Assembly (NCBI RefSeq): GCF_000466965.1
Contig: NZ_BATB01000009.1
Coordinates: forward strand, 1-64,000
Reading direction: 5' to 3'
Origin: Limimaricola cinnabarinus LL-001
GTDB taxonomy: Bacteria > Pseudomonadota > Alphaproteobacteria > Rhodobacterales > Rhodobacteraceae
DNA: 64,000 nt
Of this stretch, positions 1-64,000 are shown in pieces (position 1 is the stretch's first letter; each line of letters starts with the position of its first letter). The notes below the pieces were generated by a model, which was not told the origin of the DNA, made no database searches, and was given only the letters and a program-made list of their open reading frames with translations. The position numbers were made by a program, and so were the translations under genes.

Positions 1-903
1 CCGGCGGGCAAGCAGGTCAACCGTATCTACATCGAGGATGGCTCGGAGATCGAAACCGAGCTCTACCTCGCGCTGCTGGTCGATCGCGCCACCTCGCGCA
101 TCTCCTTCGTCTGCTCGACCGAGGGCGGCATGGACATCGAAGAGGTTGCCGCCTCCACGCCCGAGAAGATCCTGAGCTTCTCGGTCGATCCGGCCACCGG
201 CTACCAGCCCTATCACGGCCGCCGCATCGCCTTCGCGCTCGGCCTCAAGGGCCAGCAGGTGAAGCAGTGCGTCAAGCTGATGGACACGCTCTACCGTCTC
301 TTCGTCGAGAAGGACATGGAGATGCTGGAGATCAACCCGCTGATCGTCACCGACAAGGGCGACCTGAAATGCCTCGACGCCAAGATGGGCTTTGACGGCA
401 ACGCGATCTACCGCCATGACGACATCGCCGCCCTGCGCGACGAGACCGAGGAGGACAGCAAGGAGCTGGCCGCCTCGAAATACGACCTGAACTACATCGC
501 GCTCGACGGCGAGATCGGCTGCATGGTCAACGGCGCGGGCCTCGCCATGGCGACGATGGACATCATCAAGCTCAAGGGTGCCGAGCCCGCCAACTTCCTC
601 GACGTGGGCGGCGGCGCCACCAAGGAGAAGGTCACCGAGGCCTTCAAGATCATCACCTCCGACCAGAACGTCAAAGGCATCCTGGTCAACATTTTCGGCG
701 GCATCATGCGCTGCGACGTCATCGCCGAAGGCGTGATCGCGGCCGTCAAGGAAGTCGGCCTGAAGGTGCCGCTGGTCGTGCGTCTCGAAGGGACGAATGT
801 CGATCAGGGCAAGGAGATCATCAACAATTCCGGTCTCGACGTGATCGCGGCGGACAACCTGTCCGACGCCGCCGAGAAGATCGTCAAAGCGGTGAAGGGA
901 TAA
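1..903 (+). CDS. sucC: Succinate-CoA ligase (ADP-forming) beta subunit, 5' truncated by window edge
   Basis: Beta subunit of succinyl-CoA synthetase, which with SucD interconverts succinyl-CoA and succinate with formation of ATP in the TCA cycle. The open frame runs from base 1, so the protein enters the window already in frame; 300 residues are visible, against about 397 for the full family member, so roughly 97 N-terminal residues (most of the ATP-grasp front half) lie upstream. Visible landmarks are EINPLIV in the ATP-grasp domain, the [10 protein letters not shown] glycine-rich segment and [10 protein letters not shown] followed by EGTNVDQG in the C-terminal CoA-ligase domain. It ends 5 bases before sucD, as expected for one operon. 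The identification is secure; only the start is missing. Confidence 0.97.
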
Positions 904-908
904 CAGCA

Positions 909-1790
909 ATGGCGATTCTCGTCGACGAAAACACACGCGTCATCTGCCAGGGCCTGACCGGTTCGCAGGGCACCTTCCACACCGAGCAGGCCGTGGCCTA
1001 CGGCACCAGGATGGTTGGCGGCGTCACCCCCGGCAAAGGAGGGCAGACGCATCTCGACCTGCCCGTGTTCGATAGCGTGCACGAGGCGAAGGCCAAGACC
1101 GAAGCCAACGCGTCGGTCATCTACGTGCCGCCGCCTTTCGCCGCGGATTCCATCATGGAGGCGATCGACGCCGAGATGGAGTTGGTGATCTGCATCACCG
1201 AAGGCATCCCGGTGCTCGACATGATGAAGGTCAAGCGGGCGCTGGTGAACTCCAAGACCCGCCTGATCGGGCCGAACTGTCCCGGTGTCATCACCCCCGA
1301 CGCCTGCAAGATCGGCATCATGCCCGGCCACATCCACAAGCGCGGCTCGGTCGGCGTCGTGTCTCGGTCGGGCACGCTGACCTACGAGGCGGTCAAGCAG
1401 ACCTCGGATTCGGGCCTCGGCCAGTCCACGGCCGTCGGCATCGGCGGCGACCCGATCAAGGGGTCGGAGCATATCGACATCCTAGAGATGTTCCTCGCCG
1501 ACCCCGAGACCCAGTCGATCATCATGATCGGCGAGATCGGCGGCACCGCCGAGGAAGAGGCGGCGCAGTTCCTCGCCGACGAGAAGAAGGCCGGCCGCTG
1601 GAAGCCCACCGCCGGTTTCATCGCCGGGCGCACCGCCCCTCCGGGCCGCCGCATGGGCCATGCCGGCGCCATCGTGTCGGGCGGCCAAGGCGACGCGGAG
1701 AGCAAGATCGAAGCGATGAAGCGCGCCGGGATCGTGGTCGCCGACAGCCCCGCCTCGCTCGGCGAAGCCGTGCTCAAGGCGATCGGCTGA
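909..1790 (+). CDS. sucD: Succinate-CoA ligase (ADP-forming) alpha subunit
   Basis: Alpha subunit of succinyl-CoA synthetase, carrying the CoA-binding Rossmann domain and the catalytic phosphohistidine. The protein has 293 residues, the usual length. The N-terminus shows the CoA-binding pattern [14 protein letters not shown] and then GGVTPGKGG; the phosphorylated histidine is His251 in the motif [10 protein letters not shown], matching the active-site histidine of the family. It starts 5 bases after the sucC stop and is followed by a 107-base gap holding a strong GC hairpin before sucA. Co-transcription with sucC and probably with the downstream sucAB is inferred from spacing and strand. Confidence 0.98.
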
Positions 1791-1798
1791 GACCTACC

Positions 1799-1824
1799 GG
1801 GAGGGGGCGGCACCGCCCCCTCCC
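1799..1824 (+). other. GC-rich perfect hairpin between sucD and sucA
   Basis: Twelve-base arms (GGGAGGGGGCGG and its exact complement) are separated by two bases, starting 9 bases after the sucD stop. No T-run follows directly; a T6 tract appears only at about 1868-1874. It is therefore not a standard intrinsic terminator. It could be a 3'-end stabiliser or processing site that sets different levels of sucCD and sucAB; that role is inference. Confidence 0.5.
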
Positions 1825-1897
1825 CCTGCATCCGCGCCGCGCGCCCTATCTGGGCCCGGCGCCCCAGTTTTTTGCCCCGAGGATCGAGGATCCTGCC

Positions 1898-4867
1898 ATG
1901 ACCGAGCAAAGCCCCAACGACGTGTTCCACGCCTCTTCCTTCCTGCAGGGGACGAACGCCGACTACATCGAGCAGCTCCACGCGCGCTATGCCGAGAACC
2001 CGTCGAGCGTCGACGAGGCTTGGCAGGAGTTCTTCCGCAGCCTCGGCGACAGCGGCTCGGACGCCCGCGCCGAAGCCGCCGGTCCGTCCTGGGCCCGCGC
2101 CGATTGGCCGATGCAGCCCAATGACGACCTGACGGCGGCGCTCGACGGCCAGTGGGCCGCCCCCGCCGAGGCCAAGGGCGCGCGCGACAAGATCGCGGCC
2201 AAGGCCGCCGAGAAGGGCGTGGGCCTGAGCGAGCAGCAGCTGCGCGCCGCGGTGCTGGATTCGATCCGCGCGCTGATGATCATCCGCGCCTACCGGATTC
2301 GCGGCCATCTCGCCGCCGATCTCGATCCGCTGGGTCTGCGCGAGGAAACCGCGCATCCCGAGCTGGACCCGGCGAATTACGGCTTCACCAAGGCCGACAT
2401 GGACCGACCGATCTTCATCGACAACGTGCTCGGCCTCGAGATCGCGACGATGAACCAGATCATCTCGTTGGTCCGGCGCACCTATTGCGGCACCTTCGCG
2501 CTGCAATACATGCACATCTCGGACCCCGAGCAGTCGGCCTGGCTCAAGGAGCGGATCGAGGGCTATGGCAAGGAGATCCAGTTCACCAAGGAAGGCCGCA
2601 AGGCGATCCTGAACAAGCTGGTCGAGGCCGAGGGCTTCGAGAAGTTCCTGCATGTGAAATACATGGGTACCAAGCGCTTCGGCCTTGATGGCGGCGAGGC
2701 GCTGATCCCGGCGATGGAGCAGATCATCAAGCGCGGCGGCAGCCTCGGCGTAAAGGACATCGTGATCGGCATGCCGCATCGCGGCCGTCTCTCGGTGCTC
2801 GCCAACGTCATGCAAAAGCCCTACCGCGCGATCTTTCACGAGTTTCAGGGCGGCAGCTTCAAACCCGAGGAAGTCGACGGTTCGGGCGACGTGAAATATC
2901 ACCTCGGTGCCAGTTCGGACCGCGAGTTCGACGGCAACAAGGTGCACCTGTCGCTGACCGCGAACCCCTCCCACCTCGAGGCGGTGAACCCGGTCGTGCT
3001 CGGCAAGGCGCGCGCCAAGCAGAGCCAGCTCGGCGACACCGACCGCACGCAGGTGATCCCGGTGCTGCTGCATGGCGACGCGGCCTTCGCGGGTCAGGGC
3101 GTCGTGGCCGAGGGCTTCGGTCTGTCGGGCCTCGTGGGTCACCGCACCGGCGGCACAATCCATATCGTGGTGAACAACCAGATCGGCTTTACCACCGCGC
3201 CGCATTTCTCGCGCTCCTCGCCCTACCCCACCGACATCGCGCTGATGGTCGAGGCGCCGATCTTCCACGTGAACGGTGACGATCCCGAAGCCGTGGTGCA
3301 CGCCGCCAAGGTGGCGACCGAGTTCCGCCAGAAGTTCCACAAGGACGTGGTTCTCGACATCTTCTGCTACCGCCGCTTTGGTCACAACGAGGGCGACGAG
3401 CCCATGTTCACCAACCCGGTGATGTACAAGAAGATCAAGAGCCAGAAGACCACACTCACGCTTTATACCGAGCGGCTCGTCAAGGACGGGCTGATCCCGG
3501 AGGGCGAGATCGAGGACATGAAGGCGCAGTTCCAGGCGATGCTGGGCGAGGAGTTCGAGACCGGCAAGACCTACCGCCCGAACAAGGCCGACTGGCTCGA
3601 CGGGCGCTGGAGCCATCTCGACCGCCGCGACCACGAGAGCTACCAGCGTGGCCAGACCGCGATCGACGAGAAGACCATGACGGAGATCGGCCGCTCGCTC
3701 ACCCGCGCGCCCGACGATTTCCCGTTGCACCGCACCATCAACCGCCTGCTCGAGGCCAAGGGCCAGATGTTTGAGACCGGTAAGGGCTTTGACTGGGCCA
3801 CGGCCGAGGCGCTGGCCTTCGGCTCGCTGCTGACCGAAGGCTACCCGGTGCGGCTGTCGGGTCAGGACAGCACCCGCGGCACCTTCTCGCAGCGCCATTC
3901 GGCCTTCATCAACCAGGACAACGAGGAGCGCTACTACCCGCTCAACAACATCCGCGAGGGTCAGGCCCGCTACGAGGTCATCGACTCGATGCTCTCTGAA
4001 TATGCGGTGCTTGGCTTCGAGTACGGCTACACCTTGGCCGAGCCCAACGCGCTGGTGATGTGGGAGGCGCAGTTCGGCGATTTCGCCAACGGCGCGCAGA
4101 TCATGTTCGACCAGTTCATTTCCTCGGGGGAATCGAAGTGGCTGCGCATGTCGGGCCTCGTGATGCTCTTGCCGCATGGCTATGAGGGTCAGGGTCCCGA
4201 GCATTCTTCGGCGCGATTGGAACGCTTCTTGCAGATGTGCGGTCAGGACAACTGGATCGTCGCCAACTGCTCGACCCCGGCGAACTACTTCCACATCCTG
4301 CGCCGCCAGCTGCACCGCTCCTTCCGCAAGCCGCTGGTGCTGATGACGCCGAAATCGCTGTTGCGCCACAAGATGGCGATCTCGGACGCCGAGGACTTCA
4401 CCACCGGCTCATCCTTCCACCGCGTGCTGTGGGACGACGCCGAGAAGGGACACAGCGACACCGAGCTCAAGCCCGACGCAGAGATCAAGCGCGTCGTCAT
4501 GTGCTCGGGCAAGGTCTATTACGACCTGCTCGAGGAGCGCGATGCGCGCGGGCTCGACGATGTCTACCTGATGCGGATCGAGCAGTTCTATCCCTTCCCG
4601 GCGCTGAGCCTCGTGAAGGAGCTGGAGCGGTTCAAGGGCGCCGAGATGGTCTGGTGCCAGGAAGAGCCCAAGAACCAGGGCGCCTGGAGCTTCATCGAGC
4701 CCAACATCGAATGGGTGCTGAGCCGGATCGACGCCGCGCACAAGCGCCCGCAATATGTCGGCCGCCACGCGAGCGCCTCGCCCGCGACCGGCCTCGCCAG
4801 CCAGCACAAGACCCAACAGCAAGCGCTGGTGAACGAAGCGCTGAGCATCGAAGGAAACCGAGAATGA
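1898..4867 (+). CDS. sucA: 2-oxoglutarate dehydrogenase E1 component
   Basis: Thiamine-diphosphate-dependent decarboxylase of the 2-oxoglutarate dehydrogenase complex; it decarboxylates 2-oxoglutarate and transfers the succinyl group to the lipoyl arm of SucB. It is 989 residues long, as usual for E1o. Visible are the N-terminal E1o segment that contacts E2 (start to about residue 60, with the pattern [12 protein letters not shown]), the conserved [18 protein letters not shown] stretch, the ThDP/Mg region GDAAFAGQG...NNQIGFT and the C-terminal transketolase-like part with [14 protein letters not shown]. The stop overlaps the sucB start as ATGA (4864-4867), indicating translational coupling. 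The ATG at 1898 fits the family N-terminus. Confidence 0.98.
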
Positions 4868-6108
4868 GCACCGAAGTCCGCGTCCCCACCCTGGGCGAAA
4901 GCGTCACCGAAGCGACCGTCGCCACCTGGTTCAAGAAGCCGGGCGACGCCGTGGCGGTGGACGAGATGCTGTGCGAACTGGAGACCGACAAGGTCACGGT
5001 CGAGGTCCCCTCGCCGGTCGCAGGCACCCTGTCGGAGATCGTGGCCGCCGAGGGCGACACCGTGGGCGTCGACGCGCTTCTGGCGCAGGTGAGCGAGGGC
5101 GATGCCCCCGCCAAGGCCAAGCCCGAGGCCCCCGCCGAGGATGGCCCCAAGGAGCAGCAGCAAGCGACCAATGTCTCCGGCGATCCGAAGGGCGAGCCCG
5201 CCGAGAAGGGCGGGGCCAAGGGCGACACCGAGGACGCCCCCTCGGCCAAGAAGCTGATGGCCGAAAACGACCTCAAGGAAGGCGACGTCAAGGGCACCGG
5301 CAAGGATGGCCGGGTGATGAAGGAAGACGTGCTCAAGGCGCTCAACGCGCCGAAAGCCGCCGAGACCTCCAAGCCTGCCGCGCGCGGTCCGGTGTCGTCG
5401 GATGACGCCGACCGCGAGGAGCGGGTCAAGATGACCCGCCTGCGCCAGACCATCGCCCGCCGCCTCAAGGAGGCGCAGAACACCGCCGCGATGCTGACCA
5501 CCTATAACGAGGTGGACATGACCGCGGTGATGGAGCTGCGCAACGAGTACAAGGGTCTGTTCGAGAAGAAGCATGGCGTGAAGCTCGGTTTCATGTCCTT
5601 CTTCACCAAGGCCTGCGTGCACGCGCTGAAGGAAGTGCCGGACGTCAACGCCGAGATCGACGGCGATCACGTGGTTTACAAGAACTACGTCCACATGGGC
5701 ATCGCGGTGGGCACCCCTACCGGCCTCGTGGTGCCGGTGATCCGCAACGCCGACCAGATGGGCTTTGCCGAGATCGAGAAGTCGATCTCCGAGATGGGCC
5801 TGAAGGCGCGCGACGGCAAACTCAGCATGGCCGACATGCAGGGCGGCTCCTTCACCATCTCGAACGGTGGCGTCTACGGCTCGCTGATGTCCTCGCCTAT
5901 CCTGAACCCGCCGCAGTCCGGCATCCTTGGCATGCACAAGATTCAGGACCGGCCGATGGCGATCAACGGCAAGGTCGAGATCCGGCCGATGATGTATCTC
6001 GCGCTGAGCTACGATCACCGCATCGTCGACGGCAAGGGCGCCGTGACTTTCCTCGTGCGCGTCAAGGAGGCGCTCGAGGATCCGCGTCGCCTGCTTATGG
6101 ACCTCTGA
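4864..6108 (+). CDS. sucB: 2-oxoglutarate dehydrogenase E2 component (dihydrolipoyllysine-residue succinyltransferase)
   Basis: Core of the 2-oxoglutarate dehydrogenase complex; moves the succinyl group from lipoyllysine to CoA. The ATG at 4864 overlaps the sucA stop, giving 414 residues; a much longer open frame extends upstream but is only a shadow of sucA. Domains in order: lipoyl domain (residues 1-77) with modified Lys43 in [11 protein letters not shown]; a long Ala/Pro/Glu/Lys-rich linker (about 80-150); peripheral subunit-binding domain ([11 protein letters not shown]..., about 125-165); catalytic domain with the closing motif [12 protein letters not shown], giving His385 and Asp389. 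Followed by a hairpin and then orf80. Confidence 0.98.
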
Positions 6109-6117
6109 ACTCCATGC

Positions 6118-6142
6118 GGGGCCGGGCGTTGAGCCCGGCCCC
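6118..6142 (+). other. GC-rich hairpin after sucB
   Basis: Arms GGGGCCGGGC and GCCCGGCCCC flank a 5-base loop (GTTGA), beginning 9 bases after the sucB stop and followed by GTTGTT. The tail is too poor in T for a confident terminator. It may weaken read-through or protect the upstream mRNA; genes on both sides point the same way, so complete termination is unlikely. Confidence 0.45.
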
Positions 6143-6165
6143 GTTGTTCAAGAAAGGCGCGCGCC

Positions 6166-6408
6166 ATGCAGATGCTCTGCCAGATCGACACCCCCGACTA
6201 CGCCTCTTGGAAGACCACCTTCGACAATGATTACGAAGAGCGGATGCAGGCTGGTCTCAGCCAGTTGCAGATCTGGCGCGACGCCGATCACGGTTCGACC
6301 GTGTTGGTGCTGTTCGAGGTCAACGACCGCAAGCGGGCCCAAGGCTGGATCACCAAGGAACAGGGCTTTGGCGGCGCCATGACCTGCACCTTTCTCGAGA
6401 CCGTTTGA
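6166..6408 (+). CDS. Small conserved-type hypothetical protein in the suc operon
   Basis: An 80-residue soluble, acidic protein with no signal peptide or membrane segment and several aromatic residues (DTPDYASWKTTFDNDYEER near the N-terminus, then SQLQIWRDADHGSTVLVLFEV). The compact alternating pattern resembles small alpha/beta ferredoxin-like (antibiotic-monooxygenase-type) folds, but I do not recognise a named family and assign no function. AGAAAGG lies about 10 bases upstream of the ATG. It lies 57 bases downstream of sucB on the same strand and before the MAPEG pair and lpd, so it is probably part of the TCA operon transcript. Confidence 0.75.
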   Translation: MQMLCQIDTPDYASWKTTFDNDYEERMQAGLSQLQIWRDADHGSTVLVLFEVNDRKRAQGWITKEQGFGGAMTCTFLETV

Positions 6409-6491
6409 CATGACCCCTTCTCCTGCCCGACACGCGCCGCGTGCGATCATGCTACACTCGCAGCGTGCATGTCGGTTGCGGGAGGGATTTC

Positions 6492-6878
6492 ATGTCCAGC
6501 GAACTCAATATTCTGGCGCTTTACGGGCTTCTGGTGCTCGTATTGATTGTCGTTCAGGTGCTTTTCGCCATGTCGCAGGTCGGCTTGCCGATGCTGGCGC
6601 GACCACGCGACGACATGCCCCGGCTGACCGGCGTGGCCGGACGGATGGAGCGCTGCGTGGCCAACTCGGTCACCGCGATGGCACTGCTCGCGCCTGCCGT
6701 GCTGATCCTTGCGGCGCGCGAAGGGTTCGGCGGCGGCACGCTTCTGGCGGCGCAGGTCTTCCTGATCGCACGGCTGGCCTATGCGCTGCTCTACCCCGCT
6801 GGCATCCCTTGGGCCCGTACTGCCGTCTGGGCCTTGGGATTCTTCGCGACCCTCTATCTCTACGTCGCCGCGCTCTAG
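6492..6878 (+). CDS. MAPEG family membrane protein (first of a pair)
   Basis: A 128-residue protein with four predicted transmembrane segments (about residues 6-28, 54-73, 76-96 and 103-125) and the MAPEG-type stretch RMERCVANSVTAM followed by RLAYALLYPAGIPWART. MAPEG proteins are membrane-associated eicosanoid/glutathione-metabolism relatives, usually glutathione-dependent transferases or peroxidases; the substrate here cannot be told. The start is the ATG at 6492 because GGAGGG lies 5 bases upstream; an in-frame ATG at 6441 would add a non-hydrophobic, Cys/Arg-rich lead. The second copy follows 16 bases later. The position between sucB and lpd implies co-expression with TCA genes. Confidence 0.85.
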   Translation: MSSELNILALYGLLVLVLIVVQVLFAMSQVGLPMLARPRDDMPRLTGVAGRMERCVANSVTAMALLAPAVLILAAREGFGGGTLLAAQVFLIARLAYALLYPAGIPWARTAVWALGFFATLYLYVAAL

Positions 6879-6894
6879 CGCCGTGGGGGGCATA

Positions 6895-7308
6895 ATGATG
6901 GCCCCCGAATTGCAGGTTCTCGCCTTGGCAGGGCTACTGCAGGCGATGCAATACGCTTGGCTGTCGGTGCGCGCCAATCGCGAACTCGGCTTCGCCAAGA
7001 CGCTTTCCGCGCGCGATCCGCAGCGGCTCGGCGGGACGCTGGAATCAATGGCCAGCCCCCGCACAGGACGGCTCTACCGGGCGCTGAACAACCATTTCGA
7101 AGGGCTGATCCTCTTTACCCTCGCGGTCGTCGTGCTGATCCTCGGCGACAAGACCACCGGTCTTTCGGCGCTGCTCGCCTGGACCTATCTCGCGGCGCGT
7201 ATCCTGTACGTGCCCGCCTATTATTTCGGGCTCCGGCCCTGGCGGTCACTGATCTGGCTGGTGGGCTTTCTTGCCACCATCGCCATGATCGGTCTCGCCC
7301 TCGTCTGA
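6895..7308 (+). CDS. MAPEG family membrane protein (second of a pair)
   Basis: A 137-residue membrane protein starting at the tandem ATGATG (6895) after a G-rich ribosome-binding stretch (GGGGGG). It has four hydrophobic segments and the clearer MAPEG signature of the two: [13 protein letters not shown], which supplies the Arg, Asn and Glu positions typical of the family's glutathione-binding region, then [19 protein letters not shown]. An upstream in-frame start at 6781 lies inside the first MAPEG gene and would add Pro/Ser-rich sequence, so it is rejected. The pair is probably an old duplication, since the two copies differ strongly in sequence. The lpd ATG follows 19 bases downstream. Confidence 0.88.
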
Positions 7309-7327
7309 CACCCCACAGGAGTTTTCC

Positions 7328-8716
7328 ATGGCATCCTACGATCTCATCGTCATCGGCGCCGGCCCCGGCGGCTATGTCTGCGCCATCAAGGCGGCCCAGC
7401 TCGGCCTCAAGACCGCGGTAGTCGAAGGGCGCGAGACGCTGGGCGGCACCTGCCTCAACGTGGGCTGCATTCCCTCCAAGGCGCTGCTTCATGCCACCCA
7501 CGCGCTGCACGAGGCCGAGCACAACTTTGCCAAGATGGGTCTGAAGACGGACAAGCCGCAGGTCGATTGGGACCAGATGCTCGCCTACAAGCGCGACAGC
7601 GTCGGCCAGAACACCAGCGGCATCGAATTCCTGTTCAAGAAGAACAAGATCGACTGGCTCAAGGGCTGGGGCTCGGTCCCCGAGGCGGGCAAGGTGAAGG
7701 TCGGCGAAGAAACCCACGAAGCCAAGAACATCGTGATCGCGAGCGGCAGCGTCCCCACCTCGATCCCGAATGTCGAGATCGACAACAAGATCGTCGTCGA
7801 TTCCACCGGCGCGCTGGAGCTGGGCCGCATCCCCGAGAAGATGGTCGTGATCGGCGCGGGCGTGATCGGGCTCGAGCTGGGCTCGGTCTATCGTCGTCTC
7901 GGCACCGAGGTCACCGTGGTCGAGTATCTGGATGCGATCACCCCCGGCATGGACGCCGAGGTGGCCCGCAACTTCCAGAAGATCCTGACCAAGCAGGGGC
8001 TGAAATTCGTGCTCGGCTCCGCCGTGCAGGGGGTGTCCGTCGAGGGCGAGCAGGCCACCGTCACCTGGAAGAGCCGCAAGGATGACAGCGAAGAGAGCCT
8101 GACCGCCGACTGCGTGCTCGTGGCCACGGGCCGCAAGCCCTATGTGAAGGGTCTGGGCCTGGAAGAGCTTGGCGTCGAGATGACCGATCGGGGCCAGATC
8201 AAGATCGACGACCACTTCAAGACCAGCGTCGACGGCGTCTATGCGATCGGCGACGCGGTGCCGGGGCTGATGCTGGCGCACAAGGCGGAGGACGAGGGCG
8301 TCGCGATCGCCGAGATCCTCGCCGGCCAGAAGGGTCATGTGAACTACGAAGTCATCCCAGGCGTGGTCTACACTCACCCCGAGGTGGCCACCGTCGGCAA
8401 GACCGAGGAACAGCTCAAGGAGGCAGGCCACGCCTACAAGGTCGGCAAGTTTCCGTTTCTGGGCAATGCGCGCGCCAAGGCCAACCACTCGGCCGAAGGT
8501 TTCGTGAAGATCCTCGCCGACAAGGAAACCGACCGCATCCTCGGCGCGCATATCATCGGCCCGATGGCAGGCGACCTGATCCACGAGGTCTGCGTGGCGA
8601 TGGAGTTCGGCGCGGCGGCCGAGGATCTGGCCCGCACCTGCCACGCGCATCCGACCTATTCCGAGGCCGTGCGCGAGGCGGCGCTGGCATTGGGCGACGG
8701 AGCGATCCACGCCTGA
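7328..8716 (+). CDS. lpd: Dihydrolipoyl dehydrogenase (E3)
   Basis: FAD-dependent E3 subunit that reoxidises dihydrolipoyl groups on SucB (and possibly other 2-oxoacid dehydrogenases), reducing NAD+. It has 462 residues, normal for the family. Landmarks: FAD-binding GAGPGG at residues 11-16, redox-active disulfide Cys42/Cys47 in [16 protein letters not shown]-binding [10 protein letters not shown], second FAD motif [20 protein letters not shown], and the interface active-site pair His441/Glu446 in HPTYSE. A ribosome-binding AGGAG precedes the ATG. It closes the suc operon and is convergent with the CAP-domain gene. Confidence 0.98.
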
Positions 8717-8818
8717 CCGCTCCCCGCTTGGCGAAAATGACCAACGGCCGCCCGAGGGCGCGTTGGCATGTCCGGTACAGGCGCGGAACCCAGCGTGGAA
8801 CGCCTGTTCCCGGTCCGA

Positions 8819-9688
8819 TCAGGCGGTCGTCCAGTCCTCGGCGGACAGGGTGGTCAGGGTAAAGCTTTCCCAGTCGCTCACCTTCCTCCCATCGAACGCA
8901 CGCACCTCGAGCTCGGTATCGCCGGGGCGACCATCGGCGCCAATCCTTATCGCGCCGAGATCGTCGGCGTCGATCCGGATCCCATTCTCGGCGTCCAGGC
9001 GGCCTTTGCCCTTGAAGATGAAATTGTCGCGCCCCTCGGTGTCACGCAGCTCGTACCATGCGATGGTGTCGCCCTCGGCATCCTTGACCTTAAGATGATC
9101 CTCAAGCGAGGTACGATAGCCGCCCCGCACCCGGGCGACCGTCACGTCGTCCATGGTGACCACCGGCGCGGTGTTCCGCGCGACAAGGCTGTCGCCGGGC
9201 GGCGTATCGGGCCCGGTCACCGGGTCCCCCCCGTCCAGATCGACAGATCCGCCCGTGCGGGCGAAGTTCTGGGTGACCATGACGCCGTCCCAGCCCTTGA
9301 AGTCGCCCCTTTCGATGCCGATGCCGACATATTCGAAATTCGGGTTGAGGATGTTCGCGCGGTGGCCGGGGCTGTTCATCAGGGAGTCGTGCAGGTCGAC
9401 CACGTCGTCCTCCAGACCCGCCGCGCCACGTTCCGATTGCCAAGCGATGTTCTCGCCCGACGCCCAGCTGCCCGAGAAGTCGAAACTGGCGTCGCGCATC
9501 CGCTCGGTCGCGCTCGATCCGCCCTGACCGGTGTGGGAGAAGCTGTCAGTCCGCAGCATCCAGCTGCTGTGATCCTCGCTCGAGGCGTTGAGATTGGTCT
9601 CGAGCTTGACGGGGTCGAGCCCCGCCGCCGTCCGCTCTTCGTTGATCAGGGAGAGCATCTGGCGCTCGAGGTCGTTCGCGATGGACAT
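8819..9688 (-). CDS. CAP (SCP/PR-1/Ag5) domain-containing protein
   Basis: A 289-residue protein. Residues 1-140 form a CAP domain: LINEERTAAGLDPV, NASSEDHSSWM, DSFSHTG, SGENIAW, MNSPGHRANILNPNFEYVGIG, VTQNFA, with the usual His/Glu positions. The remainder (from about residue 160) is a beta-rich, Asp/Gly-rich module of the kind appended to secreted repeat proteins (NTAPVVTMDDVTV, DAEGDTIAWYEL). No N-terminal signal peptide is visible, so if secreted it would need a type I or other leaderless route (inference). The start was set at 9688 (MSIANDLERQML) because this is the family-like N-terminus; another ATG lies at 9700. Further upstream, the open frame is probably non-coding. Confidence 0.8.
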   Translation of the reverse strand: MSIANDLERQMLSLINEERTAAGLDPVKLETNLNASSEDHSSWMLRTDSFSHTGQGGSSATERMRDASFDFSGSWASGENIAWQSERGAAGLEDDVVDLHDSLMNSPGHRANILNPNFEYVGIGIERGDFKGWDGVMVTQNFARTGGSVDLDGGDPVTGPDTPPGDSLVARNTAPVVTMDDVTVARVRGGYRTSLEDHLKVKDAEGDTIAWYELRDTEGRDNFIFKGKGRLDAENGIRIDADDLGAIRIGADGRPGDTELEVRAFDGRKVSDWESFTLTTLSAEDWTTA

Positions 9689-10019
9689 GAAGGTTCTCAT
9701 CCTTGCTCGGTTCGGTGTTGCGACGCCCGCCCTAGGGCGCAACTCGGCAAGAACGAAGACCTCATGCCGCAGCGCGGCGCCAAGGGCGATTTTGCGCCGC
9801 AGCCCGCCGCTTCGCTTGGCCGACCTCCGCCGAACAAGTGGCACTTAGCCGATGCCCGCCGGGAGCGCGGAATCATGCCGCCACCTGGAGATGAATTGGT
9901 ATACAGAGATAAAGCCAATTTCGCGCAGCCTGACGGTGCCCGCGGACATGACGAAACCGACCATGGAACGCGCCATGCCCGTGCGAGTCGATCCGGATCT
10001 GCTGCTGTCGGTAAGGTGA
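9689..10019. other. Gene-free interval between CAP gene and tRNA-Ala, with one inverted repeat
   Basis: About 330 bases with no coding frame I can support. The only structure noted is a perfect AATTGG...CCAATT inverted repeat (9894-9899 and 9915-9920, 15 bases between) in an unusually AT-rich patch (about 9890-9925) some 200 bases upstream of the CAP gene. It could be an operator or part of the promoter of that minus-strand gene; no regulator is linked to it. Confidence 0.3.
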
Positions 10020-10095
<76 letters not shown>

Positions 10096-10205
10096 ATCAT
10101 GTCCGGCGTTTCCACCGTGTCGGTCAGCGTCGCTGCCCGTGTGCCGCTCTCTAAGCGTGGGACCGGGCGGGTGCAAGCGGAAAACACACGCCCGGGCCGA
10201 AATTC

Positions 10206-10544
10206 TCAGTCGTCGTCGTTGGCCGGGACGTCGGCCAGTTCGTCGAGGGAAACCTCGTCGCTGTCGTCATCGTCGTCGTCAAGCACGTCGTCGCCCAGAT
10301 CGACGTCGTCATCCTCTTCGTCGTCGCTGTCGTCGAGCAGCAGCTCCTCGTCATCCTCGGAGGATTTCTTCATCTTCTTGGTCTGCGCGTCCTCGGCATC
10401 CGCGACCATGGTGCGGTGCTTGCCGGTGTCGAGCGTCACGACCTGGCCCGTATAGGGGCTGACGATCGGGTTGGCGTTCAGGTCGTAAAAGCGCTTGCCC
10501 GTGGTCGGGCAGATGCGCTTGGTTCCCCATTCTTCCTTCGGCAT
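10206..10544 (-). CDS. TIGR02300 family (FYDLN acid) protein
   Basis: A 112-residue protein. The N-terminal 45 residues carry the family signature: WGTKRICPTTGKRFYDLN followed by PIVSPYTG, with a single Cys that may be part of a small fold. The C-terminal half is extremely acidic, with long Asp/Glu runs (about residues 62-105). The family is conserved in alphaproteobacteria but has no established function that I know. The start is the ATG at 10544, preceded by GGAAGGA; a longer Arg-rich extension upstream in frame is rejected. The tRNA-Ala follows downstream on the same strand. Confidence 0.93.
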   Translation of the reverse strand: MPKEEWGTKRICPTTGKRFYDLNANPIVSPYTGQVVTLDTGKHRTMVADAEDAQTKKMKKSSEDDEELLLDDSDDEEDDDVDLGDDVLDDDDDDSDEVSLDELADVPANDDD

Positions 10545-10690
10545 GGGCTGTCCTTCCAGTTCCGTGCGGCGGTGATCGGCAGGCGCGCGGGCCCGGGCGC
10601 GAACGCGCCTCGGCCTTGCGGCGGATCGCGCTCCCCTGCCATAAGCCGGGCAGGGTGTCAAGCCTTTGGCCGTGGGGGAGTAGACGGGAT

Positions 10691-11409
10691 ATGGGTGAAC
10701 ACGTGCTTCCGGGCGACCCGCCCCTGACGGTGGCGCTGCGCCGCTCGGACCGGGCGCGGCGGATCACGCTGCGGGTCTCGCATCGTGACGGCCGGGTAAC
10801 GCTCACCTTGCCCAGACGCACGCCCGAGCGCGAGGGGCTGGCCTTCCTGCGGGACCGCGAGGCTTGGGTGCGCGGCCATCTCGACCGGGTGGCCCCGTCG
10901 CGCGAGGTGCGCTTGGGCGGCTCCCTGCCCTATCTGGGCCGCGAGATCGCGCTGCGCCCCGCCGCCGTGCGCGGCCCGCGGCTCGACGGCGATACCCTGT
11001 TGATGCCGGACGACGCCGTCCGTGCCCCGGCCCGCGCCATGGCCTTTCTCAGGCCCGCGCCCGCGACGCGCTTTCGACAGCGGTGGACCGGCATGCCGCC
11101 GTGCTGGGCCGCCCCGTGGGGCGGCTGACGTTTCGCGACACGCGCTCGCGCTGGGGGTCGTGCAGCTCGGCTGGCGACATCATGCTGTCGTGGCGGTTGA
11201 TGATGGCGCCGCCCGAGATCGGCGATTACGTCGCCGCCCACGAGGTTGCGCATCTGGCCGAGATGAACCATTCCGCCGCCTTCTGGACGGTCTGCGCGCG
11301 GCTCTATCCCGACCATCGCGCCGCGCGCGACTGGCTCCGAACGCATGGCGACGCGTTGCAGCGGATCGACTTCGCGCCCCCCGCCGCCCCGTTCGAGGCG
11401 CGCGCATGA
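10691..11409 (+). pseudogene. DUF45/YgjP-type zinc metallopeptidase, frameshifted as written
   Basis: Two overlapping frames make one protein of about 239 residues. The N-terminal part starts at 10691 (MGEHVLPGDPPLTVALRRS) and runs to about 11050; the C-terminal part continues in another frame with RPVGRLTFRDTRSRWGSCSS and the zinc-binding motif HEVAHLAEMNHSAAFW, i.e. HExxH plus a downstream His, typical of the YgjP-like M48-related family. The frames join cleanly if one base is missing in the GC-rich run at about 11051-11056 (AGGCCC for AGGGCCC). A consensus deletion is more likely than true decay, since both halves keep family sequence. The stop overlaps the next gene as ATGA. Confidence 0.85.
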
Positions 11410-12065
11410 TCCCGGCCACCGCCAGCCCGCGCACGCCTGACCCGACCGGGGCCGCGCATGACCGGGTTTACCGGGCGCTGCGCACCCGGATCATGCATGG
11501 CGAGATGGAGCCGGGCGAATCGCTGACCCTGCGCGGTATCGGCAAGCTGTTCGGCGTATCGATGACGCCGGCCCGCGAATCGGTGCGGCGGCTGGTGGCC
11601 GAGGGGGCGCTGTCACTGTCTTCTTCGGGCCGCGTCGCAACACCCGCGCTCACCAACGAGCGGATCGAGGAGTTGGCGAGCCTGCGGGCAATGCTCGAGC
11701 CGGAGCTGGCCTCGCGCGCCCTGCCGCGGGCGCATTTCGCGCTGATCGACCGGCTCGAGGCGATCAATGCGGGCGTCAGCCAGATGGTCGCACGGCATGA
11801 CGCCTCGGGCTATATCCGCATGAACCTCGAATTTCATCGCACGCTCTATCTGCGCGCCCAGTCGCCCGCCATCCTCGCCATGACCGAGACGGTATGGCTG
11901 CAGCTCGGCCCGACCATGAGGACGCTCTATGGGCGCCTCAGGCGCACCGATCCGCCCTATCACCACAAGCTGATCCTCGCGGCGCTGCGCGCAGGCGACG
12001 AGCCGGGGCTGCGGCTCGCGGTGCGCACCGACGTGACCCAAGGGCTGCGGCTCCTCAAGGGGTGA
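11406..12065 (+). CDS. GntR family transcriptional regulator (FCD type)
   Basis: A 219-residue regulator. An N-terminal winged helix (about residues 15-75) contains the GntR pattern YRALRTRIMHGEMEPGESLTLRGIGKLFGVSMTPARESVRRL; the C-terminal all-helical part (about 85-215) has the FCD-like features NLEFHRTLY and a late His in PPYHHKLILAAL. FCD regulators usually sense small carboxylates, but the ligand is unknown here. The ATG at 11406 overlaps the stop of the metallopeptidase gene, suggesting coupling. Targets are not obvious; an inverted repeat just after its stop (12067-12090) might be a binding site. Confidence 0.9.
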   Translation: MIPATASPRTPDPTGAAHDRVYRALRTRIMHGEMEPGESLTLRGIGKLFGVSMTPARESVRRLVAEGALSLSSSGRVATPALTNERIEELASLRAMLEPELASRALPRAHFALIDRLEAINAGVSQMVARHDASGYIRMNLEFHRTLYLRAQSPAILAMTETVWLQLGPTMRTLYGRLRRTDPPYHHKLILAALRAGDEPGLRLAVRTDVTQGLRLLKG

Positions 12066-12066
12066 T

Positions 12067-12090
12067 TGACATATCCGACATTTATTGTCA
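12067..12090. promoter_or_regulatory. Weak inverted repeat TGACA...TGTCA downstream of the GntR gene
   Basis: TGACA at 12067-12071 and TGTCA at 12086-12090 are inverted, 14 bases apart, in an AT-rich patch just after the GntR stop and 69 bases before the next ATG. TTGACA at 12066-12071 also looks like a -35 box, but no good -10 follows at normal spacing. The site could be a promoter or operator for the next gene. Arms of five bases are weak evidence. Confidence 0.25.
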
Positions 12091-12158
12091 GGAATGAGGC
12101 AGCCACGACGGCCCTGCCCGTCGCAAGCCGGACGCGTTCAGGACCATCGAGGCCCGCC

Positions 12159-12629
12159 ATGCCCCGCGACTTTCTCCAAGATTTCCCTTCGAATGATGCC
12201 CGTGTTCCGATCGGCGGCGCCCCGGTCGGTCGCATCGACGATCTCGGCCCGATCGAGGCCCGCGCCGTGCGCCTGCTGCGTCTTTGGTGCGAGAGCGGCG
12301 CAGAGGCCGTGGCGGCGCGGCTGACGCCCGATCTCGATCCCGGCCCGGCCCGTGCCGCCGCGGGTGCGCTCGACGCTCTGGCGCGGCTCTGCGCGGCTGC
12401 GGGGCGCAGGCCCTTGATGCGTCACGCCGCCGATTGCGCCTGCCTCGGTGCGGACGAGGCGTGGTTCGCCCGGCTGATCGGCCATGGGGCCGAGGCCGCG
12501 CGCGAAGAGGCGATGATGCTCGCCATGGCGTTCCTGAGGGCCGAGGCGGCGGGCGAGGCCGCGCATCTGGCCGAGGCGCTGGGCCTCGGCCTGCGCCGCG
12601 CCGGGATCAGCCGGCGGCGGCTTCACTGA
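12159..12629 (+). CDS. Hypothetical protein, Ala-rich helical
   Basis: A 156-residue protein starting at MPRDFLQDFPSNDARVPIGG; the rest is dominated by Ala/Arg/Leu-rich helices and contains a Cys pair in HAADCACLGADEAWF. I do not recognise a family; the pattern (short leader, helical bundle, conserved-looking HAADCxCLG) could hold a metal or be structural. The TTG start at 12066 would add unstructured sequence, so the ATG at 12159 is preferred. Its 3' end overlaps the convergent malK-like gene by 23 bases. Confidence 0.65.
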   Translation: MPRDFLQDFPSNDARVPIGGAPVGRIDDLGPIEARAVRLLRLWCESGAEAVAARLTPDLDPGPARAAAGALDALARLCAAAGRRPLMRHAADCACLGADEAWFARLIGHGAEAAREEAMMLAMAFLRAEAAGEAAHLAEALGLGLRRAGISRRRLH

Positions 12630-13716
12630 GGGTTCGCGCCCGGTCGATACGGGTGCCGGTCTCGATGTCGAACAGGCACAGACCGCCCCGCGCCACGGCG
12701 AGATCGACATGGTCGGTCGCGTCCTCGGGGATGCGGCCGGGCAGCCGCGCGGTGATCGTCTCGCCGCCCAGCACGAAGTTCACATAGGCCTCCGCCCCGG
12801 TGTTCTCGATCATCTTCGGCGCGACCACGAGGTCGGGCGCGACGTCGGCGCGGCTCAGATGCTCGGGCCTGATGCCGAGCGTCACCCGCGCCGGCAGATC
12901 GGCGGCACGCCAGCCCGGCCCCATGGCGAGCGGCGTGCCGTCGATGTCGAGCCCGGTCCCGGTGACGCGGGCAGGCACGAGGTTCATCGGCGGCGAGCCC
13001 ATAAAATCCGCGACGAAGGTGTTGGCGGGCGTGTCGTAGATCTCCTGCGGCGTGCCGATCTGCTGCACCACCCCGCCCTTGAGCACGACGATCCGGCTGG
13101 CCAGCGTCATCGCCTCGATCTGGTCATGGGTGACGTAGACAATGCTGGCATGGGTGGTCTTGTGGATGCGCTTGATCTCGGCGCGCATCTCGACCCTGAG
13201 CTTGGCGTCGAGGTTCGACAATGGCTCGTCGAAGAGAAACAGCTTGGGGTCGCGCACCAGCGCCCGGCCCATGGCGACGCGCTGACGCTGACCGCCCGAG
13301 AGCTGGCTCGGCTTGCGGTCGAGCAGGTGGTCGATCTGCAGGAGCTTCGCCACCTCCTCGATCCTCGCTTGCGCCTGCGCCTTGGGCACCTTGCGCACCT
13401 TCATGCCGAAGCCGATATTCTCGGCCACGTTCATCGTCGGGTAGAGCGCGTAGGACTGGAACACCATCGCGATGTCGCGGTCCTTGGGCGGCTCGTGGGT
13501 CACGTCGCGCCCGCCGATCTCGAGCGCGCCGCCTGAAATCTCCTCGAGCCCGGCGATGCAGTTCAAGAGCGTGGACTTGCCGCAGCCGGAGGGGCCGACG
13601 AGGACGAGGAACTCGCCCGGCTTCATGTCGATGTCGATCGAATGCAGCACCTCGACGCCGCCATAGCTCTTTTTGAGCCGATCGGCACGCAGCGCGCTGG
13701 TCACGGAATCTGCCAT
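12607..13716 (-). CDS. malK: Maltose/alpha-glucoside-type ABC transporter ATP-binding protein
   Basis: ATPase subunit of a carbohydrate uptake ABC transporter (MalK/UgpC/MsmK class), 369 residues. Walker A GPSGCGKST at residues 41-49, Q-loop VFQSYALYP, signature LSGGQRQRVAMGRALVRDP, Walker B LFLFDEPLSNLD and switch His in YVTHDQ, then a C-terminal TOBE/OB regulatory region (from about 240) as in MalK. It follows the LacI regulator on the minus strand; the regulator's 3' end overlaps this start by 16 bases, so translation is probably coupled. It is the obvious partner of the divergent malEFG genes. The symbol marks family, not proven maltose specificity. Confidence 0.93.
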   Translation of the reverse strand: MADSVTSALRADRLKKSYGGVEVLHSIDIDMKPGEFLVLVGPSGCGKSTLLNCIAGLEEISGGALEIGGRDVTHEPPKDRDIAMVFQSYALYPTMNVAENIGFGMKVRKVPKAQAQARIEEVAKLLQIDHLLDRKPSQLSGGQRQRVAMGRALVRDPKLFLFDEPLSNLDAKLRVEMRAEIKRIHKTTHASIVYVTHDQIEAMTLASRIVVLKGGVVQQIGTPQEIYDTPANTFVADFMGSPPMNLVPARVTGTGLDIDGTPLAMGPGWRAADLPARVTLGIRPEHLSRADVAPDLVVAPKMIENTGAEAYVNFVLGGETITARLPGRIPEDATDHVDLAVARGGLCLFDIETGTRIDRARTLSEAAAG

Positions 13717-14756
13717 GGTATGTCCTCTCCCTTCGGGACGGGGCCGGTCGAGGCCCGGACGATCAGCCCGGCCCGGATCACGGTTTGCAGGCGCGCGGGC
13801 GGCGCGCCGTTCAGATGGTCGACGAGCATCTGCGCCAGCGGCGCGCAGGCCTCGCGCAGCGGCGCATGGGTGACGGTCAGCGCCGGGTTGAAATGGGCGG
13901 GGCGGATGTTGGGCAGCGCGTCGTCATGCGCCATCACCGACAGATCGCCCGGCACCGAGAGCCCCAGATCGCGGGCCGCACGCAGCACCCCGGCCGCGAC
14001 CGGCGTGGTGGCGCAGAGGATCGCCGTCGGGCGCGGCCCGGTCCGGCCCGAAAGCCATGACAAGGCCAGCGTGTAGCCGGTGTTTTCGGTGGGCGGGCCA
14101 TCGGCCACGGCGCTGTCGGGCACCGCCCCCGCCCCTGCCGCCATGGCGGCGCGGAACCCTGCCTCCCGCTCGGCGGCGAAGGCAAAGCGCGCCTCGCCGT
14201 TGATCAGCGCGATCCGCCGGTGGCCGAGCGTGGTCAGAAGCTCGACCGCGTCAGCGCTCACCGCCGCGTTGTCGATGCCGAAGAAGGCGTAATCGGGCGC
14301 ATCATGCGCCTGACCGTGCATCACGAAGGGCACGTCGCGCGACATGAGAAAACCGGGCCGTGGATCGTTCGGCACCGGCGCGTTGAGCACGAAGCCGTCG
14401 AGCAGATCGCGCTCCAGCATCCGCTTGTAAGGGGCCACGGGATCGTCGCCCTGATCGACCGAAAGCACGAGATCGAGGTCGCGCGCCGCCAGTTCGGCGG
14501 TGAGCGAGGTGATCACGTCGAAGAAGGTCTGGTCGGCCGACATGTCGGCGCGCAGCTTGACGATCATGCCGACGACGCCCGAACGCCCGGTGGCCAGCCG
14601 CTGCGCCGAGCGGTTGGGCCGATAGCCCAGCCGCGCCGCCGCCTCCTGCACCCGGGTCCGGGTCCGGGCACCCACTTCGGGAAAGCCGTTCAGCGCCCGG
14701 CTCACCGTGGCGACCGAAAGGCCGAGTTCGACCGAGATGTCCTTGAGAGTCGCCAT
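13701..14756 (-). CDS. LacI family transcriptional regulator of the sugar ABC cluster
   Basis: A 351-residue LacI/GalR-type repressor. The N-terminal helix-turn-helix and hinge (residues 1-60) read TLKDISVELGLSVATVSRALNGFPEVGARTR... then YRPNRSAQRLATG; the rest is a periplasmic-binding-protein-like effector domain (GVVGMIVKLRADMS, HGQAHDAPDYAFFGIDN, GHRRIALINGEA). The ATG at 14756 is preceded by GGGAGGGG. It is divergent from malE with two LacI-type palindromes in the gap, so it most likely represses both operons until its sugar (an alpha-glucoside by context) binds. An AglR/MalR-type role is inferred. Confidence 0.93.
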   Translation of the reverse strand: MATLKDISVELGLSVATVSRALNGFPEVGARTRTRVQEAAARLGYRPNRSAQRLATGRSGVVGMIVKLRADMSADQTFFDVITSLTAELAARDLDLVLSVDQGDDPVAPYKRMLERDLLDGFVLNAPVPNDPRPGFLMSRDVPFVMHGQAHDAPDYAFFGIDNAAVSADAVELLTTLGHRRIALINGEARFAFAAEREAGFRAAMAAGAGAVPDSAVADGPPTENTGYTLALSWLSGRTGPRPTAILCATTPVAAGVLRAARDLGLSVPGDLSVMAHDDALPNIRPAHFNPALTVTHAPLREACAPLAQMLVDHLNGAPPARLQTVIRAGLIVRASTGPVPKGEDIPWQIP

Positions 14757-14780
14757 GCCGCGACCCCTCCCTTGGTCGTT

Positions 14781-14791
14781 CAAAGCGTTTG
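14781..14791. promoter_or_regulatory. LacI-type operator, regulator-proximal
   Basis: The palindrome CAAAGCGTTTG has four-base arms around GCG, 25 bases upstream of the lacI-type start. It matches the general LacI/GalR-family pattern of AAA/TTT half-sites around a CG. Together with the second site 78 bases away it brackets the divergent promoter region, consistent with autoregulation and looping (inference). Confidence 0.55.
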
Positions 14792-14856
14792 CAGCGGCAA
14801 TCTAGGCGTATCGTCTCTACGAATGCAACGAAAAGCGAGATGCCTATGGGTCATTT

Positions 14857-14870
14857 TCAAAACGGTTTGA
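14857..14870. promoter_or_regulatory. LacI-type operator, malE-proximal
   Basis: TCAAAACGGTTTGA is a 14-base near-perfect palindrome (arms TCAAA/TTTGA around ACGG), 80 bases before the malE ATG. It is the best LacI-family operator in the divergent region and probably controls malEFG. Confidence 0.65.
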
Positions 14871-14949
14871 GAAGCGGCTCCGCTTTGCTATCGTGCCGCG
14901 AATCGCGCGGATCGGAGGAGCCGGCGGCGCGGTGATCTGGGAGGATGAC

Positions 14950-16115
14950 ATGATCAAGACGAACACACTCGGCGCCGTGGCGCTACTGATGCTGTCGGCC
15001 GCGCCGGCGCTGGCCTTCGAGGATGGCAAGCTGCTGATCTGGACCGGCGACAACCGCGCCCCCGACGCTCTGCGCGAGGTCGGCAAGCGCTTCGAGGAGG
15101 AGTTCGGCGTGCCGGTCGAGGTCGCCATCGTCGAGCCGCTGCCCGAGAAGTTCCAGCAGGCCGCCGCCACCGGTGACGGGCCCGACATCGTGATGCACGC
15201 GCATGACCGCCTCGGCGAATGGGCGCGGGCGGCATCATCGCCCCCGTGACCCCCGGCACGGGCTTTGCCGACGGCATCCTGCCCGCGGCGATGGAAGCCG
15301 TGACATTCGACGGCGCGACCTGGGGCTACCCGGTCGCGGTCGAGGCCGCGCACCTGATCTACAACAAGGAATTCGTCGAGACGCCGCCCACCGACTTCTC
15401 CGACATCGCCGGGATGGATCTGCCCGAGGGCGTCACGCCGATCCTGTGGGACTACAACAACACCTATTTCACCTTCCCGCTGCTCGCCGCGAAGGGCGGC
15501 TTCGCCTTCCAGAAGGTCGACGGCTCCTATGACGGCTCCACCTCGGGCGTGAACACCGAAGGCGCGGTCGAGGGCGGCGAGGTGCTGGCCTCGCTGATCA
15601 AGGACGGGGTGATGCCCTCGGGCGTCGATTACGGCGTCATGGAGGGCGCGATGAACAATGGCGAGGTCGCCATGGTCATCAACGGGCCCTGGGCCTGGTC
15701 CAATCTCGACAGCTCGGGCATCGATTTCGGCGTGGCGCCGCTGCCCCGGGTCGACGGGGAACTGGCCCCGCCCTTCCTCGGGGTGCAGGCGCTGGCGTTC
15801 AACGCCGCCTCGCCCAATCTCGACCTCGCACAGGAGTTCATCGAGAGCTACCTGCTCACCGACGAGGGCCTCGCCACATGGAACGAAAGCGGCGCGCTCG
15901 GCGCGCTGGCCGACAGCTCGGCCGCCGAGGCGCAGGACGACGCGCGGGTGAGCGCGATGCTCGAGGTCGCCAAGGACGGCGTGCCGATGCCCTCGAACCC
16001 CGAGATGGGCGCGTTCTGGGCCGCGATGCAGCCGGCGCTCACCAGCATCACCAATGGCGCGCAGGAGCCCAAGGCGGCGCTCGACGACGCTGCCGCCCGC
16101 ATCAAGGGCGAATAA
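14950..16115 (+). pseudogene. malE: Maltose-type ABC transporter substrate-binding protein, frameshifted as written
   Basis: Periplasmic sugar-binding protein, about 388 residues once repaired. The start at 14950 follows GGGAGGA; a clear signal peptide (residues 1-22, ending PALA) precedes FEDGKLLIWTGDN. MalE-family landmarks: VGKRFEEEFGVPVEV, AATGDGPDIVMHAHDRLGEWA, then in the next frame IIAPVTPG, WGYPVAVEAAHLIYNKE and AMVINGPWAWSNL. The two frames join if one G is missing in the run at 15226-15232 (GCGGGCGG before CATC). Everything on both sides is well conserved, so a consensus error is favoured. First gene of the malEFG operon. Ligand specificity among maltose-like alpha-glucosides is not decidable here. 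Confidence 0.92.
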
Positions 16116-16239
16116 GCCGGACGCGCCGGGGCGGCATTACCCGCCCCGGCCACGGCCTTCATGCGGCCCCCGCCCCCACCGCCGCCGGGGGAGCCTTGGG
16201 GCGAGGAGACGCGGCGCGCCCTCGGGGGGGACCACCGAC

Positions 16240-17784
16240 ATGACCACAGCAGATGCGGGCTTCGGCCCGGCCGAGACCCGTACCGAAGCCCGACCATGGC
16301 TGCGCTTGACCATCGTCGCCCTCCTCGGCCTGATGATGCTTTACGGCGCCTTCTTTCTCTACCAGATCGCGCAGCCGCTGTTCGGTGCAATCCTTCTGGC
16401 CGTCACCACGGGCTTCGTGGTGATCTTCGGTGCCAACCGCTTCTACGGCGCGCGATTCATCTTTCCGGGCGTCGCGGCGGTGCTGGTCTTCATCGCCTTC
16501 CCTGTCGCCTACACGATCTGGCTGGGCTTCACGAACTACTCCTCGTTCAACCTGCTCTCCTACGAGCGCACGATCGAGGTGCTGATATCACGCGGCACGG
16601 TCGATCCCGAAACCGAACAGCCTTTCGCCGTGGCCCGCGACGGCGAGGTCTACCGCATCTGGCTGCCCGAGAGCGGGCTGTTGTCCGCCCCCGTCAGCCT
16701 CACCGTCGAGGAAGAAGAAGTGGCGCTGGAGCCGGGCGAGGCGCCCGCCGCGTTGCTCACCCCGCGCGACGCCATCGCCCTTCGCAGCGGATTGCAGAGC
16801 CTGACGCTCAACACCCCCGATGAGGTCGCGCTACGCAATGCGGGGCTGCGCAGCTTTGCCAGCGTCACCCCCGACTTCGTGCGCACCGGCGAGAACGAGC
16901 TGACCCGCAGCGCCGACGGCCTCACGCTCACCGCCAACCACGAGACCGGCTTCTTCGAGACACCCGAGGGCGAGGCGGTGCCGCCGGGCTGGCGCGTGGG
17001 CGTCGGCTTCGACAATTTCGAGCGCATCCTCGAATCCAAGGGCGTGCGCGGACCGATGCTGTCGATCTTCGCCTGGACCTTCGCCTTTGCCGGGCTGTCG
17101 GTGCTGGGCGTGTTCACGGTGGGGCTGTTGCTGGCGGTGATCCTCCAATGGGAGCATCTGCGCTTCAAGACGCTTTACCGGATCCTGCTGATCCTGCCCT
17201 ACGCGGTGCCGGGCTTCATCTCGATCCTCGTGTTCCGGGGCCTGTTCAACCAGAACTTCGGCGAGATCAACCTGATCCTCGAGGCGTTGTTCGGCCTGCG
17301 CCCGAACTGGTTCACCGATGGCAACCTCGCCCGCGTGATGATCCTCTTCGTGAACATCTGGCTGGGCTATCCCTACATGATGCTGCTTGCCATGGGCTTT
17401 CTTCAGGCCGTGCCGCAGGATCACAAGAAGGCCGCGGCGCTCGAAGGCGCATCCAGCCTGCGAGTGTTCTTCACCATCACCCTGCCGCAGATCATCCCGC
17501 CTTTCCTGCCGCTCTTGATCGCGGCCTTCGCCTTCAACTTCAACAACCTTGTGCTGATCCTGCTGCTGACGCGCGGCGGGCCCGACATCCCCGGTACCGT
17601 GATCCCGGCGGGCGAGACCGACATCCTCGCCTCCTTCACTTATCGCTTGGCCTTCCAGGATTCAGGCCAGCAATTCGGCCTTGCGGGCGCGATCACGTTG
17701 CTGATCTTCCTCGTGGTGGCCGCCATCTCCTATGCCAACTTCGTGGCCATGCGCCGCGCCGCCAACAAGAGGTCCGGCCGATGA
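16240..17784 (+). CDS. malF: Maltose-type ABC transporter permease, MalF class
   Basis: Inner-membrane permease of 514 residues with the MalF layout: three N-terminal membrane helices, a large periplasmic insertion (about residues 90-275, including TLNTPDEVALRNAGLRSF and GVGFDNFERIL) and a C-terminal transporter core with the EAA loop KKAAALEGASSLRVFFTITLPQI that docks on MalK. The ATG at 16240 is chosen because the open frame upstream is Pro/Arg-rich and overlaps malE. ATGA overlap with malG (17781-17784) indicates coupled translation. Confidence 0.94.
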   Translation: MTTADAGFGPAETRTEARPWLRLTIVALLGLMMLYGAFFLYQIAQPLFGAILLAVTTGFVVIFGANRFYGARFIFPGVAAVLVFIAFPVAYTIWLGFTNYSSFNLLSYERTIEVLISRGTVDPETEQPFAVARDGEVYRIWLPESGLLSAPVSLTVEEEEVALEPGEAPAALLTPRDAIALRSGLQSLTLNTPDEVALRNAGLRSFASVTPDFVRTGENELTRSADGLTLTANHETGFFETPEGEAVPPGWRVGVGFDNFERILESKGVRGPMLSIFAWTFAFAGLSVLGVFTVGLLLAVILQWEHLRFKTLYRILLILPYAVPGFISILVFRGLFNQNFGEINLILEALFGLRPNWFTDGNLARVMILFVNIWLGYPYMMLLAMGFLQAVPQDHKKAAALEGASSLRVFFTITLPQIIPPFLPLLIAAFAFNFNNLVLILLLTRGGPDIPGTVIPAGETDILASFTYRLAFQDSGQQFGLAGAITLLIFLVVAAISYANFVAMRRAANKRSGR

Positions 17785-18671
17785 TCGTCGAACGCCCGCG
17801 CGACCTGAGGATCAAGAAGATCGCGGCCCATGGCTTCATGCTGGTCTTCCTGCTGCTGATCCTGTTTCCGTTCTTCATGATCGTCTCGATCAGCTTCCGG
17901 GAGGGAAACTTCGCCACCGGCGCGCTCTGGCCCGAGAACCCGACGCTGGAGCACTGGTACCTTGCCTTCGGGCTCGACTACACCCGCGCCGACGGCACGG
18001 TGGTCTCGCCGCCCTACCCGGTGCTCTTGTGGATGTGGAACTCGATCAAGATCGGGCTCATCGCCAGCATCGGCGTGCTCGCCCTTTCGACCATCTCGGC
18101 CTATGCCTTCAGCCGTATCCGCATCCGCGGCAAGCAAGGCATGCTCGACGGGCTGTTCCTGATCCAGATGTTCCCAACGACGCTGGCCCTCGTCGCGATC
18201 TTCGCGATCTTCGACGCGCTGGGCGAGGTGACACCGGCCTTGGGCATCAACAGCCACGCGGCGCTGATCCTCGTCTACCTGAGCCAGATCACCCTGCACA
18301 TCTGGACCATCAAAGGCTATTTCGACAGCGTCGACACCGCGCTCGACAAGGCCGCCGAGATCGACGGGGCCAGCCCGTGGCAGACCTTCCGCTTCATCTT
18401 CCTGCCTCTGGCGGTGCCGATCATGGCGGTGGTCTTCGTGCTGACCTTCATCGGCGTGATCAACGACTACCCGATCGCCAGCGTGCTGATCCGTTCCGAA
18501 GACCAGATGACGCTGGCGGTGGGTTCGCGGCTCTATCTCAACGAATTCAAGTATCTCTGGGGCGATTTCGCCGCCGCCGCGATCCTGTCGGGACTGCCGA
18601 TCACGGTCGTGTTCCTGATCGCGCAGCGCTACCTTGTCTCGGGACTGTCGGACGGGGCGGTCAAGGGATGA
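17781..18671 (+). CDS. malG: Maltose-type ABC transporter permease, MalG class
   Basis: Second permease, 296 residues with six membrane helices; the first is near residues 16-38. The EAA loop DKAAEIDGASPWQTFRFIFLPLAVP lies near residues 190-215 and the protein ends in the characteristic YLVSGLSDGAVKG, a tail shared with MalG proteins that reaches into MalK. It ends the operon; no hydrolase gene follows, so the imported sugar must be broken down by enzymes encoded elsewhere. A 256-base gap with an AT-rich stretch follows. Confidence 0.95.
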   Translation: MIVERPRDLRIKKIAAHGFMLVFLLLILFPFFMIVSISFREGNFATGALWPENPTLEHWYLAFGLDYTRADGTVVSPPYPVLLWMWNSIKIGLIASIGVLALSTISAYAFSRIRIRGKQGMLDGLFLIQMFPTTLALVAIFAIFDALGEVTPALGINSHAALILVYLSQITLHIWTIKGYFDSVDTALDKAAEIDGASPWQTFRFIFLPLAVPIMAVVFVLTFIGVINDYPIASVLIRSEDQMTLAVGSRLYLNEFKYLWGDFAAAAILSGLPITVVFLIAQRYLVSGLSDGAVKG

Positions 18672-18927
18672 CTCCCCCACTTTCGAATCAACACCGCGAC
18701 GGCCCCCTTTGCGGCGCTACTCTTTGGGGTATATTAATAACCTATTGAGAAAGAATGGCAATTTTTATGACGTTGGGTCGGACTATTCGTAACGTGGGGT
18801 TCCCCACCGACCGGTCATGTCTGCCACATTCCTGCCACAATCGGCCGTGAAACGGGGCCCGTTCTCACGATTAACCAGGTTCCCATAGTAATTTCCGGGC
18901 TCAACATTCAGATTGAAAGGCAGAGGC
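18672..18927. other. Gene-free AT-rich interval after malG, probable promoter region
   Basis: This interval holds no supported gene. It contains the most AT-rich patch near here (about 18728-18770, including TATTAATAACC and AATTTTTATG). A possible sigma70-like pair is TTTGCG with TATTAA about 18 bases downstream (near 18708-18737). A GTGGGG/CCCCAC hairpin lies at about 18795-18808 and two nearby TGCCACA copies at about 18826-18841. It probably drives the small gene ending at the terminator 19291-19317. Confidence 0.35.
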
Positions 18928-19250
18928 ATGTATCAACCTATCGACGTGTTTATCGAGTTCCGCCTCTCCTCTTGCCCTCAGGCCCTGCGCCGCATCTCTC
19001 CGCAAGAGCGAATGTCTGAAGAACCGGTCGGACAGGTCCGGCGGCATCGTTTCCCGAATGTTTCGAGAGCGACGACCGCCGCGACCTTCCGCCATCATCC
19101 CACCCTGTCGGTGCGCAGCAGAACGCTGCCCGTCGGCCTGCCCGCCGCATGCTCTCCGGCATGCTGCGCACAGGGATGACCGGCATGGCGCACGATCCCG
19201 CCATGCCGACACACTGTATCGATCCGGGCGCCGCCCTGCGCCCGGCTTGA
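18928..19250 (+). pseudogene. Possible small gene of unknown function, needs one-base correction
   Basis: As written the frame from 18928 (MYQPIDVFIEFRLSSCPQALRR) drifts into an unlikely Ser/Arg/Cys-rich tail. Restoring one base near 19041-19065 joins it to a frame with better GC3 usage ending MAHDPAMPTHCIDPGAALRPA at 19250, for about 107 residues. The correction is in the same direction as the other broken genes in this window, a strong terminator follows 40 bases later, and an AAGGCAGAGGC ribosome-binding stretch precedes the ATG. I recognise no family. This is a reconstruction, not an observation. Confidence 0.35.
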
Positions 19251-19290
19251 TTTTCCGCCCCACCGGGACACCTCGCCCGGCCACCTTCAC

Positions 19291-19317
19291 AGCGCTCCTT
19301 CGGGAGCGCTTTTTTTT
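19291..19317 (+). terminator. Strong intrinsic terminator
   Basis: AGCGCTCC and GGAGCGCT form an 8-bp stem closed by a TTCG tetraloop, followed by a T8 run that begins with the last stem base. The T-run is on the plus strand, so it ends a rightward transcript, either the small gene at 18928-19250 or malEFG read-through. Confidence 0.92.
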
Positions 19318-19367
19318 CGCCCGCTCTGCCCCTTTCGCCATGCCAAGGGAGGCTCTAGCCTGATCGC

Positions 19368-20549
19368 ATGATGGCTGCGCATTCCTTTTACGACGTGGTG
19401 ATCATCGGCGGCGCGATGATCGGCAGCGCCGTGGCATGGTGGCTCGCGCGCGATCCCGGCTTTCATGGCCGCATCCTCGTGATCGAGCGCGATCCGAGTT
19501 TCGCCGAAGCTTCGACCAGCCACACCAATTCCTGCATCCGCATGCAGTTCGGCACCGAGGTGAACATAGCGATCAGCCGCTTCGGGCTGGCCTTCATCCG
19601 GTCCTTCCGGGACCATGCGGGCGCGGATGCGCCCGAAATTTCCCTCGATGATTTCGGCTATCTCTACCTTGCCGACGATCGGGCCTCGGCCGACCGGCTG
19701 TGTGCCGCACAGGCGTTGCAGGCGCGGATGGGCGCGGGCACGCGGCTGCTTTCACCGGCGCAGCTTCGAACGGCCTTTCCGTTCATGAGGTGGGATGACG
19801 TATTGCTCGGCAGCCACGACCCCGGCGAGGAGGGCTGTTTCGACGGTGGCACGATGTTCTCCGAATTTCGCCGTCGGGCGCGGCGCATGGGCGTGGAAGA
19901 GATCCGCGCCGAGGCCACCAGTCTGCGCAAGGTTGGCGATCGCATCACCCATGTGGAGCTCTCGGACGGCAACGCCATCGCCTGCGGCCATGTCGTCAAC
20001 GCCGCCGGGCCGCGCGCGGCAAAGGTGGCGGCGATGGCCGGGATCGCGATCCCGGTGGAGCCGCGCAAGCGCTACACCTTCACCTTCGAGGCCGAGGACA
20101 GGCTGCCGCGCAAGCTGCCGCTCACGGTCGATCCCTGCGGCATCCATTTCCGCTCGGACGGCGCGCTCTACATGGCGGGCTGCCCGCCCCAGGCGGACGA
20201 CGCCTGCGATCCGCGGGATTTCGAGATGGATCATTCGATCTGGGAGGATCGGGTCTGGCCCGCATTGGCCGCCCGCGTGCCCGCCTTCGAGCGCATCCGC
20301 CTGCGCAACGCATGGGCCGGTCACTACGCCTACAACACGCTCGACCAGAACGCGCTTTTGGGCGTGCATCCTGCCGTTTCCAACCTGCTCTTCGCCAACG
20401 GGTTCTCGGGCCACGGCCTGCAACAGGCCCCGGCCGTCGGGCGCGGCATCGCCGAGCACATCATCCACGGGGGCTGGCGCAGCCTCGACCTGTCGCCGCT
20501 GTCGGTGGCCCGCCTCGCCGAAGGCGGGCACTCACCGAAGCCGCGGTGA
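19368..20549 (+). CDS. FAD-dependent oxidoreductase (DAO/glycine oxidase-like family)
   Basis: A 393-residue flavoprotein of the D-amino-acid-oxidase fold. The N-terminal dinucleotide-binding motif is VVIIGGAMIGSAVAWWLA (slightly atypical GGAMIG for GxGxxG), followed by the ribose-binding acidic residue in ILVIERD. The C-terminal FAD contact is FANGFSGHGLQQAPAVGRGIAEHI. Such enzymes oxidise amine substrates (amino acids, sarcosine-like compounds); the substrate is unknown. Start at the ATGATG at 19368; the ribosome-binding site is weak. It lies 15 bases upstream of a uronate-dehydrogenase-like gene, and the two may be an operon. Confidence 0.88.
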   Translation: MMAAHSFYDVVIIGGAMIGSAVAWWLARDPGFHGRILVIERDPSFAEASTSHTNSCIRMQFGTEVNIAISRFGLAFIRSFRDHAGADAPEISLDDFGYLYLADDRASADRLCAAQALQARMGAGTRLLSPAQLRTAFPFMRWDDVLLGSHDPGEEGCFDGGTMFSEFRRRARRMGVEEIRAEATSLRKVGDRITHVELSDGNAIACGHVVNAAGPRAAKVAAMAGIAIPVEPRKRYTFTFEAEDRLPRKLPLTVDPCGIHFRSDGALYMAGCPPQADDACDPRDFEMDHSIWEDRVWPALAARVPAFERIRLRNAWAGHYAYNTLDQNALLGVHPAVSNLLFANGFSGHGLQQAPAVGRGIAEHIIHGGWRSLDLSPLSVARLAEGGHSPKPR

Positions 20550-20564
20550 TCTAAGGGAGTCGTC

Positions 20565-21398
20565 ATGAAGAAGATCGTTCTCACTGGGGCCTGCGGGGCC
20601 CTTGGATCGGTGCTGCGCGCACCGCTGGCAAAGCTCGCGGAGGAGTTGGTCTCCACCGACATCGCCCAGGCCCCGGCGGAGTTGATGCCAAACGAGCGCT
20701 TCGTGCAGGCCGATCTCACCGATCTCGCCAACGTCGAGGCAGTAATGCAAGGCGCCGAGATGGTCGTGCATTTCGGCGCGATCCCGGACGAAGCTCCGTT
20801 CGAAGAGTTGCTCGGCCCGAACTTCATCGGCGCCTACACGGTGTGGGAGGCGGCGCATCGGGCGGGCGCGCGGCGCGTGGTCTACGCCTCCTCGGTGCAT
20901 GCCGTCGGGCTTCAGGAGACGATGTCGGGCCATGACACGGAGGTCCCCCATCGTCCCGACACCTTCTATGGCCTGTCGAAATGCTTTGCCGAGGATATGG
21001 GCCGGATGTTCTGGGAAAAGCGCGGCCTTGAGGCGGTGTGCCTGCGCATCATGTCCTGCACGCCCGAGCCGCAGAACGCCCGCGCCCTGTACAGCTGGCT
21101 TTCTCATGGCGATCTGGTGCGTCTGGTCGAAGCCTCGGTCACCACTCCTGTCACCGGCTTCACCATCGCCTGGGGTGTTTCCGCCAACAGCCGCGCGCCG
21201 GTGTCGAACGCGCGCGTGTCGTTCCTTGGCTACCACCCGCGCGACAACGCCGAGGATTGGGCCGACAGGCTCCTGCCGACACCCAAGTCGCCCGATCCTT
21301 CGGATCCCGCCCAGCGGTGCCTCGGCGGCCCCTTCGCGGTAGTACCCTTGGGCGAAAGCGGCGTCGCGGCGATCCGGCGGATGACTGAGACCGGCTGA
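20565..21398 (+). CDS. udh: NAD(P)-dependent oxidoreductase, uronate dehydrogenase-like
   Basis: A 277-residue extended short-chain dehydrogenase. NAD-binding glycine motif TGACGALG at residues 7-14, catalytic Ser110, Tyr135 and Lys139 (ASS and YGLSK), and the sequence context SFPEP-like TPEPQNARALYSWLSHGDLVRLVEA that is characteristic of bacterial uronate dehydrogenases (oxidation of galacturonate or glucuronate to the aldarolactone). The length also matches Udh. The assignment comes from remembered family pattern, so specificity is probable but not proven. It is adjacent to the FAD oxidoreductase on the same strand and convergent with rpe. Confidence 0.78.
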   Translation: MKKIVLTGACGALGSVLRAPLAKLAEELVSTDIAQAPAELMPNERFVQADLTDLANVEAVMQGAEMVVHFGAIPDEAPFEELLGPNFIGAYTVWEAAHRAGARRVVYASSVHAVGLQETMSGHDTEVPHRPDTFYGLSKCFAEDMGRMFWEKRGLEAVCLRIMSCTPEPQNARALYSWLSHGDLVRLVEASVTTPVTGFTIAWGVSANSRAPVSNARVSFLGYHPRDNAEDWADRLLPTPKSPDPSDPAQRCLGGPFAVVPLGESGVAAIRRMTETG

Positions 21399-21446
21399 CG
21401 CGATCTGAACGCTGCCGCGCCCGTGGCAGGGGCAACGCCCCTGGCC

Positions 21447-21468
21447 ACTTCACTCTTCAAATACTCAC
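21447..21468. repeat. Dispersed intergenic repeat, copy A
   Basis: Contains CTTCACTCTTCAAATACTC, identical over 19 bases to copy C (54944-54965) and differing at three positions from copy B (36101-36122). It lies between the convergent udh and rpe genes, just after an AGGGGC/GCCCCT hairpin (21428-21442). Probably a genome-wide short repeat of these bacteria, possibly part of a bidirectional 3'-end structure. Confidence 0.6.
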
Positions 21469-21493
21469 GGCGCTCCGGCGCGCCGTCGAGCGG

Positions 21494-22180
21494 TCAGGTC
21501 TGCGCCGCTGCCCGAATCGCGGCAATGTTCTCGCCATAGACCGAGGCTGCCTCGACCGAACCGCCCCGGAACACTGCCGAACCCGCAACCAAGGCGTCGG
21601 CCCCGGCGCGCGCCACCAGCGGCGCGGTCTTGGCATCGACGCCGCCATCGACCTCGACATGGATCTCCCGGTCGCCAATCATCGCGCGCAGGGCGGCAAT
21701 CTTGTCGAGCATGGGATGCAGGAACTTCTGCCCGCCAAAGCCGGGGTTCACCGTCATCACGAGCACGAGGTCGACATCGTCCAGCAGCGGCGCCACCGCC
21801 TCGACCGGCGTGCCGGGATTGAGCGCCACACCTGCCTTCATGCCCGCGCCGCGGATCGCCTGAAGCGTACGATGGATATGCGGCCCGGCCTCGACATGGG
21901 CGGTGAGGATATCGGCCCCCGCCTCGGCGAAGGCGTCGATATAGGGGTCGACCGGCGCGATCATCAGGTGCACGTCCATCACCGTCTTCACATGCGGACG
22001 GATCGCGCGCACGAGCTGCGGCCCGAAGGTGATATTGGGCACGAAATGCCCGTCCATTACGTCCACATGGACCCAATCCGCGCCCTGCGCCTCGATGGCG
22101 CGAACTTCCGCGCCGAAGGCCGCGAAATCGGCGGAGAGAATCGAGGGGGCAATCTTGAGAGTGCGGTCGAAAGCGGTCAT
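21494..22180 (-). CDS. rpe: Ribulose-phosphate 3-epimerase
   Basis: TIM-barrel epimerase interconverting ribulose 5-phosphate and xylulose 5-phosphate in the pentose phosphate and Calvin pathways. It is 228 residues long. Motifs: [11 protein letters not shown] at the N-terminus, metal-binding [33 protein letters not shown], and the catalytic Asp in EVDGGV, then phosphate-binding GSAVF. All are complete. It is convergent with the uronate dehydrogenase gene and divergent from the AraC gene. Confidence 0.97.
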
Positions 22181-22293
22181 CGGCAGGGCTCCTCATGCAG
22201 ATGCGCCCTGCCCTAGCGCGAAAAACCGCGCGCGTCACGCCGGCCGCGCGCCCTGCCTCTCGCATCTGCAGAAAACCCTGCTAGCCTCGCAGC

Positions 22294-23141
22294 ATGCAAC
22301 GCCCCGCCGTGATCCTGTCCCATACCGATATCCTCGCCCCCGGTGCGAGCGCCGCGCTGACCCGTGCCGCGCTCGGGTCCACGCGCCCGGCGCTGCATGG
22401 GCATGATTCTTCGAAATGGCGTGGGTGCAGAACGGCCGGGTGCGCCATCACCTGCCCGAGGGGCGCGAGGATCTGGTCGAGGGCGACGTGATCTTTGCGG
22501 CGCCGGGGCATCTGCATGGGTTGCAGGGGCGGGGCGATGATGCGCTTCTGGTGTCGGTGACGCTGCATCCCGACCTCATCGCCGATCTCGGGAAGCGGCA
22601 TCCGGCGCTGGCGGGCCGGCTGTTCTGGGCCGAAGCGGCCACGCCGCAGCGGCTGATGCGCGACAGCCACCAGATCGCCGAGCTGAACCGCGCCGCGCTG
22701 CGGCTGGAGCGCGGGCGGCGCGACGCCTTGGGAGCAGAGGCGTTCCTGCTGCCGCTCCTATGCGGGCTGGCGGACGAAACCGCGCCGTTGCCCAACGGCG
22801 CTCCCGATTGGCTGGCGCGCGCCTGCGCCGCCTCGCGCAAGCCGGAGGTATTCCATGACGGGGCCTCGGGATTCGCGCGCGTTGCCGGCAAGGCGCATCC
22901 GCATGTCAGCCGTTCGATGCGGCGGTTTCTCGACATGTCGCCTTCGGACTGGGTCAACATGCAGCGGATGGATTATGCCGCGCGCAGGTTGACCGGCAGC
23001 GCCGACAGCCTTGCCGAGATCGCCGCCGAATGCGGCGTGCCGAACCTGTCGCATTTTCACAAGCTGTTCCGCGTCGCGCATGGCGAGACGCCGCAGCGGT
23101 TTCGCCGGGCCCGGCAGCGCGACGTGGTGCAGCCCGGCTAG
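22294..23141 (+). pseudogene. AraC family transcriptional regulator, frameshifted as written
   Basis: About 282 residues when repaired. The N-terminal cupin-like sensor begins MQRPAVILSHTDILAPG and reaches HGHD at about 22406; it continues in another frame as FEMAWVQNGRVRHHLPEGREDLVEGDV, which is the expected cupin sequence. One T missing at 22407-22408 (GATTCTTC for GATTTCTTC) restores it. The C-terminal AraC DNA-binding domain (last 100 residues) has HPHVSRSMRRFLDMSPSDWVNMQRMDYAARRL and then CGVPNLSHFHKLFR. Effector unknown. It is convergent with the DUF1523 gene, with only 6 bases between. Confidence 0.88.
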
Positions 23142-23147
23142 GAGCGG

Positions 23148-23768
23148 CTACTTGCGCGCCGCGCGCCGCCTGCGGATCGCATCGCCCCAAGTCGCGACAC
23201 GACGGTCGCCACGATCGAGCCATGGCGAGACGTGATGGCGCGACCATCGCCGCAGCCTGACGCCCACGGCCCAGATCACCGCCACGAGCAGCAGCAGGAA
23301 GACGATGTTGAACCACGGGATCAGCCGCACGTCCGGCCCGGCGACAGGCTTGGCCGACAGGGCGTTGGGATAGACCGAGAGCAGCGGCAGGCGCCAGCCG
23401 TAATAGCGCATCGCCACCCATTGCGGATCGGAGGACGAGGAGACGAGGTTGCGCGCCTCGGCCTGCAGGTTGGCGCTGTCGAACTTGAAGTAGGGTGGCC
23501 ATCCGCCGCCCGTATCCTCGTTGCGAAACACCATGACGCCGCCATCGGCGCGCACCGTGTCGATGAAGCGCACGTCGCGCTCGACCGGCCCGTTCAAGGG
23601 CGTGCCGGTATCAGGCGCGGCCCAGAACACCGAATTGGGGTCGATCCGCTCGAGCTTGATCTCGACGCCGGTGATGCGGACGATCTCGCGCTTGGGCAGG
23701 TTGTAGTGCAGGAGCGCCGCGAGAAACGCCAGCAGCACGCCCCAGAAGATCCAAGAAATCCAGCGCAT
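23148..23768 (-). CDS. DUF1523 family protein
   Basis: A 206-residue membrane-anchored protein with a hydrophobic N-terminus (about residues 5-24, WISWIFWGVLLAFLAALLHY), an extracytoplasmic domain with the family motifs LPKREIVRITGVEIK, RDVRFIDTVR and MVFRNEDTGGGWPPYFKFD, a second membrane segment (about 152-172) and a basic cytoplasmic tail. DUF1523 is typical of alphaproteobacteria; function unknown to me. It stands between the convergent AraC gene and the co-oriented L,D-transpeptidase. Confidence 0.9.
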   Translation of the reverse strand: MRWISWIFWGVLLAFLAALLHYNLPKREIVRITGVEIKLERIDPNSVFWAAPDTGTPLNGPVERDVRFIDTVRADGGVMVFRNEDTGGGWPPYFKFDSANLQAEARNLVSSSSDPQWVAMRYYGWRLPLLSVYPNALSAKPVAGPDVRLIPWFNIVFLLLLVAVIWAVGVRLRRWSRHHVSPWLDRGDRRVATWGDAIRRRRAARK

Positions 23769-23989
23769 CGCATTTCTCCCTGTCGGTCGATCGTGACTTA
23801 GACCATCCGGCCCGCAGGGCCAATCGATACCATGCTTTGGGTCGCCGATGGCATGGCAGGCATGCGATCACCGGCCTGAGGATTGAAGCGACGCCGAATT
23901 TCTCGAAAGAACCCGCCGCCCCGGTTGCCGGGGCCGCCCTATCGGCGCAGGCAGGCTTGGCACCGGTGGGACGGGACCTCGGCTTGGCG

Positions 23990-24831
23990 TCAATAGCCAA
24001 GGCTTTCGACGCCCGACGCCGCGCCGAATTGCGGCGGTCCGCTGTTGGCGGCGGCCGAGTAGAGTTCTTCGGGCGGCACATAGGTCGGCGGCAGTTCGCG
24101 GCCCCGATTCGCCACGGCCTCGCCTTCGATGGCGACCGAATCGGCATAGTCGCGAATCGTCACACGGGTCTGCATCGGCACCTTGGGGAAGAGGAAGATG
24201 ACGTCGTGGTTGAACATGCGGATGCAGCCCGCCGAACCCGAGTTGCCGATCGATCCCAGATCGTTGGTGCCGTGGATCCGGTAATAGGTGTCGCGGTTGC
24301 CCTGATAAAGGTAGAGAGCGCGCGCCCCGAGCGGGTTGGCGAGACCGCCGGGCACGCCGTTGCGATACTCTCCATAGATCTCGGGTTCGCGCTTGAGCAT
24401 GTTCTGCGTCGGGGTCCAGCTCGGCCACTGTTCCTTGCGCTTGATCACGGTGTCATAGCTCATCGACAGGCCCTGCCGGCCGACACCGATGGGAAAGCGC
24501 CAGGCCATGCCGTCGTTCTGGATGAAATACAGGAACTTGGCATGCAGGTCGGCTTCGATCACGCCAGCGGATTCATAGCCGCGATAGGGCACATAGGCGC
24601 GACGATTGAGGCCCTGGAGGTATTGCGGCGGCACCGGCGGCAGCCGGTAGCCGCATCCTCGATCAAACCGTAGCCATCGACGATCTGGCTCAGCGGCACG
24701 CCGCCAATCTCCTGCTCGCTGACAGGAGCGGCGGAGGTCGGGACGCGGGCGGCGCAGGCGGGGAGGACGGACAGAGCGGCCGCGCCGGTCAGCAGTCGAC
24801 GGCGCGTGATCGCGGAAGGGGTGGAGATCAT
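23990..24831 (-). pseudogene. L,D-transpeptidase (YkuD family) lipoprotein, frameshifted as written
   Basis: About 280 residues when repaired. The start at 24831 gives a twin-arginine-like and lipobox-bearing leader (RRRLLTGAAALSVLPAC), so the mature protein would be an exported, probably lipid-anchored enzyme. The C-terminal YkuD domain has the catalytic signature HGTNDLGSIGNSGSAGCIRM (active-site Cys in GCIR) and upstream GVGRQG. It would form 3-3 crosslinks in peptidoglycan or attach proteins to it. The frame breaks between GYGLIED and GCGYRLPPVPPQYL; one base missing within 24645-24662 rejoins them. Confidence 0.9.
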
Positions 24832-25050
24832 CTGGGACAGCCTTTGACGCAAGGGTTCGCGGCAACCTATCATCGCGGGCCGGAACCGCAATGAGGCCGG
24901 CTTTTTCGAAGGCGCACGGAGCGAAAGCGTTGCCGTTTCGGCAAAACGGGATGAATCACGAATGATTTCAATCGAATGCGCCAATCGTTTGGCCGGCAAA
25001 GATGCGGGTTTGATCGCACCGAGGGGTCAAATCTGCTTGAGCGTTATGTC

Positions 25051-26034
25051 ATGACATCCGGCGCGCGCGACGCGATAACCGATATCATTGGCCTGAAGGT
25101 GGGTCAGACGCATGACGGGGCGCTGCGCTCGGGCGTCACGGTGCTGACCGCCGAGATGCCTTTCGTGGCCTCGGTCGACGTACGAGGCGGCGCGCCCGGC
25201 ACCCGCGAGACCGAGCTTCTGGCCCCTGACAAGCTGGTCGGCGCAGTCGATGCACTGGTGCTGTCGGGCGGCTCGGCCTTCGGTCTCGACGCGGCTTCGG
25301 GCGTGATGGATGCGCTGCGCGCGGCGGGGCGCGGATTCGAGGCGGCGGGCCAGCGCGTGCCCATCGTGCCCGCCGCGATCCTGTTCGATCTCGGCAATGG
25401 CGGCGACAAGGCTTGGGGGGCCAACCCTTATGCGGCGCTGGGCCGCGCCGCGTTCGAGGCCGCGGACGCACGTGTCGACGAGGGCAGCTTTGGCGCGGGC
25501 CATGGGGCCACCACGGCGGATCTGCGCGGCGGCACCGGCACCGCCTCTATGCAGCTCGCTAGCGGCCATGTGGTGGGCGCTCTGGTCGCGGTGAACGCCG
25601 TGGGCTCTGCCTGCATCGGCGGCGGGCCACGATTTTGGGCCGCCCCATGGGAGATCGGGGACGAATTCGGAGGGCTGGGCCCCGCGATGCCACCCCCCGG
25701 CCCGCCGCCGAGCAAGCTCGCGCGGCCGGGCGAAAGCACCACCATCGCCATCGTCGCCACTGATGCCGTGCTCGACAAGGCGGGGTGTCACCGGATGGCG
25801 GTGGCGGCGCAGGACGGCCTCGCCCGCGCGCTGCTGCCCGCGCATACCCCGCTCGACGGCGATCTGGTCTTCGCCGTGGCGACGGGTGCGCGCCCGCTCG
25901 CCGATCCCGTCACCGAGGCGCTCTGGATCGGGCATGCGGCGGCGGTGTGCCTGTCGCGGGCCATCGCGCGGGCCGTGTATCACGCCGCGCCGGGCGGGTC
26001 GCAGCCGTCCTGGGGGGAAAGATTCGGCAATTGA
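25051..26034 (+). CDS. P1 family peptidase (DmpA/NylC-like N-terminal nucleophile hydrolase)
   Basis: A 327-residue enzyme of the self-cleaving P1 (DmpA/NylC) family, which hydrolyses N-terminal aminoacyl peptides or amides. Family features: the opening GARDAITDIIGLKVGQTHD, GGSAFGLDAASGVM, VPAAILFDL, and the region TTIAIVATDA that in NylC-type members starts the beta chain after autoproteolysis. The nucleophile would be Thr230; the residue before it is Ser229 where Asn is usual. The ATG at 25051 is chosen from the family N-terminus. The gene stands alone between the divergent L,D-transpeptidase and the convergent alpha/beta hydrolase gene. Confidence 0.88.
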   Translation: MTSGARDAITDIIGLKVGQTHDGALRSGVTVLTAEMPFVASVDVRGGAPGTRETELLAPDKLVGAVDALVLSGGSAFGLDAASGVMDALRAAGRGFEAAGQRVPIVPAAILFDLGNGGDKAWGANPYAALGRAAFEAADARVDEGSFGAGHGATTADLRGGTGTASMQLASGHVVGALVAVNAVGSACIGGGPRFWAAPWEIGDEFGGLGPAMPPPGPPPSKLARPGESTTIAIVATDAVLDKAGCHRMAVAAQDGLARALLPAHTPLDGDLVFAVATGARPLADPVTEALWIGHAAAVCLSRAIARAVYHAAPGGSQPSWGERFGN

Positions 26035-26083
26035 TTCCCCTTCGCCGTGCCGGTGCGCCGGGACGAACCGAAGAGTCGCCCCC

Positions 26084-26893
26084 TCAGGCCAGAAGCGCCT
26101 GTATCAGCGGGCTGTCGGCCTCTGCCAGACCCTCGATCACATCGAAATGGTGCCGCCCCGGTGCCTCAACCAGATCGCAGCCGCGCCTCTCGGCCAGCCA
26201 GCGCGCCTGATCTAGAAAGGCCGGGCGTTCGGCCGCACCGACCCAGACCGTCATCGGCAGGTTCACCTGATCGCACAGCACGGGGCTCTCGGCCACGGCC
26301 TCCTCCTCATCGAGACCCAGATCGTCGTTTATCGTGGCCCCCATCAACGGGCGCAGATCCGACAGGGGCGAGATCGGCACGATCCGCGCCACCCTGTCGC
26401 GCCAGCCGGGGGTGAGATCGGCGCAGGCCATGCGCGCCACCAGATGCCCGCCAGCCGAATGCCCGGCGAGCCTGATCGGGCCCGGAACGACCTCGGCCAC
26501 CGCGCCGATGGCAGCCTCGATCTCGCGGGTCATCGCGCCGATCCGGGCCTCGGGCGCCAGCGTGTAGGAGGGCATCACCACGGCCCAGCCCCGATCCAAG
26601 GCCCCCGCTGCCAGATGTGACCAGACGCTCTTGTTGAACGCCTTCCAGAAGCCGCCATGCACAAAGATCACCGCGCCCTTGGCCACGCCTTCGGGCCGAA
26701 ACAGGTCGAGCTTCTGCCGCGCGCCGTCGCCATAAACGATAACCTGTGGCGGATGGCTTTCGCGAAAAGCGGCGGCGGCAGCGGCCCAGCGCGCGGGGTA
26801 GTCCATGCCGCCGGGGATGTGGCTGGCATTGGCATAGGCCTCGTCGATCTCGGCACGGCTTTGCCCATGCGTTGCGGCGCGCATCTCGGTCAC
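26084..26893 (-). CDS. Alpha/beta hydrolase (kynurenine formamidase-like/BD-FAE family)
   Basis: A 269-residue alpha/beta hydrolase. Oxyanion-hole motif HGGFW near residue 80, nucleophile elbow GHSAGGH (Ser in the middle), and a C-terminal His in GRHHFDVIEG completing a triad with an Asp upstream. The N-terminal half (EIDEAYANASHIPG, YPARWAAAAAAFRE) resembles the arylformamidase-like members of the family. Substrate cannot be fixed; no tryptophan-degradation genes are nearby. Divergent from gabD with an 80-base gap. Confidence 0.85.
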   Translation of the reverse strand: MTEMRAATHGQSRAEIDEAYANASHIPGGMDYPARWAAAAAAFRESHPPQVIVYGDGARQKLDLFRPEGVAKGAVIFVHGGFWKAFNKSVWSHLAAGALDRGWAVVMPSYTLAPEARIGAMTREIEAAIGAVAEVVPGPIRLAGHSAGGHLVARMACADLTPGWRDRVARIVPISPLSDLRPLMGATINDDLGLDEEEAVAESPVLCDQVNLPMTVWVGAAERPAFLDQARWLAERRGCDLVEAPGRHHFDVIEGLAEADSPLIQALLA

Positions 26894-26972
26894 CTCATTC
26901 CTCCCTGTTCCGGGGCTGGACCCGCCCTACCCTCGCGGTGAAGGATGCGCCCGAACCTCTGGAGGAAAAGTC

Positions 26973-28451
26973 ATGCTCGACGACCGCACCGACATCAAGT
27001 CACTGCTCAGCCGCCCCGACCTCGTTCGCGACCGCGCCTTTCTCGGCGGCAAGTGGGTCTCCGCGAAGGACGGCAAGACCTTCGACGTCACCAACCCCGC
27101 GCGCGGCGACGTTCTCGCCACGGTCGCCGATCTGGGCCGGGCCGAGATCGCGCAGGCGATCGACATCGCCCACAAGGCGCAAAAGCCCTGGGCCGCGAAA
27201 ACCGGCAAAGAGCGCGCCAAGATCCTGCGCCGCTGGTACGACCTGATGATGGAGCATCAGGAGGATCTGGCGATCCTGATGACCGCCGAGCAGGGCAAGC
27301 CGCTCGCCGAGAGCCGTGGCGAGGTGGCCTATGGCGCGAGCTTCGTCGAATGGTTCGGCGAAGAGGCCAAGCGCGTCTATGGCGAGACCATCCCCGGCCA
27401 CATGCCCGACAAGCGGATCACCGTGATCCGCCAGCCGATCGGCGTCGCCGCCGGGATCACGCCGTGGAACTTCCCCAACGCGATGATCGCGCGCAAGGTG
27501 GCCCCGGCGCTGGCGGCGGGCTGTTCCTTCGTGATCCGCCCCGCCTCGCTCACCCCGCTCTCGGCGCTCGCCATGGCTGTGCTGGCCGAGGAGGCGGGCG
27601 TGCCCGAGGGCGTGTTCTCGGTGGTCACCTCGACCTCCTCCTCCGAAGTGGGCAAGGAGTTCTGCGAGAACCCCAAGGTGCGCAAGCTGACCTTCACCGG
27701 CTCGACCGAGGTGGGCCGAACGCTGCTGCGGCAGGCCGCCGATCAGGTGATGAAATGCTCGATGGAGTTGGGCGGCAACGCCCCCTTCATCGTGTTCGAC
27801 GACGCCGATCTGGATGCGGCGGTCGAAGGCGCGATCCAGTGCAAGTTCCGCAACAACGGCCAGACCTGCGTCTGTGCCAACCGCATCTACGTGCAAAAGG
27901 GCGTCTATGACGAGTTCGCCAAGCGCCTGAAGGTCGCGGTCGAAAAGCTGCGTGTCGGCGACGGTCTCTCTGACGGCACCGATCTCGGACCGCTGATCGA
28001 GGCTTCGGCCATCGACAAGGTGCGCGATCACCTCAAGGACGCGCTCGATCACGGTGCGACGCTGCTCACCGGCGGCGAGGCGCATGACCTGGGCGGCCAG
28101 TTCTTCCAGCCCACCGTCGTCACCGGGGCGAAACAGGGCATGAAGGTCGCACATGAGGAGACATTCGGCCCCTTCGCGCCGCTCTTCGCCTTCAAGGACG
28201 AGGACGAGGTGATCGAGATGGCCAACGACACGATCTTCGGTCTCGCCTCGTATTTCTACGCCAAGGATCTGAGCCGCGTGACCAAGGTGGCCGAGGCGCT
28301 GGAATACGGCATCGTCGGGGTGAACACCGGCATCATCTCGACCGAGGTCGCGCCCTTTGGCGGGGTCAAGCAGTCGGGGCTGGGCCGCGAGGGGTCGCGC
28401 CACGGAATCGATGACTATCTCGAGATGAAATACATCTGCAGCTCGGTCTGA
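26973..28451 (+). CDS. gabD: NAD(P)-dependent succinate-semialdehyde dehydrogenase
   Basis: A 492-residue aldehyde dehydrogenase of the GabD class, oxidising succinate semialdehyde to succinate in the GABA shunt or related catabolism. Catalytic Glu265 (MELGGNAPF) and Cys299 (NNGQTCVCANR) are present; ITPWNFPNAMIARKVAPALAAGC and FTGSTEVGR are typical of SSADH. At the coenzyme site FVIRPAS carries Arg in place of the Lys seen in many ALDHs, a common GabD variant. GGAGG precedes the ATG. About 80 bases downstream begin the promoter and body of a candidate sRNA. Confidence 0.94.
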   Translation: MLDDRTDIKSLLSRPDLVRDRAFLGGKWVSAKDGKTFDVTNPARGDVLATVADLGRAEIAQAIDIAHKAQKPWAAKTGKERAKILRRWYDLMMEHQEDLAILMTAEQGKPLAESRGEVAYGASFVEWFGEEAKRVYGETIPGHMPDKRITVIRQPIGVAAGITPWNFPNAMIARKVAPALAAGCSFVIRPASLTPLSALAMAVLAEEAGVPEGVFSVVTSTSSSEVGKEFCENPKVRKLTFTGSTEVGRTLLRQAADQVMKCSMELGGNAPFIVFDDADLDAAVEGAIQCKFRNNGQTCVCANRIYVQKGVYDEFAKRLKVAVEKLRVGDGLSDGTDLGPLIEASAIDKVRDHLKDALDHGATLLTGGEAHDLGGQFFQPTVVTGAKQGMKVAHEETFGPFAPLFAFKDEDEVIEMANDTIFGLASYFYAKDLSRVTKVAEALEYGIVGVNTGIISTEVAPFGGVKQSGLGREGSRHGIDDYLEMKYICSSV

Positions 28452-28534
28452 CCCGGCTGCCTCGCGGCGGGGCGGCGTTCGGACGCGCCCGCCTTTCGGG
28501 CATCCACACCGCTTTGCCGCACGGATGCCCGGCC

Positions 28535-28563
28535 TTGGCGAAACAGCCCCGCTGCTTTAAGAT
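28535..28563 (+). promoter_or_regulatory. Sigma70-like promoter for candidate sRNA
   Basis: TTGGCG (28535-28540) and TAAGAT (28558-28563) are 17 bases apart, the ideal spacing for a housekeeping promoter. No protein gene starts downstream on this strand; the structured, terminator-ended segment 28570-28694 does. Confidence 0.5.
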
Positions 28564-28569
28564 GCCGTT

Positions 28570-28694
28570 ACGTCAATGTCGCAGTTCTCCGACATGATAC
28601 GAGACGACGCCCGATGCAGCCCCGTGGCGTCGGTTGACGAGTGGCCTTGGTAGCGCGTGGCGCGGAAGCCCTGCCCCGGGCTTCCGCGTTCTTT
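28570..28694 (+). ncRNA. Candidate small RNA in the gabD-DUF1285 intergenic region
   Basis: About 125 bases with three successive stem-loops: ATGTCG/CGACAT (28576-28595, extendable to 8 pairs with one A bulge), CGACGCC/GGCGTCG (28605-28632, perfect 7 pairs), and the terminator stem at 28661-28688 ending in TTCTTT. A properly spaced promoter precedes it, and no open frame of note lies inside. It does not match tmRNA, RNase P RNA, 6S or SRP RNA patterns that I can recognise. It may be a trans-acting sRNA or a processed gabD 3' UTR. Confidence 0.5.
28661..28694 (+). terminator. Intrinsic terminator
   Basis: CGCGGAAGCCC pairs with GGGCTTCCGCG (11 bp) around a TGCCCC loop and is followed by TTCTTT. 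The T-rich tail is on the plus strand, so it ends rightward transcription from gabD and/or the candidate sRNA. It abuts the 3' end of the convergent DUF1285 gene. Confidence 0.8.
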
Positions 28695-29280
28695 ACGGAA
28701 GTTCGGCTGCCGGGATGATCGGAAAGAACACGTCGTTCGACCGCACGCCGAACCAGTCTTCATCCTCATGCGGCGCGGTTTCGCCAAGCTCCACCAGCCG
28801 GTAGAAGCTCTTGCGGTCGATCAGCGCCTCCAACCCCGAACGGATCTCGATATAGGGCGACGGCTCGCCCGTTTCGGGATCGCGGATCACCCGGATCGGA
28901 TGCTCCGGGCCCGCCATCGCCGTTTCGTCCAAATTGGTGGTAAAGCGCAGCCCCTCCCCGTCCCGCGCGACATCGACCGCGACAAAGGGCGCGTCGTCAA
29001 CGGTGATGCCGACCTTCTCGACCGGGGTGACGAGGTAATGCCTGTCGCCCTCGCGCTTGAGAATCGAGGCGAAGAGCTTGACCATCCGCTCGCGACCGAT
29101 CGGTGTGCCCTCGTGGAACCATGTCCCGTCGCGCGCGATCCGCATGTCGAGATCACCGCAAAAGGGCGGATCCCACAGATGCACCGGCGCGGGGCCCCGC
29201 GCACCCGCCCGGCTTGCCGCCGATGCGAGGCTTTCCGCCGAAGGGGCGGCGGTCGTCTCACTGTTCTTTGTGTTTGCCAT
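28693..29280 (-). CDS. DUF1285 domain-containing protein
   Basis: A 195-residue soluble protein with the DUF1285 pattern: PVHLWDPPFCGDLDMRIARDGTWFHEGTPIGRERMVKLFASILKRE, then YLVTPVEKVGITVDDAPFVAVDV and a C-terminal DRKSFYRLVELG. Function is not established. The ATG at 29280 is preferred over a start at 29313. Divergent from the moxR-like operon, 59 bases away; a link to that operon is possible but unproven. Confidence 0.92.
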   Translation of the reverse strand: MANTKNSETTAAPSAESLASAASRAGARGPAPVHLWDPPFCGDLDMRIARDGTWFHEGTPIGRERMVKLFASILKREGDRHYLVTPVEKVGITVDDAPFVAVDVARDGEGLRFTTNLDETAMAGPEHPIRVIRDPETGEPSPYIEIRSGLEALIDRKSFYRLVELGETAPHEDEDWFGVRSNDVFFPIIPAAELP

Positions 29281-29339
29281 CGGAACCCGCCACGGTATCT
29301 GCTGAGACTGCAATGCTAGACTAGGACGGGAAGGCTGTC

Positions 29340-30355
29340 ATGCCAGAGCAGATGAGCGATGCGGACCTCCTCGCGGCAATCGAGAACCTCGGCGACCGGC
29401 TCGCGCAGGCCCGCGACAGCGTGGCACGGCGTTTCGTCGGTCAGGAGCGGGTGGTCGAACTGACGCTCTCGGCTCTCTTGTGTGGGGGGCATGCGCTGCT
29501 CGTCGGACTGCCGGGCCTCGGCAAGACACGGCTGGTCGATGCGCTTTCGACGGTGATGGGGCTGCGGGGCAGCCGCATCCAGTTCACTCCCGACCTGATG
29601 CCCGCCGATATTCTGGGCAGTGAAGTGCTGGAGACCGCCGCCGACGGGTCCCGCTCGTTTCGCTTCATCGAGGGCCCGGTGTTCTGCCAGCTTCTGATGG
29701 CCGACGAGATCAACCGCGCCTCCCCCCGCACCCAATCCGCACTCCTGCAGGCGATGCAGGAGCGCGAGGTGACCATCGCGGGACAGCACCGCCCGCTGGG
29801 CCGCCCGTTCCACGTGCTCGCCACCCAGAACCCGCTGGAGCAGGAGGGCACCTATCCGTTGCCCGAGGCGCAGCTCGACCGGTTCCTGTTCCAGATCGAC
29901 GTGCCCTATCCCACCCGTGACACCGAACGCGCAATCCTGCTGGCCACCACCGGCATCGAGGAGGGCGCGGCCGAGGCGGTATTCACCGCGCAGGAGTTGC
30001 TCGACGCCCAGCGCCTGCTACGCCGGATGCCGGTGGGCGAGACTGTGATGGAGTTGATCCTCGATCTGGTGCGCGCCTGCCGCCCCGACGAGCCCGAGGC
30101 TCTGGCGGATCTGCGCCAGTCGGTGAGCTGGGGGCCGGGGCCGCGCGCGGCGCAGGCTTGATGCTCGCGGTGCGGGCCGAGGCGCTGCTCGACGGGCGTC
30201 TCGTGCCGGGGCCGCAGGACGTGGCGCGCCTCGCCGTGCCGGTGCTGGAACACCGGATGGCGCTGGGCTTTGCCGCGCGGGCGCGGGGCGAGACCCTGCC
30301 CGCGGTCATCGCGCGGGTGGCCGAGCATGTGACACGGGCCGAGGCGGCGGCGTGA
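29340..30355 (+). pseudogene. moxR: MoxR family AAA ATPase, frameshifted as written
   Basis: About 338 residues once repaired. MoxR ATPases act as chaperones that mature or assemble partner proteins, often with VWA-domain proteins encoded next door, as here. Walker A GLPGLGKT, Walker B LLMADEINRASPRTQSALLQAMQE, sensor ATQNPLEQEGTYPLPEAQLDRF. The frame breaks near 30157-30159; one missing base (CAGGCTTG for CAGGCTCTG) joins GPGPRAAQA to LMLAVRAEALLDGRLVPGPQDV, the normal lid domain sequence. Start at 29340 with GGAAGG upstream. The stop overlaps the GTG start of the DUF58 gene. Confidence 0.93.
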
Positions 30356-31242
30356 CCGCCAGCCCCGCCCCGGACTTGAGCCCTCTGGGCCTGCGCGGGC
30401 GGGCCGAGGACCTCGCCGCCCCGCTGCCGCCGCTTCTGGCCGAGGCCGAGCAGCTCGCCCAGACGGTGCTCATGGGCGAGCATGGCCGCAGGCGCGCCGG
30501 GGCGGGCAGCAATTTCTGGCAATACCGCGCCGCTCAGCCGCATGACACGGCGCGCGCCATCGACTGGCGCCGCTCGGGGCGCGCCGACCACGCCTTCATA
30601 CAAGAAAAGGAATGGCAGATCGCGCAGAGCGTCGCGCTCTGGGTCGATGACGGGGCCTCGATGGGCTTTGCCTCGACGCCGAGGCTCGCCTCCAAGGGCG
30701 ACCGCGCCCGGCTTCTGGCGCTGGCCCTCGCGGTGGCGCTGACGCGGGGTGGCGAAAGGGTCGGCCTCGCGGACCATCGGTTGCCGCCGCGGCGGGGGCG
30801 CGGGCAGCTGTCGCGGCTGGCGCAGATCCTGTCGCAGGACGGGACCGGGGATCACGGCACCCCGGACCCCGAAAGCCTCGCGCCGCAAAGCCGCGCGGTG
30901 CTGGTGTCGGATTTCCTCGGACCGGTGGAGCCGGTCGAGGCGATGCTGACGGCCAGCGCGGATCGCGGCGTGCGCGGCGCGATGCTGCAGGTGCTCGATC
31001 CCGCCGAGGAGGCATTTCCCTATGACGGGCGCACGATCTTCGAGAGCATGTCGGGGGCGCTGCGCCATGAGACGCTGAAGGCGGGCGACCTGCGAGACCG
31101 CTATCTCGAACGGCTGGCCGAGCGCCGCGACCGTCTGGCCGGGCTGGCCCATGCCACCGGCTGGCAGTTTTCCACCCACCGCACCTCCGAGAGCGCCGCC
31201 TCGGCGCTGCTGTGGCTCTATGCCGCGCTGGAGCGCCGCTGA
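30352..31242 (+). CDS. DUF58 domain-containing protein
   Basis: A 296-residue cytoplasmic DUF58 (VWA-like) protein. Signature LMGEHGRRRAGAGSNFWQYRAAQPHDTARAIDWRRSGRADHAFIQEKEWQIAQSV is the DUF58 core (about residues 40-95); a VWA-like fold follows with VLVSDFLGPVEPVEAML. It starts with GTG at 30352, overlapping the MoxR stop (GTGA), and its own stop overlaps the next ATG (TGATG). These overlaps indicate tight translational coupling and a stoichiometric complex with MoxR (inference from operon organisation of the family). Confidence 0.93.
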   Translation: MTASPAPDLSPLGLRGRAEDLAAPLPPLLAEAEQLAQTVLMGEHGRRRAGAGSNFWQYRAAQPHDTARAIDWRRSGRADHAFIQEKEWQIAQSVALWVDDGASMGFASTPRLASKGDRARLLALALAVALTRGGERVGLADHRLPPRRGRGQLSRLAQILSQDGTGDHGTPDPESLAPQSRAVLVSDFLGPVEPVEAMLTASADRGVRGAMLQVLDPAEEAFPYDGRTIFESMSGALRHETLKAGDLRDRYLERLAERRDRLAGLAHATGWQFSTHRTSESAASALLWLYAALERR

Positions 31243-34008
31243 TGTGGAGCCTCGGCCCCGTCGGTTTCCTCTCGCCCTGGCTGCTGGCCGGGCTGGTGCT
31301 GCTGCCGGTGCTCTGGCTGATCCTGCGCGCGGTGCCGCCCGCGCCACTGCGCCGCCGCTTTCCCGGCGTGGCGCTGCTTCTGGGCCTGCAGGACCGCGAG
31401 AGCCAGTCGGACCGCACGCCGTGGTGGCTGCTCTTGCTGCGCATCCTCGCCGTCGCCGCCGCGATCATCGGCTTTGCCGGACCGGTCCTCAACCCCGCCG
31501 AGCGAGGCGCGCCGGGCAGTGGCCCGCTGCTGATCCTCGCCGATGGCACATGGGCCGATGCGCGCGACTGGCCGGTGCGGCTGGCCCGGATCGAGGCGCT
31601 CCTTGGCGAAGCACGGCGCGCGAACCGCCCCGCCGCCGTGGTGACCTTGTCCAACCCACCGCCGGAGACCCGTTTCGACCCCGCCGAGGCGGTCCTGACC
31701 ACCCTGCCCGGCGTTGCCCCGCACCCATGGGAGCCCGACCCGCAAGCCCTCGCCGACTGGACCGCCTCGCTGGAGGTCGGTTCGAGACCATCTGGCTCTC
31801 GGATGGGCTCGCGCGCGACAACCGCGCCGCCCTGCTCGACACGCTGGAGGCCCATGGCTCCGTCCGGGTGATCCAGACCCCGCGCCGCATCCTCGCGCTG
31901 CGTCCGCCGCGGCTCGACAGCACCGAGATCGCGCTCGAGGCCGTCCGCACCCCCATCGGCGGCGCGGCGCAGGCCAGCATCGCCGCCCACGGCCTCGATC
32001 CGGCCGGGATCGAGCGGCGGCTGGCCACCGCGACGCTGTCCTTCGCCCCCGGCGACGCTGTGGCGCAGGCGGCGCTGGCGCTGCCGCCCGAACTGCGCAA
32101 CCGCGTCACCCGCTTCGAGATCGAGGGCGCGCGCTCGGCCGCCGCCGTGGCACTGACCGACGACGCGCTGCGCCGCCGCGAGATCGGCCTCGTCGAGAGC
32201 CGCGAGACCCGCGAGGCCGCCGAATTGATGTCGCCGCTGCACTATCTGCGCGTGGCGCTGGAGCCGCAGGCCGAGCTGATCTCGGGCGACCTGCCCACGT
32301 TGATCCCCGCCAATCCCGACGTGATCGTCCTTGCCGATGCGGGCGCGCTGCCCCCTTCGGAGGCCGAGGCGCTGCAGGTATGGGTCGAGAGCGGCGGCTT
32401 GCTCCTGCGCTTTGCCGGGCCGCGCCTCGCCGCATCGGATGCAGGCCGCGACGGCGACGATCCCCTGATGCCGGTGCGGCTGCGCGTCGGGGGCCGCTCG
32501 GTCGGGGGCACGATGAGCTGGGGCGAACCCAAGACCATCGCGCCCTTCGAGGCCGACAGCCCGTTCTTCGGCCTCGCGGTACCGGGTGACGTGACGGTGC
32601 GCGCGCAGGTCGTGGCCCAGCCCGGCCCCGACCTCGCCGCCCGCGTCATCGCGCAGCTTTCGGACGGCACGCCGTTGGTCACGCGCAAGCCTCTAGGCGA
32701 CGGGCAGGTCGTGCTGGTCCATGTCACCGCCAATGCCGAATGGTCGTCGCTGCCGCTGTCGGGGCTGTTCGTGTCGATGCTCGAGCGTCTCGCCATCTCG
32801 GCGCGCACCGATCCCGACGCTGCTACCGATCTCGCGGGCACGAGCTGGCAGGCCGTCGAGATCATGGACGCCGAAGGCGCCTGACCGAGACCGACACCCG
32901 CGCCGCCGTGCCGGGAGAGGCCTTGGCGGCCGGCGATCTCGGCCCCGATCTGCCGCCGGGGCTTTACGCGGGCGAGGCGGGCCGCTTCGCGCTCAACGTC
33001 ACGCGCGCCGATACCACGCTCGCCCCTGCCCGCTGGCCCGCCCGCATCGCCGTCGAGGGGCTGGAACGCCCGGCCGAGCGGCCTTTGGCTGGGCTGCTGC
33101 TAGCGCTGGCGCTGGCGCTGATGGCAATCGACGCCTTGGCCTCGCTCGCGGTGGGCGGGCGGCTGCGGGCGCGGGCGGCGCTGCTGCTTATGGCGCTCGT
33201 GCTGCCACCTGTCCCCGGCGCGCAGGCGCAGGAGCCGCCGATGGACCCGCAGGCCGAGGCCTTCGCGCAGGCGGCAACCGGATCGGTGGTGCTGGGCTAC
33301 ATCCTGTCCGGCGATGCGCAGGTTGACGAGGTCGCGCGCCAGGGCCTCGAAGGTCTCGGGCGCGCCCTGTGGCAGCGCACCTCGGTCGAGCCCGCCGCGC
33401 CGATGGAGGTCGATCCAGAGACCGACGAGCTGTCCTTCTTCCCGCTGCTCTACTGGCCGATCACCGGCACCACGCCGATCCCGTCGGAGGCCGCCTATGA
33501 CCGGCTCAACGCCTATCTGCGCGGCGGTGGCATGATCGTGTTCGACACGCGCGACGCGGGCATCGCGGGTCTCGGGGCCGCGACGCCCGAGGGCCGCCGC
33601 CTGCAGGCCATCGCGCGTCCGCTCGACGTGCCGCCGCTGTCGCCGGTCCCCGAGGACCACGTGCTGACCCGCACCTTCTACCTGCTGCAGGATTTTCCGG
33701 GCCGCCATCAGGGCCGTGACGTCTGGGTCGAGGCCGCCCCCGAGGAGGAGCCGACCCCCGGCATGCCGTTTCGCAACCTGAACGACAACGTGACTCCGGT
33801 TGTGATCGGTGGCAACGACTGGGCCGCGGCTTGGGCGATGAACCCGGTGGGCATGCCGCTCTACCCGGTCGGGCGCGGCATGGCCGGTGAGCGGCAGCGC
33901 GAGATGGCCTATCGGTTCGGCGTGAACCTCGTGATGCACGTGCTCACCGGCAATTACAAATCCGATCAGGTCCACGTGCCCGCCCTGCTCGAAAGGCTCG
34001 GACAATGA
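31242..34008 (+). pseudogene. DUF4159 domain-containing protein with BatA-type N-terminus, two frameshifts as written
   Basis: About 922 residues when two single-base gaps are repaired. N-terminus: BatA-type membrane anchor (VGFLSPWLLAGLVLLPVLWLILRAVPPAPLRRRFP, two helices within residues 1-85). The middle is a large extracytoplasmic domain with a glutamine-amidotransferase-like section (LIPANPDVIVLADAG, LQVWVESGGLLLRFAGPR). Late membrane helices (LAGLLLALALALMAIDAL) precede the C-terminal DUF4159 domain (FFPLLYWPITGTTPIPSEAAYDRLNAYLRGGGMIVFDTRD). Breaks lie at about 31770-31782 and 32877-32882; each needs one base. ATGA overlap with the following gene. Likely part of a MoxR-assembled membrane complex; function unknown. 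Confidence 0.9.
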
Positions 34009-36079
34009 CCGGCACGGTGATCTTCGATGCGCTGCTGCCGTGGCCTGTGCTCTGGGCGCTTGCGGCGCTGACGGGTCTGATCGTCGCGTTCGCGCTGTGG
34101 CGCGGCCTGCCGGGCTGGTGGCTGCGCGCGCTGGCCGGGATCGCGCTTCTGACAGGTCTCTCGAACCCGGCGCTGCGGCAGGAAGAACGCCAGCCTTTGT
34201 CGGACATCGTCATCGCCGTGGTGGACGAGAGCGCAAGTCAGACCCTGTCGGACCGGGCGGCGCAGACCGAGACCGCCCTCGACGATCTGCGCGCCCGGAT
34301 CGCCGCGCGCGCCAATACCGAGCTTCGGGTCGTGCGCGTCACCGACGCGCCCGAGGATGGCGGCACGAAGCTGATGACCGCGCTTGCCGAAGCCCTCTCC
34401 GAGGAGCCGCAGGGCCGCGTCGCGGGCGTGGTGATGCTCACCGACGGGCGCCTTCACGATGCCGCCCGCGCCCCCGACCTGCCCGCGCCCGCGCATGTGC
34501 TGCTCTCTGGGCGCGAGACCGATTGGGACCGCCGCCTCGTGGTGCGCAACGCGCCGGCCTTCGCCATCCTCGGCGAGGAGATCGAACTGACGCTACGGGT
34601 CGAGGACAGCGGCGCCGCCCCAGAGACAGGGAGCACTGTCCCGCTCACCATCGCCGTCGATGGTGGTGAGCCGATGCGCTTCGAAGTACCGCTCGGCCGC
34701 GACATCGCCCTGCCCGTGACGCTGCCGCATGGCGGCATGAACGTGCTGCAGTTCGCCACGCCGGAGGCGCCGGGCGAGCTGACCGCGCGCAACAACGAAA
34801 GCGTGGTGCAGATCAACGGCGTGCGCGACCGGCTGCGCGTGCTCTTGGTCTCGGGCGAGCCTATGCAGGCGAGCGGACATGGCGCAACCTGCTGAAATCC
34901 GACCCTTCGGTCGATCTGGTGCACTTCACCATCCTGCGCCCGCCCGAAAAGCAGGACGGCGTGCCGGTCGAGGAGCTGTCGCTCATCGCCTTTCCGACGC
35001 GCGAGCTGTTCATCGAGAAGATCGACGAATTCGACCTGATCGTGTTCGACCGCTACCGCCGCCGCGGAATCCTGCCCTCGGACTACTTCGCCAATGTCGC
35101 GCGTTACGTCGAGGAGGGCGGCGCGGTGCTGGTCACCGCCGGTCCGGAATATGCGGGCGCCGACAGCATCTACCGCAGCCCTCTGGGCTTCGTGCTGCCC
35201 GGCGCGCCCAGCGCGCGGGTGGTGGAGCGGGCGTTCCGCCCCGAGCTGACCGAGCTTGGCGCGCGCCATCCCGTGACTTCGGGCCTCGCCGATCCGTGGA
35301 TCGAGGCCGACACCGATCCGCTCAGACCCGATTGGGGCCGCTGGTTCCGGCAGGTCGAAATCGAACCGACGCAGAGCGCCACCGTCGCCCTCGCCGGACC
35401 GGACGACCGCCCCCTGCTGACGCTCGACCGGGTCGGCGACGGGCGCGTGGCGCTGCTGGCTTCCGATCAGGTCTGGCTCTGGGGGCGCGGCTATGACGGC
35501 GGCGGCCCGCAACTCGACCTGCTGCGCCGTCTCGCGCATTGGATGATGAAGGAGCCGGAACTCGAGGAAGAGGCCCTCTGGGCCGAGCCTTCGGGTCTTT
35601 CCATGCGCATCATCCGCCGCTCGCTCTCCGAAGAGGTCGGCCCTGCCACCGTGACCGCCCCCGATGGCACCGAGACGCAGGTGCCGCTGGAGGAGGTCGA
35701 GCCGGGCCGCTTCGAGGCGCGGTGGACCGCGCCGCGCATGGGGCTCTACCGGCTGGCCGAGGGCGAGCAGTCGGCGGTGATCGCGCTCGGTCCCGCGGCC
35801 CCGCGCGAGTTCGAGCAGACCATTGCGGGCGGCGAGGCGCTGGAAACCGCGGTGGCCGCGACGCGCGGCGGCATCGTGTCGATGGAGGACGGGCTTCCCA
35901 CCTTGCGCGACGTGCGGCCCGGCCGCCCCGCCGCCGGTCGCGGCTGGATCGGTCTCACCCCGCGCGGGGCGTACCGCACGCTCGACCTTACGGTGACGCC
36001 GCTGCTGCCCGCTTGGGTGCTGCTGGCGCTGGCGGCGGGCCTGATGCTCGGAGCGTGGCTGCGTGAGGCGAGGCGCTGA
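34005..36079 (+). pseudogene. VWA/glutamine amidotransferase-like membrane protein, frameshifted as written
   Basis: About 691 residues when repaired. The N-terminus has two membrane helices (about 14-34 and 41-58), then a VWA-like domain with a MIDAS-type DESAS (DIVIAVVDESASQ) and VVMLTDGRLHD. An extracellular-type beta region follows, then a GATase1-like section (FDLIVFDRYRRRGILPSDYF, YVEEGGAVLVTAGPEYAG). The last helix (about 668-686) and a basic end anchor the C-terminus. The break is at 34861-34863, where restoring one C (CCTATG to CCTCATG) joins LLVSGEP to HAGERTWRNLLKSDP. Fourth gene of the MoxR operon; probably membrane partner of the DUF4159 protein. Confidence 0.85.
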
Positions 36080-36100
36080 CCCGCCGCTCCCCTTCCGGCC

Positions 36101-36122
36101 ACTTCACTCAAGAAATACTCAC
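36101..36122. repeat. Dispersed intergenic repeat, copy B
   Basis: CTTCACTCAAGAAATACTC, the same 19-base core as copies A and C with three substitutions in the centre (TTC replaced by AAG). It sits between convergent genes, like copy A. Confidence 0.55.
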
Positions 36123-36155
36123 GAGGGGCACGCAGCGGCGGGGGCAGCGACCCCC

Positions 36156-36848
36156 TCAGACCCCGTTCGCGAGAACCGCGCGCGGCACGGAGGCGAACTC
36201 CCGGCTCCACAGCAGCCAAAGTACCGCGACCATGGCCACGACCAGCGCCCATGACCCCAATAGCCAAGCCAATGCACCCAGCGAGAAATACATTGCCCTC
36301 AGCCCGCGATTGAAGTTCCAGGCCGCGCGGATGTTCAACTCCGCCGCCTGCATGGCGCGCGGCAGCGCGCGCGCGTCGTCGGCGGCATTGGGAACCGAGG
36401 CCATCAGCACCGAGCAGTAACCGAAGATCCGGTGCGCCCAGACGAACTTCAGGAAGGCATGCGTCAGCAAGAGCGCCACCGGCAGCAGCTTGATCTGCCA
36501 CAGCACCGCCGGTTGCCGCCCCTGTCCCAGCCCTTCGGCCACCCCTTGCAACGGCTCGGTGTTGCCGATGAGGGCGAGCACGCCGCCCACGGCGAGAAGA
36601 CAGGTCGAGGCGAAGAACGATGTGCCCTGCCGCAGGCTGCCCATGATCGTCGCGTCGAAGATCCGGTTTCCCCTCTGCACGAATTCGCGCATCCATTCGC
36701 GCCGATGCTCGGCCATCAGCACGGTCACAGAGGGCCGTCGTCCGGGATGCTCGATGCGCCAGCCGATGCCCCAATAGCCCAGCAGCAGCAAAAGCAGCCC
36801 GGCGGCGTCGACAAGGGAAAGATGCGGCAGGCTGGCAAGCGGATCCAT
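36156..36848 (-). CDS. DUF599 family membrane protein
   Basis: A 230-residue protein with four hydrophobic segments (about residues 11-27, 73-95, 115-133, 185-215) and the DUF599 pattern HRREWMREFVQRGNRIFDATIMGSLRQGTSFFASTCLLAVGGVLALIG and AAWNFNRGLRAMYFSLGALAWLLG. No function is established for the family. The start is the ATG at 36848; a GTG at 36857 is also in frame. Convergent with the preceding operon and divergent from glcD. Confidence 0.9.
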   Translation of the reverse strand: MDPLASLPHLSLVDAAGLLLLLLGYWGIGWRIEHPGRRPSVTVLMAEHRREWMREFVQRGNRIFDATIMGSLRQGTSFFASTCLLAVGGVLALIGNTEPLQGVAEGLGQGRQPAVLWQIKLLPVALLLTHAFLKFVWAHRIFGYCSVLMASVPNAADDARALPRAMQAAELNIRAAWNFNRGLRAMYFSLGALAWLLGSWALVVAMVAVLWLLWSREFASVPRAVLANGV

Positions 36849-36952
36849 GCCCGGCACCCTAGCGGCGCTTCGCCGCGCTTGCCATGGGGGCGCTTTGGTT
36901 ATATTTCCTTACCAATCCCGCGTGAGGCCCTTGCGGGCAGGAGGAGCGACCC

Positions 36953-38383
36953 ATGCAGATGCCATCCCCAGATGCCCGCGTCATGGCGAAGAAGGCGCAG
37001 GTCGTCGCACGGCTCACCGAAGCGTTGGGCGATCGTGGCGTGATCTACGACCCCGCCGAGACCCGCGCCTACGAGTGCGATGCGCTCACCGCCTATCGCT
37101 GCCCGCCGCTTTGCGTGGTGCTGCCCGCCACGACCGAGGAAGTCTCGGCGGCGCTCAGGATCTGTCACGAGGAAAACGTGCCTGTCGTGCCGCGCGGCTC
37201 CGGTACTTCGCTTGCGGGCGGCGCGCTGCCGACCGCAGATTCGGTGATCCTCGGCGTGTCGCGGATGAATCGGGTGCTCGAGACCGACACGGCGGATCGG
37301 ATCATCCGGGTCCAGACCGGGCGCACCAATCTGAGCGTCACGGGCGCGGTCGAGGAACTGGGTTTCTTCTATGCCCCTGACCCGTCGAGCCAGCTCGCCT
37401 GCGCCATCGCGGGCAACATCGCGATGAATTCGGGCGGCGCGCATTGCCTGAAATACGGGGTGACGACCAACAACCTGCTTGGTGTGACCATGGTGCAGAT
37501 GGACGGCACGGTGATCGAGATCGGCGGCGCTTACATGGATGCGGCCGGGCTCGACCTTCTGGGCGTGATCTGCGGCTCCGAGGGCCAGCTCGGCGTCGTG
37601 ACCGAGGCGACGCTGCGCATCCTGCCCAAGCCCGAGGGCGCGCTTCCCGTCCTCATGGGATATGACAGCGCCGAGGCCGCGGGTGCCTGCGTGGCCGACA
37701 TCATCGAGGCGGGCGTGCTACCGGTGGCGATCGAATACATGGACCGCCCCTGCATCCGCGCCTGCGAGGCCTTCGCCCAGGCGGGCTACCCCGATTGCGA
37801 GGCGCTCTTGATCGTCGAGGTCGAGGGGTCGGCCGACGAGATCAACCACCAGCTCGAGACGATCCTGAAGATCGCCCGCGACCACGACCCCGTGGAGATC
37901 CGCGCGGCGCAGGACGCCGACGAGGCGGCGCGGATCTGGCTCGGGCGCAAATCGGCCTTCGGCGCGATGGGCCAGATCAACGACTACATGTGCCTCGACG
38001 GCACGATCCCGGTTTCGGCCCTTCCCGAGGTTCTCAAGCGCATCGGTGAGCTGAGCGACCAGTACGGCCTCGGCGTCGCCAACGTGTTCCACGCCGGCGA
38101 CGGTAACATGCATCCGCTGATCCTGTTCGACGCGAACAAGGAGGGCGATCTGGAGAAATGCGAGGAGATGGGCGCCGATATCTTGCGGCTTTGCGTCGAG
38201 GTCGGCGGCTGCCTCACCGGCGAGCACGGTGTCGGCGTGGAAAAGCGCGACCTGATGACGGTGCAGTTCGAACCGCAGGATCTTGAGGCACAGATGAAGG
38301 TGAAGGACGTGTTCGACCCCAAATGGCTCCTGAACCCCGCCAAGGTCTTCCCGCTCGCGGTCAGCGAAGGACGCCGGGCATGA
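36953..38383 (+). CDS. glcD: Glycolate oxidase subunit GlcD (FAD-linked oxidase)
   Basis: FAD-binding catalytic subunit of glycolate oxidase (EC 1.1.99.14), oxidising glycolate to glyoxylate and passing electrons through GlcF. It has 476 residues. FAD-binding PCMH domain with VPRGSGTSLAGGALP and PDPSSQLACAIAGNIAMNSGGAHCLKYGVT, then the FAD-oxidase C-terminal domain with NVFHAGDGNMHPLILFD and CLTGEHGVGVEKRDLM. ATGA overlap with glcE. Related D-lactate/2-hydroxyglutarate dehydrogenases look similar, but the glcDEF order supports glycolate. Confidence 0.94.
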   Translation: MQMPSPDARVMAKKAQVVARLTEALGDRGVIYDPAETRAYECDALTAYRCPPLCVVLPATTEEVSAALRICHEENVPVVPRGSGTSLAGGALPTADSVILGVSRMNRVLETDTADRIIRVQTGRTNLSVTGAVEELGFFYAPDPSSQLACAIAGNIAMNSGGAHCLKYGVTTNNLLGVTMVQMDGTVIEIGGAYMDAAGLDLLGVICGSEGQLGVVTEATLRILPKPEGALPVLMGYDSAEAAGACVADIIEAGVLPVAIEYMDRPCIRACEAFAQAGYPDCEALLIVEVEGSADEINHQLETILKIARDHDPVEIRAAQDADEAARIWLGRKSAFGAMGQINDYMCLDGTIPVSALPEVLKRIGELSDQYGLGVANVFHAGDGNMHPLILFDANKEGDLEKCEEMGADILRLCVEVGGCLTGEHGVGVEKRDLMTVQFEPQDLEAQMKVKDVFDPKWLLNPAKVFPLAVSEGRRA

Positions 38384-39488
38384 TCCGCCCCGGCTCCGAG
38401 GCCGAGCTGGCCGAGGCGGTGCGCGATGCGTCCGGCCCTCTCTCCGTGCGCGGCGGCGGCACGCGCGGCCTCCTACCCGAGGGCACGCCGCTCACGACCT
38501 CCGGGCTGAGCGGCATCGTGCTGCACGACCCGGCGGCGCTGACGCTGGTGGCGCTGGCCGGCACGCCGGTCGAGGAGATCGACGCGACGCTGGCGCGTGC
38601 GAACCAGCGGCTCGCCTTCGAGCCCATGGACCACCGCGCGCTTCTGGGCACCAAGGGCACGCCGACCATCGGCGGCGTGGTGGCGGCCAACGTGTCGGGC
38701 CCGCGCCGGATGCAGGTGGGGGCGGCACGCGATCACCTGCTCGGGCTGCGCTTCGTCGATGGCGAAGGCACCATCGTCAAGAATGGCGGCCGGGTGATGA
38801 AGAACGTCACCGGCTACGACCTCGCCCGACTTCTGGCGGGGAGCCGTGGCGCGCTGGGCGTGATCACCGAGGTCGCGCTCAAGGTGCTGCCCGGCACCGA
38901 GACCACGGCGAACCTTGTGATCCACGGCCTCGACGACGCGACGGCGGTGCGCGCGATGTCGGACGCGCTGGGCACGCCCTTCGAGGTGTCTGGTGCCGCG
39001 CATGATCCCCATGCCCCGGACGGGCCGCGCACCGAGCTTCGGCTCGAAGGCTTCGGCGCTTCGGTCGCGTATCGTTGCCAAGCGCTGGCCGAGCGGCTCA
39101 AGGCCCATGGGTCGTGGGAAACCGAGACCGACCGCGACGCGGTGCGCGCGCATTGGCGCGGCATTCGCGATGCGGCGCGTTCCACGGGCGGACGGGCGAT
39201 GTCTGGCGCGTCTCGGTGCGTCCAAGCGAGGCGGCCGCCCTCGTGGCGCGGGCCGGGGCCACGCAGGCCTTCTATGATTGGGGCGGCGGGCTGGTGTGGC
39301 TGCGCATGCCGGAGGGAGACGACCTGCGCGCGCGGCTGGGCCGCTATGATGGCCACGCCACGCTGGTCCGCGCGGCCCCCGAGATCCACGCCGCATTGCA
39401 GACGTCGCAGCCCGAGCCTCCGGCGTTGCAGCGCCTGACCCGTGGCCTGCGCGCCAGGTTCGACCCGCGCGGCATCCTCGCCGCCTGA
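38380..39488 (+). pseudogene. glcE: Glycolate oxidase subunit GlcE, frameshifted as written
   Basis: About 369 residues when repaired. The second FAD-binding subunit of glycolate oxidase. It begins MIRPGSEAELAEAVRD at 38380, overlapping the glcD stop, and shows the PCMH features LSVRGGGTRG, TIGGVVAANVSGPRRMQVGAARDHLLGLRFVDGEG and KNGGRVMKNVTGYDLARL. The frame breaks at about 39172-39182; one missing base joins HWRGIRDA to FHGRTGDVWRVSVRPSEAA, and the protein continues to FDPRGILAA, the usual GlcE end. A consensus error is likely because glcD and glcF are intact. Confidence 0.92.
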
Positions 39489-39535
39489 AACAGCCCGACA
39501 CCGCCTGACCCGGCACCGACCCGGACGGAGATCCC

Positions 39536-40825
<1,290 letters not shown>

Positions 40826-40906
40826 TTGCCCTTTGAAGCCGATCCGCGGTGCCCTAGTCTTATTCTGAGGTCGCGCGATCCCCGCCGACCGCCCGAAGGG
40901 GGGCAG

Positions 40907-41725
40907 ATGAGGCAGGCCATCGCGGTTGCCCTTTTGGTGCTGGTGGCCCTGTCGCTGCCGGTGCGCGCGGATCGGCACGATCTCATCGAGATGGTGACGG
41001 GTGACGACGCGCGCGGCTGGGAGGCCGTGGGCCGTCTCGACCTCGGGGGGCGCGGGTTCTGCACCGGTGCGCTGATCGCGCCCGATCTCGTGCTCACCGC
41101 CGCGCATTGTCTCTATGACCGCGACAGCGGTGATCGCATCGACCCCACCGAAATCGAGTTCAAGGCCGGGATGCGCGGCGGTCGCGCACTGGCCTATCGC
41201 GGCATCCGCCGCGCGCTGACGCCCGAGGGCTATGCCTTCGTCGGCACCGGCTCGGGCGCAGCGAGCGCCGAGGACGTGGCGCTTTTGGAACTGGCGCAAC
41301 CGATCCGTTCGGCGCGCATCATTCCGTTTGAAACCGTGACCGGCGTCTCGGCAGGGGCGCAGGTGGGCGTCGTCTCCTATGCGCATGACCGGGCCGAGGC
41401 GCCGTCGCTGCAGCAGACCTGTGACGTGCTGGGTGAGGAGAATGGGCTTCTGGTCATGGGGTGCGACGTGGATTACGGCTCCTCCGGCTCGCCGGTCTTC
41501 AGCTTTGAAGGAGGCGAGACGCGGATCGTTTCGGTGGTGTCGGCCAAGGCCGAAATGGATGGCAGGAACGTGGCCATCGGTGTCGCCCTTGATCGTCCCC
41601 TGCCCGACCTGCGCGCCCGCATGGCCACCGGCACCGGCGCCTTCGGCGGGCTGTCGACGGGGCAGGTCCGAGTCGTCGGCGCCGGACAGAGAACCGAGAT
41701 CGGGGCGCGGTTCGTCCGCCCCTGA
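40907..41725 (+). CDS. Secreted trypsin-like serine protease
   Basis: A 272-residue exported protease of the chymotrypsin/V8 fold. The signal peptide covers about residues 1-21 (ending LPVRA). The triad is His67 in TAAHC, Asp123 in AEDVALLEL and Ser195 in GSSGSP (the usual GDSGGP/GNSGSP site, with Ser in the second position). The C-terminal 40 residues (GLSTGQVRVVGAGQRTEIG) are extra. The ATG at 40907 has an AAGGGGGG ribosome-binding stretch; an upstream in-frame start lacks a signal sequence. Substrate unknown; it follows glcF but need not share its role. Confidence 0.87.
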   Translation: MRQAIAVALLVLVALSLPVRADRHDLIEMVTGDDARGWEAVGRLDLGGRGFCTGALIAPDLVLTAAHCLYDRDSGDRIDPTEIEFKAGMRGGRALAYRGIRRALTPEGYAFVGTGSGAASAEDVALLELAQPIRSARIIPFETVTGVSAGAQVGVVSYAHDRAEAPSLQQTCDVLGEENGLLVMGCDVDYGSSGSPVFSFEGGETRIVSVVSAKAEMDGRNVAIGVALDRPLPDLRARMATGTGAFGGLSTGQVRVVGAGQRTEIGARFVRP

Positions 41726-41742
41726 GATCCGATACCAAGGAT

Positions 41743-41773
41743 CTTGAAACCCTGAAAATCCCCACCCACATTG
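41743..41773 (+). promoter_or_regulatory. Sigma32-type heat-shock promoter before hsp20
   Basis: CTTGAAA (41743-41749) followed 15 bases later by CCCACATTG (41765-41773) fits the heat-shock sigma factor pattern CTTGAAA / CCCCATNT at normal spacing. It lies 97 bases upstream of the hsp20 start and just upstream of the structured leader. Confidence 0.6.
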
Positions 41774-41869
41774 CAATCACGGAGCGCCACACCGGGCTCC
41801 GGATGCCCGGCCTGTCCCATGATGGGAAGGCCATCACGACGTTATCGCTTGAGATAAAGGATGACCGAC
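41774..41869 (+). promoter_or_regulatory. ROSE-type RNA thermometer in the hsp20 leader
   Basis: The leader folds into successive hairpins: CCGGGC/GCCCGG (41792-41810), GGCC...TCCC/GGGA...GGCC (41809-41832) and a final stem that buries the ribosome-binding site. In the last one GTTATCGCTT (41841-41850) faces AAAGGATGAC (41856-41865) around loop GAGAT, with 8 of 10 positions paired and a G-G opposite the Shine-Dalgarno at 41847/41859. TCGCT matches the conserved U(U/C)GCU box of ROSE elements, whose G-G pair is their hallmark. Heat should open it and free AAGGA for the ATG at 41870. Confidence 0.75.
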
Positions 41870-42340
41870 ATGCGTAATTTCGACCTTGCTCCGCTCTACC
41901 GTGCCACCGTGGGTTTCGATCAGGTTGCCGACCTGATGGACCGCGCGCTCGCCGGGGAACCGACCCAGAACAACTACCCCCCCTACAACATCGAGAAGAC
42001 GGATGAGAGCGGCTGGCGCATCTCGATCGCCGTCGCCGGTTTCGGGGCCGACGACCTCGCCGTGGAGGTTCGCGAAAACACGCTCATCGTCACCGCCCGA
42101 AAGGCCGAGGACGATGCCGAAGGCCGCACCTTCCTGCATCGCGGCATCGCCACGCGCGCCTTCGAGCGGCGCTTTCACCTCGCCGATCACGTGCGGGTCA
42201 CGGGGGCCAGCCATCTCGACGGCATGCTGCATATCGACCTCGTGCGCGAAGTGCCCGAGGCGCTCAAGCCGCGCCGCATCGAGATCGCGAGCCAGAAGCC
42301 GCAGGACGCCAATCTCATCGAGGAAAAGGCGGTCAACTGA
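41870..42340 (+). CDS. ibpA: Small heat shock protein Hsp20 (alpha-crystallin family)
   Basis: A 156-residue ATP-independent chaperone that binds unfolding proteins. It starts MRNFDLAPLYRATVGFDQV, the usual opening of alphaproteobacterial class A Hsp20; the alpha-crystallin domain (about residues 33-130) contains YPPYNIEKTDESGWRISIAVAGF, NTLIVTARK and FLHRGIATRAFERRFHLADHVRV. The start is ATG 41870, not the ATG at 41861, because AAGGA at 41857-41861 is 8 bases before it and the ROSE stem covers exactly that site. Own heat-shock promoter and terminator, so probably monocistronic. The symbol is by family. Confidence 0.95.
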   Translation: MRNFDLAPLYRATVGFDQVADLMDRALAGEPTQNNYPPYNIEKTDESGWRISIAVAGFGADDLAVEVRENTLIVTARKAEDDAEGRTFLHRGIATRAFERRFHLADHVRVTGASHLDGMLHIDLVREVPEALKPRRIEIASQKPQDANLIEEKAVN

Positions 42341-42407
42341 TACGACCGGAACTCCAGCCGGTCGTGCATGACGCGACCAGCCGGTGAGGCGACGGTCGTG
42401 GCATGCG

Positions 42408-42440
42408 AAGGCGCGGGTCCGAAAGGGCCCGCGCCTTTCT
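42408..42440 (+). terminator. Terminator after hsp20
   Basis: AAGGCGCGGGTCC and GGGCCCGCGCCTT form a 13-bp stem (one G-U) closed by a GAAA tetraloop, followed by TCTG. The stem itself supplies part of the T tract. It is 68 bases beyond the hsp20 stop. Confidence 0.75.
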
Positions 42441-42529
42441 GTCGTCTCGCTTTGCAAAGACGAGAGGGTCGATGCTCCCACGACAAGGGCGGCCCGAAGG
42501 ACCGCCCCCATCAGACGTCTGACGGTCCT

Positions 42530-43024
42530 TCAGAACCGCAACGTGTAGTTGTCGCCCACATCCGGCTTGGCTTCGCGCACGGCCTTGGCCTTGGCGATCT
42601 GAAACAGGAAAGCCGCCGAGCTGGTGGTAGTGGTCCAGACCTCGGCCTCGCGCAGGCGCAAGCAAAGCAGGCGCACGTCCGGATCGTTGCGCCCGTCGTC
42701 GAACCAACTCGCCGCGACGGCGTTCCAGACCTCATCGAGCTTGGCCTTGTCGTGGCTCAGTTCCAACGTGCCATGGGCATGGGCATAAAGCCCGTGCTTG
42801 TCCGAGGAAACCGAGAACAGCGCGTCGCGCGGGCTCGTCTCGACGGCGTTGGTCAACTCCTCGCCATGCGCGGCGATGAACCACAGGCAGCCCGTCTCGT
42901 GATCCACGTGATGGCTCATCGGTACGAGGCGGTCGGTGCCCTTGATGCCCACCATGCCAGCGCGCAGATCGGCGAGCCGATCCCAGAACATCCGCACCCG
43001 TTCTTCGTTGCTATGCTCGCTCAT
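42530..43024 (-). CDS. Pyridoxamine 5'-phosphate oxidase family / general stress protein 26-like
   Basis: A 164-residue split-barrel flavin-binding protein of the PNPOx-like group. Pattern: RVRMFWDRLADLRAGMVGI, PMSHHVDHETGCLWFIAAHGEELTNAV, SDKHGLYAHAHGTLELS and VWNAVAASWFDDGRNDPDVRLL, as in general stress protein 26-type members that bind FMN or F420-like cofactors. Start ATG 43024 with GGAG 7 bases upstream; a TTG at 43036 is unlikely. It is downstream of polA on the same strand. Enzyme activity unknown. Confidence 0.86.
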   Translation of the reverse strand: MSEHSNEERVRMFWDRLADLRAGMVGIKGTDRLVPMSHHVDHETGCLWFIAAHGEELTNAVETSPRDALFSVSSDKHGLYAHAHGTLELSHDKAKLDEVWNAVAASWFDDGRNDPDVRLLCLRLREAEVWTTTTSSAAFLFQIAKAKAVREAKPDVGDNYTLRF

Positions 43025-43107
43025 ATGTCGCTCCAATCCCAGCGCGGGCAGCCACGATGCCGCCGCCCGCTTCGGGGATGCAACGATGCGCGCCGGGTGC
43101 GGTTCCG

Positions 43108-45903
43108 TCAGTGGGCGAGCGCCCAGTTCGGCCCCTGCCCGGCCTCGGCGGCGAGATGCACGTCGAGATGCACCGCCGGGTCCGGGGCCCCTTCCATTAC
43201 CTCGCGCGCGATCGGGATCAGCTTCTCGGCCTCGGCCTCGTCCACCTCGAACAGCAATTCGTCATGCACCTGCAGCAGCATCCGCGCCGAGGGCACGCTC
43301 GCGATGGCGTCGTCCATGCGGATCATCGCGCGGCGAATGATGTCGGCCGCCGTGCCCTGGATCGGCGCGTTGATCGCCGCGCGCTTGGCAAAGCCGGCAC
43401 CCGGCCCCTTGGCGTTGATTTCGGGCGTGTTGATACGCCGCCCGAACAACGTCTGCACATAGCCGTTGGCCTTCGCGAAGGCCGTGGTCTCGTCCATGTA
43501 GGTGCGGATGCCGGGGAAGCGTTCGAAGTAGCGGTCGATGAAGCCCTGCGCCTGATCGCGCGGAATGCGCAGGTTGCGCGCGAGACCGAAGCCCGAGATG
43601 CCGTAGATGACGCCGAAGTTGATCGCCTTGGCCTGCCGCCGGATCTCGGGCGTCATCTCATCCAGTGGCACGTTGAACATCTCGGACGCGGTGGCGGCGT
43701 GGATGTCCTGCCCCTCGCGGAACGCCTGCTTCAACTCCTCGATCCCGGCCATGTGGGCAAGGATGCGCAGCTCGATCTGGGAATAGTCGAGCGAGACGAG
43801 AATGCGCCCCGAAGGTGCAACGAAAGCCTCGCGGATACGGCGGCCTTCCTCGGTGCGGATCGGGATGTTCTGCAGGTTCGGATCGGTCGAGGCGAGACGA
43901 CCGGTGTTCGCGCCTGCGATGGAATACGAGGTATGCACCCGCCCCGTTTCGGGATGAATATGCTCCTGCAGGCTGTCGGTATAAGTCGATTTCAGCTTGG
44001 AGATCTGCCGCCAGTCAAGCACGAGGCGCGGCAGCTCGTGCTCGGTGGCGAGGTCTTCGAGGATGTCCGCCCCCGTCGCATAAGCCCCGGTCTTGCCCTT
44101 CTTGCCACCCGGAAGCGACAGATCGTCGAACAGGATCTCGCCGAGCTGCTTGGGCGAGCCGACGTTGAAGGGCCGCCCGGCCTTGGCATGGATCTCGGCC
44201 TCGAGCCCCGCCATCTTCTGCGCGAAGGCGTTGGACATGCGCGACAGCACTTCGCGGTCGACCTGCACGCCCGCCCGCTCCATCCGCGCCAGCACCGGCA
44301 CCAGCGGGCGCTCCAACGTCTCGTAGACGGTGGTGACGCGGTTGCGATGCAACTCGGGCTTGAACCGTTTCCACAGGCGCAGCGTGATGTCGGCGTCTTC
44401 CGCGGCGTATTTCACTGCCTCGTCGATGCCGACCCGGTTGAAGGTCACGGCGGATTTGCCGGTGCCGATCACCTGCTTGATCGGGATAGGCAGATGGTCG
44501 AGATAGCGTTCGCTGAGCGTGTCCATGCCGTGATTGTGCAGCCCGGCATGCATCGCGTAGCTGAGCAGCATCGTATCGTCGAAGGGCGCCACGTCGATCC
44601 CGAGACCCGCAAAAATCTTCATGTCGTACTTCATGTTCTGGCCGATCTTGAGGATCGAGGCGTCCTCCAGCACCGGCTTGAGCATTGCCAGCGCCTCCTC
44701 CATCGGCATCTGACCCTCGCAGAGCTTCTCGCCGCCGAAGAGATCATCGCCGCCCTCGCTGTGGCACAGCGGGATGTAGCAGGCATGGCCCGGCGTCAGC
44801 GCCAGCGAGACGCCGACCAGCTCGGCACGCATCTCGTCGAGGCTGGTGGTCTCGGTGTCGACCGCGACATGGCCCAGTTCGTGGATCGCGTCGATCCAGA
44901 CCTGCAGCTCCTCGCGCGTCGTCACTTTCTGATAGCTGGCGTGATCGAAGGGCACCTCCGGCTCAGGCTCCGCGCTTTCGGTCGCCGCCACTTCGGGCAC
45001 CACCGGCGGCTCGGTCCCGAGCTTTTCGGCGACACGGCGGGTTATGGTGCGGAACTCCATCTCGGCCAGGAACGCCAGTAGCGTCTCGGGGTCCGGATCG
45101 CGGATCTCGAGATCGTCGAGCGTGAAATCGAGCGGGCAATCGCAATCGAGCGCCACAAGCTGCTTCGACAGCCGGATCTGCTTTTCGTGATCGATCAGGG
45201 TCTGGCGCCGCTTGGGCTGCTTGATCTCGCCCGCGCGCTCCAGAAGCGTGTCGAGATCGCCGAATTCGTTGATCAGGAGCGCCGCCGTCTTGATGCCGAT
45301 GCCGGGCGCGCCCGGCACGTTGTCCACCGAATCGCCTGCGAGCGCCTGCACGTCGACGACGCGGTCGGGCCAGACGCCGAACTTCTCGAACACGCCGTCG
45401 CGGTCGATGCGGCGGTTCTTCATCGGGTCGAGCATCTCGACCCCGTCGCCGACGAGCTGCATCAGGTCCTTGTCCGACGAGATGATCGTCACCCGCCCGC
45501 CCGCATCGCGCGCCTGACACGACAGCGCGGCGATGATGTCGTCGGCCTCGAAGCCTTCCTTCTCCTTGCAGGCGATGTTGAACGCTTCGGTGGCGGTACG
45601 CGTCAGCGGGATCTGCGGCCGCAGATCCTCGGGCATCGCCTCGCGGTTGGCCTTGTAGAGGTCATAGAGATCGTTGCGGAAAGTGTGGCTGCCCTTGTCG
45701 AAGATCACCGCGACATGGGTGGCGGCGTCGGGGCCGGTGTTGCCGTCGATATAGCGCTGCAGCATGTTGACGAAGCCCGACACCGCGCCCACGGGTAGCC
45801 CGTCGGACTTGCGCGTCAGCGGTGGCAGCGCGTGGTAGGCGCGGAAGATGAAGGCCGAGCCGTCGATCAGGTGCAGGTGGCACCCCTTGCCGAATTGCGT
45901 CAT
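43108..45903 (-). CDS. polA: DNA polymerase I
   Basis: A 931-residue repair and Okazaki-processing polymerase with all three domains. The N-terminal 5'-3' nuclease (residues 1-290) contains LIDGSAFIFRAYHALPP and ADDIIAAL, SSDKDLMQL, GDSVDNVPGAPGIG. The 3'-5' exonuclease (about 330-510) keeps the catalytic acidic motif DTETTSLDEM and is thus probably active in proofreading. The polymerase domain (about 540-931) has GRLASTDPNLQNIP, DYSQIELRILAHM, RRQAKAINFGVIYG and the final metal-site QVHDELLFEV. The ATG at 45903 fits the family N-terminus. Confidence 0.97.
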   Translation of the reverse strand: MTQFGKGCHLHLIDGSAFIFRAYHALPPLTRKSDGLPVGAVSGFVNMLQRYIDGNTGPDAATHVAVIFDKGSHTFRNDLYDLYKANREAMPEDLRPQIPLTRTATEAFNIACKEKEGFEADDIIAALSCQARDAGGRVTIISSDKDLMQLVGDGVEMLDPMKNRRIDRDGVFEKFGVWPDRVVDVQALAGDSVDNVPGAPGIGIKTAALLINEFGDLDTLLERAGEIKQPKRRQTLIDHEKQIRLSKQLVALDCDCPLDFTLDDLEIRDPDPETLLAFLAEMEFRTITRRVAEKLGTEPPVVPEVAATESAEPEPEVPFDHASYQKVTTREELQVWIDAIHELGHVAVDTETTSLDEMRAELVGVSLALTPGHACYIPLCHSEGGDDLFGGEKLCEGQMPMEEALAMLKPVLEDASILKIGQNMKYDMKIFAGLGIDVAPFDDTMLLSYAMHAGLHNHGMDTLSERYLDHLPIPIKQVIGTGKSAVTFNRVGIDEAVKYAAEDADITLRLWKRFKPELHRNRVTTVYETLERPLVPVLARMERAGVQVDREVLSRMSNAFAQKMAGLEAEIHAKAGRPFNVGSPKQLGEILFDDLSLPGGKKGKTGAYATGADILEDLATEHELPRLVLDWRQISKLKSTYTDSLQEHIHPETGRVHTSYSIAGANTGRLASTDPNLQNIPIRTEEGRRIREAFVAPSGRILVSLDYSQIELRILAHMAGIEELKQAFREGQDIHAATASEMFNVPLDEMTPEIRRQAKAINFGVIYGISGFGLARNLRIPRDQAQGFIDRYFERFPGIRTYMDETTAFAKANGYVQTLFGRRINTPEINAKGPGAGFAKRAAINAPIQGTAADIIRRAMIRMDDAIASVPSARMLLQVHDELLFEVDEAEAEKLIPIAREVMEGAPDPAVHLDVHLAAEAGQGPNWALAH

Positions 45904-45997
45904 GCCCGCGTCCCCTCTTGCGATGTCGCGTGTCTGTCTAGCCGAAACCCCGGAAGGTTTCGGAGAAGATTCTTCGATGATGCCGGGAAAGCCCGCC

Positions 45998-46240
45998 TCA
46001 GCGGGTCTCGTTCTCCTGCCCCGAACGGTCCTGACCGCGGGTGATCTCCTCGAGCCCTTCGGCGCCCTTTTCCGCGTATTCGCGGTGTATGTAGCGCGCG
46101 TCGCAATAGGAGCAGTCGACCCAGCCGGTGTCGTGCGGGATCATCAGCCATACGCGCGGATGGCCCAGCCCCGCGCTGCCGCCGTCGCAGGCGATGCGCC
46201 AGGTGTCGACGATCTTGGTCTCGGGCGCGGGAAGTGTCAT
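45998..46240 (-). CDS. Zinc-finger domain (zf-CHCC) protein
   Basis: An 80-residue protein of the CHCC zinc-finger family related to the small complex I subunit NDUFS6. The metal site is made by Cys18 in [12 protein letters not shown] with His and by the pair in [10 protein letters not shown]; the spacing WRIACDGG...[22 protein letters not shown] is typical. The acidic C-terminal tail is unstructured. It lies 94 bases upstream of polA on the same strand; functional connection not evident. Confidence 0.9.
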
Positions 46241-46346
46241 GAGGGGCCTTGCCTTGCTAACGGGAGCGGCCGGGCATGGACCCGGCCCTGATCGGACTAC
46301 ATTCTAGCCGCCCCACCCGCAGGGACAAGACGCGAAAGGACGCATC

Positions 46347-47300
46347 ATGACCGACGCCGCCATCGAGATCACGGGCCTCAGAAAGACCTATGCCCCGAGC
46401 GCCAAGTCCCCGGCCAAGCTCGCGCTCGACGGCGTCGACCTGACGATCCCGGCGGGATCGATCTTCGGCCTGCTCGGCCCCAACGGCGCGGGCAAGTCGA
46501 CGATGATCAACATCATGGCCGGTCTGGTGCTGAAATCCGAAGGCAGCGTGAAGATCTGGGGCTTCGATCAGGACGTGAACCCGCGCCAGAGCCGCGCCGC
46601 GATCGGAGTGATGCCGCAGGAGCTGGTGCTCGACCCGTTCTTCACGCCGCGCGGCGCGCTCGACGTGCAGGCCGGGCTCTGGGGCGTGCCGAAATCGCAG
46701 CGCCGCACCATGGAGCTCTTGGAGATGGTCGGCCTCGCCGACAAGGCCGATGCCTATGCCCGCTCGCTCTCGGGGGGGATGCGGCGGCGGCTCCTTCTCG
46801 CCAAGGCGCTTGTGCACAGCCCGCGCGTCCTCGTGCTCGACGAACCGACGGCGGGCGTCGACATCGAGTTGCGCAATATGCTGTGGCGCAACGTGCGCAA
46901 GCTCAACGAGCAGGAAGGCACGACGATCATCCTGACGACGCATTATCTCGAAGAGGCGCAGGAGATGTGCGACGAGATCGCGATCATCGATCAGGGCCGC
47001 GTCATCACCCGCGACACCACCGCGAACCTCGTCGGGCGCGTCGGGGCCAAGACGCTGGTGGTCACCCCCGGCGGCCCCACGGCGATCCCGCCCCTGCCCG
47101 AGGGCGTCAGCGTCAGCGAACGGCCGGGCGGCGCACTGGCCTTCAGCTACGACGCGCGGGGGATGGGCGCGGGCACGGTGCTCGACGCGATCCGTGCGGG
47201 CGGCATGACGCTGATCGACGTGAAGACGGAGGAGGCGGATCTGGAGGACGTGTTCCTGCAGCTTACCTCCAAGGCCAAGGAACCCGTCTCCGCCGCGTGA
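46347..47300 (+). CDS. ABC transporter ATP-binding protein (CcmA/DrrA class)
   Basis: A 317-residue ABC ATPase of the kind that works with ABC-2 export permeases (drug, polysaccharide or lipid exporters). Walker A LLGPNGAGKST, signature LSGGMRRRLLLAKALVH, Walker B VLVLDEPTAGVDIELR and switch-like TTHYLEEAQEMCDEI. The C-terminal extension (about residue 225 onward) is the regulatory region of this class. No permease gene is adjacent in this window, which is unusual; the next gene is a mechanosensitive channel. Cargo unknown. Confidence 0.92.
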   Translation: MTDAAIEITGLRKTYAPSAKSPAKLALDGVDLTIPAGSIFGLLGPNGAGKSTMINIMAGLVLKSEGSVKIWGFDQDVNPRQSRAAIGVMPQELVLDPFFTPRGALDVQAGLWGVPKSQRRTMELLEMVGLADKADAYARSLSGGMRRRLLLAKALVHSPRVLVLDEPTAGVDIELRNMLWRNVRKLNEQEGTTIILTTHYLEEAQEMCDEIAIIDQGRVITRDTTANLVGRVGAKTLVVTPGGPTAIPPLPEGVSVSERPGGALAFSYDARGMGAGTVLDAIRAGGMTLIDVKTEEADLEDVFLQLTSKAKEPVSAA

Positions 47301-47330
47301 GGTTGCCCCTCCGATCACCGGAGGGACCGC

Positions 47331-48337
47331 ATGGAAGAAGAGACACAGACCGCATCGCGCGAGAACATCGACAGCCTCGCGGGCGTCGACGCCGACACCG
47401 GCAACATCTTCGAGAAGATCGACGCATGGGTCGACGGCTTCTTCCGGCTGCTGCCCAATATCGCCGTGGCGCTGGTGCTTCTTGTCGTCTTCTGGTTTCT
47501 TGCGCGCGGCGTGGCGGCCCTCGTGCGCCGCTCGGGCAAGAAGCGTGGTCGCGACAATCTCGGCGATGTCGGCGCGAGCCTGCTGCGCTGGTTGGTGACG
47601 ATCCTCGGCCTCATGCTCGCCGTGACGGTCGTCGCGCCGTCGATCTCGCCGGGCGATCTCTTTGCGGGCCTCGGCATCGGCTCGGTCGCGATCGGTTTCG
47701 CCTTCAAGGACATCCTGCAAAACATGCTGGCGGGCATCCTGATCCTGATCCGCCAGCCTTCGAGGTAGGCGACCAGATCGTCTCAGGCGGGCATGAGGGC
47801 ACGGTCGAGCGGATCGAGACCCGCGCCACGCTCATCAAGACCTATGACGGCCGCCGCGTGGTGATCCCGAATTCGGACATCTACACCGACGCCGTGGTGG
47901 TCAACACTGCCTTCGACAAGCGCCGCTCGCAATACGATGTGCTGATCGGCTGCTCGGACGATTTCGACGAGGCCTGCCGCATCATGATCGCGACCGCCGG
48001 GACATGCGAAGGCGTGCTTTCCGATCCGGCCCCCGAGGCGATCCCGTGGGGCATGGATGCCGACGGCAACACGGTGCGGCTGCGCTGGTGGACGGACTCC
48101 AAGCGCTCGGACGTGGTCCATGTCTGGGGCCGGGTGATCCGCGACGTCTACAACGCGCTGAACGAGGCGGGCGTCGATCTGCCTTACCCGACGCGCATGG
48201 TGCTGTTCCACGATCAGACCGAGGCGACCGACGGCGACCGCACCGCCCAGCGCGAAGGCTGGCCGCAAAAGGGCGACAGCCCCGAACCGCGCCGCATCGC
48301 CGACGCCATTGCCAAGGCGGGCCGGCAGGAGGGGTGA
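47331..48337 (+). pseudogene. MscS family mechanosensitive ion channel, frameshifted as written
   Basis: About 335 residues when repaired. N-terminal membrane helices (about 42-63, 84-104) and the pore-lining helix GDLFAGLGIGSVAIGFAFKDILQNMLAGILIL, followed by the cytoplasmic beta domain GDQIVSGGHEGTVERIETRATLIKTYDGRRVVIPNSDI. These are signature MscS segments; the channel opens under membrane tension to release osmolytes. The frame breaks at 47757-47759, and one missing base (CAGCCTTC for CAGCCNTTC) links ILIRQP to FEVGDQ. The start at 47331 with GGAGGG upstream is convincing. Confidence 0.92.
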
Positions 48338-48353
48338 CCCCCGTGCCTTGCCC

Positions 48354-48373
48354 CCCCCCGCGGTGCCGGGGGG
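48354..48373. other. C-tract hairpin between convergent mscS and HIT genes
   Basis: CCCCCCG and CGGGGGG flank a six-base loop inside a nine-base C homopolymer (48351-48359). The structure could end transcripts from both sides but lacks T-runs. The homopolymer is also a likely place for sequencing length errors. Confidence 0.35.
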
Positions 48374-48384
48374 CGGCCGGGATC

Positions 48385-48750
48385 TCAGTCGCGCTCCAGC
48401 ATTCGGCCCAGAGGCCGACCACCGAGGATATGCAGGTGGAAATGCGGCACCTCCTGAACCCCGTGCAGCCGGGCATTGGAGATGGCGCGGAACCCCTCCT
48501 CGACCCCGGCCGTCTCGCATATCTTTGCCACCATGCGGTTGAAGTCGAGGATCTCCGCGTCAGAGGCGTCCCGCGCGAAATGGTCGTAGCTCACATAGGC
48601 CCCTTTGGGGATCACCAGCACATGCACCGGCGCTTGCGGCGCGATGTCCTCGAAGGCGAGGCTGTGCTCGGTCTCGAGCACGGTTTTGTTGGGGATCTCG
48701 CCACGCAGGATCTTGGCGAAAATGTTCTGGTCGTTGTAATCGAAGCGCAT
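48385..48750 (-). CDS. HIT family nucleotide hydrolase/transferase
   Basis: A 121-residue HINT-type histidine-triad protein (adenosine phosphoramidase class). Signature HFHLHILGGRPLG near the C-terminus gives the H-x-H-x-H motif; upstream ILRGEIPNKTVLETEHSLAFEDIAPQAPVHVLVIPK is family-typical. The start at 48750 (MRFDYNDQNIFAKIL) is supported by a GGAG about 7 bases upstream; an ATG at 48768 is also in frame. It follows the glycosyltransferase gene on the same strand by 10 bases. Confidence 0.94.
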   Translation of the reverse strand: MRFDYNDQNIFAKILRGEIPNKTVLETEHSLAFEDIAPQAPVHVLVIPKGAYVSYDHFARDASDAEILDFNRMVAKICETAGVEEGFRAISNARLHGVQEVPHFHLHILGGRPLGRMLERD

Positions 48751-48760
48751 TGCTTTCTCC

Positions 48761-50332
48761 TCAGTCATCGAACAGATGCGGCGTTTCGGCGATGTCGCGG
48801 GCCAGCTCGGGCGTGATTTCCAGAAAGGCCCGGAGCGCCGCGCCGTTCTCCTCTGCCCCCGCCCCTTCGACAAGCCTGTAATGCCCGGCAAGTCCGGCCT
48901 CGCGAAGCTCGCGCGTCTCGGCCTCCATCTGCTGGCGCAGGGTGGGCATCAACAGATCCAACCCGGCATCGCTTTCGCCTGCCAGCGCGCTGCGCACCGC
49001 ATGCGCGCGCAGATAGGTGTCGTCAATCCCCGCATCGATTTCGAGGAGCCGCAGCGCCGCCTTGTCCTTCATCACGTCCCGAATCAGGTCGATCCGCGAC
49101 GGATCGATGCACAGGGCAATCCGGTCTGTAGCGTGCAACTCGTAGAGCAGCCGCAGCGTCGCGCGACGATGCCGCGACCTCTTGGCAAGATCGTGCTCGA
49201 TGCCGCCCATCGGCGGCAGATCGGCCACCTCCTCGTCGAACAGGTAGTCGAAGGCCCGCAACCCGGTGTGGTGTTTGATCGACCCCATGAGCCGTTTGGC
49301 GACATGCCTCTTGTGGCTGATCACGAGCAGCAGTTCCCGTCCCGCCCCGAGCGATCCGCCGCTGTCCCAGGCGCGCGGCGCGAAGCGCAGGCCGATCCGA
49401 CCGCGTTCGGTGAGAAACCCATGCAGCAGCCGACCGTCGCCCCCAGTCGGAAAATCGCGCCGTCCCGAGGCCCACAGGTCGCGCAGCCGCGCCCGCAACC
49501 CGGTGGCGCCGGGGCTGATCTTGCGCGCGAAAAGCGCATCCTGCCCGAGCAGCAGGTCGTAGTGATCGTTGTGGAACGTCGCGGGCATGCCGTAATCGGT
49601 AAATGTCAGGAATGTCGGGCTGCGCGAGCGGATCTCCTCGCGAGGCACGAGATGGCGCACCAGCGTCTGGAACAGAGTCTCGTCGGGGATCCAGCTCCAG
49701 CGGAACAGGTGGCGCACATCCGGGCGCGCGTCGAGAAACCGCAGAACCGCCTCCACGGTGGCCCGCCGCAGGCACCACCATTGCGACCCGATCATCGGAC
49801 GGATGTCGGCGGGGATCGCCCGCGCGATCCCCAGCCTGCCCTGCAGCGCGAGGCTGGCATAGAACAGCCTCTTGCGATCGCGTTCGTTGAACAGGTGCCA
49901 GCGGGTCAGACGCTCCTCGCGCATCCCGGTCTTGATCCAGCCGCTCTCGAAGAAATCGACGCTTTCGATCCAATCCGCCGGATCGGCCTGCAACCTGTCA
50001 TGGGCATGGGCGGCCGATTTGATCGCCATGCAGTCCCCCGAGACGAGGTAGAAATGCGTGGCATCCGAAAATTGCTCCAGCCCCAGCCGCAGCGCCGATA
50101 TCGTGGCGGCGACGAGACTCCATGCGCCCCAGCCGCAGCGCTGTCTGCGCCGCACCAGCGCGATGCCCTCGTGCCCCGACAGACCCTCCTGCAGAAGCCG
50201 CCAGTCGGCAAGGGCGGCGCGCGCGTCCAGATGCACCACCACTGCGTCGCCCGAGGCGGCGAGGCCGCGCGCCTGACGGATCACCGCCTCGGGATCCTTG
50301 TGGCACAACAGGATGAAGGCGATGCGCGTCAT
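48761..50332 (-). CDS. Core-2/I-branching N-acetylglucosaminyltransferase-like protein with C-terminal DUF5928
   Basis: A 523-residue predicted glycosyltransferase. The N-terminal half (1-270) resembles the core-2/I-branching (GT14) family: IAFILLCHKDPEAV, VVVHLDAR, WGAWSLVAATISALRLGLEQFSDATHFYLVSGDCMAIK, GSQWWCLRR and IPDETLFQTL. The C-terminal half has the Rhodobacterales-type extension (HKRHVAKRLMGSIKHHTGLRAFDYLFDEE) labelled DUF5928, of unknown role. It probably adds sugars to a surface polysaccharide. The ATG at 50332 begins the family-like N-terminus; the open frame upstream is non-coding. Divergent from the sulfotransferase gene. Confidence 0.85.
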   Translation of the reverse strand: MTRIAFILLCHKDPEAVIRQARGLAASGDAVVVHLDARAALADWRLLQEGLSGHEGIALVRRRQRCGWGAWSLVAATISALRLGLEQFSDATHFYLVSGDCMAIKSAAHAHDRLQADPADWIESVDFFESGWIKTGMREERLTRWHLFNERDRKRLFYASLALQGRLGIARAIPADIRPMIGSQWWCLRRATVEAVLRFLDARPDVRHLFRWSWIPDETLFQTLVRHLVPREEIRSRSPTFLTFTDYGMPATFHNDHYDLLLGQDALFARKISPGATGLRARLRDLWASGRRDFPTGGDGRLLHGFLTERGRIGLRFAPRAWDSGGSLGAGRELLLVISHKRHVAKRLMGSIKHHTGLRAFDYLFDEEVADLPPMGGIEHDLAKRSRHRRATLRLLYELHATDRIALCIDPSRIDLIRDVMKDKAALRLLEIDAGIDDTYLRAHAVRSALAGESDAGLDLLMPTLRQQMEAETRELREAGLAGHYRLVEGAGAEENGAALRAFLEITPELARDIAETPHLFDD

Positions 50333-50457
50333 ATGCGTTCCCCGGGCACCACGTGGGCGGGGCCATGCGTGGTTTGCGCCTTGATAGCGCGCGAAGCCGG
50401 CGCATAAACAGGTCCATAGGCATTTCGGGGCCCCATGTGGCCCAGGCGCGGCAGCGG

Positions 50458-51288
50458 ATGGGACAGGATATGGGATTTCCGGGCACATGGATGACCGAGA
50501 GCGAGAGCATGGTGTACCGCGTGGTACCCAAATGCGCCTGCTCGACGATCGGTCAGATCATGTACCGCTCGGATCACGGCCAGTTCTTCGACGGCGATAT
50601 CCACGATGCGCAGGAGGGCCTGCACAAATGGGCGCAAGAGCGCAGCCAAGGCCCGATCGCCGACAACGTGACCGCGCATAAGAGCCTCGTCTTCACCTGC
50701 GTGCGCAATCCCTACGGACGCATCCTGTCGTCCTTCTTCGACAAGATATGCGGCATTCAGCGCAACGGGCGCCGCTATCGCGGCAACCTCGTGCCGTTGC
50801 TGGTGCAGAAATACGGGATCGAGGTGGGCGATCCCGAAACCGGCTTTGAATTCGACCAGATCCGCAGCTTTCGCCGCTTTTTGCTGTTCGCGCGCGATAC
50901 CATCAGATGGCGCAAGCCAATGGGCCCCGACATCCACTGGTCGGACATGTCGGGCCATGTCTCGACGCTGATCCGGGGCGGCGGGCGCTATGACCGGATC
51001 GTGCATACCGAGGCCTTCAACGCGGGCATGGGCGCGGTTCTGTCACACGCGCCGCTGCGTCACCCGGTCGATCTGGGTGCGATGCCGCGCTTCAACGAAA
51101 GCGAGGGGCACGGGCCCAGACGCGCCCACCCGGTCGAGGATTTCTTCGACGACCTGTGCATGCATCTCGTGCGCGAGGTCTATGGCCGCGATTTCGAGCT
51201 GTTCGGCTATGACATCGACGATCCGTCCAGACGGGACCCGGTGCGCGAGATCGACCTCGATGCGGTGCACGCCCGGCTCGCAGCCTGA
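50458..51288 (+). CDS. Sulfotransferase family protein
   Basis: A 276-residue PAPS-dependent sulfotransferase of the carbohydrate type. The 5'-phosphosulfate loop is at residues 24-30 (PKCACST within YRVVPKCACSTIGQIMY); the 3'-phosphate motif is CVRNPYGRILSSFFDK. It would transfer sulfate from PAPS to a polysaccharide or glycolipid. The start is uncertain: 50458 (MGQDMGF) is chosen for its family-like opening; ATG 50365 or the frame start at 50353 would add 31-35 poorly structured residues. It is divergent from the glycosyltransferase and convergent with an acyltransferase, suggesting a sulfated, acylated surface polymer (inference). Confidence 0.88.
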   Translation: MGQDMGFPGTWMTESESMVYRVVPKCACSTIGQIMYRSDHGQFFDGDIHDAQEGLHKWAQERSQGPIADNVTAHKSLVFTCVRNPYGRILSSFFDKICGIQRNGRRYRGNLVPLLVQKYGIEVGDPETGFEFDQIRSFRRFLLFARDTIRWRKPMGPDIHWSDMSGHVSTLIRGGGRYDRIVHTEAFNAGMGAVLSHAPLRHPVDLGAMPRFNESEGHGPRRAHPVEDFFDDLCMHLVREVYGRDFELFGYDIDDPSRRDPVREIDLDAVHARLAA

Positions 51289-51294
51289 CGCGGA

Positions 51295-52347
51295 TCACGC
51301 GGGCCGTCTTGCCACGGCCACGCCGCGCAACATGGCCCGGCGCAGCCATTCGAGGCCCCATGCCGTCGCCACGGAGCATGCCAGTAGATTGGCCAGCACC
51401 AGCAACGACAGCCGTGGCGCATAGATGAAAGCTTGGAGGAAGTAGTAGGCAAAGAAGCTGTGGATCAGCCACAGCGGCAGCGACAGCGCGCCCAGCGCCG
51501 CGAACGGACGAGTCAACCGCCCCATGTGCCGCGCGGCCCAGATCCAGAGCACGGCACTCAGGGGGGCGCTGAGGATCAGCGCCGGTGTCATGGCGAAGGG
51601 GGCCATGGCCTCCACGACGAGCGTCATCGCTCCGAGCAACACTGCCGTCCCGGCCGCGCGCGGCGCGGTCAGTGCCACCCGGTCGCCATGCCGCGCGATC
51701 AGCGCCCCCATCACGAAGGGGAATTGCCAGATCAGCCCGGCGGACAGGGAGAGAGGCTCCGGATCGAGCCGCAGCATGTCCATCACCGCCCCAAGACCGA
51801 ACAGCCCGAGCGAGACCGGCACCGCCCAGACCATGCGCCGCGCCAGCGCCAGCAGCACCGGAGACGCGAGCAGGACCAGCGCGTAGGCCTCGGTGAACCA
51901 CCATTCGTAATTATAGTCGTGGCGCAGCATCAGAGCATTGGTCACGAGGCGATAGGGATCGAGGGCGTAGCGCGGCGTGCCTTCGAACAACCGGTCCGAG
52001 AAGAACAGCGCGCCGATCGGCACCAGTACCGCGAAATAAAACCAGAATACGCCCGCGAATTGCAGCAGGCGTGCCAGGACCCGACGTAGCCCGCCCGGTG
52101 CCCCCGCCAGCGCGGCGCGAGCCAAGCCATAGCCGCTGATCATCAGGAATATCGCGACCACGACCTTGCCGTAACGCCCCAGCATGTATTCGAGCGGCAC
52201 CCCGGGCAGCAGCGGCAGATATTCGGCAGGAGGCCGGATCAGCCCTGGCAGAGCGAACAGATGATGGACGAACATGCCCAAGATTGCCAAACCCTTCAGC
52301 ACATCCGTTTCGACACGGCTAAAGGCGAGGGTGCTGGGCGCGGTCAT
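51295..52347 (-). CDS. Acyltransferase 3 family membrane protein
   Basis: A 350-residue integral membrane acyltransferase (OafA/OpgC-like) with about ten hydrophobic segments. Motifs: FSRVETDVLKGLAILGMFVHHLFALPGL near the N-terminus with the conserved His-Leu after the first helix, FLMISGYGLARAAL, WWFTEAYALVLLASPVLLA and the closing LPLWLIHSFFAYYF. It probably O-acetylates a polysaccharide or membrane lipid. Start at 52347 with AAAGG upstream; an ATG at 52377 is also in frame. Confidence 0.88.
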   Translation of the reverse strand: MTAPSTLAFSRVETDVLKGLAILGMFVHHLFALPGLIRPPAEYLPLLPGVPLEYMLGRYGKVVVAIFLMISGYGLARAALAGAPGGLRRVLARLLQFAGVFWFYFAVLVPIGALFFSDRLFEGTPRYALDPYRLVTNALMLRHDYNYEWWFTEAYALVLLASPVLLALARRMVWAVPVSLGLFGLGAVMDMLRLDPEPLSLSAGLIWQFPFVMGALIARHGDRVALTAPRAAGTAVLLGAMTLVVEAMAPFAMTPALILSAPLSAVLWIWAARHMGRLTRPFAALGALSLPLWLIHSFFAYYFLQAFIYAPRLSLLVLANLLACSVATAWGLEWLRRAMLRGVAVARRPA

Positions 52348-52486
52348 ATCTGCCTTTCGGTTCGCACCATCTGGCATCGGTCGTCAGGTGGGAGCAAGAG
52401 ACCATGGCGATGCAGGGCTTGACGCGCGACGGCGTCGCGGGCCATTGCGGCCGGAACCCCGAGACGACCTCTCCCGTTGGACCGCC

Positions 52487-53212
52487 ATGCCTGATCCCAG
52501 CCCGACCGACATCCCCGCCAATCTACGCCGCCGTCCCGAATTGTGGATGGTGCTGCTGTTTCTCGTCTCGCTCGCCGCGCTGGGCTTCTTCCTGCTCGCG
52601 GGCGAGGTGGTCGAAGGCGACACGGCGGCCTTCGACGAAGCGATCCTGCTCGCCCTCAGGACACCCGGCGATCTGAGCGATCCGATCGGCTCGCACTGGG
52701 TCGAGGAGATGGCGCGCGACATGACGGCGCTGGGCGGGGTGGCGTGGCTGACATCGCTGACAATCGGGGTCGCGGGGTATCTCGCGCTGTCGCGCCATAC
52801 CCGCACCATGTGGTTCCTGCTGATCGCCATCGGCAGCGGCACGCTGATCAGCCGCAGCGCCAAGATGCTGTTCGAGCGCGCCCGCCCCGACCTCGTGCCA
52901 CACGGCTCCTATGTCTACACCGCGAGCTTTCCTTCGGGGCACACCATGCTTTCGGCGGTGACCTATCTCACACTCGCGGTGATGCTGTCGCGGCTCGAGC
53001 CGCGCCGTGTGATCAAGGTCTATATCATGACCTGCGCGATCCTGTTGACCGGTCTGGTCGGCGTGAGCCGGGTCTATCTCGGGGTGCACTGGCCCACCGA
53101 CGTGATCGCGGGCTGGACCGCGGGGGCCGGCTGGGCGGTGCTGTGCCTGCTCGTCGCGCAATGGATGCAGCGCCGCGGCCAGATCGAGCCGGCCGAGGAC
53201 GCCAAGGACTAG
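52487..53212 (+). CDS. PAP2 family phosphatase
   Basis: A 241-residue membrane phosphatase of the PAP2 type acting on lipid phosphates such as undecaprenyl pyrophosphate or phosphatidate. The three motifs are KMLFERARP, FPSGHTM and SRVYLGVHWPTDVIAG, all complete, with about six membrane helices; cytoplasmic N-terminus. The start at ATG 52487 (MPDPSPTDIPANL) is family-like; the frame upstream is Arg-rich. Stop overlaps the stop of the convergent adenosine kinase gene by three bases. Useful for lipid-carrier recycling in the neighbouring surface-polymer group (inference). Confidence 0.93.
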   Translation: MPDPSPTDIPANLRRRPELWMVLLFLVSLAALGFFLLAGEVVEGDTAAFDEAILLALRTPGDLSDPIGSHWVEEMARDMTALGGVAWLTSLTIGVAGYLALSRHTRTMWFLLIAIGSGTLISRSAKMLFERARPDLVPHGSYVYTASFPSGHTMLSAVTYLTLAVMLSRLEPRRVIKVYIMTCAILLTGLVGVSRVYLGVHWPTDVIAGWTAGAGWAVLCLLVAQWMQRRGQIEPAEDAKD

Positions 53213-54191
53213 AGCAACCCCGCATCCCTGAAGAGGCCCTTCAGATCCGCCTCGGGCCGGGCGCCGAAATGCGAGATCACCTCGCAGCGGCGACACAACC
53301 CATACGGCCCGCCGTTTCCAGATCGCGCTCAGTGGCGATGCCATAAAGGAAACCGGCAGCGAAGAGATCGCCCGCCCCGGTCGCGTCGACCGGCTTGACC
53401 TTGCGTACCGGCACCACGACCCGCTCCTCGCCCCGGATCAGCACCACATCGGCGCCCGACCGGGTGCAGACCACGAGGCGGCAATCGGCGGCAGCGCGCG
53501 TCAACGCCTGATCGAGGCGGCACTCGTAGAGGCTCTCCCATTCATGCTCGTTGCCAATGACGAAATCGAGTTCGCGCACCAGACGCTGGAAATCGGCACG
53601 ATGCCGGTCGGCGCAGAACGGGTCCGACAGCGCGATCCCCGCCATACCGCCGGCCTTCTGGGTCAGGTCGGTGGCGCGCTCGAAGGCTTGCTTGCCCTTG
53701 GGCTTGTCATAGAGATAGCCTTCGAGGAACAGGATCCCCGCCCGTCCGGCCACCGCGTCGGGGACATCGTCCGGGCCGAGCTCGGCGGAAATGCCGAGAT
53801 AGGTGTTCATCGACCGCTCGCCATCCGGGCTCACGAAGATCATCGAGCGCGAGGTCGGAAGTTCGCCCCCCGCCACCGGCGGGTTGGCAAAGCGCGTGCC
53901 GCCCGCCTCCATGCTTTGGGCATAGAACCGGCCTAGCGCATCGTCGCGCACCCGCCCGATGAAGCTCGTGTCGAGCCCGAGATTGCCAAGCCCCGCCAGC
54001 GTGTTGGCGACAGAGCCGCCCGGAGCCTGATGGCGGCCCTCCATGGCGCCATAGAGCGTCTCGCCGCGCTCACGCTCGACCAGTTGCATGATGCCCTTCT
54101 CGATGCCCATCAGGTCGAGAAAGCTGTCATCGGCCTGCGCGAACACGTCGACGATGGCGTTGCCGATACCGAGTATGCGGGGAATGCTCAT
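53209..54191 (-). pseudogene. PfkB family carbohydrate kinase (adenosine kinase), frameshifted near 3' end
   Basis: About 327 residues when repaired. Ribokinase-fold kinase beginning MSIPRILGIGNAIVDVFAQADDSF, with GGSVANTLAGLGNLGLDTSFIGRVRDDALG and the C-terminal anion-hole motif VDATGAGDLFAAGF. The family in Rhodobacterales is annotated adenosine kinase. As written it stops early after MGCVAAAR; a missing base at about 53278-53290 restores EVISHFGARPEADLKGLFRDAGLL and moves the stop to 53209. The ATG at 54191 overlaps the nth stop (ATGA). Convergent with PAP2. Confidence 0.9.
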
Positions 54192-54832
54192 AAGGTCTTC
54201 TCCTCGAAGAGGCAGAGATCGCGGATCGGGCAGATCGGACATTTGGGCTTGCGCGCCACGCAGATGTAGCGTCCGTGCAGGATCAGCCAGTGATGCGCGT
54301 GGCGCTGCCAGCGCGCCGGGACATGGTCCTCGATGCCGCGCTCGACCGCGTCGACATCCTTTCCGGGCGCGAGGCCGGTGCGGTTGCAGACCCGGAAAAT
54401 ATGGGTATCCACGGCTTGGGCGGGATGGCCCCACCACATGCTGAGCACCACGTTCGCGGTCTTGCGCCCGACGCCGGGCAGCGAGACGAGGGCGGCGCGC
54501 GAGGATGGCACCTCGCCGCCAAACCGCTCGACGAGGATCTCGCTCATCCGGATGACGTTCTTGGCCTTGTTGCGGTAGAGGCCGATGGTCCTGATATGCT
54601 CAATCAGCCCCTCGTCGCCCAGCGCCAGCATCTTTTGCGGCGTGTCGGCGATCTCGAACAGCTTGCGCGTCGCCTTGTTGACGCCGACATCCGTGGCCTG
54701 CGCCGACAGCGCGACGGCCACGAGCAGCGTATAAGCGTTGACGTGCTCGAGTTCCCCCTTCGGCTCGGGTTCGGCCTCGTGCAGGCGGGCAAAGATCTGG
54801 TCGATCTCGTGATAATCGAGCTGACGGGTCAT
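54188..54832 (-). CDS. nth: Endonuclease III
   Basis: A 214-residue DNA glycosylase/AP lyase repairing oxidised pyrimidines. Helix-hairpin-helix LPGVGRKTANVVLS with catalytic Lys in GRKTA and Asp in AVDTHIFRV, and a [4Fe-4S] loop at the C-terminus with cysteines spaced 6, 2 and 5 apart (CVARKPKCPICPIRDLC). The ATG at 54832 is used; the longer upstream frame overlaps a repeat and lacks family sequence. It is translationally coupled to the adenosine kinase gene downstream and shares a divergent region with the Ada-type gene. Confidence 0.96.
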   Translation of the reverse strand: MTRQLDYHEIDQIFARLHEAEPEPKGELEHVNAYTLLVAVALSAQATDVGVNKATRKLFEIADTPQKMLALGDEGLIEHIRTIGLYRNKAKNVIRMSEILVERFGGEVPSSRAALVSLPGVGRKTANVVLSMWWGHPAQAVDTHIFRVCNRTGLAPGKDVDAVERGIEDHVPARWQRHAHHWLILHGRYICVARKPKCPICPIRDLCLFEEKTL

Positions 54833-54903
54833 CGCACCTCTATGCCCGGAGCCGCCCGCCCTCACAAGGGCGGCGGCGGTGCATGCGGACGCGGTCCGCA
54901 CCA

Positions 54904-54965
54904 TGAGTATTCAGAGTAAGTTGAGAAGGCACGTCCCTTGGTAACTTCACTCTTCAAATACTCAT
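54904..54965. repeat. Inverted pair of the dispersed repeat (copy C and a degenerate partner)
   Basis: Copy C, CTTCACTCTTCAAATACTC (54945-54963), faces a degenerate inverted copy beginning TGAGTATTCAGAGTAAGTT (54904-54922). The ends TGAGTATT and AATACTCA are perfect complements and much of the interior also pairs. It lies in the divergent gap between nth and the Ada-type gene. The arrangement could form a large hairpin or cruciform. Confidence 0.55.
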
Positions 54966-55052
54966 ATCCCCGTCATGACGGAGGGGCGCGGCGGTCCGGG
55001 ATGCGCAGCTTCCGGGTCGCGCAGGCGCCAAGGGCCGCGTAGTCTCGAGGCC

Positions 55053-55883
55053 ATGGATCAGACCCACGCATATCACTATGGTGTCATGCGCCGCGCCATT
55101 GCGGCGATCGACGCCTCCCCCGCCCCCCTCGCGCTGGAGGATCTCGCCGCGCGAATGGAGATGTCGCCCGCGCATTTCCAGCGGATATTCTCGGCATGGG
55201 TCGGTGTGTCGCCCAAGCGCTACCAGCAGTATCTCGCACTCGGTCATGCCAAGGCGCTCCTGCGCGAGCGCTGCACCACCTTCGAGACCGCACAGGAGGT
55301 GGGGCTTTCGGGCACCGGCCGCCTGCACGATCTCTTCTTGCGCTGGGAGGCGATGAGTCCGGGCGATTACGGCGCGGGTGGCGCGGGGCTGGAGATCCGG
55401 CACGGCCGCTTCGACAGCCCCTTCGGCCCGGTCGTGGCGATGGCGACGGATCGCGGATTATGCGGGCTAGGCTTTGCCGCCGAGGCCGGGGTCGAGGCGA
55501 CCTTCGAGGATCTGCGCAGCCGCTGGCCCGCCGCGCGCTTCATTAAAGATCCCGCCGTCCTCGCCCCATGGATCGACGCCGCCTTTTCCGGGCGCGGTGA
55601 GGCGCGGGTCGCGCTCATTGGTGCGCCCTTTGCGATCAAGGTCTGGCAGGCGCTCATGGAGGTGCCGAGCGGGCATGTCACCACCTATTCCGACATCGCC
55701 GCCCGCATCGGTGCGCCCCGTGCGGTGCGCGCCGCCGCCACGGCGGTGGGCCGCAATCCGGTGTCGTGGCTGATCCCTTGCCACCGGGCGCTGCGCAAGT
55801 CCGGCGAGCTTGGCGGCTATCACTGGGGTCTGCCGGTCAAACGCGCGATGCTGGCATGGGAGGCGGCGCGCGACGACGCCTGA
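55053..55883 (+). CDS. Bifunctional AraC-type HTH / methylated-DNA-protein-cysteine methyltransferase (Ada-like)
   Basis: A 276-residue fusion of an N-terminal AraC helix-turn-helix domain (about 1-100; LALEDLAARMEMSPAHFQRIFSAWVGVSPKRYQQYL) and a C-terminal O6-alkylguanine-DNA alkyltransferase (about 115-276) with the active-site WLIPCHRALRKSGELGGYHWG. It lacks the N-terminal zinc/phosphotriester Ada domain, so it should remove O6-alkyl groups but not carry the Ada phosphotriester switch. ATG 55053 is used. Divergent from nth, another repair gene. Whether it activates transcription is unknown. Confidence 0.92.
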   Translation: MDQTHAYHYGVMRRAIAAIDASPAPLALEDLAARMEMSPAHFQRIFSAWVGVSPKRYQQYLALGHAKALLRERCTTFETAQEVGLSGTGRLHDLFLRWEAMSPGDYGAGGAGLEIRHGRFDSPFGPVVAMATDRGLCGLGFAAEAGVEATFEDLRSRWPAARFIKDPAVLAPWIDAAFSGRGEARVALIGAPFAIKVWQALMEVPSGHVTTYSDIAARIGAPRAVRAAATAVGRNPVSWLIPCHRALRKSGELGGYHWGLPVKRAMLAWEAARDDA

Positions 55884-56035
55884 GGCAGGTCTGCCACAGT
55901 GTATCGGGTTCCCGAAAAAGCCGGAACCTGCCTATCAAAGCCGCGTTATTGCATAGCAGCCGCACGCGGCCTCTATCTAACCGGGACAGGCGCGGGCATC
56001 CCACTTCCGCGCGACTCGCAAGAAATGGACAGATC

Positions 56036-56695
56036 ATGATCACCAAGCTTCCCCTCGCGCTCGTCACCGTGTCGGCTCTCGCAGTGGCCGCCTGCCAGCC
56101 AGTGACGCCGAACAACCCCGACCCCAATGCCAATACCCGCCGCGGCGCTCTCGTGGGCGCGGGCCTCGGTGCTGCCGTGGGCGCACTCACGGCCGATGAC
56201 AGCGACGACCGCCTGCGCAATGCCGCGATCGGCGCGGCCGTCGGCGGCGCCGCGGGTGCCGGCACCGGTGCCATGCTCGACCGTCAGGAAGCGGAACTGC
56301 GCAACCAGCTCGGCTCCAATGTCGGCATCGTCAACACCGGCGAACAGCTGGTCGTGACCCTGCCGCAGGACATCCTGTTCGACACCGACAGCGCCACGCT
56401 TACCGGTTCGATGACCAACGATCTGCGTGCCATCGCCGGTTCGATCAACAACTACCCCAACACCACCGTCAATGTGGTTGGCCATGCCGACAACACCGGC
56501 GCCGCGGCCTACAACCAGTCGCTCTCCGAAGCCCGCGCCCGTTCGGTCGCGTCGGTGCTGACCTCGGCCGGCGTCTCGTCCGCCCGGATCCGCTCCATCG
56601 GCCGTGGCGAGGATGCGCCCGTCGCGTCGAACCTGACGCCCGAAGGCCGCCGTCAGAACCGTCGGGTCGAGATCATCATCACGCCCAACGGCTGA
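56036..56695 (+). CDS. OmpA family lipoprotein
   Basis: A 219-residue outer-membrane lipoprotein. The signal peptide ends in the lipobox ALAVAAC with Cys20 as the acylated residue. A glycine-zipper region follows (GALVGAGLGAAVGAL and GAAVGGAAGAGTGAML, about 35-82), then the C-terminal OmpA peptidoglycan-binding domain (about 105-219) with DILFDTDSATLT, VVGHADNTGAAAYNQSLSEARARSVASVL and RRQNRRVEIIITP. It likely links outer membrane and cell wall. A strong terminator follows 24 bases after the stop, so probably monocistronic. Confidence 0.94.
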   Translation: MITKLPLALVTVSALAVAACQPVTPNNPDPNANTRRGALVGAGLGAAVGALTADDSDDRLRNAAIGAAVGGAAGAGTGAMLDRQEAELRNQLGSNVGIVNTGEQLVVTLPQDILFDTDSATLTGSMTNDLRAIAGSINNYPNTTVNVVGHADNTGAAAYNQSLSEARARSVASVLTSAGVSSARIRSIGRGEDAPVASNLTPEGRRQNRRVEIIITPNG

Positions 56696-56719
56696 TCTCG
56701 ACGTCCCGACCGCCCCATC

Positions 56720-56749
56720 GGGCCGCCCTTCGGGGCGGCCCTTTGCTTT
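56720..56749 (+). terminator. Terminator after the OmpA-family gene
   Basis: GGGCCGCCC and GGGCGGCCC form a 9-bp stem closed by TTCG, followed by TTTGCTTT. Plus-strand T-rich tail; ends the lipoprotein transcript. Confidence 0.9.
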
Positions 56750-56771
56750 GCGGTTGAGTAACGCTTGGCCC

Positions 56772-56788
56772 GGTAATACAATTTTACC
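56772..56788. promoter_or_regulatory. Putative autoregulatory operator of the FCD regulator
   Basis: GGTAA and TTACC are inverted 7 bases apart in GGTAATACAATTTTACC, 18 bases upstream of the regulator ATG and just before its ribosome-binding GGAGG. The half-sites resemble the GGT/ACC operators of FadR-subfamily GntR proteins, so autorepression is likely. Confidence 0.55.
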
Positions 56789-56805
56789 AGTTGCGGAGGT
56801 TCAGC

Positions 56806-57579
56806 ATGCCGTTCAAGCCCATCCAGCCGGAAAAGCTCTCTCATGGCGTGGTGCGACAGATCGAGGAGCTGGTGCTGCGCGGCATCCTGCGCCCCGGGGA
56901 TCGTTTGCCTCCGGAGCGCGAGCTTGCCGAACGGCTGGGCGTCTCGCGACCATCGCTGCGCGAGGCCTTGGCGGATCTGCAGAGCCGCAACCTCGTCGAA
57001 AGTCGCGCCGGTGCGGGCGTCTACATCTCGGACGTGATCGGCTCGGCCTTCTCCCCCGCCCTCGTGCGGCTCTTCGCCACCCATGATGAGGCGGTCTCGG
57101 ACATGGTGGCGTTTCGGCGCGACATCGAGGGGCTGGCAGCCGAGCGCGCGGCGCGGCTTGGCTCGGACAGCGATCTCGCGGTGATCGACGCGGTCTTCGC
57201 CCGGATGGAGGCGGCGCAGAGCAAGCCCTCTTCCAATGCCGAGGCCGAGGCCGGGCTCGACGCCGAATTTCACCTCGCCATCGTCGAGGCGAGCCACAAT
57301 GTCGTCATGCTGCACATGATGCGCTCGATCTACGATCTGCTGCGCGAGGGCGTGTTCTACAACCGACAGGTCATGTTCCGCCAGCGCACGACGCGGGCCT
57401 CGGTTCTGGAACAGCACCGCGCCATCAACGACGCGTTGCAGGCGCGCGATCCCACAGCCGCCCGCGCCGCCGTGGCGGCGCATCTCGATTACGTGCAGAG
57501 CGCGTTGAGCGATCAGCGGCAGGCGGATCGCCACGAGGAAATCGCCAAGCGACGGCTCAGCCGGGAGACCGCCCGCTAG
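56806..57579 (+). CDS. FadR/PdhR-type GntR transcriptional regulator (FCD domain)
   Basis: A 257-residue regulator with an N-terminal winged helix (residues 8-72; LSHGVVRQIEELVLRGILRPGDRLPPERELAERLGVSRPSLREAL) and a C-terminal FCD domain containing the metal-ligand pattern DAEFHLAIVEASHN and a late EQHRAINDALQARD. The sequence PERELAERLGVSRPSLREAL...LQSRNLVESRAGAGVYI is the FadR-subfamily arrangement, shared by PdhR, LldR and GlcC. Target genes are unknown; glycolate or pyruvate control is possible but glcDEF is 16 kb away. GGAGG precedes ATG 56806. Confidence 0.92.
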   Translation: MPFKPIQPEKLSHGVVRQIEELVLRGILRPGDRLPPERELAERLGVSRPSLREALADLQSRNLVESRAGAGVYISDVIGSAFSPALVRLFATHDEAVSDMVAFRRDIEGLAAERAARLGSDSDLAVIDAVFARMEAAQSKPSSNAEAEAGLDAEFHLAIVEASHNVVMLHMMRSIYDLLREGVFYNRQVMFRQRTTRASVLEQHRAINDALQARDPTAARAAVAAHLDYVQSALSDQRQADRHEEIAKRRLSRETAR

Positions 57580-57633
57580 GGCGCGACGAAGGCCCCAGGC
57601 CGTGCTAGGATGGCGCTCACAGGAGGATGCGCC

Positions 57634-57876
57634 ATGAAACATAAGCGACTCGCTCTCGCGGCCTGTGCCGCGATCTTCTCTGCCGGAATGGCCAGCGCCG
57701 GCCCCGGCTGCGACGGCAAGGCCCATGACGTCACCGCGAGCATGAGCCAACCGGCCCCCGCTCCGGATCAGACCATTGCCGAGGCCAAGAGCCATGCGCC
57801 CTCGATCGACCTGCTGGCTTTCAACATGCAATCAACAGCGCCCGAGATCATCATGCTCCCGGCCACCGATCGCTAA
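57634..57876 (+). CDS. Small exported protein of unknown function
   Basis: An 80-residue protein with an N-terminal signal peptide (about residues 1-22, basic MKHKRLAL, hydrophobic core, cleavage ASA before GPGCDGK). The mature part of about 58 residues is Pro/Ala/Ser-rich, has a single Cys and ends in IIMLPATDR. AGGAGG precedes the ATG at 57634; an upstream start at 57610 would spoil the signal. No family recognised. It follows the FCD regulator, with a bidirectional terminator 36 bases downstream. Confidence 0.7.
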   Translation: MKHKRLALAACAAIFSAGMASAGPGCDGKAHDVTASMSQPAPAPDQTIAEAKSHAPSIDLLAFNMQSTAPEIIMLPATDR

Positions 57877-57911
57877 GGATCTTCATTCGAAGCGCCATGC
57901 GTGACCAAATG

Positions 57912-57945
57912 AAAAGGCCCGGATGCCATCGCATCCGGGCCTTTT
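57912..57945. terminator. Bidirectional terminator between the small exported gene and the atp operon
   Basis: AAAAGGCCCGGATGC and GCATCCGGGCCTTTT form a perfect 15-bp stem with a CATC loop. T-rich ends occur on both strands, so it can end the rightward small-gene transcript and the leftward atpIBEXF transcript; it lies 29 bases past the atpF stop. Confidence 0.9.
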
Positions 57946-57973
57946 CGTATCTGAACCAGAGGCTCCGATCCGG

Positions 57974-58534
57974 TCAGTGCAGCTTGGCGCCCACCGTCTG
58001 GATCGATTCGTCGATCATCTTGTCGGCACGCTGCGCGGTCATCTGGTCGGTGATGACCTGACGCGCGGCGGCCACGGCCACGGTGACGGCCTCGTCATGG
58101 ACTTGGCGGACGGCCTTGTCCTGCGCCGACTGGATCTGCTCCTCGGCGGCGGTCAGACGACGCTGGATCGACTTGGCGATGTCGACTTTGGCCTGCTCGG
58201 CCGAGCGGTTGGCTTCATCGCGGGCGTTCGACACGATGCGGTCGGCCTGCGTCTGCACGTCCTTCTGCTTGCGCTCGAACGAAGCCAGAAGCGACTGCGC
58301 CTCCTCGCGAAGCCCGCGGGCATCGTCGAGTTCGGCGCGGATGCCGTCGGCCCGCTTGTCGAGGAGTTTGCCCACTTCGCGCGGAACGCGGAAGTAGAGC
58401 AGCACGCCGACGAAGAGCAGGAACGCCAGCAGCACCACGAAGTCGGTGTTGCCGAGCGAAAAGAACGGACCGGTCGCGGCCATCGCCGGGGCGGCGGCCA
58501 TGCTCAGCGCGAGGGTTGCGAGAACGAGTTTCAT
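57974..58534 (-). CDS. atpF: F0F1 ATP synthase subunit b
   Basis: Peripheral-stalk subunit b of the ATP synthase, 186 residues. A signal-like hydrophobic N-terminus ([19 protein letters not shown]) is followed by the membrane helix around 28-48 ([17 protein letters not shown]) and a long cytoplasmic alpha-helix/coiled coil rich in Ala, Glu, Gln and Arg that holds F1. Start overlaps the b' stop (ATGA). Last gene of the F0 operon, before a terminator. Confidence 0.95.
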
Positions 58535-59100
58535 GCGCGTTCTCCCAGCTTGGCGTCGACGGCGGCGTCCACCTTGGTGACGTCGGCATCGGCACCGAAG
58601 GCGGCCACGATCTCGCGGGCAACGTCGCGGGCGACCTCGCTCACGTTACGGGCAGAGCTTTCGCGGATCTCATCGATCGCCGCTTGGCTCTCGGCGGTCT
58701 TCGCGGCGATCTGCGCGTCGGCCTTTTCCATCTCGACATCGAGGTCGGCCTGGATCTGCGCCTTGGTCTCGGCGACGATCCGGTTCGCCTCGACGCGCGC
58801 GTCGGCGAGCGCCTTGTCATACGCGCCTTCGGCTTCGCGGGCGCGGTGCCGCAGCTCTTCGGCGGCGGCGATGTCGTTGGTGATCGTACCCGCGCGCTCG
58901 GCCAGCACCGCGCCGATGCGCGGCAGGGCAAAGCGGGACAGGACGAAATAGATCACGCCGAGCGTGACCAAGAGCCAGAAAATCTGGTTCGGGAAGCTGG
59001 AGACGTCGAGCTGGGGCATACCCGGCCCTGCGGCTTCGGCTCCGTGCACCGCCAGTGCTTCTTCGGCGGTAATGGTTTCGGTCGCCACGGCGTCCTCCAT
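58531..59100 (-). CDS. atpX: F0F1 ATP synthase subunit b'
   Basis: Second, b-type stalk subunit, 189 residues, found in phototrophic and related alphaproteobacteria that carry b and b' instead of two identical b chains. The N-terminal 30 residues are an unusual acidic extension; the membrane helix spans about 40-57 ([23 protein letters not shown]), followed by a long helix of Ala/Glu/Lys. It lies between atpE and atpF in the F0 operon. Confidence 0.93.
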
Positions 59101-59164
59101 CGAGCCCTACGGAAATGGCGGCGCGGGGAAGCCCGCGCCGCCGGTCAGGAGATCGAGATCTGGA

Positions 59165-59401
59165 TCAGACCGCGAACATCAGCAGCAGGGCGACGAGGAA
59201 CGAGAAGATCCCGAGCGCTTCGGCGAAGGCCAGGCCGATGAACAGCGTGGCGGTCTGCGAAGCGGCAGCCGACGGGTTGCGCAGCGCGCCCGACAGGTAG
59301 TTCGCCGCGACCGAGCCCACACCGATGGCCGAGAGGCCCGAGCCGATGGCTGCGAGGCCGGCGCCGATGAACTGACCGAATTGTGCGATATCGCCTTCCA
59401 T
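59165..59401 (-). CDS. atpE: F0F1 ATP synthase subunit c
   Basis: Proteolipid ring subunit, 78 residues with two membrane helices. The polar loop RNP is at residues 41-43 and the proton-binding carboxylate is Glu61 in FAEALGIF. Helix packing glycines are in the first helix ([19 protein letters not shown]). GGAG lies about 9 bases before the ATG at 59401. Essential for proton translocation. Confidence 0.97.
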
Positions 59402-59471
59402 GGGGGTATCTCCTGATTTGGAATTGCGTGTTTGGTGAAGGGTGAACCGACCCCGAGGGCCGCGCCCCGTC

Positions 59472-60248
59472 TCAGTGCGACGGGTGCAGCGCGTCCTTGA
59501 GGTAGATGCAGGTGAGGATGGTGAACACATAGGCCTGAATGCCGGCCACGAGCACTTCGAGCCCGTAGATCGCGGTGATTGCCACGATCGAGAGCGGCGA
59601 GATGGCGGCGATGGCGGCAAAGCCCGCGAACACCTTGATCATCGCGTGACCGGCGACGAGGTTGCCGGCGAGACGGATGGAATGGCTGACGGGGCGCACG
59701 AAGTACGAGATCACCTCGATGATCGCGATGACCGGACGCAGGAACAGCGGTGCTTCCTTCATCCAGAACAAGCCAAGGAACGCCATGCCGTTCTTCACGA
59801 AGCCGATCACCGTAACCGCGATGAACACGCCCAATGCCAGAACGGCGGTGACGGCGATGTGCGAGGTCGGCGTGAAAGCCAGCGGCAGCAGGCCCAGATA
59901 GTTCGAGAACAGGATGAACAGGAACAGCGTCATGATCCAAGGGAAGTACTTGAGACCTTCCTTGCCGGTGACGTCTTCGACCATCTTGTAGACGAAGCCG
60001 TAGATCAGTTCGGCAGCCGACTGGACCCGGGACGGGATCACGGCGCGGCCACGGGTGCCGACCACCAGAAGCAGGATGACCGACAGGGCCGCCAGCGCCA
60101 TCCAGAAGGTCGCGTTGGTGATGGTGTACCACGATACGGGATCGCCGATCTCGCCGAAGAGCGGCTTGATCTCGAACTGGTCGAACGGGTGGAACACCAG
60201 CCCGCCCGGCTCTTCACCTTCGACCAACGCAACCGTCTCTGTCGCCAT
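59472..60248 (-). CDS. atpB: F0F1 ATP synthase subunit a
   Basis: Proton-channel subunit a, 258 residues. The essential arginine is in [14 protein letters not shown]; the C-terminal helices contain [29 protein letters not shown]. Five to six membrane helices are visible. It interacts with the c-ring. Four bases separate its ATG from the atpI stop, so it is coupled to atpI. Confidence 0.97.
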
Positions 60249-60252
60249 TCTC

Positions 60253-60591
60253 TCAGCCCTCGTCGTCGCCGGCCTGATCGGCCTGCTGTTTTACCTGCAG
60301 CTCCTTGGCCGTGCGCAGCATCGTCTTCACGCCCGCCGCGAGGCCCAGAAATATGAACGGGATCAGGAAGATCGGCATGGTCCCGAAAAGGGTATCCAAA
60401 CCGAACCCGATCCCGAAGCCGATCCCGAGACCGGCCACAAGCTCGATCACCATGCGCCACGCGACCTGCGCCTGGCTGTAATGGCTCTCCTGATGAGGGG
60501 CCTCTTCGGGCTTGCCCTTCAGCTTGGCGAGACGCTCTTCCAATGCGCGCAACCGCGCGTCGTGATCGTCTTCGTCGTGGCTGTCGGACAC
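60253..60591 (-). CDS. atpI: ATP synthase assembly protein I
   Basis: A 112-residue AtpI/Atp1-type protein, first gene of the F0 operon; it helps assemble the c-ring. Charged N-terminal 40 residues precede two membrane helices (about 46-65 and 72-92; [24 protein letters not shown] and [20 protein letters not shown]), which is the family layout. Confidence 0.94.
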
Positions 60592-60623
60592 TCCGGGTCG
60601 GCCCCCTCATCGGTCGAGTGGGT

Positions 60624-60650
60624 GCTATAGCGTGGGGGAGAATTGGTCAA
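60624..60650 (-). promoter_or_regulatory. Probable promoter of the atpIBEXF operon
   Basis: On the minus strand TTGACC (60650-60645) is followed 15 bases later by TATAGC (60629-60624); counting CTTGAC as the -35 gives 16. The predicted start is about 25 bases before the atpI ATG at 60591. The elements are close to sigma70 consensus but slightly short in spacing. Confidence 0.45.
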
Positions 60651-60811
60651 GCATGTGCGACCGGCGAGGAATGCCGCGTCTTACGCACTGATAAGGTTAC
60701 ATTTTTTGGAAAGCATGGAAAGCAACGCGGCCGTCTGGACCCGCAGGCGTGGAAGACTCGACATTCAACCGCGCGGTTGACGTTTCGCCCGGGGCACCGT
60801 CAGGGTGCCGC

Positions 60812-61177
60812 ATGGCCGCATCCCTCGACCTGGTATTCTCCGCCCTTGCCGACCCGACCCGGCGCGCAATTCTCGCGCTGCTGCTCGAGGACGACATGGC
60901 GGTGACTGATGTGGCCGAGCCGTTCGAGATGTCTCTCGCGGCGATTTCCAAGCATCTGGGGGTTCTTGCCGAGGCGGGGCTGATCTCTCGTGACCGGCGC
61001 GGGCGCGTCACCTGGTGTCAGCTGGAGCCGGATGGTCTGCGCGAGGCCTCCGTCTGGATGCAGGGCTTCGGGCAGATGGAGGGCATCGATCTCGACGCCT
61101 TCGAACGTTTTCTGGAGCGGGAGCTCGGGCCGTCCACCACAGCGAACCCCGAAGGCCCCGCCGCGGCGGACGGTTAG
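60812..61177 (+). CDS. ArsR family transcriptional regulator
   Basis: A 121-residue winged-helix regulator of the ArsR/SmtB fold: ALADPTRRAILALLLEDDMAVTDVAEPFEMSLAAISKHLGVLAEAGLISRDRRGRVTWCQL. No metal-sensing Cys pair is seen in helix 3 (ADPTRRAI...), only one Cys in the wing, so it probably senses something other than arsenic or zinc. ATG 60812 is chosen; a GTG at 60749 is possible. Divergent from atpI with a 220-base gap. Members of this type often sit with SRPBCC (AHSA1) genes, but none follows here. Confidence 0.88.
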   Translation: MAASLDLVFSALADPTRRAILALLLEDDMAVTDVAEPFEMSLAAISKHLGVLAEAGLISRDRRGRVTWCQLEPDGLREASVWMQGFGQMEGIDLDAFERFLERELGPSTTANPEGPAAADG

Positions 61178-61179
61178 GA

Positions 61180-61254
61180 TCAGACGAGGCCGATCAGCGA
61201 CAGAACCGCGATGACGACGACGACGAGACCGATGATGTAGATGATGTTGCGCAT
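61180..61254 (-). CDS. 24-residue membrane microprotein
   Basis: ATG 61254 to TGA 61180 encodes MRNIIYIIGLVVVVIAVLSL followed by IGLV, a single hydrophobic helix after a short basic start. AAGGGG lies a few bases upstream of the ATG (minus strand), spacing normal. The reading frame is clean, the composition is strongly membrane-like, and it fills almost exactly the space left after ArsR, three bases from its convergent stop. Similar tiny MRNIIYLIGLVVVV-type proteins occur in Rhodobacterales (remembered, not checked). Function unknown. Confidence 0.65.
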   Translation of the reverse strand: MRNIIYIIGLVVVVIAVLSLIGLV

Positions 61255-61324
61255 GACTGCCCCTTGAGGATGACTTGGTTGAATCTGACGAGCCAACGCT
61301 GCCCTCACGAATTCGTTCCTTGCC

Positions 61325-62200
61325 CTAGCACCAGCTTTTCGCGCGTTCCTTCAGGACCTTGAGAAAGGCCTGCACCTTGGGGGTGCGGTGCAGGTCGACA
61401 TGCGTCACCACCCAGACCGGCACGCTCCACTCCTCCAGAGGGCCATGCACGATGGTCAGGTCATCATTCGTGTTGGCCTCGTAGAGGGGCACGAAGCCCA
61501 GACCGGCACCGGCCAGCACCGCATCGCGCTGGTTACGTTCGCCGTAAGCCCGGAAGCAAATCCGACCGATGCCGACGGTGTCGCGCAGCCAGCGATAGAA
61601 GGGTGCGCGGCTTTCGAGATCGTCCGCAGCCACGAAGCGGTGCGCCGGCAGGTCGCCGATTCCTTGGGGAAGACCGTGCCGCTCGATATAGGACCGCGCC
61701 CCCACCAGCGCGAAGCTCATGCTGCAGAGCGGGCGGACGACGTTGTCGGGCTGTTCGGGGATGTTTCCCGCCCGGATCGCCACATGTGCCTCACCGTATT
61801 CAAGACGAAACAGACGCGTGCCGGTCAGCAGCCGCACCATCACCTCCGGATGGGTGGCCTGAAAGTCGATGAGCAGCGGCGTCAGCAGGTCCGCCATGGT
61901 GTCGAGCGCCGTCACCGCCAGCTCGCCCTCGACGCCCCCGCCCTGCCCCTTGAGCCGGTTGACGAGTTGCGAGAACTGATCGTCGGTGGCCTGCGCCACC
62001 TGCAACAGGTCGCGCCCGGCCTCGGTCGAGGTGTAGCCGCGCGGGTGGCGCTGGAACAGCTTCACCCCCAAGCGCGCCTCGAGCGCGTCGACATGGCGGA
62101 TCACCGTCGCATGATGCACGCCGAGCACGTCGGCGGCCCCCGACACCGTGCCCATTCGGGCCACGTGATAGGCGGTGCGGATTTCGTCCCAGTTGTCCAT
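61325..62200 (-). CDS. LysR family transcriptional regulator
   Basis: A 291-residue LysR-type regulator. DNA-binding N-terminal winged helix: MDNWDEIRTAYHVARMGTVSGAADVLGVHHATVIRHVDALEARLGVKLFQRHPRGYTSTEAG; effector domain from about 95 (ALDTMADLLTPLLIDFQATHPEVMVRLLTG). The variant helix-turn-helix (GVHHATVIRHV) is as in the short-spaced subgroup. ATG 62200; the open frame upstream to 62827 belongs to the opposite strand of ffh. No obvious target in the window; usually LysR proteins control a neighbour. Confidence 0.92.
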   Translation of the reverse strand: MDNWDEIRTAYHVARMGTVSGAADVLGVHHATVIRHVDALEARLGVKLFQRHPRGYTSTEAGRDLLQVAQATDDQFSQLVNRLKGQGGGVEGELAVTALDTMADLLTPLLIDFQATHPEVMVRLLTGTRLFRLEYGEAHVAIRAGNIPEQPDNVVRPLCSMSFALVGARSYIERHGLPQGIGDLPAHRFVAADDLESRAPFYRWLRDTVGIGRICFRAYGERNQRDAVLAGAGLGFVPLYEANTNDDLTIVHGPLEEWSVPVWVVTHVDLHRTPKVQAFLKVLKERAKSWC

Positions 62201-62368
62201 GCGGCTCTCCTCGGGGATGGGGCTCCCTTCTAGGACGCATCGCCGCCGGGTCCAAGCGGCTCGCACCTCTTGACCGGCGCGTCGATCCGCCGTAATTGCG
62301 ACCCCCAAACCCGGAAGCTCTCGCTTTCCGGTCCCCGGCCCATATCGGGGATCGCCGTCCGTCAGCGC

Positions 62369-62390
62369 GTTGCGCCCACGGGCGCGCAAC
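62369..62390 (+). other. Hairpin in the ffh 5' leader
   Basis: GTTGCGC and GCGCAAC are inverted around eight bases in the presumed leader, 46 bases upstream of the ffh start. It may affect message stability or translation; no known riboswitch match. Confidence 0.35.
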
Positions 62391-62435
62391 CGCATGGGGC
62401 CAAGGGGACTGACGCAACGGTCGGAAAGGACCGCC

Positions 62436-63932
62436 ATGTTCGAATCGCTCTCAGACCGCCTCTCCGGCGTCTTCGACAGGCTCACCAAACAGGGCGCGCT
62501 GTCCGACGAGGACGTGAAGACCGCGCTACGCGAAGTCCGCGTGGCGCTGCTCGAGGCGGACGTTTCTCTTGCCGTCGCCCGCGACTTCGTGGCTGCCGTG
62601 CAGGACAAGGCGACGGGCCAGTCCGTCACCAAGTCGATCACGCCGGGCCAGCAGGTCGTGAAGATCGTGCATGACGAGCTGGTCTCGGTCCTGACCGGCG
62701 ACAGCGATCCGGGCAAGCTCAAGATCGACAACGCCCCGGCGCCGATCCTGATGGTCGGCCTGCAGGGCTCGGGCAAGACCACCACCACCGCCAAGCTCGC
62801 CAAGCGCTTGACCGAGCGCGACGGCAAGCGGGTCCTGATGGCCTCGCTCGACGTGAACCGCCCCGCCGCGATGGAGCAGCTTGAGATCCTCGGCCGTCAG
62901 ATCGGCGTCGACACCCTGCCCATCGTCAAAGGCGAGGACCCCGTTGCCATCGCCAAGCGCGCCAAGACGCAGGCCTCGCTTGGCGGCTACGACGTCTACA
63001 TGCTCGACACTGCTGGGCGTCTGCACATCGATCAGGAGCTGATCGCGCAGGCGGCGGCGGTGCGCGACGCGGTCAACCCGCGCGAGACGCTCTTGGTGGT
63101 CGACGGCCTCACCGGCCAGGACGCGGTAAACGTCGCGACCGAATTCGATGACAAGATCGGCGTCTCGGGCGTGGTGCTGACCCGGATGGACGGCGACGGG
63201 CGCGGCGGTGCCGCGCTGTCGATGCGCAAGGTCACCGGCAAGCCGATCCGCTTCGTCGGCCTCGGCGAGAAGATGGACGCGATCGAGACCTTCGAGGCCG
63301 AGCGGATCGCGGGCCGGATCCTCGGCATGGGCGACATCGTCGCCCTCGTCGAGAAGGCACAGGCCACCATCGAGGCCGAGCAGGCCGAGCGGATGATGAA
63401 GCGGTTCCAGAAGGGCCGCTTCAACATGAACGACCTCAAGATGCAGCTCGAGCAGATGCTCAAGATGGGCGGCATGGAAAGCCTGATGGGCATGCTGCCC
63501 GGCATGGGCAAGATGGCCAAGCAAGCGCAGTCGGCGGGCTTCGACGACACCATGCTCAAGCGGCAGATCGCGCTGATCAACTCCATGACCAAGAAGGAAC
63601 GGGCCAACCCTGACCTGCTTCAGGCCAGCCGCAAGAAGCGCATCGCCAAGGGCGCGGGGCTGGAAGTGTCGGAGCTGAACAAGCTGCTCAAGCAGCAAAA
63701 GCAGATGGCCGACATGATGAAGAAGATGGGCAAGGGCGGCATGCTGAAACAGGCCATGAAGGGCATGTTCGGCAAGGGCGGCGAAATGCCCGACGTCAAC
63801 GACCCCGCCGCGATGGAAAAGGCTGCCAAGATGCTTGGCAAGCAGCTGCCGCCGGGCATGGGCAAGCTGCCCGGCATGGGCGGTGGCATGGGTCTGCCTC
63901 CGGGCCTCTCGGGGCTGGGTCGCAAAAAATGA
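62436..63932 (+). CDS. ffh: Signal recognition particle protein Ffh
   Basis: GTPase of the signal recognition particle, 498 residues, which with 4.5S RNA delivers nascent membrane proteins to FtsY. N domain (1-85) with LREVRVALLEADVSLAVARDF, G domain (about 100-300) with P-loop GLQGSGKTTTTAKLA, DTAGRLH, TRMDGDGRGGAAL and GLGEKMDAIETFEAERIAGRILGMGD; M domain (from about 325) rich in Met (NDLKMQLEQMLKMGGMESLMGMLPGMGK) that binds signal peptides and RNA; a Gly/Met/Pro-rich tail. GGAAAGG precedes the ATG at 62436. Confidence 0.97.
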   Translation: MFESLSDRLSGVFDRLTKQGALSDEDVKTALREVRVALLEADVSLAVARDFVAAVQDKATGQSVTKSITPGQQVVKIVHDELVSVLTGDSDPGKLKIDNAPAPILMVGLQGSGKTTTTAKLAKRLTERDGKRVLMASLDVNRPAAMEQLEILGRQIGVDTLPIVKGEDPVAIAKRAKTQASLGGYDVYMLDTAGRLHIDQELIAQAAAVRDAVNPRETLLVVDGLTGQDAVNVATEFDDKIGVSGVVLTRMDGDGRGGAALSMRKVTGKPIRFVGLGEKMDAIETFEAERIAGRILGMGDIVALVEKAQATIEAEQAERMMKRFQKGRFNMNDLKMQLEQMLKMGGMESLMGMLPGMGKMAKQAQSAGFDDTMLKRQIALINSMTKKERANPDLLQASRKKRIAKGAGLEVSELNKLLKQQKQMADMMKKMGKGGMLKQAMKGMFGKGGEMPDVNDPAAMEKAAKMLGKQLPPGMGKLPGMGGGMGLPPGLSGLGRKK

Positions 63933-64000
63933 TTCCGTCGCTGACCACCGACCGGCTGCACCTCGTGCCGCCCTCGCTGGCACATCTGCCGGCCGAGCGC
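63929..64000 (+). CDS. GNAT family N-acetyltransferase, 3' truncated by window edge
   Basis: Starts ATG 63929 overlapping the ffh stop (ATGA) and continues MIPSLTTDRLHLVPPSLAHL to the window edge (24 codons). The phrase LTTDRLxLxPPS is the usual opening of RimJ/RimL-type GNAT acetyltransferases, and a GNAT gene follows ffh in related genomes (remembered, unchecked). Only the N-terminus is visible, so the family call is provisional. Confidence 0.6.
   Translation, partial: MIPSLTTDRLHLVPPSLAHLPAER

Follow-up and report, generated by a model that had tools for sequence, protein, structure and literature searches.

A candidate small RNA gene between gabD and a convergent DUF1285 gene in Limimaricola

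Introduction

In promoters with a PhoB-like activation layout, an 11-bp direct repeat stands in place of the −35 element and is followed by a −10 element. Pho box promoters carry TGTC in each half of this 11-bp repeat, with the −10 about 10 bases further on. The small RNA (sRNA) ChvR of Caulobacter crescentus is switched on by the response regulator ChvI and acts on one mRNA; the ChvI motif is TTGC-N3-GCAA, and the Sinorhizobium meliloti ChvI consensus is GCC-N8-GCC, as given in the portions of the published account used here (PMC9731502). CenR sites of Rhodobacter sphaeroides have the form TGA-N8-TGA and lie upstream of the −35 at activated promoters, according to the part of the report drawn on here (PMC9275681).

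The locus described below, in the marine genus Limimaricola, carries an 11-bp direct repeat directly before a conserved core. In the excerpts cited, the S. meliloti ChvI consensus has the same 11-base period as this repeat but different letters, and the likeness to CenR consists of a direct-repeat site, an OmpR-family regulator (putative here) and a related alphaproteobacterium, while the motif differs. Neither the ChvI nor the CenR motif, in the form given in those excerpts, fits the repeat in letters.

We analyzed a 64,000-nucleotide stretch of DNA from Limimaricola cinnabarinus LL-001 (hereafter the window), together with seven further Limimaricola genomes. A literature search for small RNA in Limimaricola found none. 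We put at about 0.5 the probability that the locus is a single-copy, intergenic Limimaricola sRNA gene of about 90 bases, activated by an OmpR/PhoB-type regulator at the 11-bp repeat. Such a candidate offers a testable prediction of start, end and promoter, and a case in which the retention and loss of the parts of a young sRNA can be followed across eight species.

Results

The gap under study (28452-28692) lies between gabD, which encodes succinate-semialdehyde dehydrogenase (26973-28451, + strand; TIGR01780 at 712.7 bits against a cut-off of 646.35; PF00171), and a convergent DUF1285 gene (28693-29313, − strand; PF06938 and PF21028), the bounds of the latter being those of the open reading frame as listed and its start codon provisional. 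A moxR-like reading frame (PF07726) follows from 29340 on the + strand. The order gabD-core-DUF1285-moxR was found in all eight Limimaricola genomes. The proposed sRNA, of about 90 bases, occupies 28605-28694 on the + strand, with a start that is predicted to within 3 bases, and includes the core conserved in this gap in Limimaricola.

The core begins approximately 150 bases past the gabD stop codon on the same strand and is preceded by gabD in 8/8 genomes, which is also what would be expected of a 3' UTR element of gabD, i.e., of a core and hairpin that form part of gabD read-through RNA, either processed from it or acting as its final terminator. We hold this reading to be unlikely, given that hairpins of at least eight pairs separate gabD from the core in six of the eight genomes, including a 20-bp stem in G003, and that a 3' UTR would not be expected to have the repeat and −10 immediately upstream of the core. 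The G003 hairpin (locus L026, reverse strand) is GC-rich, lies 38-82 bases upstream of the core and is perhaps a strong gabD terminator. When the gabD-side hairpins were included (28452-28700), the fold was clearly more stable than those of shuffled sequences (z −3.08; 0/200 as good), whereas a 136-base fold was mildly so (z −1.91; 9/200 as good).

Alignment of the core (seven sequences, 95 columns) revealed three invariant or nearly invariant elements, i.e., GACG...GCGTC, ACGAGT and GTGGCGCGGA. The first belongs to stem-loop 1 (28605-28632, + strand), in which GACGCC pairs with GGCGTC, with one additional closing pair, around a C-rich loop; 97.6% of the cells in the alignment are paired and four of the six scored pairs are invariant. 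The linker ACGAGT (28637-28642, + strand) is present in all eight genomes and is unpaired in the structure that was scored for covariation, with RNAalifold pairing part of it weakly. Identity to the window across stem-loop and linker was 92% in G007 and G006, 87% in G003 and G001, 81% in G004, 72% in G002 and 73% in G005, as compared with 62, 61, 53, 59, 45, 50 and 56%, respectively, between 150 and 42 bases upstream of the core. In 5/7 comparisons it was higher than the identity at fourfold sites in the genes on either side, and it was lower in G002 (72 versus 75%) and G005 (73 versus 75%), the two genomes in which the core has drifted and the loop differs.

Downstream of the linker, an 11-bp hairpin (28661-28671 with 28678-28688) and its tail TTCTTT make up a terminator-like element (28661-28694, + strand). 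All of its scored cells are paired in the seven sequences, and three of its pairs are compensated, i.e., changed on both sides. An earlier note on this DNA had described it as an intrinsic terminator of 11 bp, and the hairpin is kept in seven of the eight genomes; a search of all eight failed to find it in G005, and a terminator scan of the sequence did not list the 28661-28688 hairpin. The T-rich tail is restricted to the window's genome and poor in the relatives, so it is the structure rather than the tail that argues for a terminator belonging to the RNA.

The earlier note had looked to the stem at 28605-28632 for covariation. None of its six scored pairs changed on both sides; the covariation sits in the terminator hairpin instead. 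For the whole structure, comprising both helices, 99.2% of cells pair, as against at most 47.8% in slid versions, and the number of pairs changed on both sides was reached by shuffles in 9/500 cases. One of the five covariation measures, the count of further pair types, was no better than in shuffles (reached in 442/500). With no two-sided change in any pair of stem 1, the conservation there speaks for a sequence constraint without proving a helix; single-sequence folds of the core form it in six of the eight genomes, and it is absent from those of G004 and G005.

A protein-binding inverted repeat could likewise be constrained as sequence, and convergent genes can share a hairpin, here the best-kept structure of the locus. 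The region might therefore be a shared terminator or end region of the two convergent genes, together with conserved DNA sites, without giving rise to a separate RNA. This reading appears improbable to us: it leaves unexplained the conserved ACGAGT and loop, as well as the promoter-like layout pointing into the core, and the hairpin lacks a T tail on its minus-strand side. The DUF1285 stop codon overlaps the tail of the hairpin, so that the proposed RNA would reach this codon with its 3' end, and in G005, which has no hairpin, a transcript could run on into the DUF1285 gene. Both points suit an antisense RNA against the 3' end of the DUF1285 mRNA, which we nevertheless judge very improbable, as the terminator would stop the RNA at the stop codon and the overlap does not include the conserved core.

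Upstream of the core, at a distance of 5 to 7 bases, a hexamer resembling YANNNT stands in 8/8 genomes, with TAGAAC of G001 fitting least; in the window this is CATGAT (28593-28598, + strand), the proposed −10. A TGTCGC-like box precedes the hexamer by 10 bases in seven genomes, G004 having the hexamer without the box. Among the five more distant species, four show clearly that the box forms the downstream half of an 11-bp direct repeat. In the window, this putative OmpR/PhoB-type activator site spans 28566-28582 (+ strand), with a degenerate half-site CGTTAC (28566-28571) and TGTCGC (28577-28582). The window's own copy of the repeat is weak, with half-sites agreeing at 3/6 positions, and G004 has none. 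Taken together, the box and −10 layout points to a start near 28605 and an RNA of about 90 bases.

Self-matches at a lag of 11 numbered, out of 6, three in G000 (the window's genome), four in G007, five in G003, six in G001, two in G004 and five each in G002 and G005, i.e., 30/42 over seven genomes; of the other lags from 6 to 20, the best reached 19. With G006 and G007, close relatives of G000, left aside, the total was 26/36 over six genomes, whereas 20,000 base shuffles of the 26 upstream bases gave at most 22. This comparison overstates the case, since the genomes are related and both box and −10 hexamers were picked out by eye once the sequences had been seen. In the two closest genomes, the 42-base block ahead of the core shares 86 and 81% identity with the window. 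In G003, G001, G004, G002 and G005, the corresponding values are 57, 60, 50, 47 and 61%, against 53, 59, 45, 50 and 56% further up. Thus, in these five distant genomes only the box, the spacing and the −10 are common upstream of the core, and the block as a whole is hardly more alike than its surroundings.

As a motif, TGTCGC-N5-TGTCGC is not special in the window, with 18 matches at up to two mismatches where 15.0 were expected. At up to one mismatch, it matched 64 times in the window's own genome, as against 35 for the reversed control, and the window's site is not among these matches. Combined with the −10, the repeat pattern gave 10 matches in the eight genomes (reversed control, 5), four of them at the sRNA locus (G001, G002, G003 and G005) and none at the window's own locus; as the pattern was read from the same sequences, these counts speak to its specificity and are not independent proof. 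The form TGTCAC-N5-TGTCAC-N10-YANNNT, allowing one mismatch, was absent from the sRNA locus in 8/8 genomes, and its two matches both lie elsewhere in G003; this search covers near-exact Pho boxes rather than degenerate ones.

A different promoter had been proposed in the earlier note, namely TTGGCG (28535-28540) and TAAGAT (28558-28563) separated by 17 bases. These motifs, the two hairpins and the terminator hairpin that it listed are all present in the sequence. As a promoter, however, the pair is a chance-grade match at 8/12 consensus positions, a grade reached by 33 sites on both strands of the 64-kb window (0.26 per kb per strand), and it did not appear in a stricter scan at 9/12. Nor is it kept in relatives: TTAGCG and CACATT stand at these places in the two nearest, and the others do not align there. 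Of the two perfect hairpins that had been reported, the one at 28605-28632 is conserved, whereas the more distant relatives do not preserve that at 28576-28595, a perfect 6-bp inverted repeat (ATGTCG/CGACAT); we read the latter as probably falling within promoter DNA.

Six-frame translations of 120 bases from the eight genomes yielded no conserved reading frame on either strand. The window does hold a 19-codon frame (ATG at 28594, stop TAG at 28651-28653), which might be taken for a short translated ORF. In the relatives this frame is broken by gaps of varying length, by stops or by a missing ATG, and we give a reading so contradicted by the alignment next to no credence.

The lack of a match to any known RNA family, also noted earlier, was borne out with the Rfam 15 covariance models, none of which matched the region at gathering score; a permissive setting gave only two matches (E 2.9 and 3.9), which we read as chance. 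Elsewhere in the window, the Rfam models identified an RNA of the ffh sRNA family (RF01793) at 62341-62392 on the + strand (61 bits; cut-off 35) and a tRNA gene (RF00005) at 10023-10095 on the − strand. DNA similarity alone finds the core in six of the eight Limimaricola genomes, the window's own included, and in G002 and G005 it was located by position and by eye. A covariance model of the core had a single match in the window's genome, at 102.1 bits, although that sequence had been used in building the model. The G005 locus, which was left out of the model, ranked first among 19 loci, with 21.1 bits (E 9e-4) against 15.4 bits (E 0.027) for the runner-up.

A search of 394 genomes of the family, nearly one per genus and with stricter filters, gave matches in four, of which two had gone into the model (the window's own genome and a second Limimaricola) and two had not (G149 and G350). 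The latter two (E 7.6e-4 and 0.00138, E being per genome) were taken as chance at 394 genomes; the G350 match lies inside a reading frame, and gabD and DUF1285 were not found in the 3-kb loci of either. The weak G149 match (L023, 1501-1577), in another genus, has a GC-rich hairpin and ACGAG words, and may be either a distant relative or a chance hit. When 84,980 species were scanned with a sequence pattern, a procedure blind to forms as divergent as that of G005, 14 records came back: six from Limimaricola, all at the sRNA locus, and eight unrelated ones, with neither gabD nor DUF1285 found in the stretches retrieved. Neither the 394 family genomes nor the 84,980-species scan thus held a convincing copy outside Limimaricola.

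Among 22 loci from other genera (approximately 1.5 kb either side of DUF1285), gabD was present only in G013, about 1.3 kb away, which makes the core-holding gap particular to Limimaricola in this sample. In G013, gabD is followed by a hairpin of its own and then by an intervening gene whose translation resembles a GAF-domain histidine kinase. It is possible that the core-holding gap arose by loss of such an intervening gene.

The complement of the loop, CACGGGGCTGCA, was used as a target search and gave 12 matches in the eight genomes, three of them the core itself, with no target found. Among the other nine, four mutually orthologous matches were rejected as a target, as they lie in apparent coding sequence, which we take to be glycogen-synthase-like, and two of the four genomes have no matching loop.

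Discussion

The conserved core, the terminator hairpin, the promoter-like box and −10 directly upstream, and the lack of a conserved frame or of an Rfam match make an sRNA the best reading of the locus. The gap between gabD and DUF1285 probably holds a real, young, single-copy sRNA gene. The independent sRNA of the earlier note is thus probably right as to the gene, but not as to its promoter or its extent, for which we favor about 90 bases rather than 125 and a start near 28605 rather than 28570.

From the sequence features, we infer the following course of events. An OmpR/PhoB-type response regulator would bind the 11-bp direct repeat, which takes the position of a −35 element, and recruit RNA polymerase to the −10 at 28593-28598, giving a transcript of about 90 bases that would start near 28605 and end at the hairpin at 28661-28688. 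The RNA may then act in trans, its C-rich loop and/or its ACGAGU linker pairing with mRNAs. A fuller account, in which a genus-restricted RNA under a TGTCGC-repeat response regulator was born recently in the gap after a gene between gabD and DUF1285 had been lost, is tentative, and we place it on the unlikely side.

The OmpR-type DNA-binding domain has 10 matches in the window's genome, nine of them above cut-off. Upstream of the frames taken at these loci, several of which were not the regulator gene, no convincing TGTCGC repeat was found. A different repeat, GTTAGCGCAAC, occurs twice at 21-base spacing before a ChvI-like regulator gene (L122). At L127, a perfect direct repeat, TGTCAT-N5-TGTCAT, lies upstream of the ATG of an OmpR-type regulator and is possibly a self-regulation site.

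With respect to known systems, the candidate would resemble ChvR, as far as the cited part of that work describes it, in working as an alphaproteobacterial sRNA activated by a response regulator, a likeness in mode of action. In layout it resembles Pho box promoters, which have the same 11-bp direct repeat with TGTC halves and the same −10 spacing as the sRNA locus. The letters differ between the two within one genome: upstream of pstS, TGTCAT and TGTCAC stand in AT-rich surroundings, likely as a Pho box, whereas the sRNA locus has TGTCGC instead.
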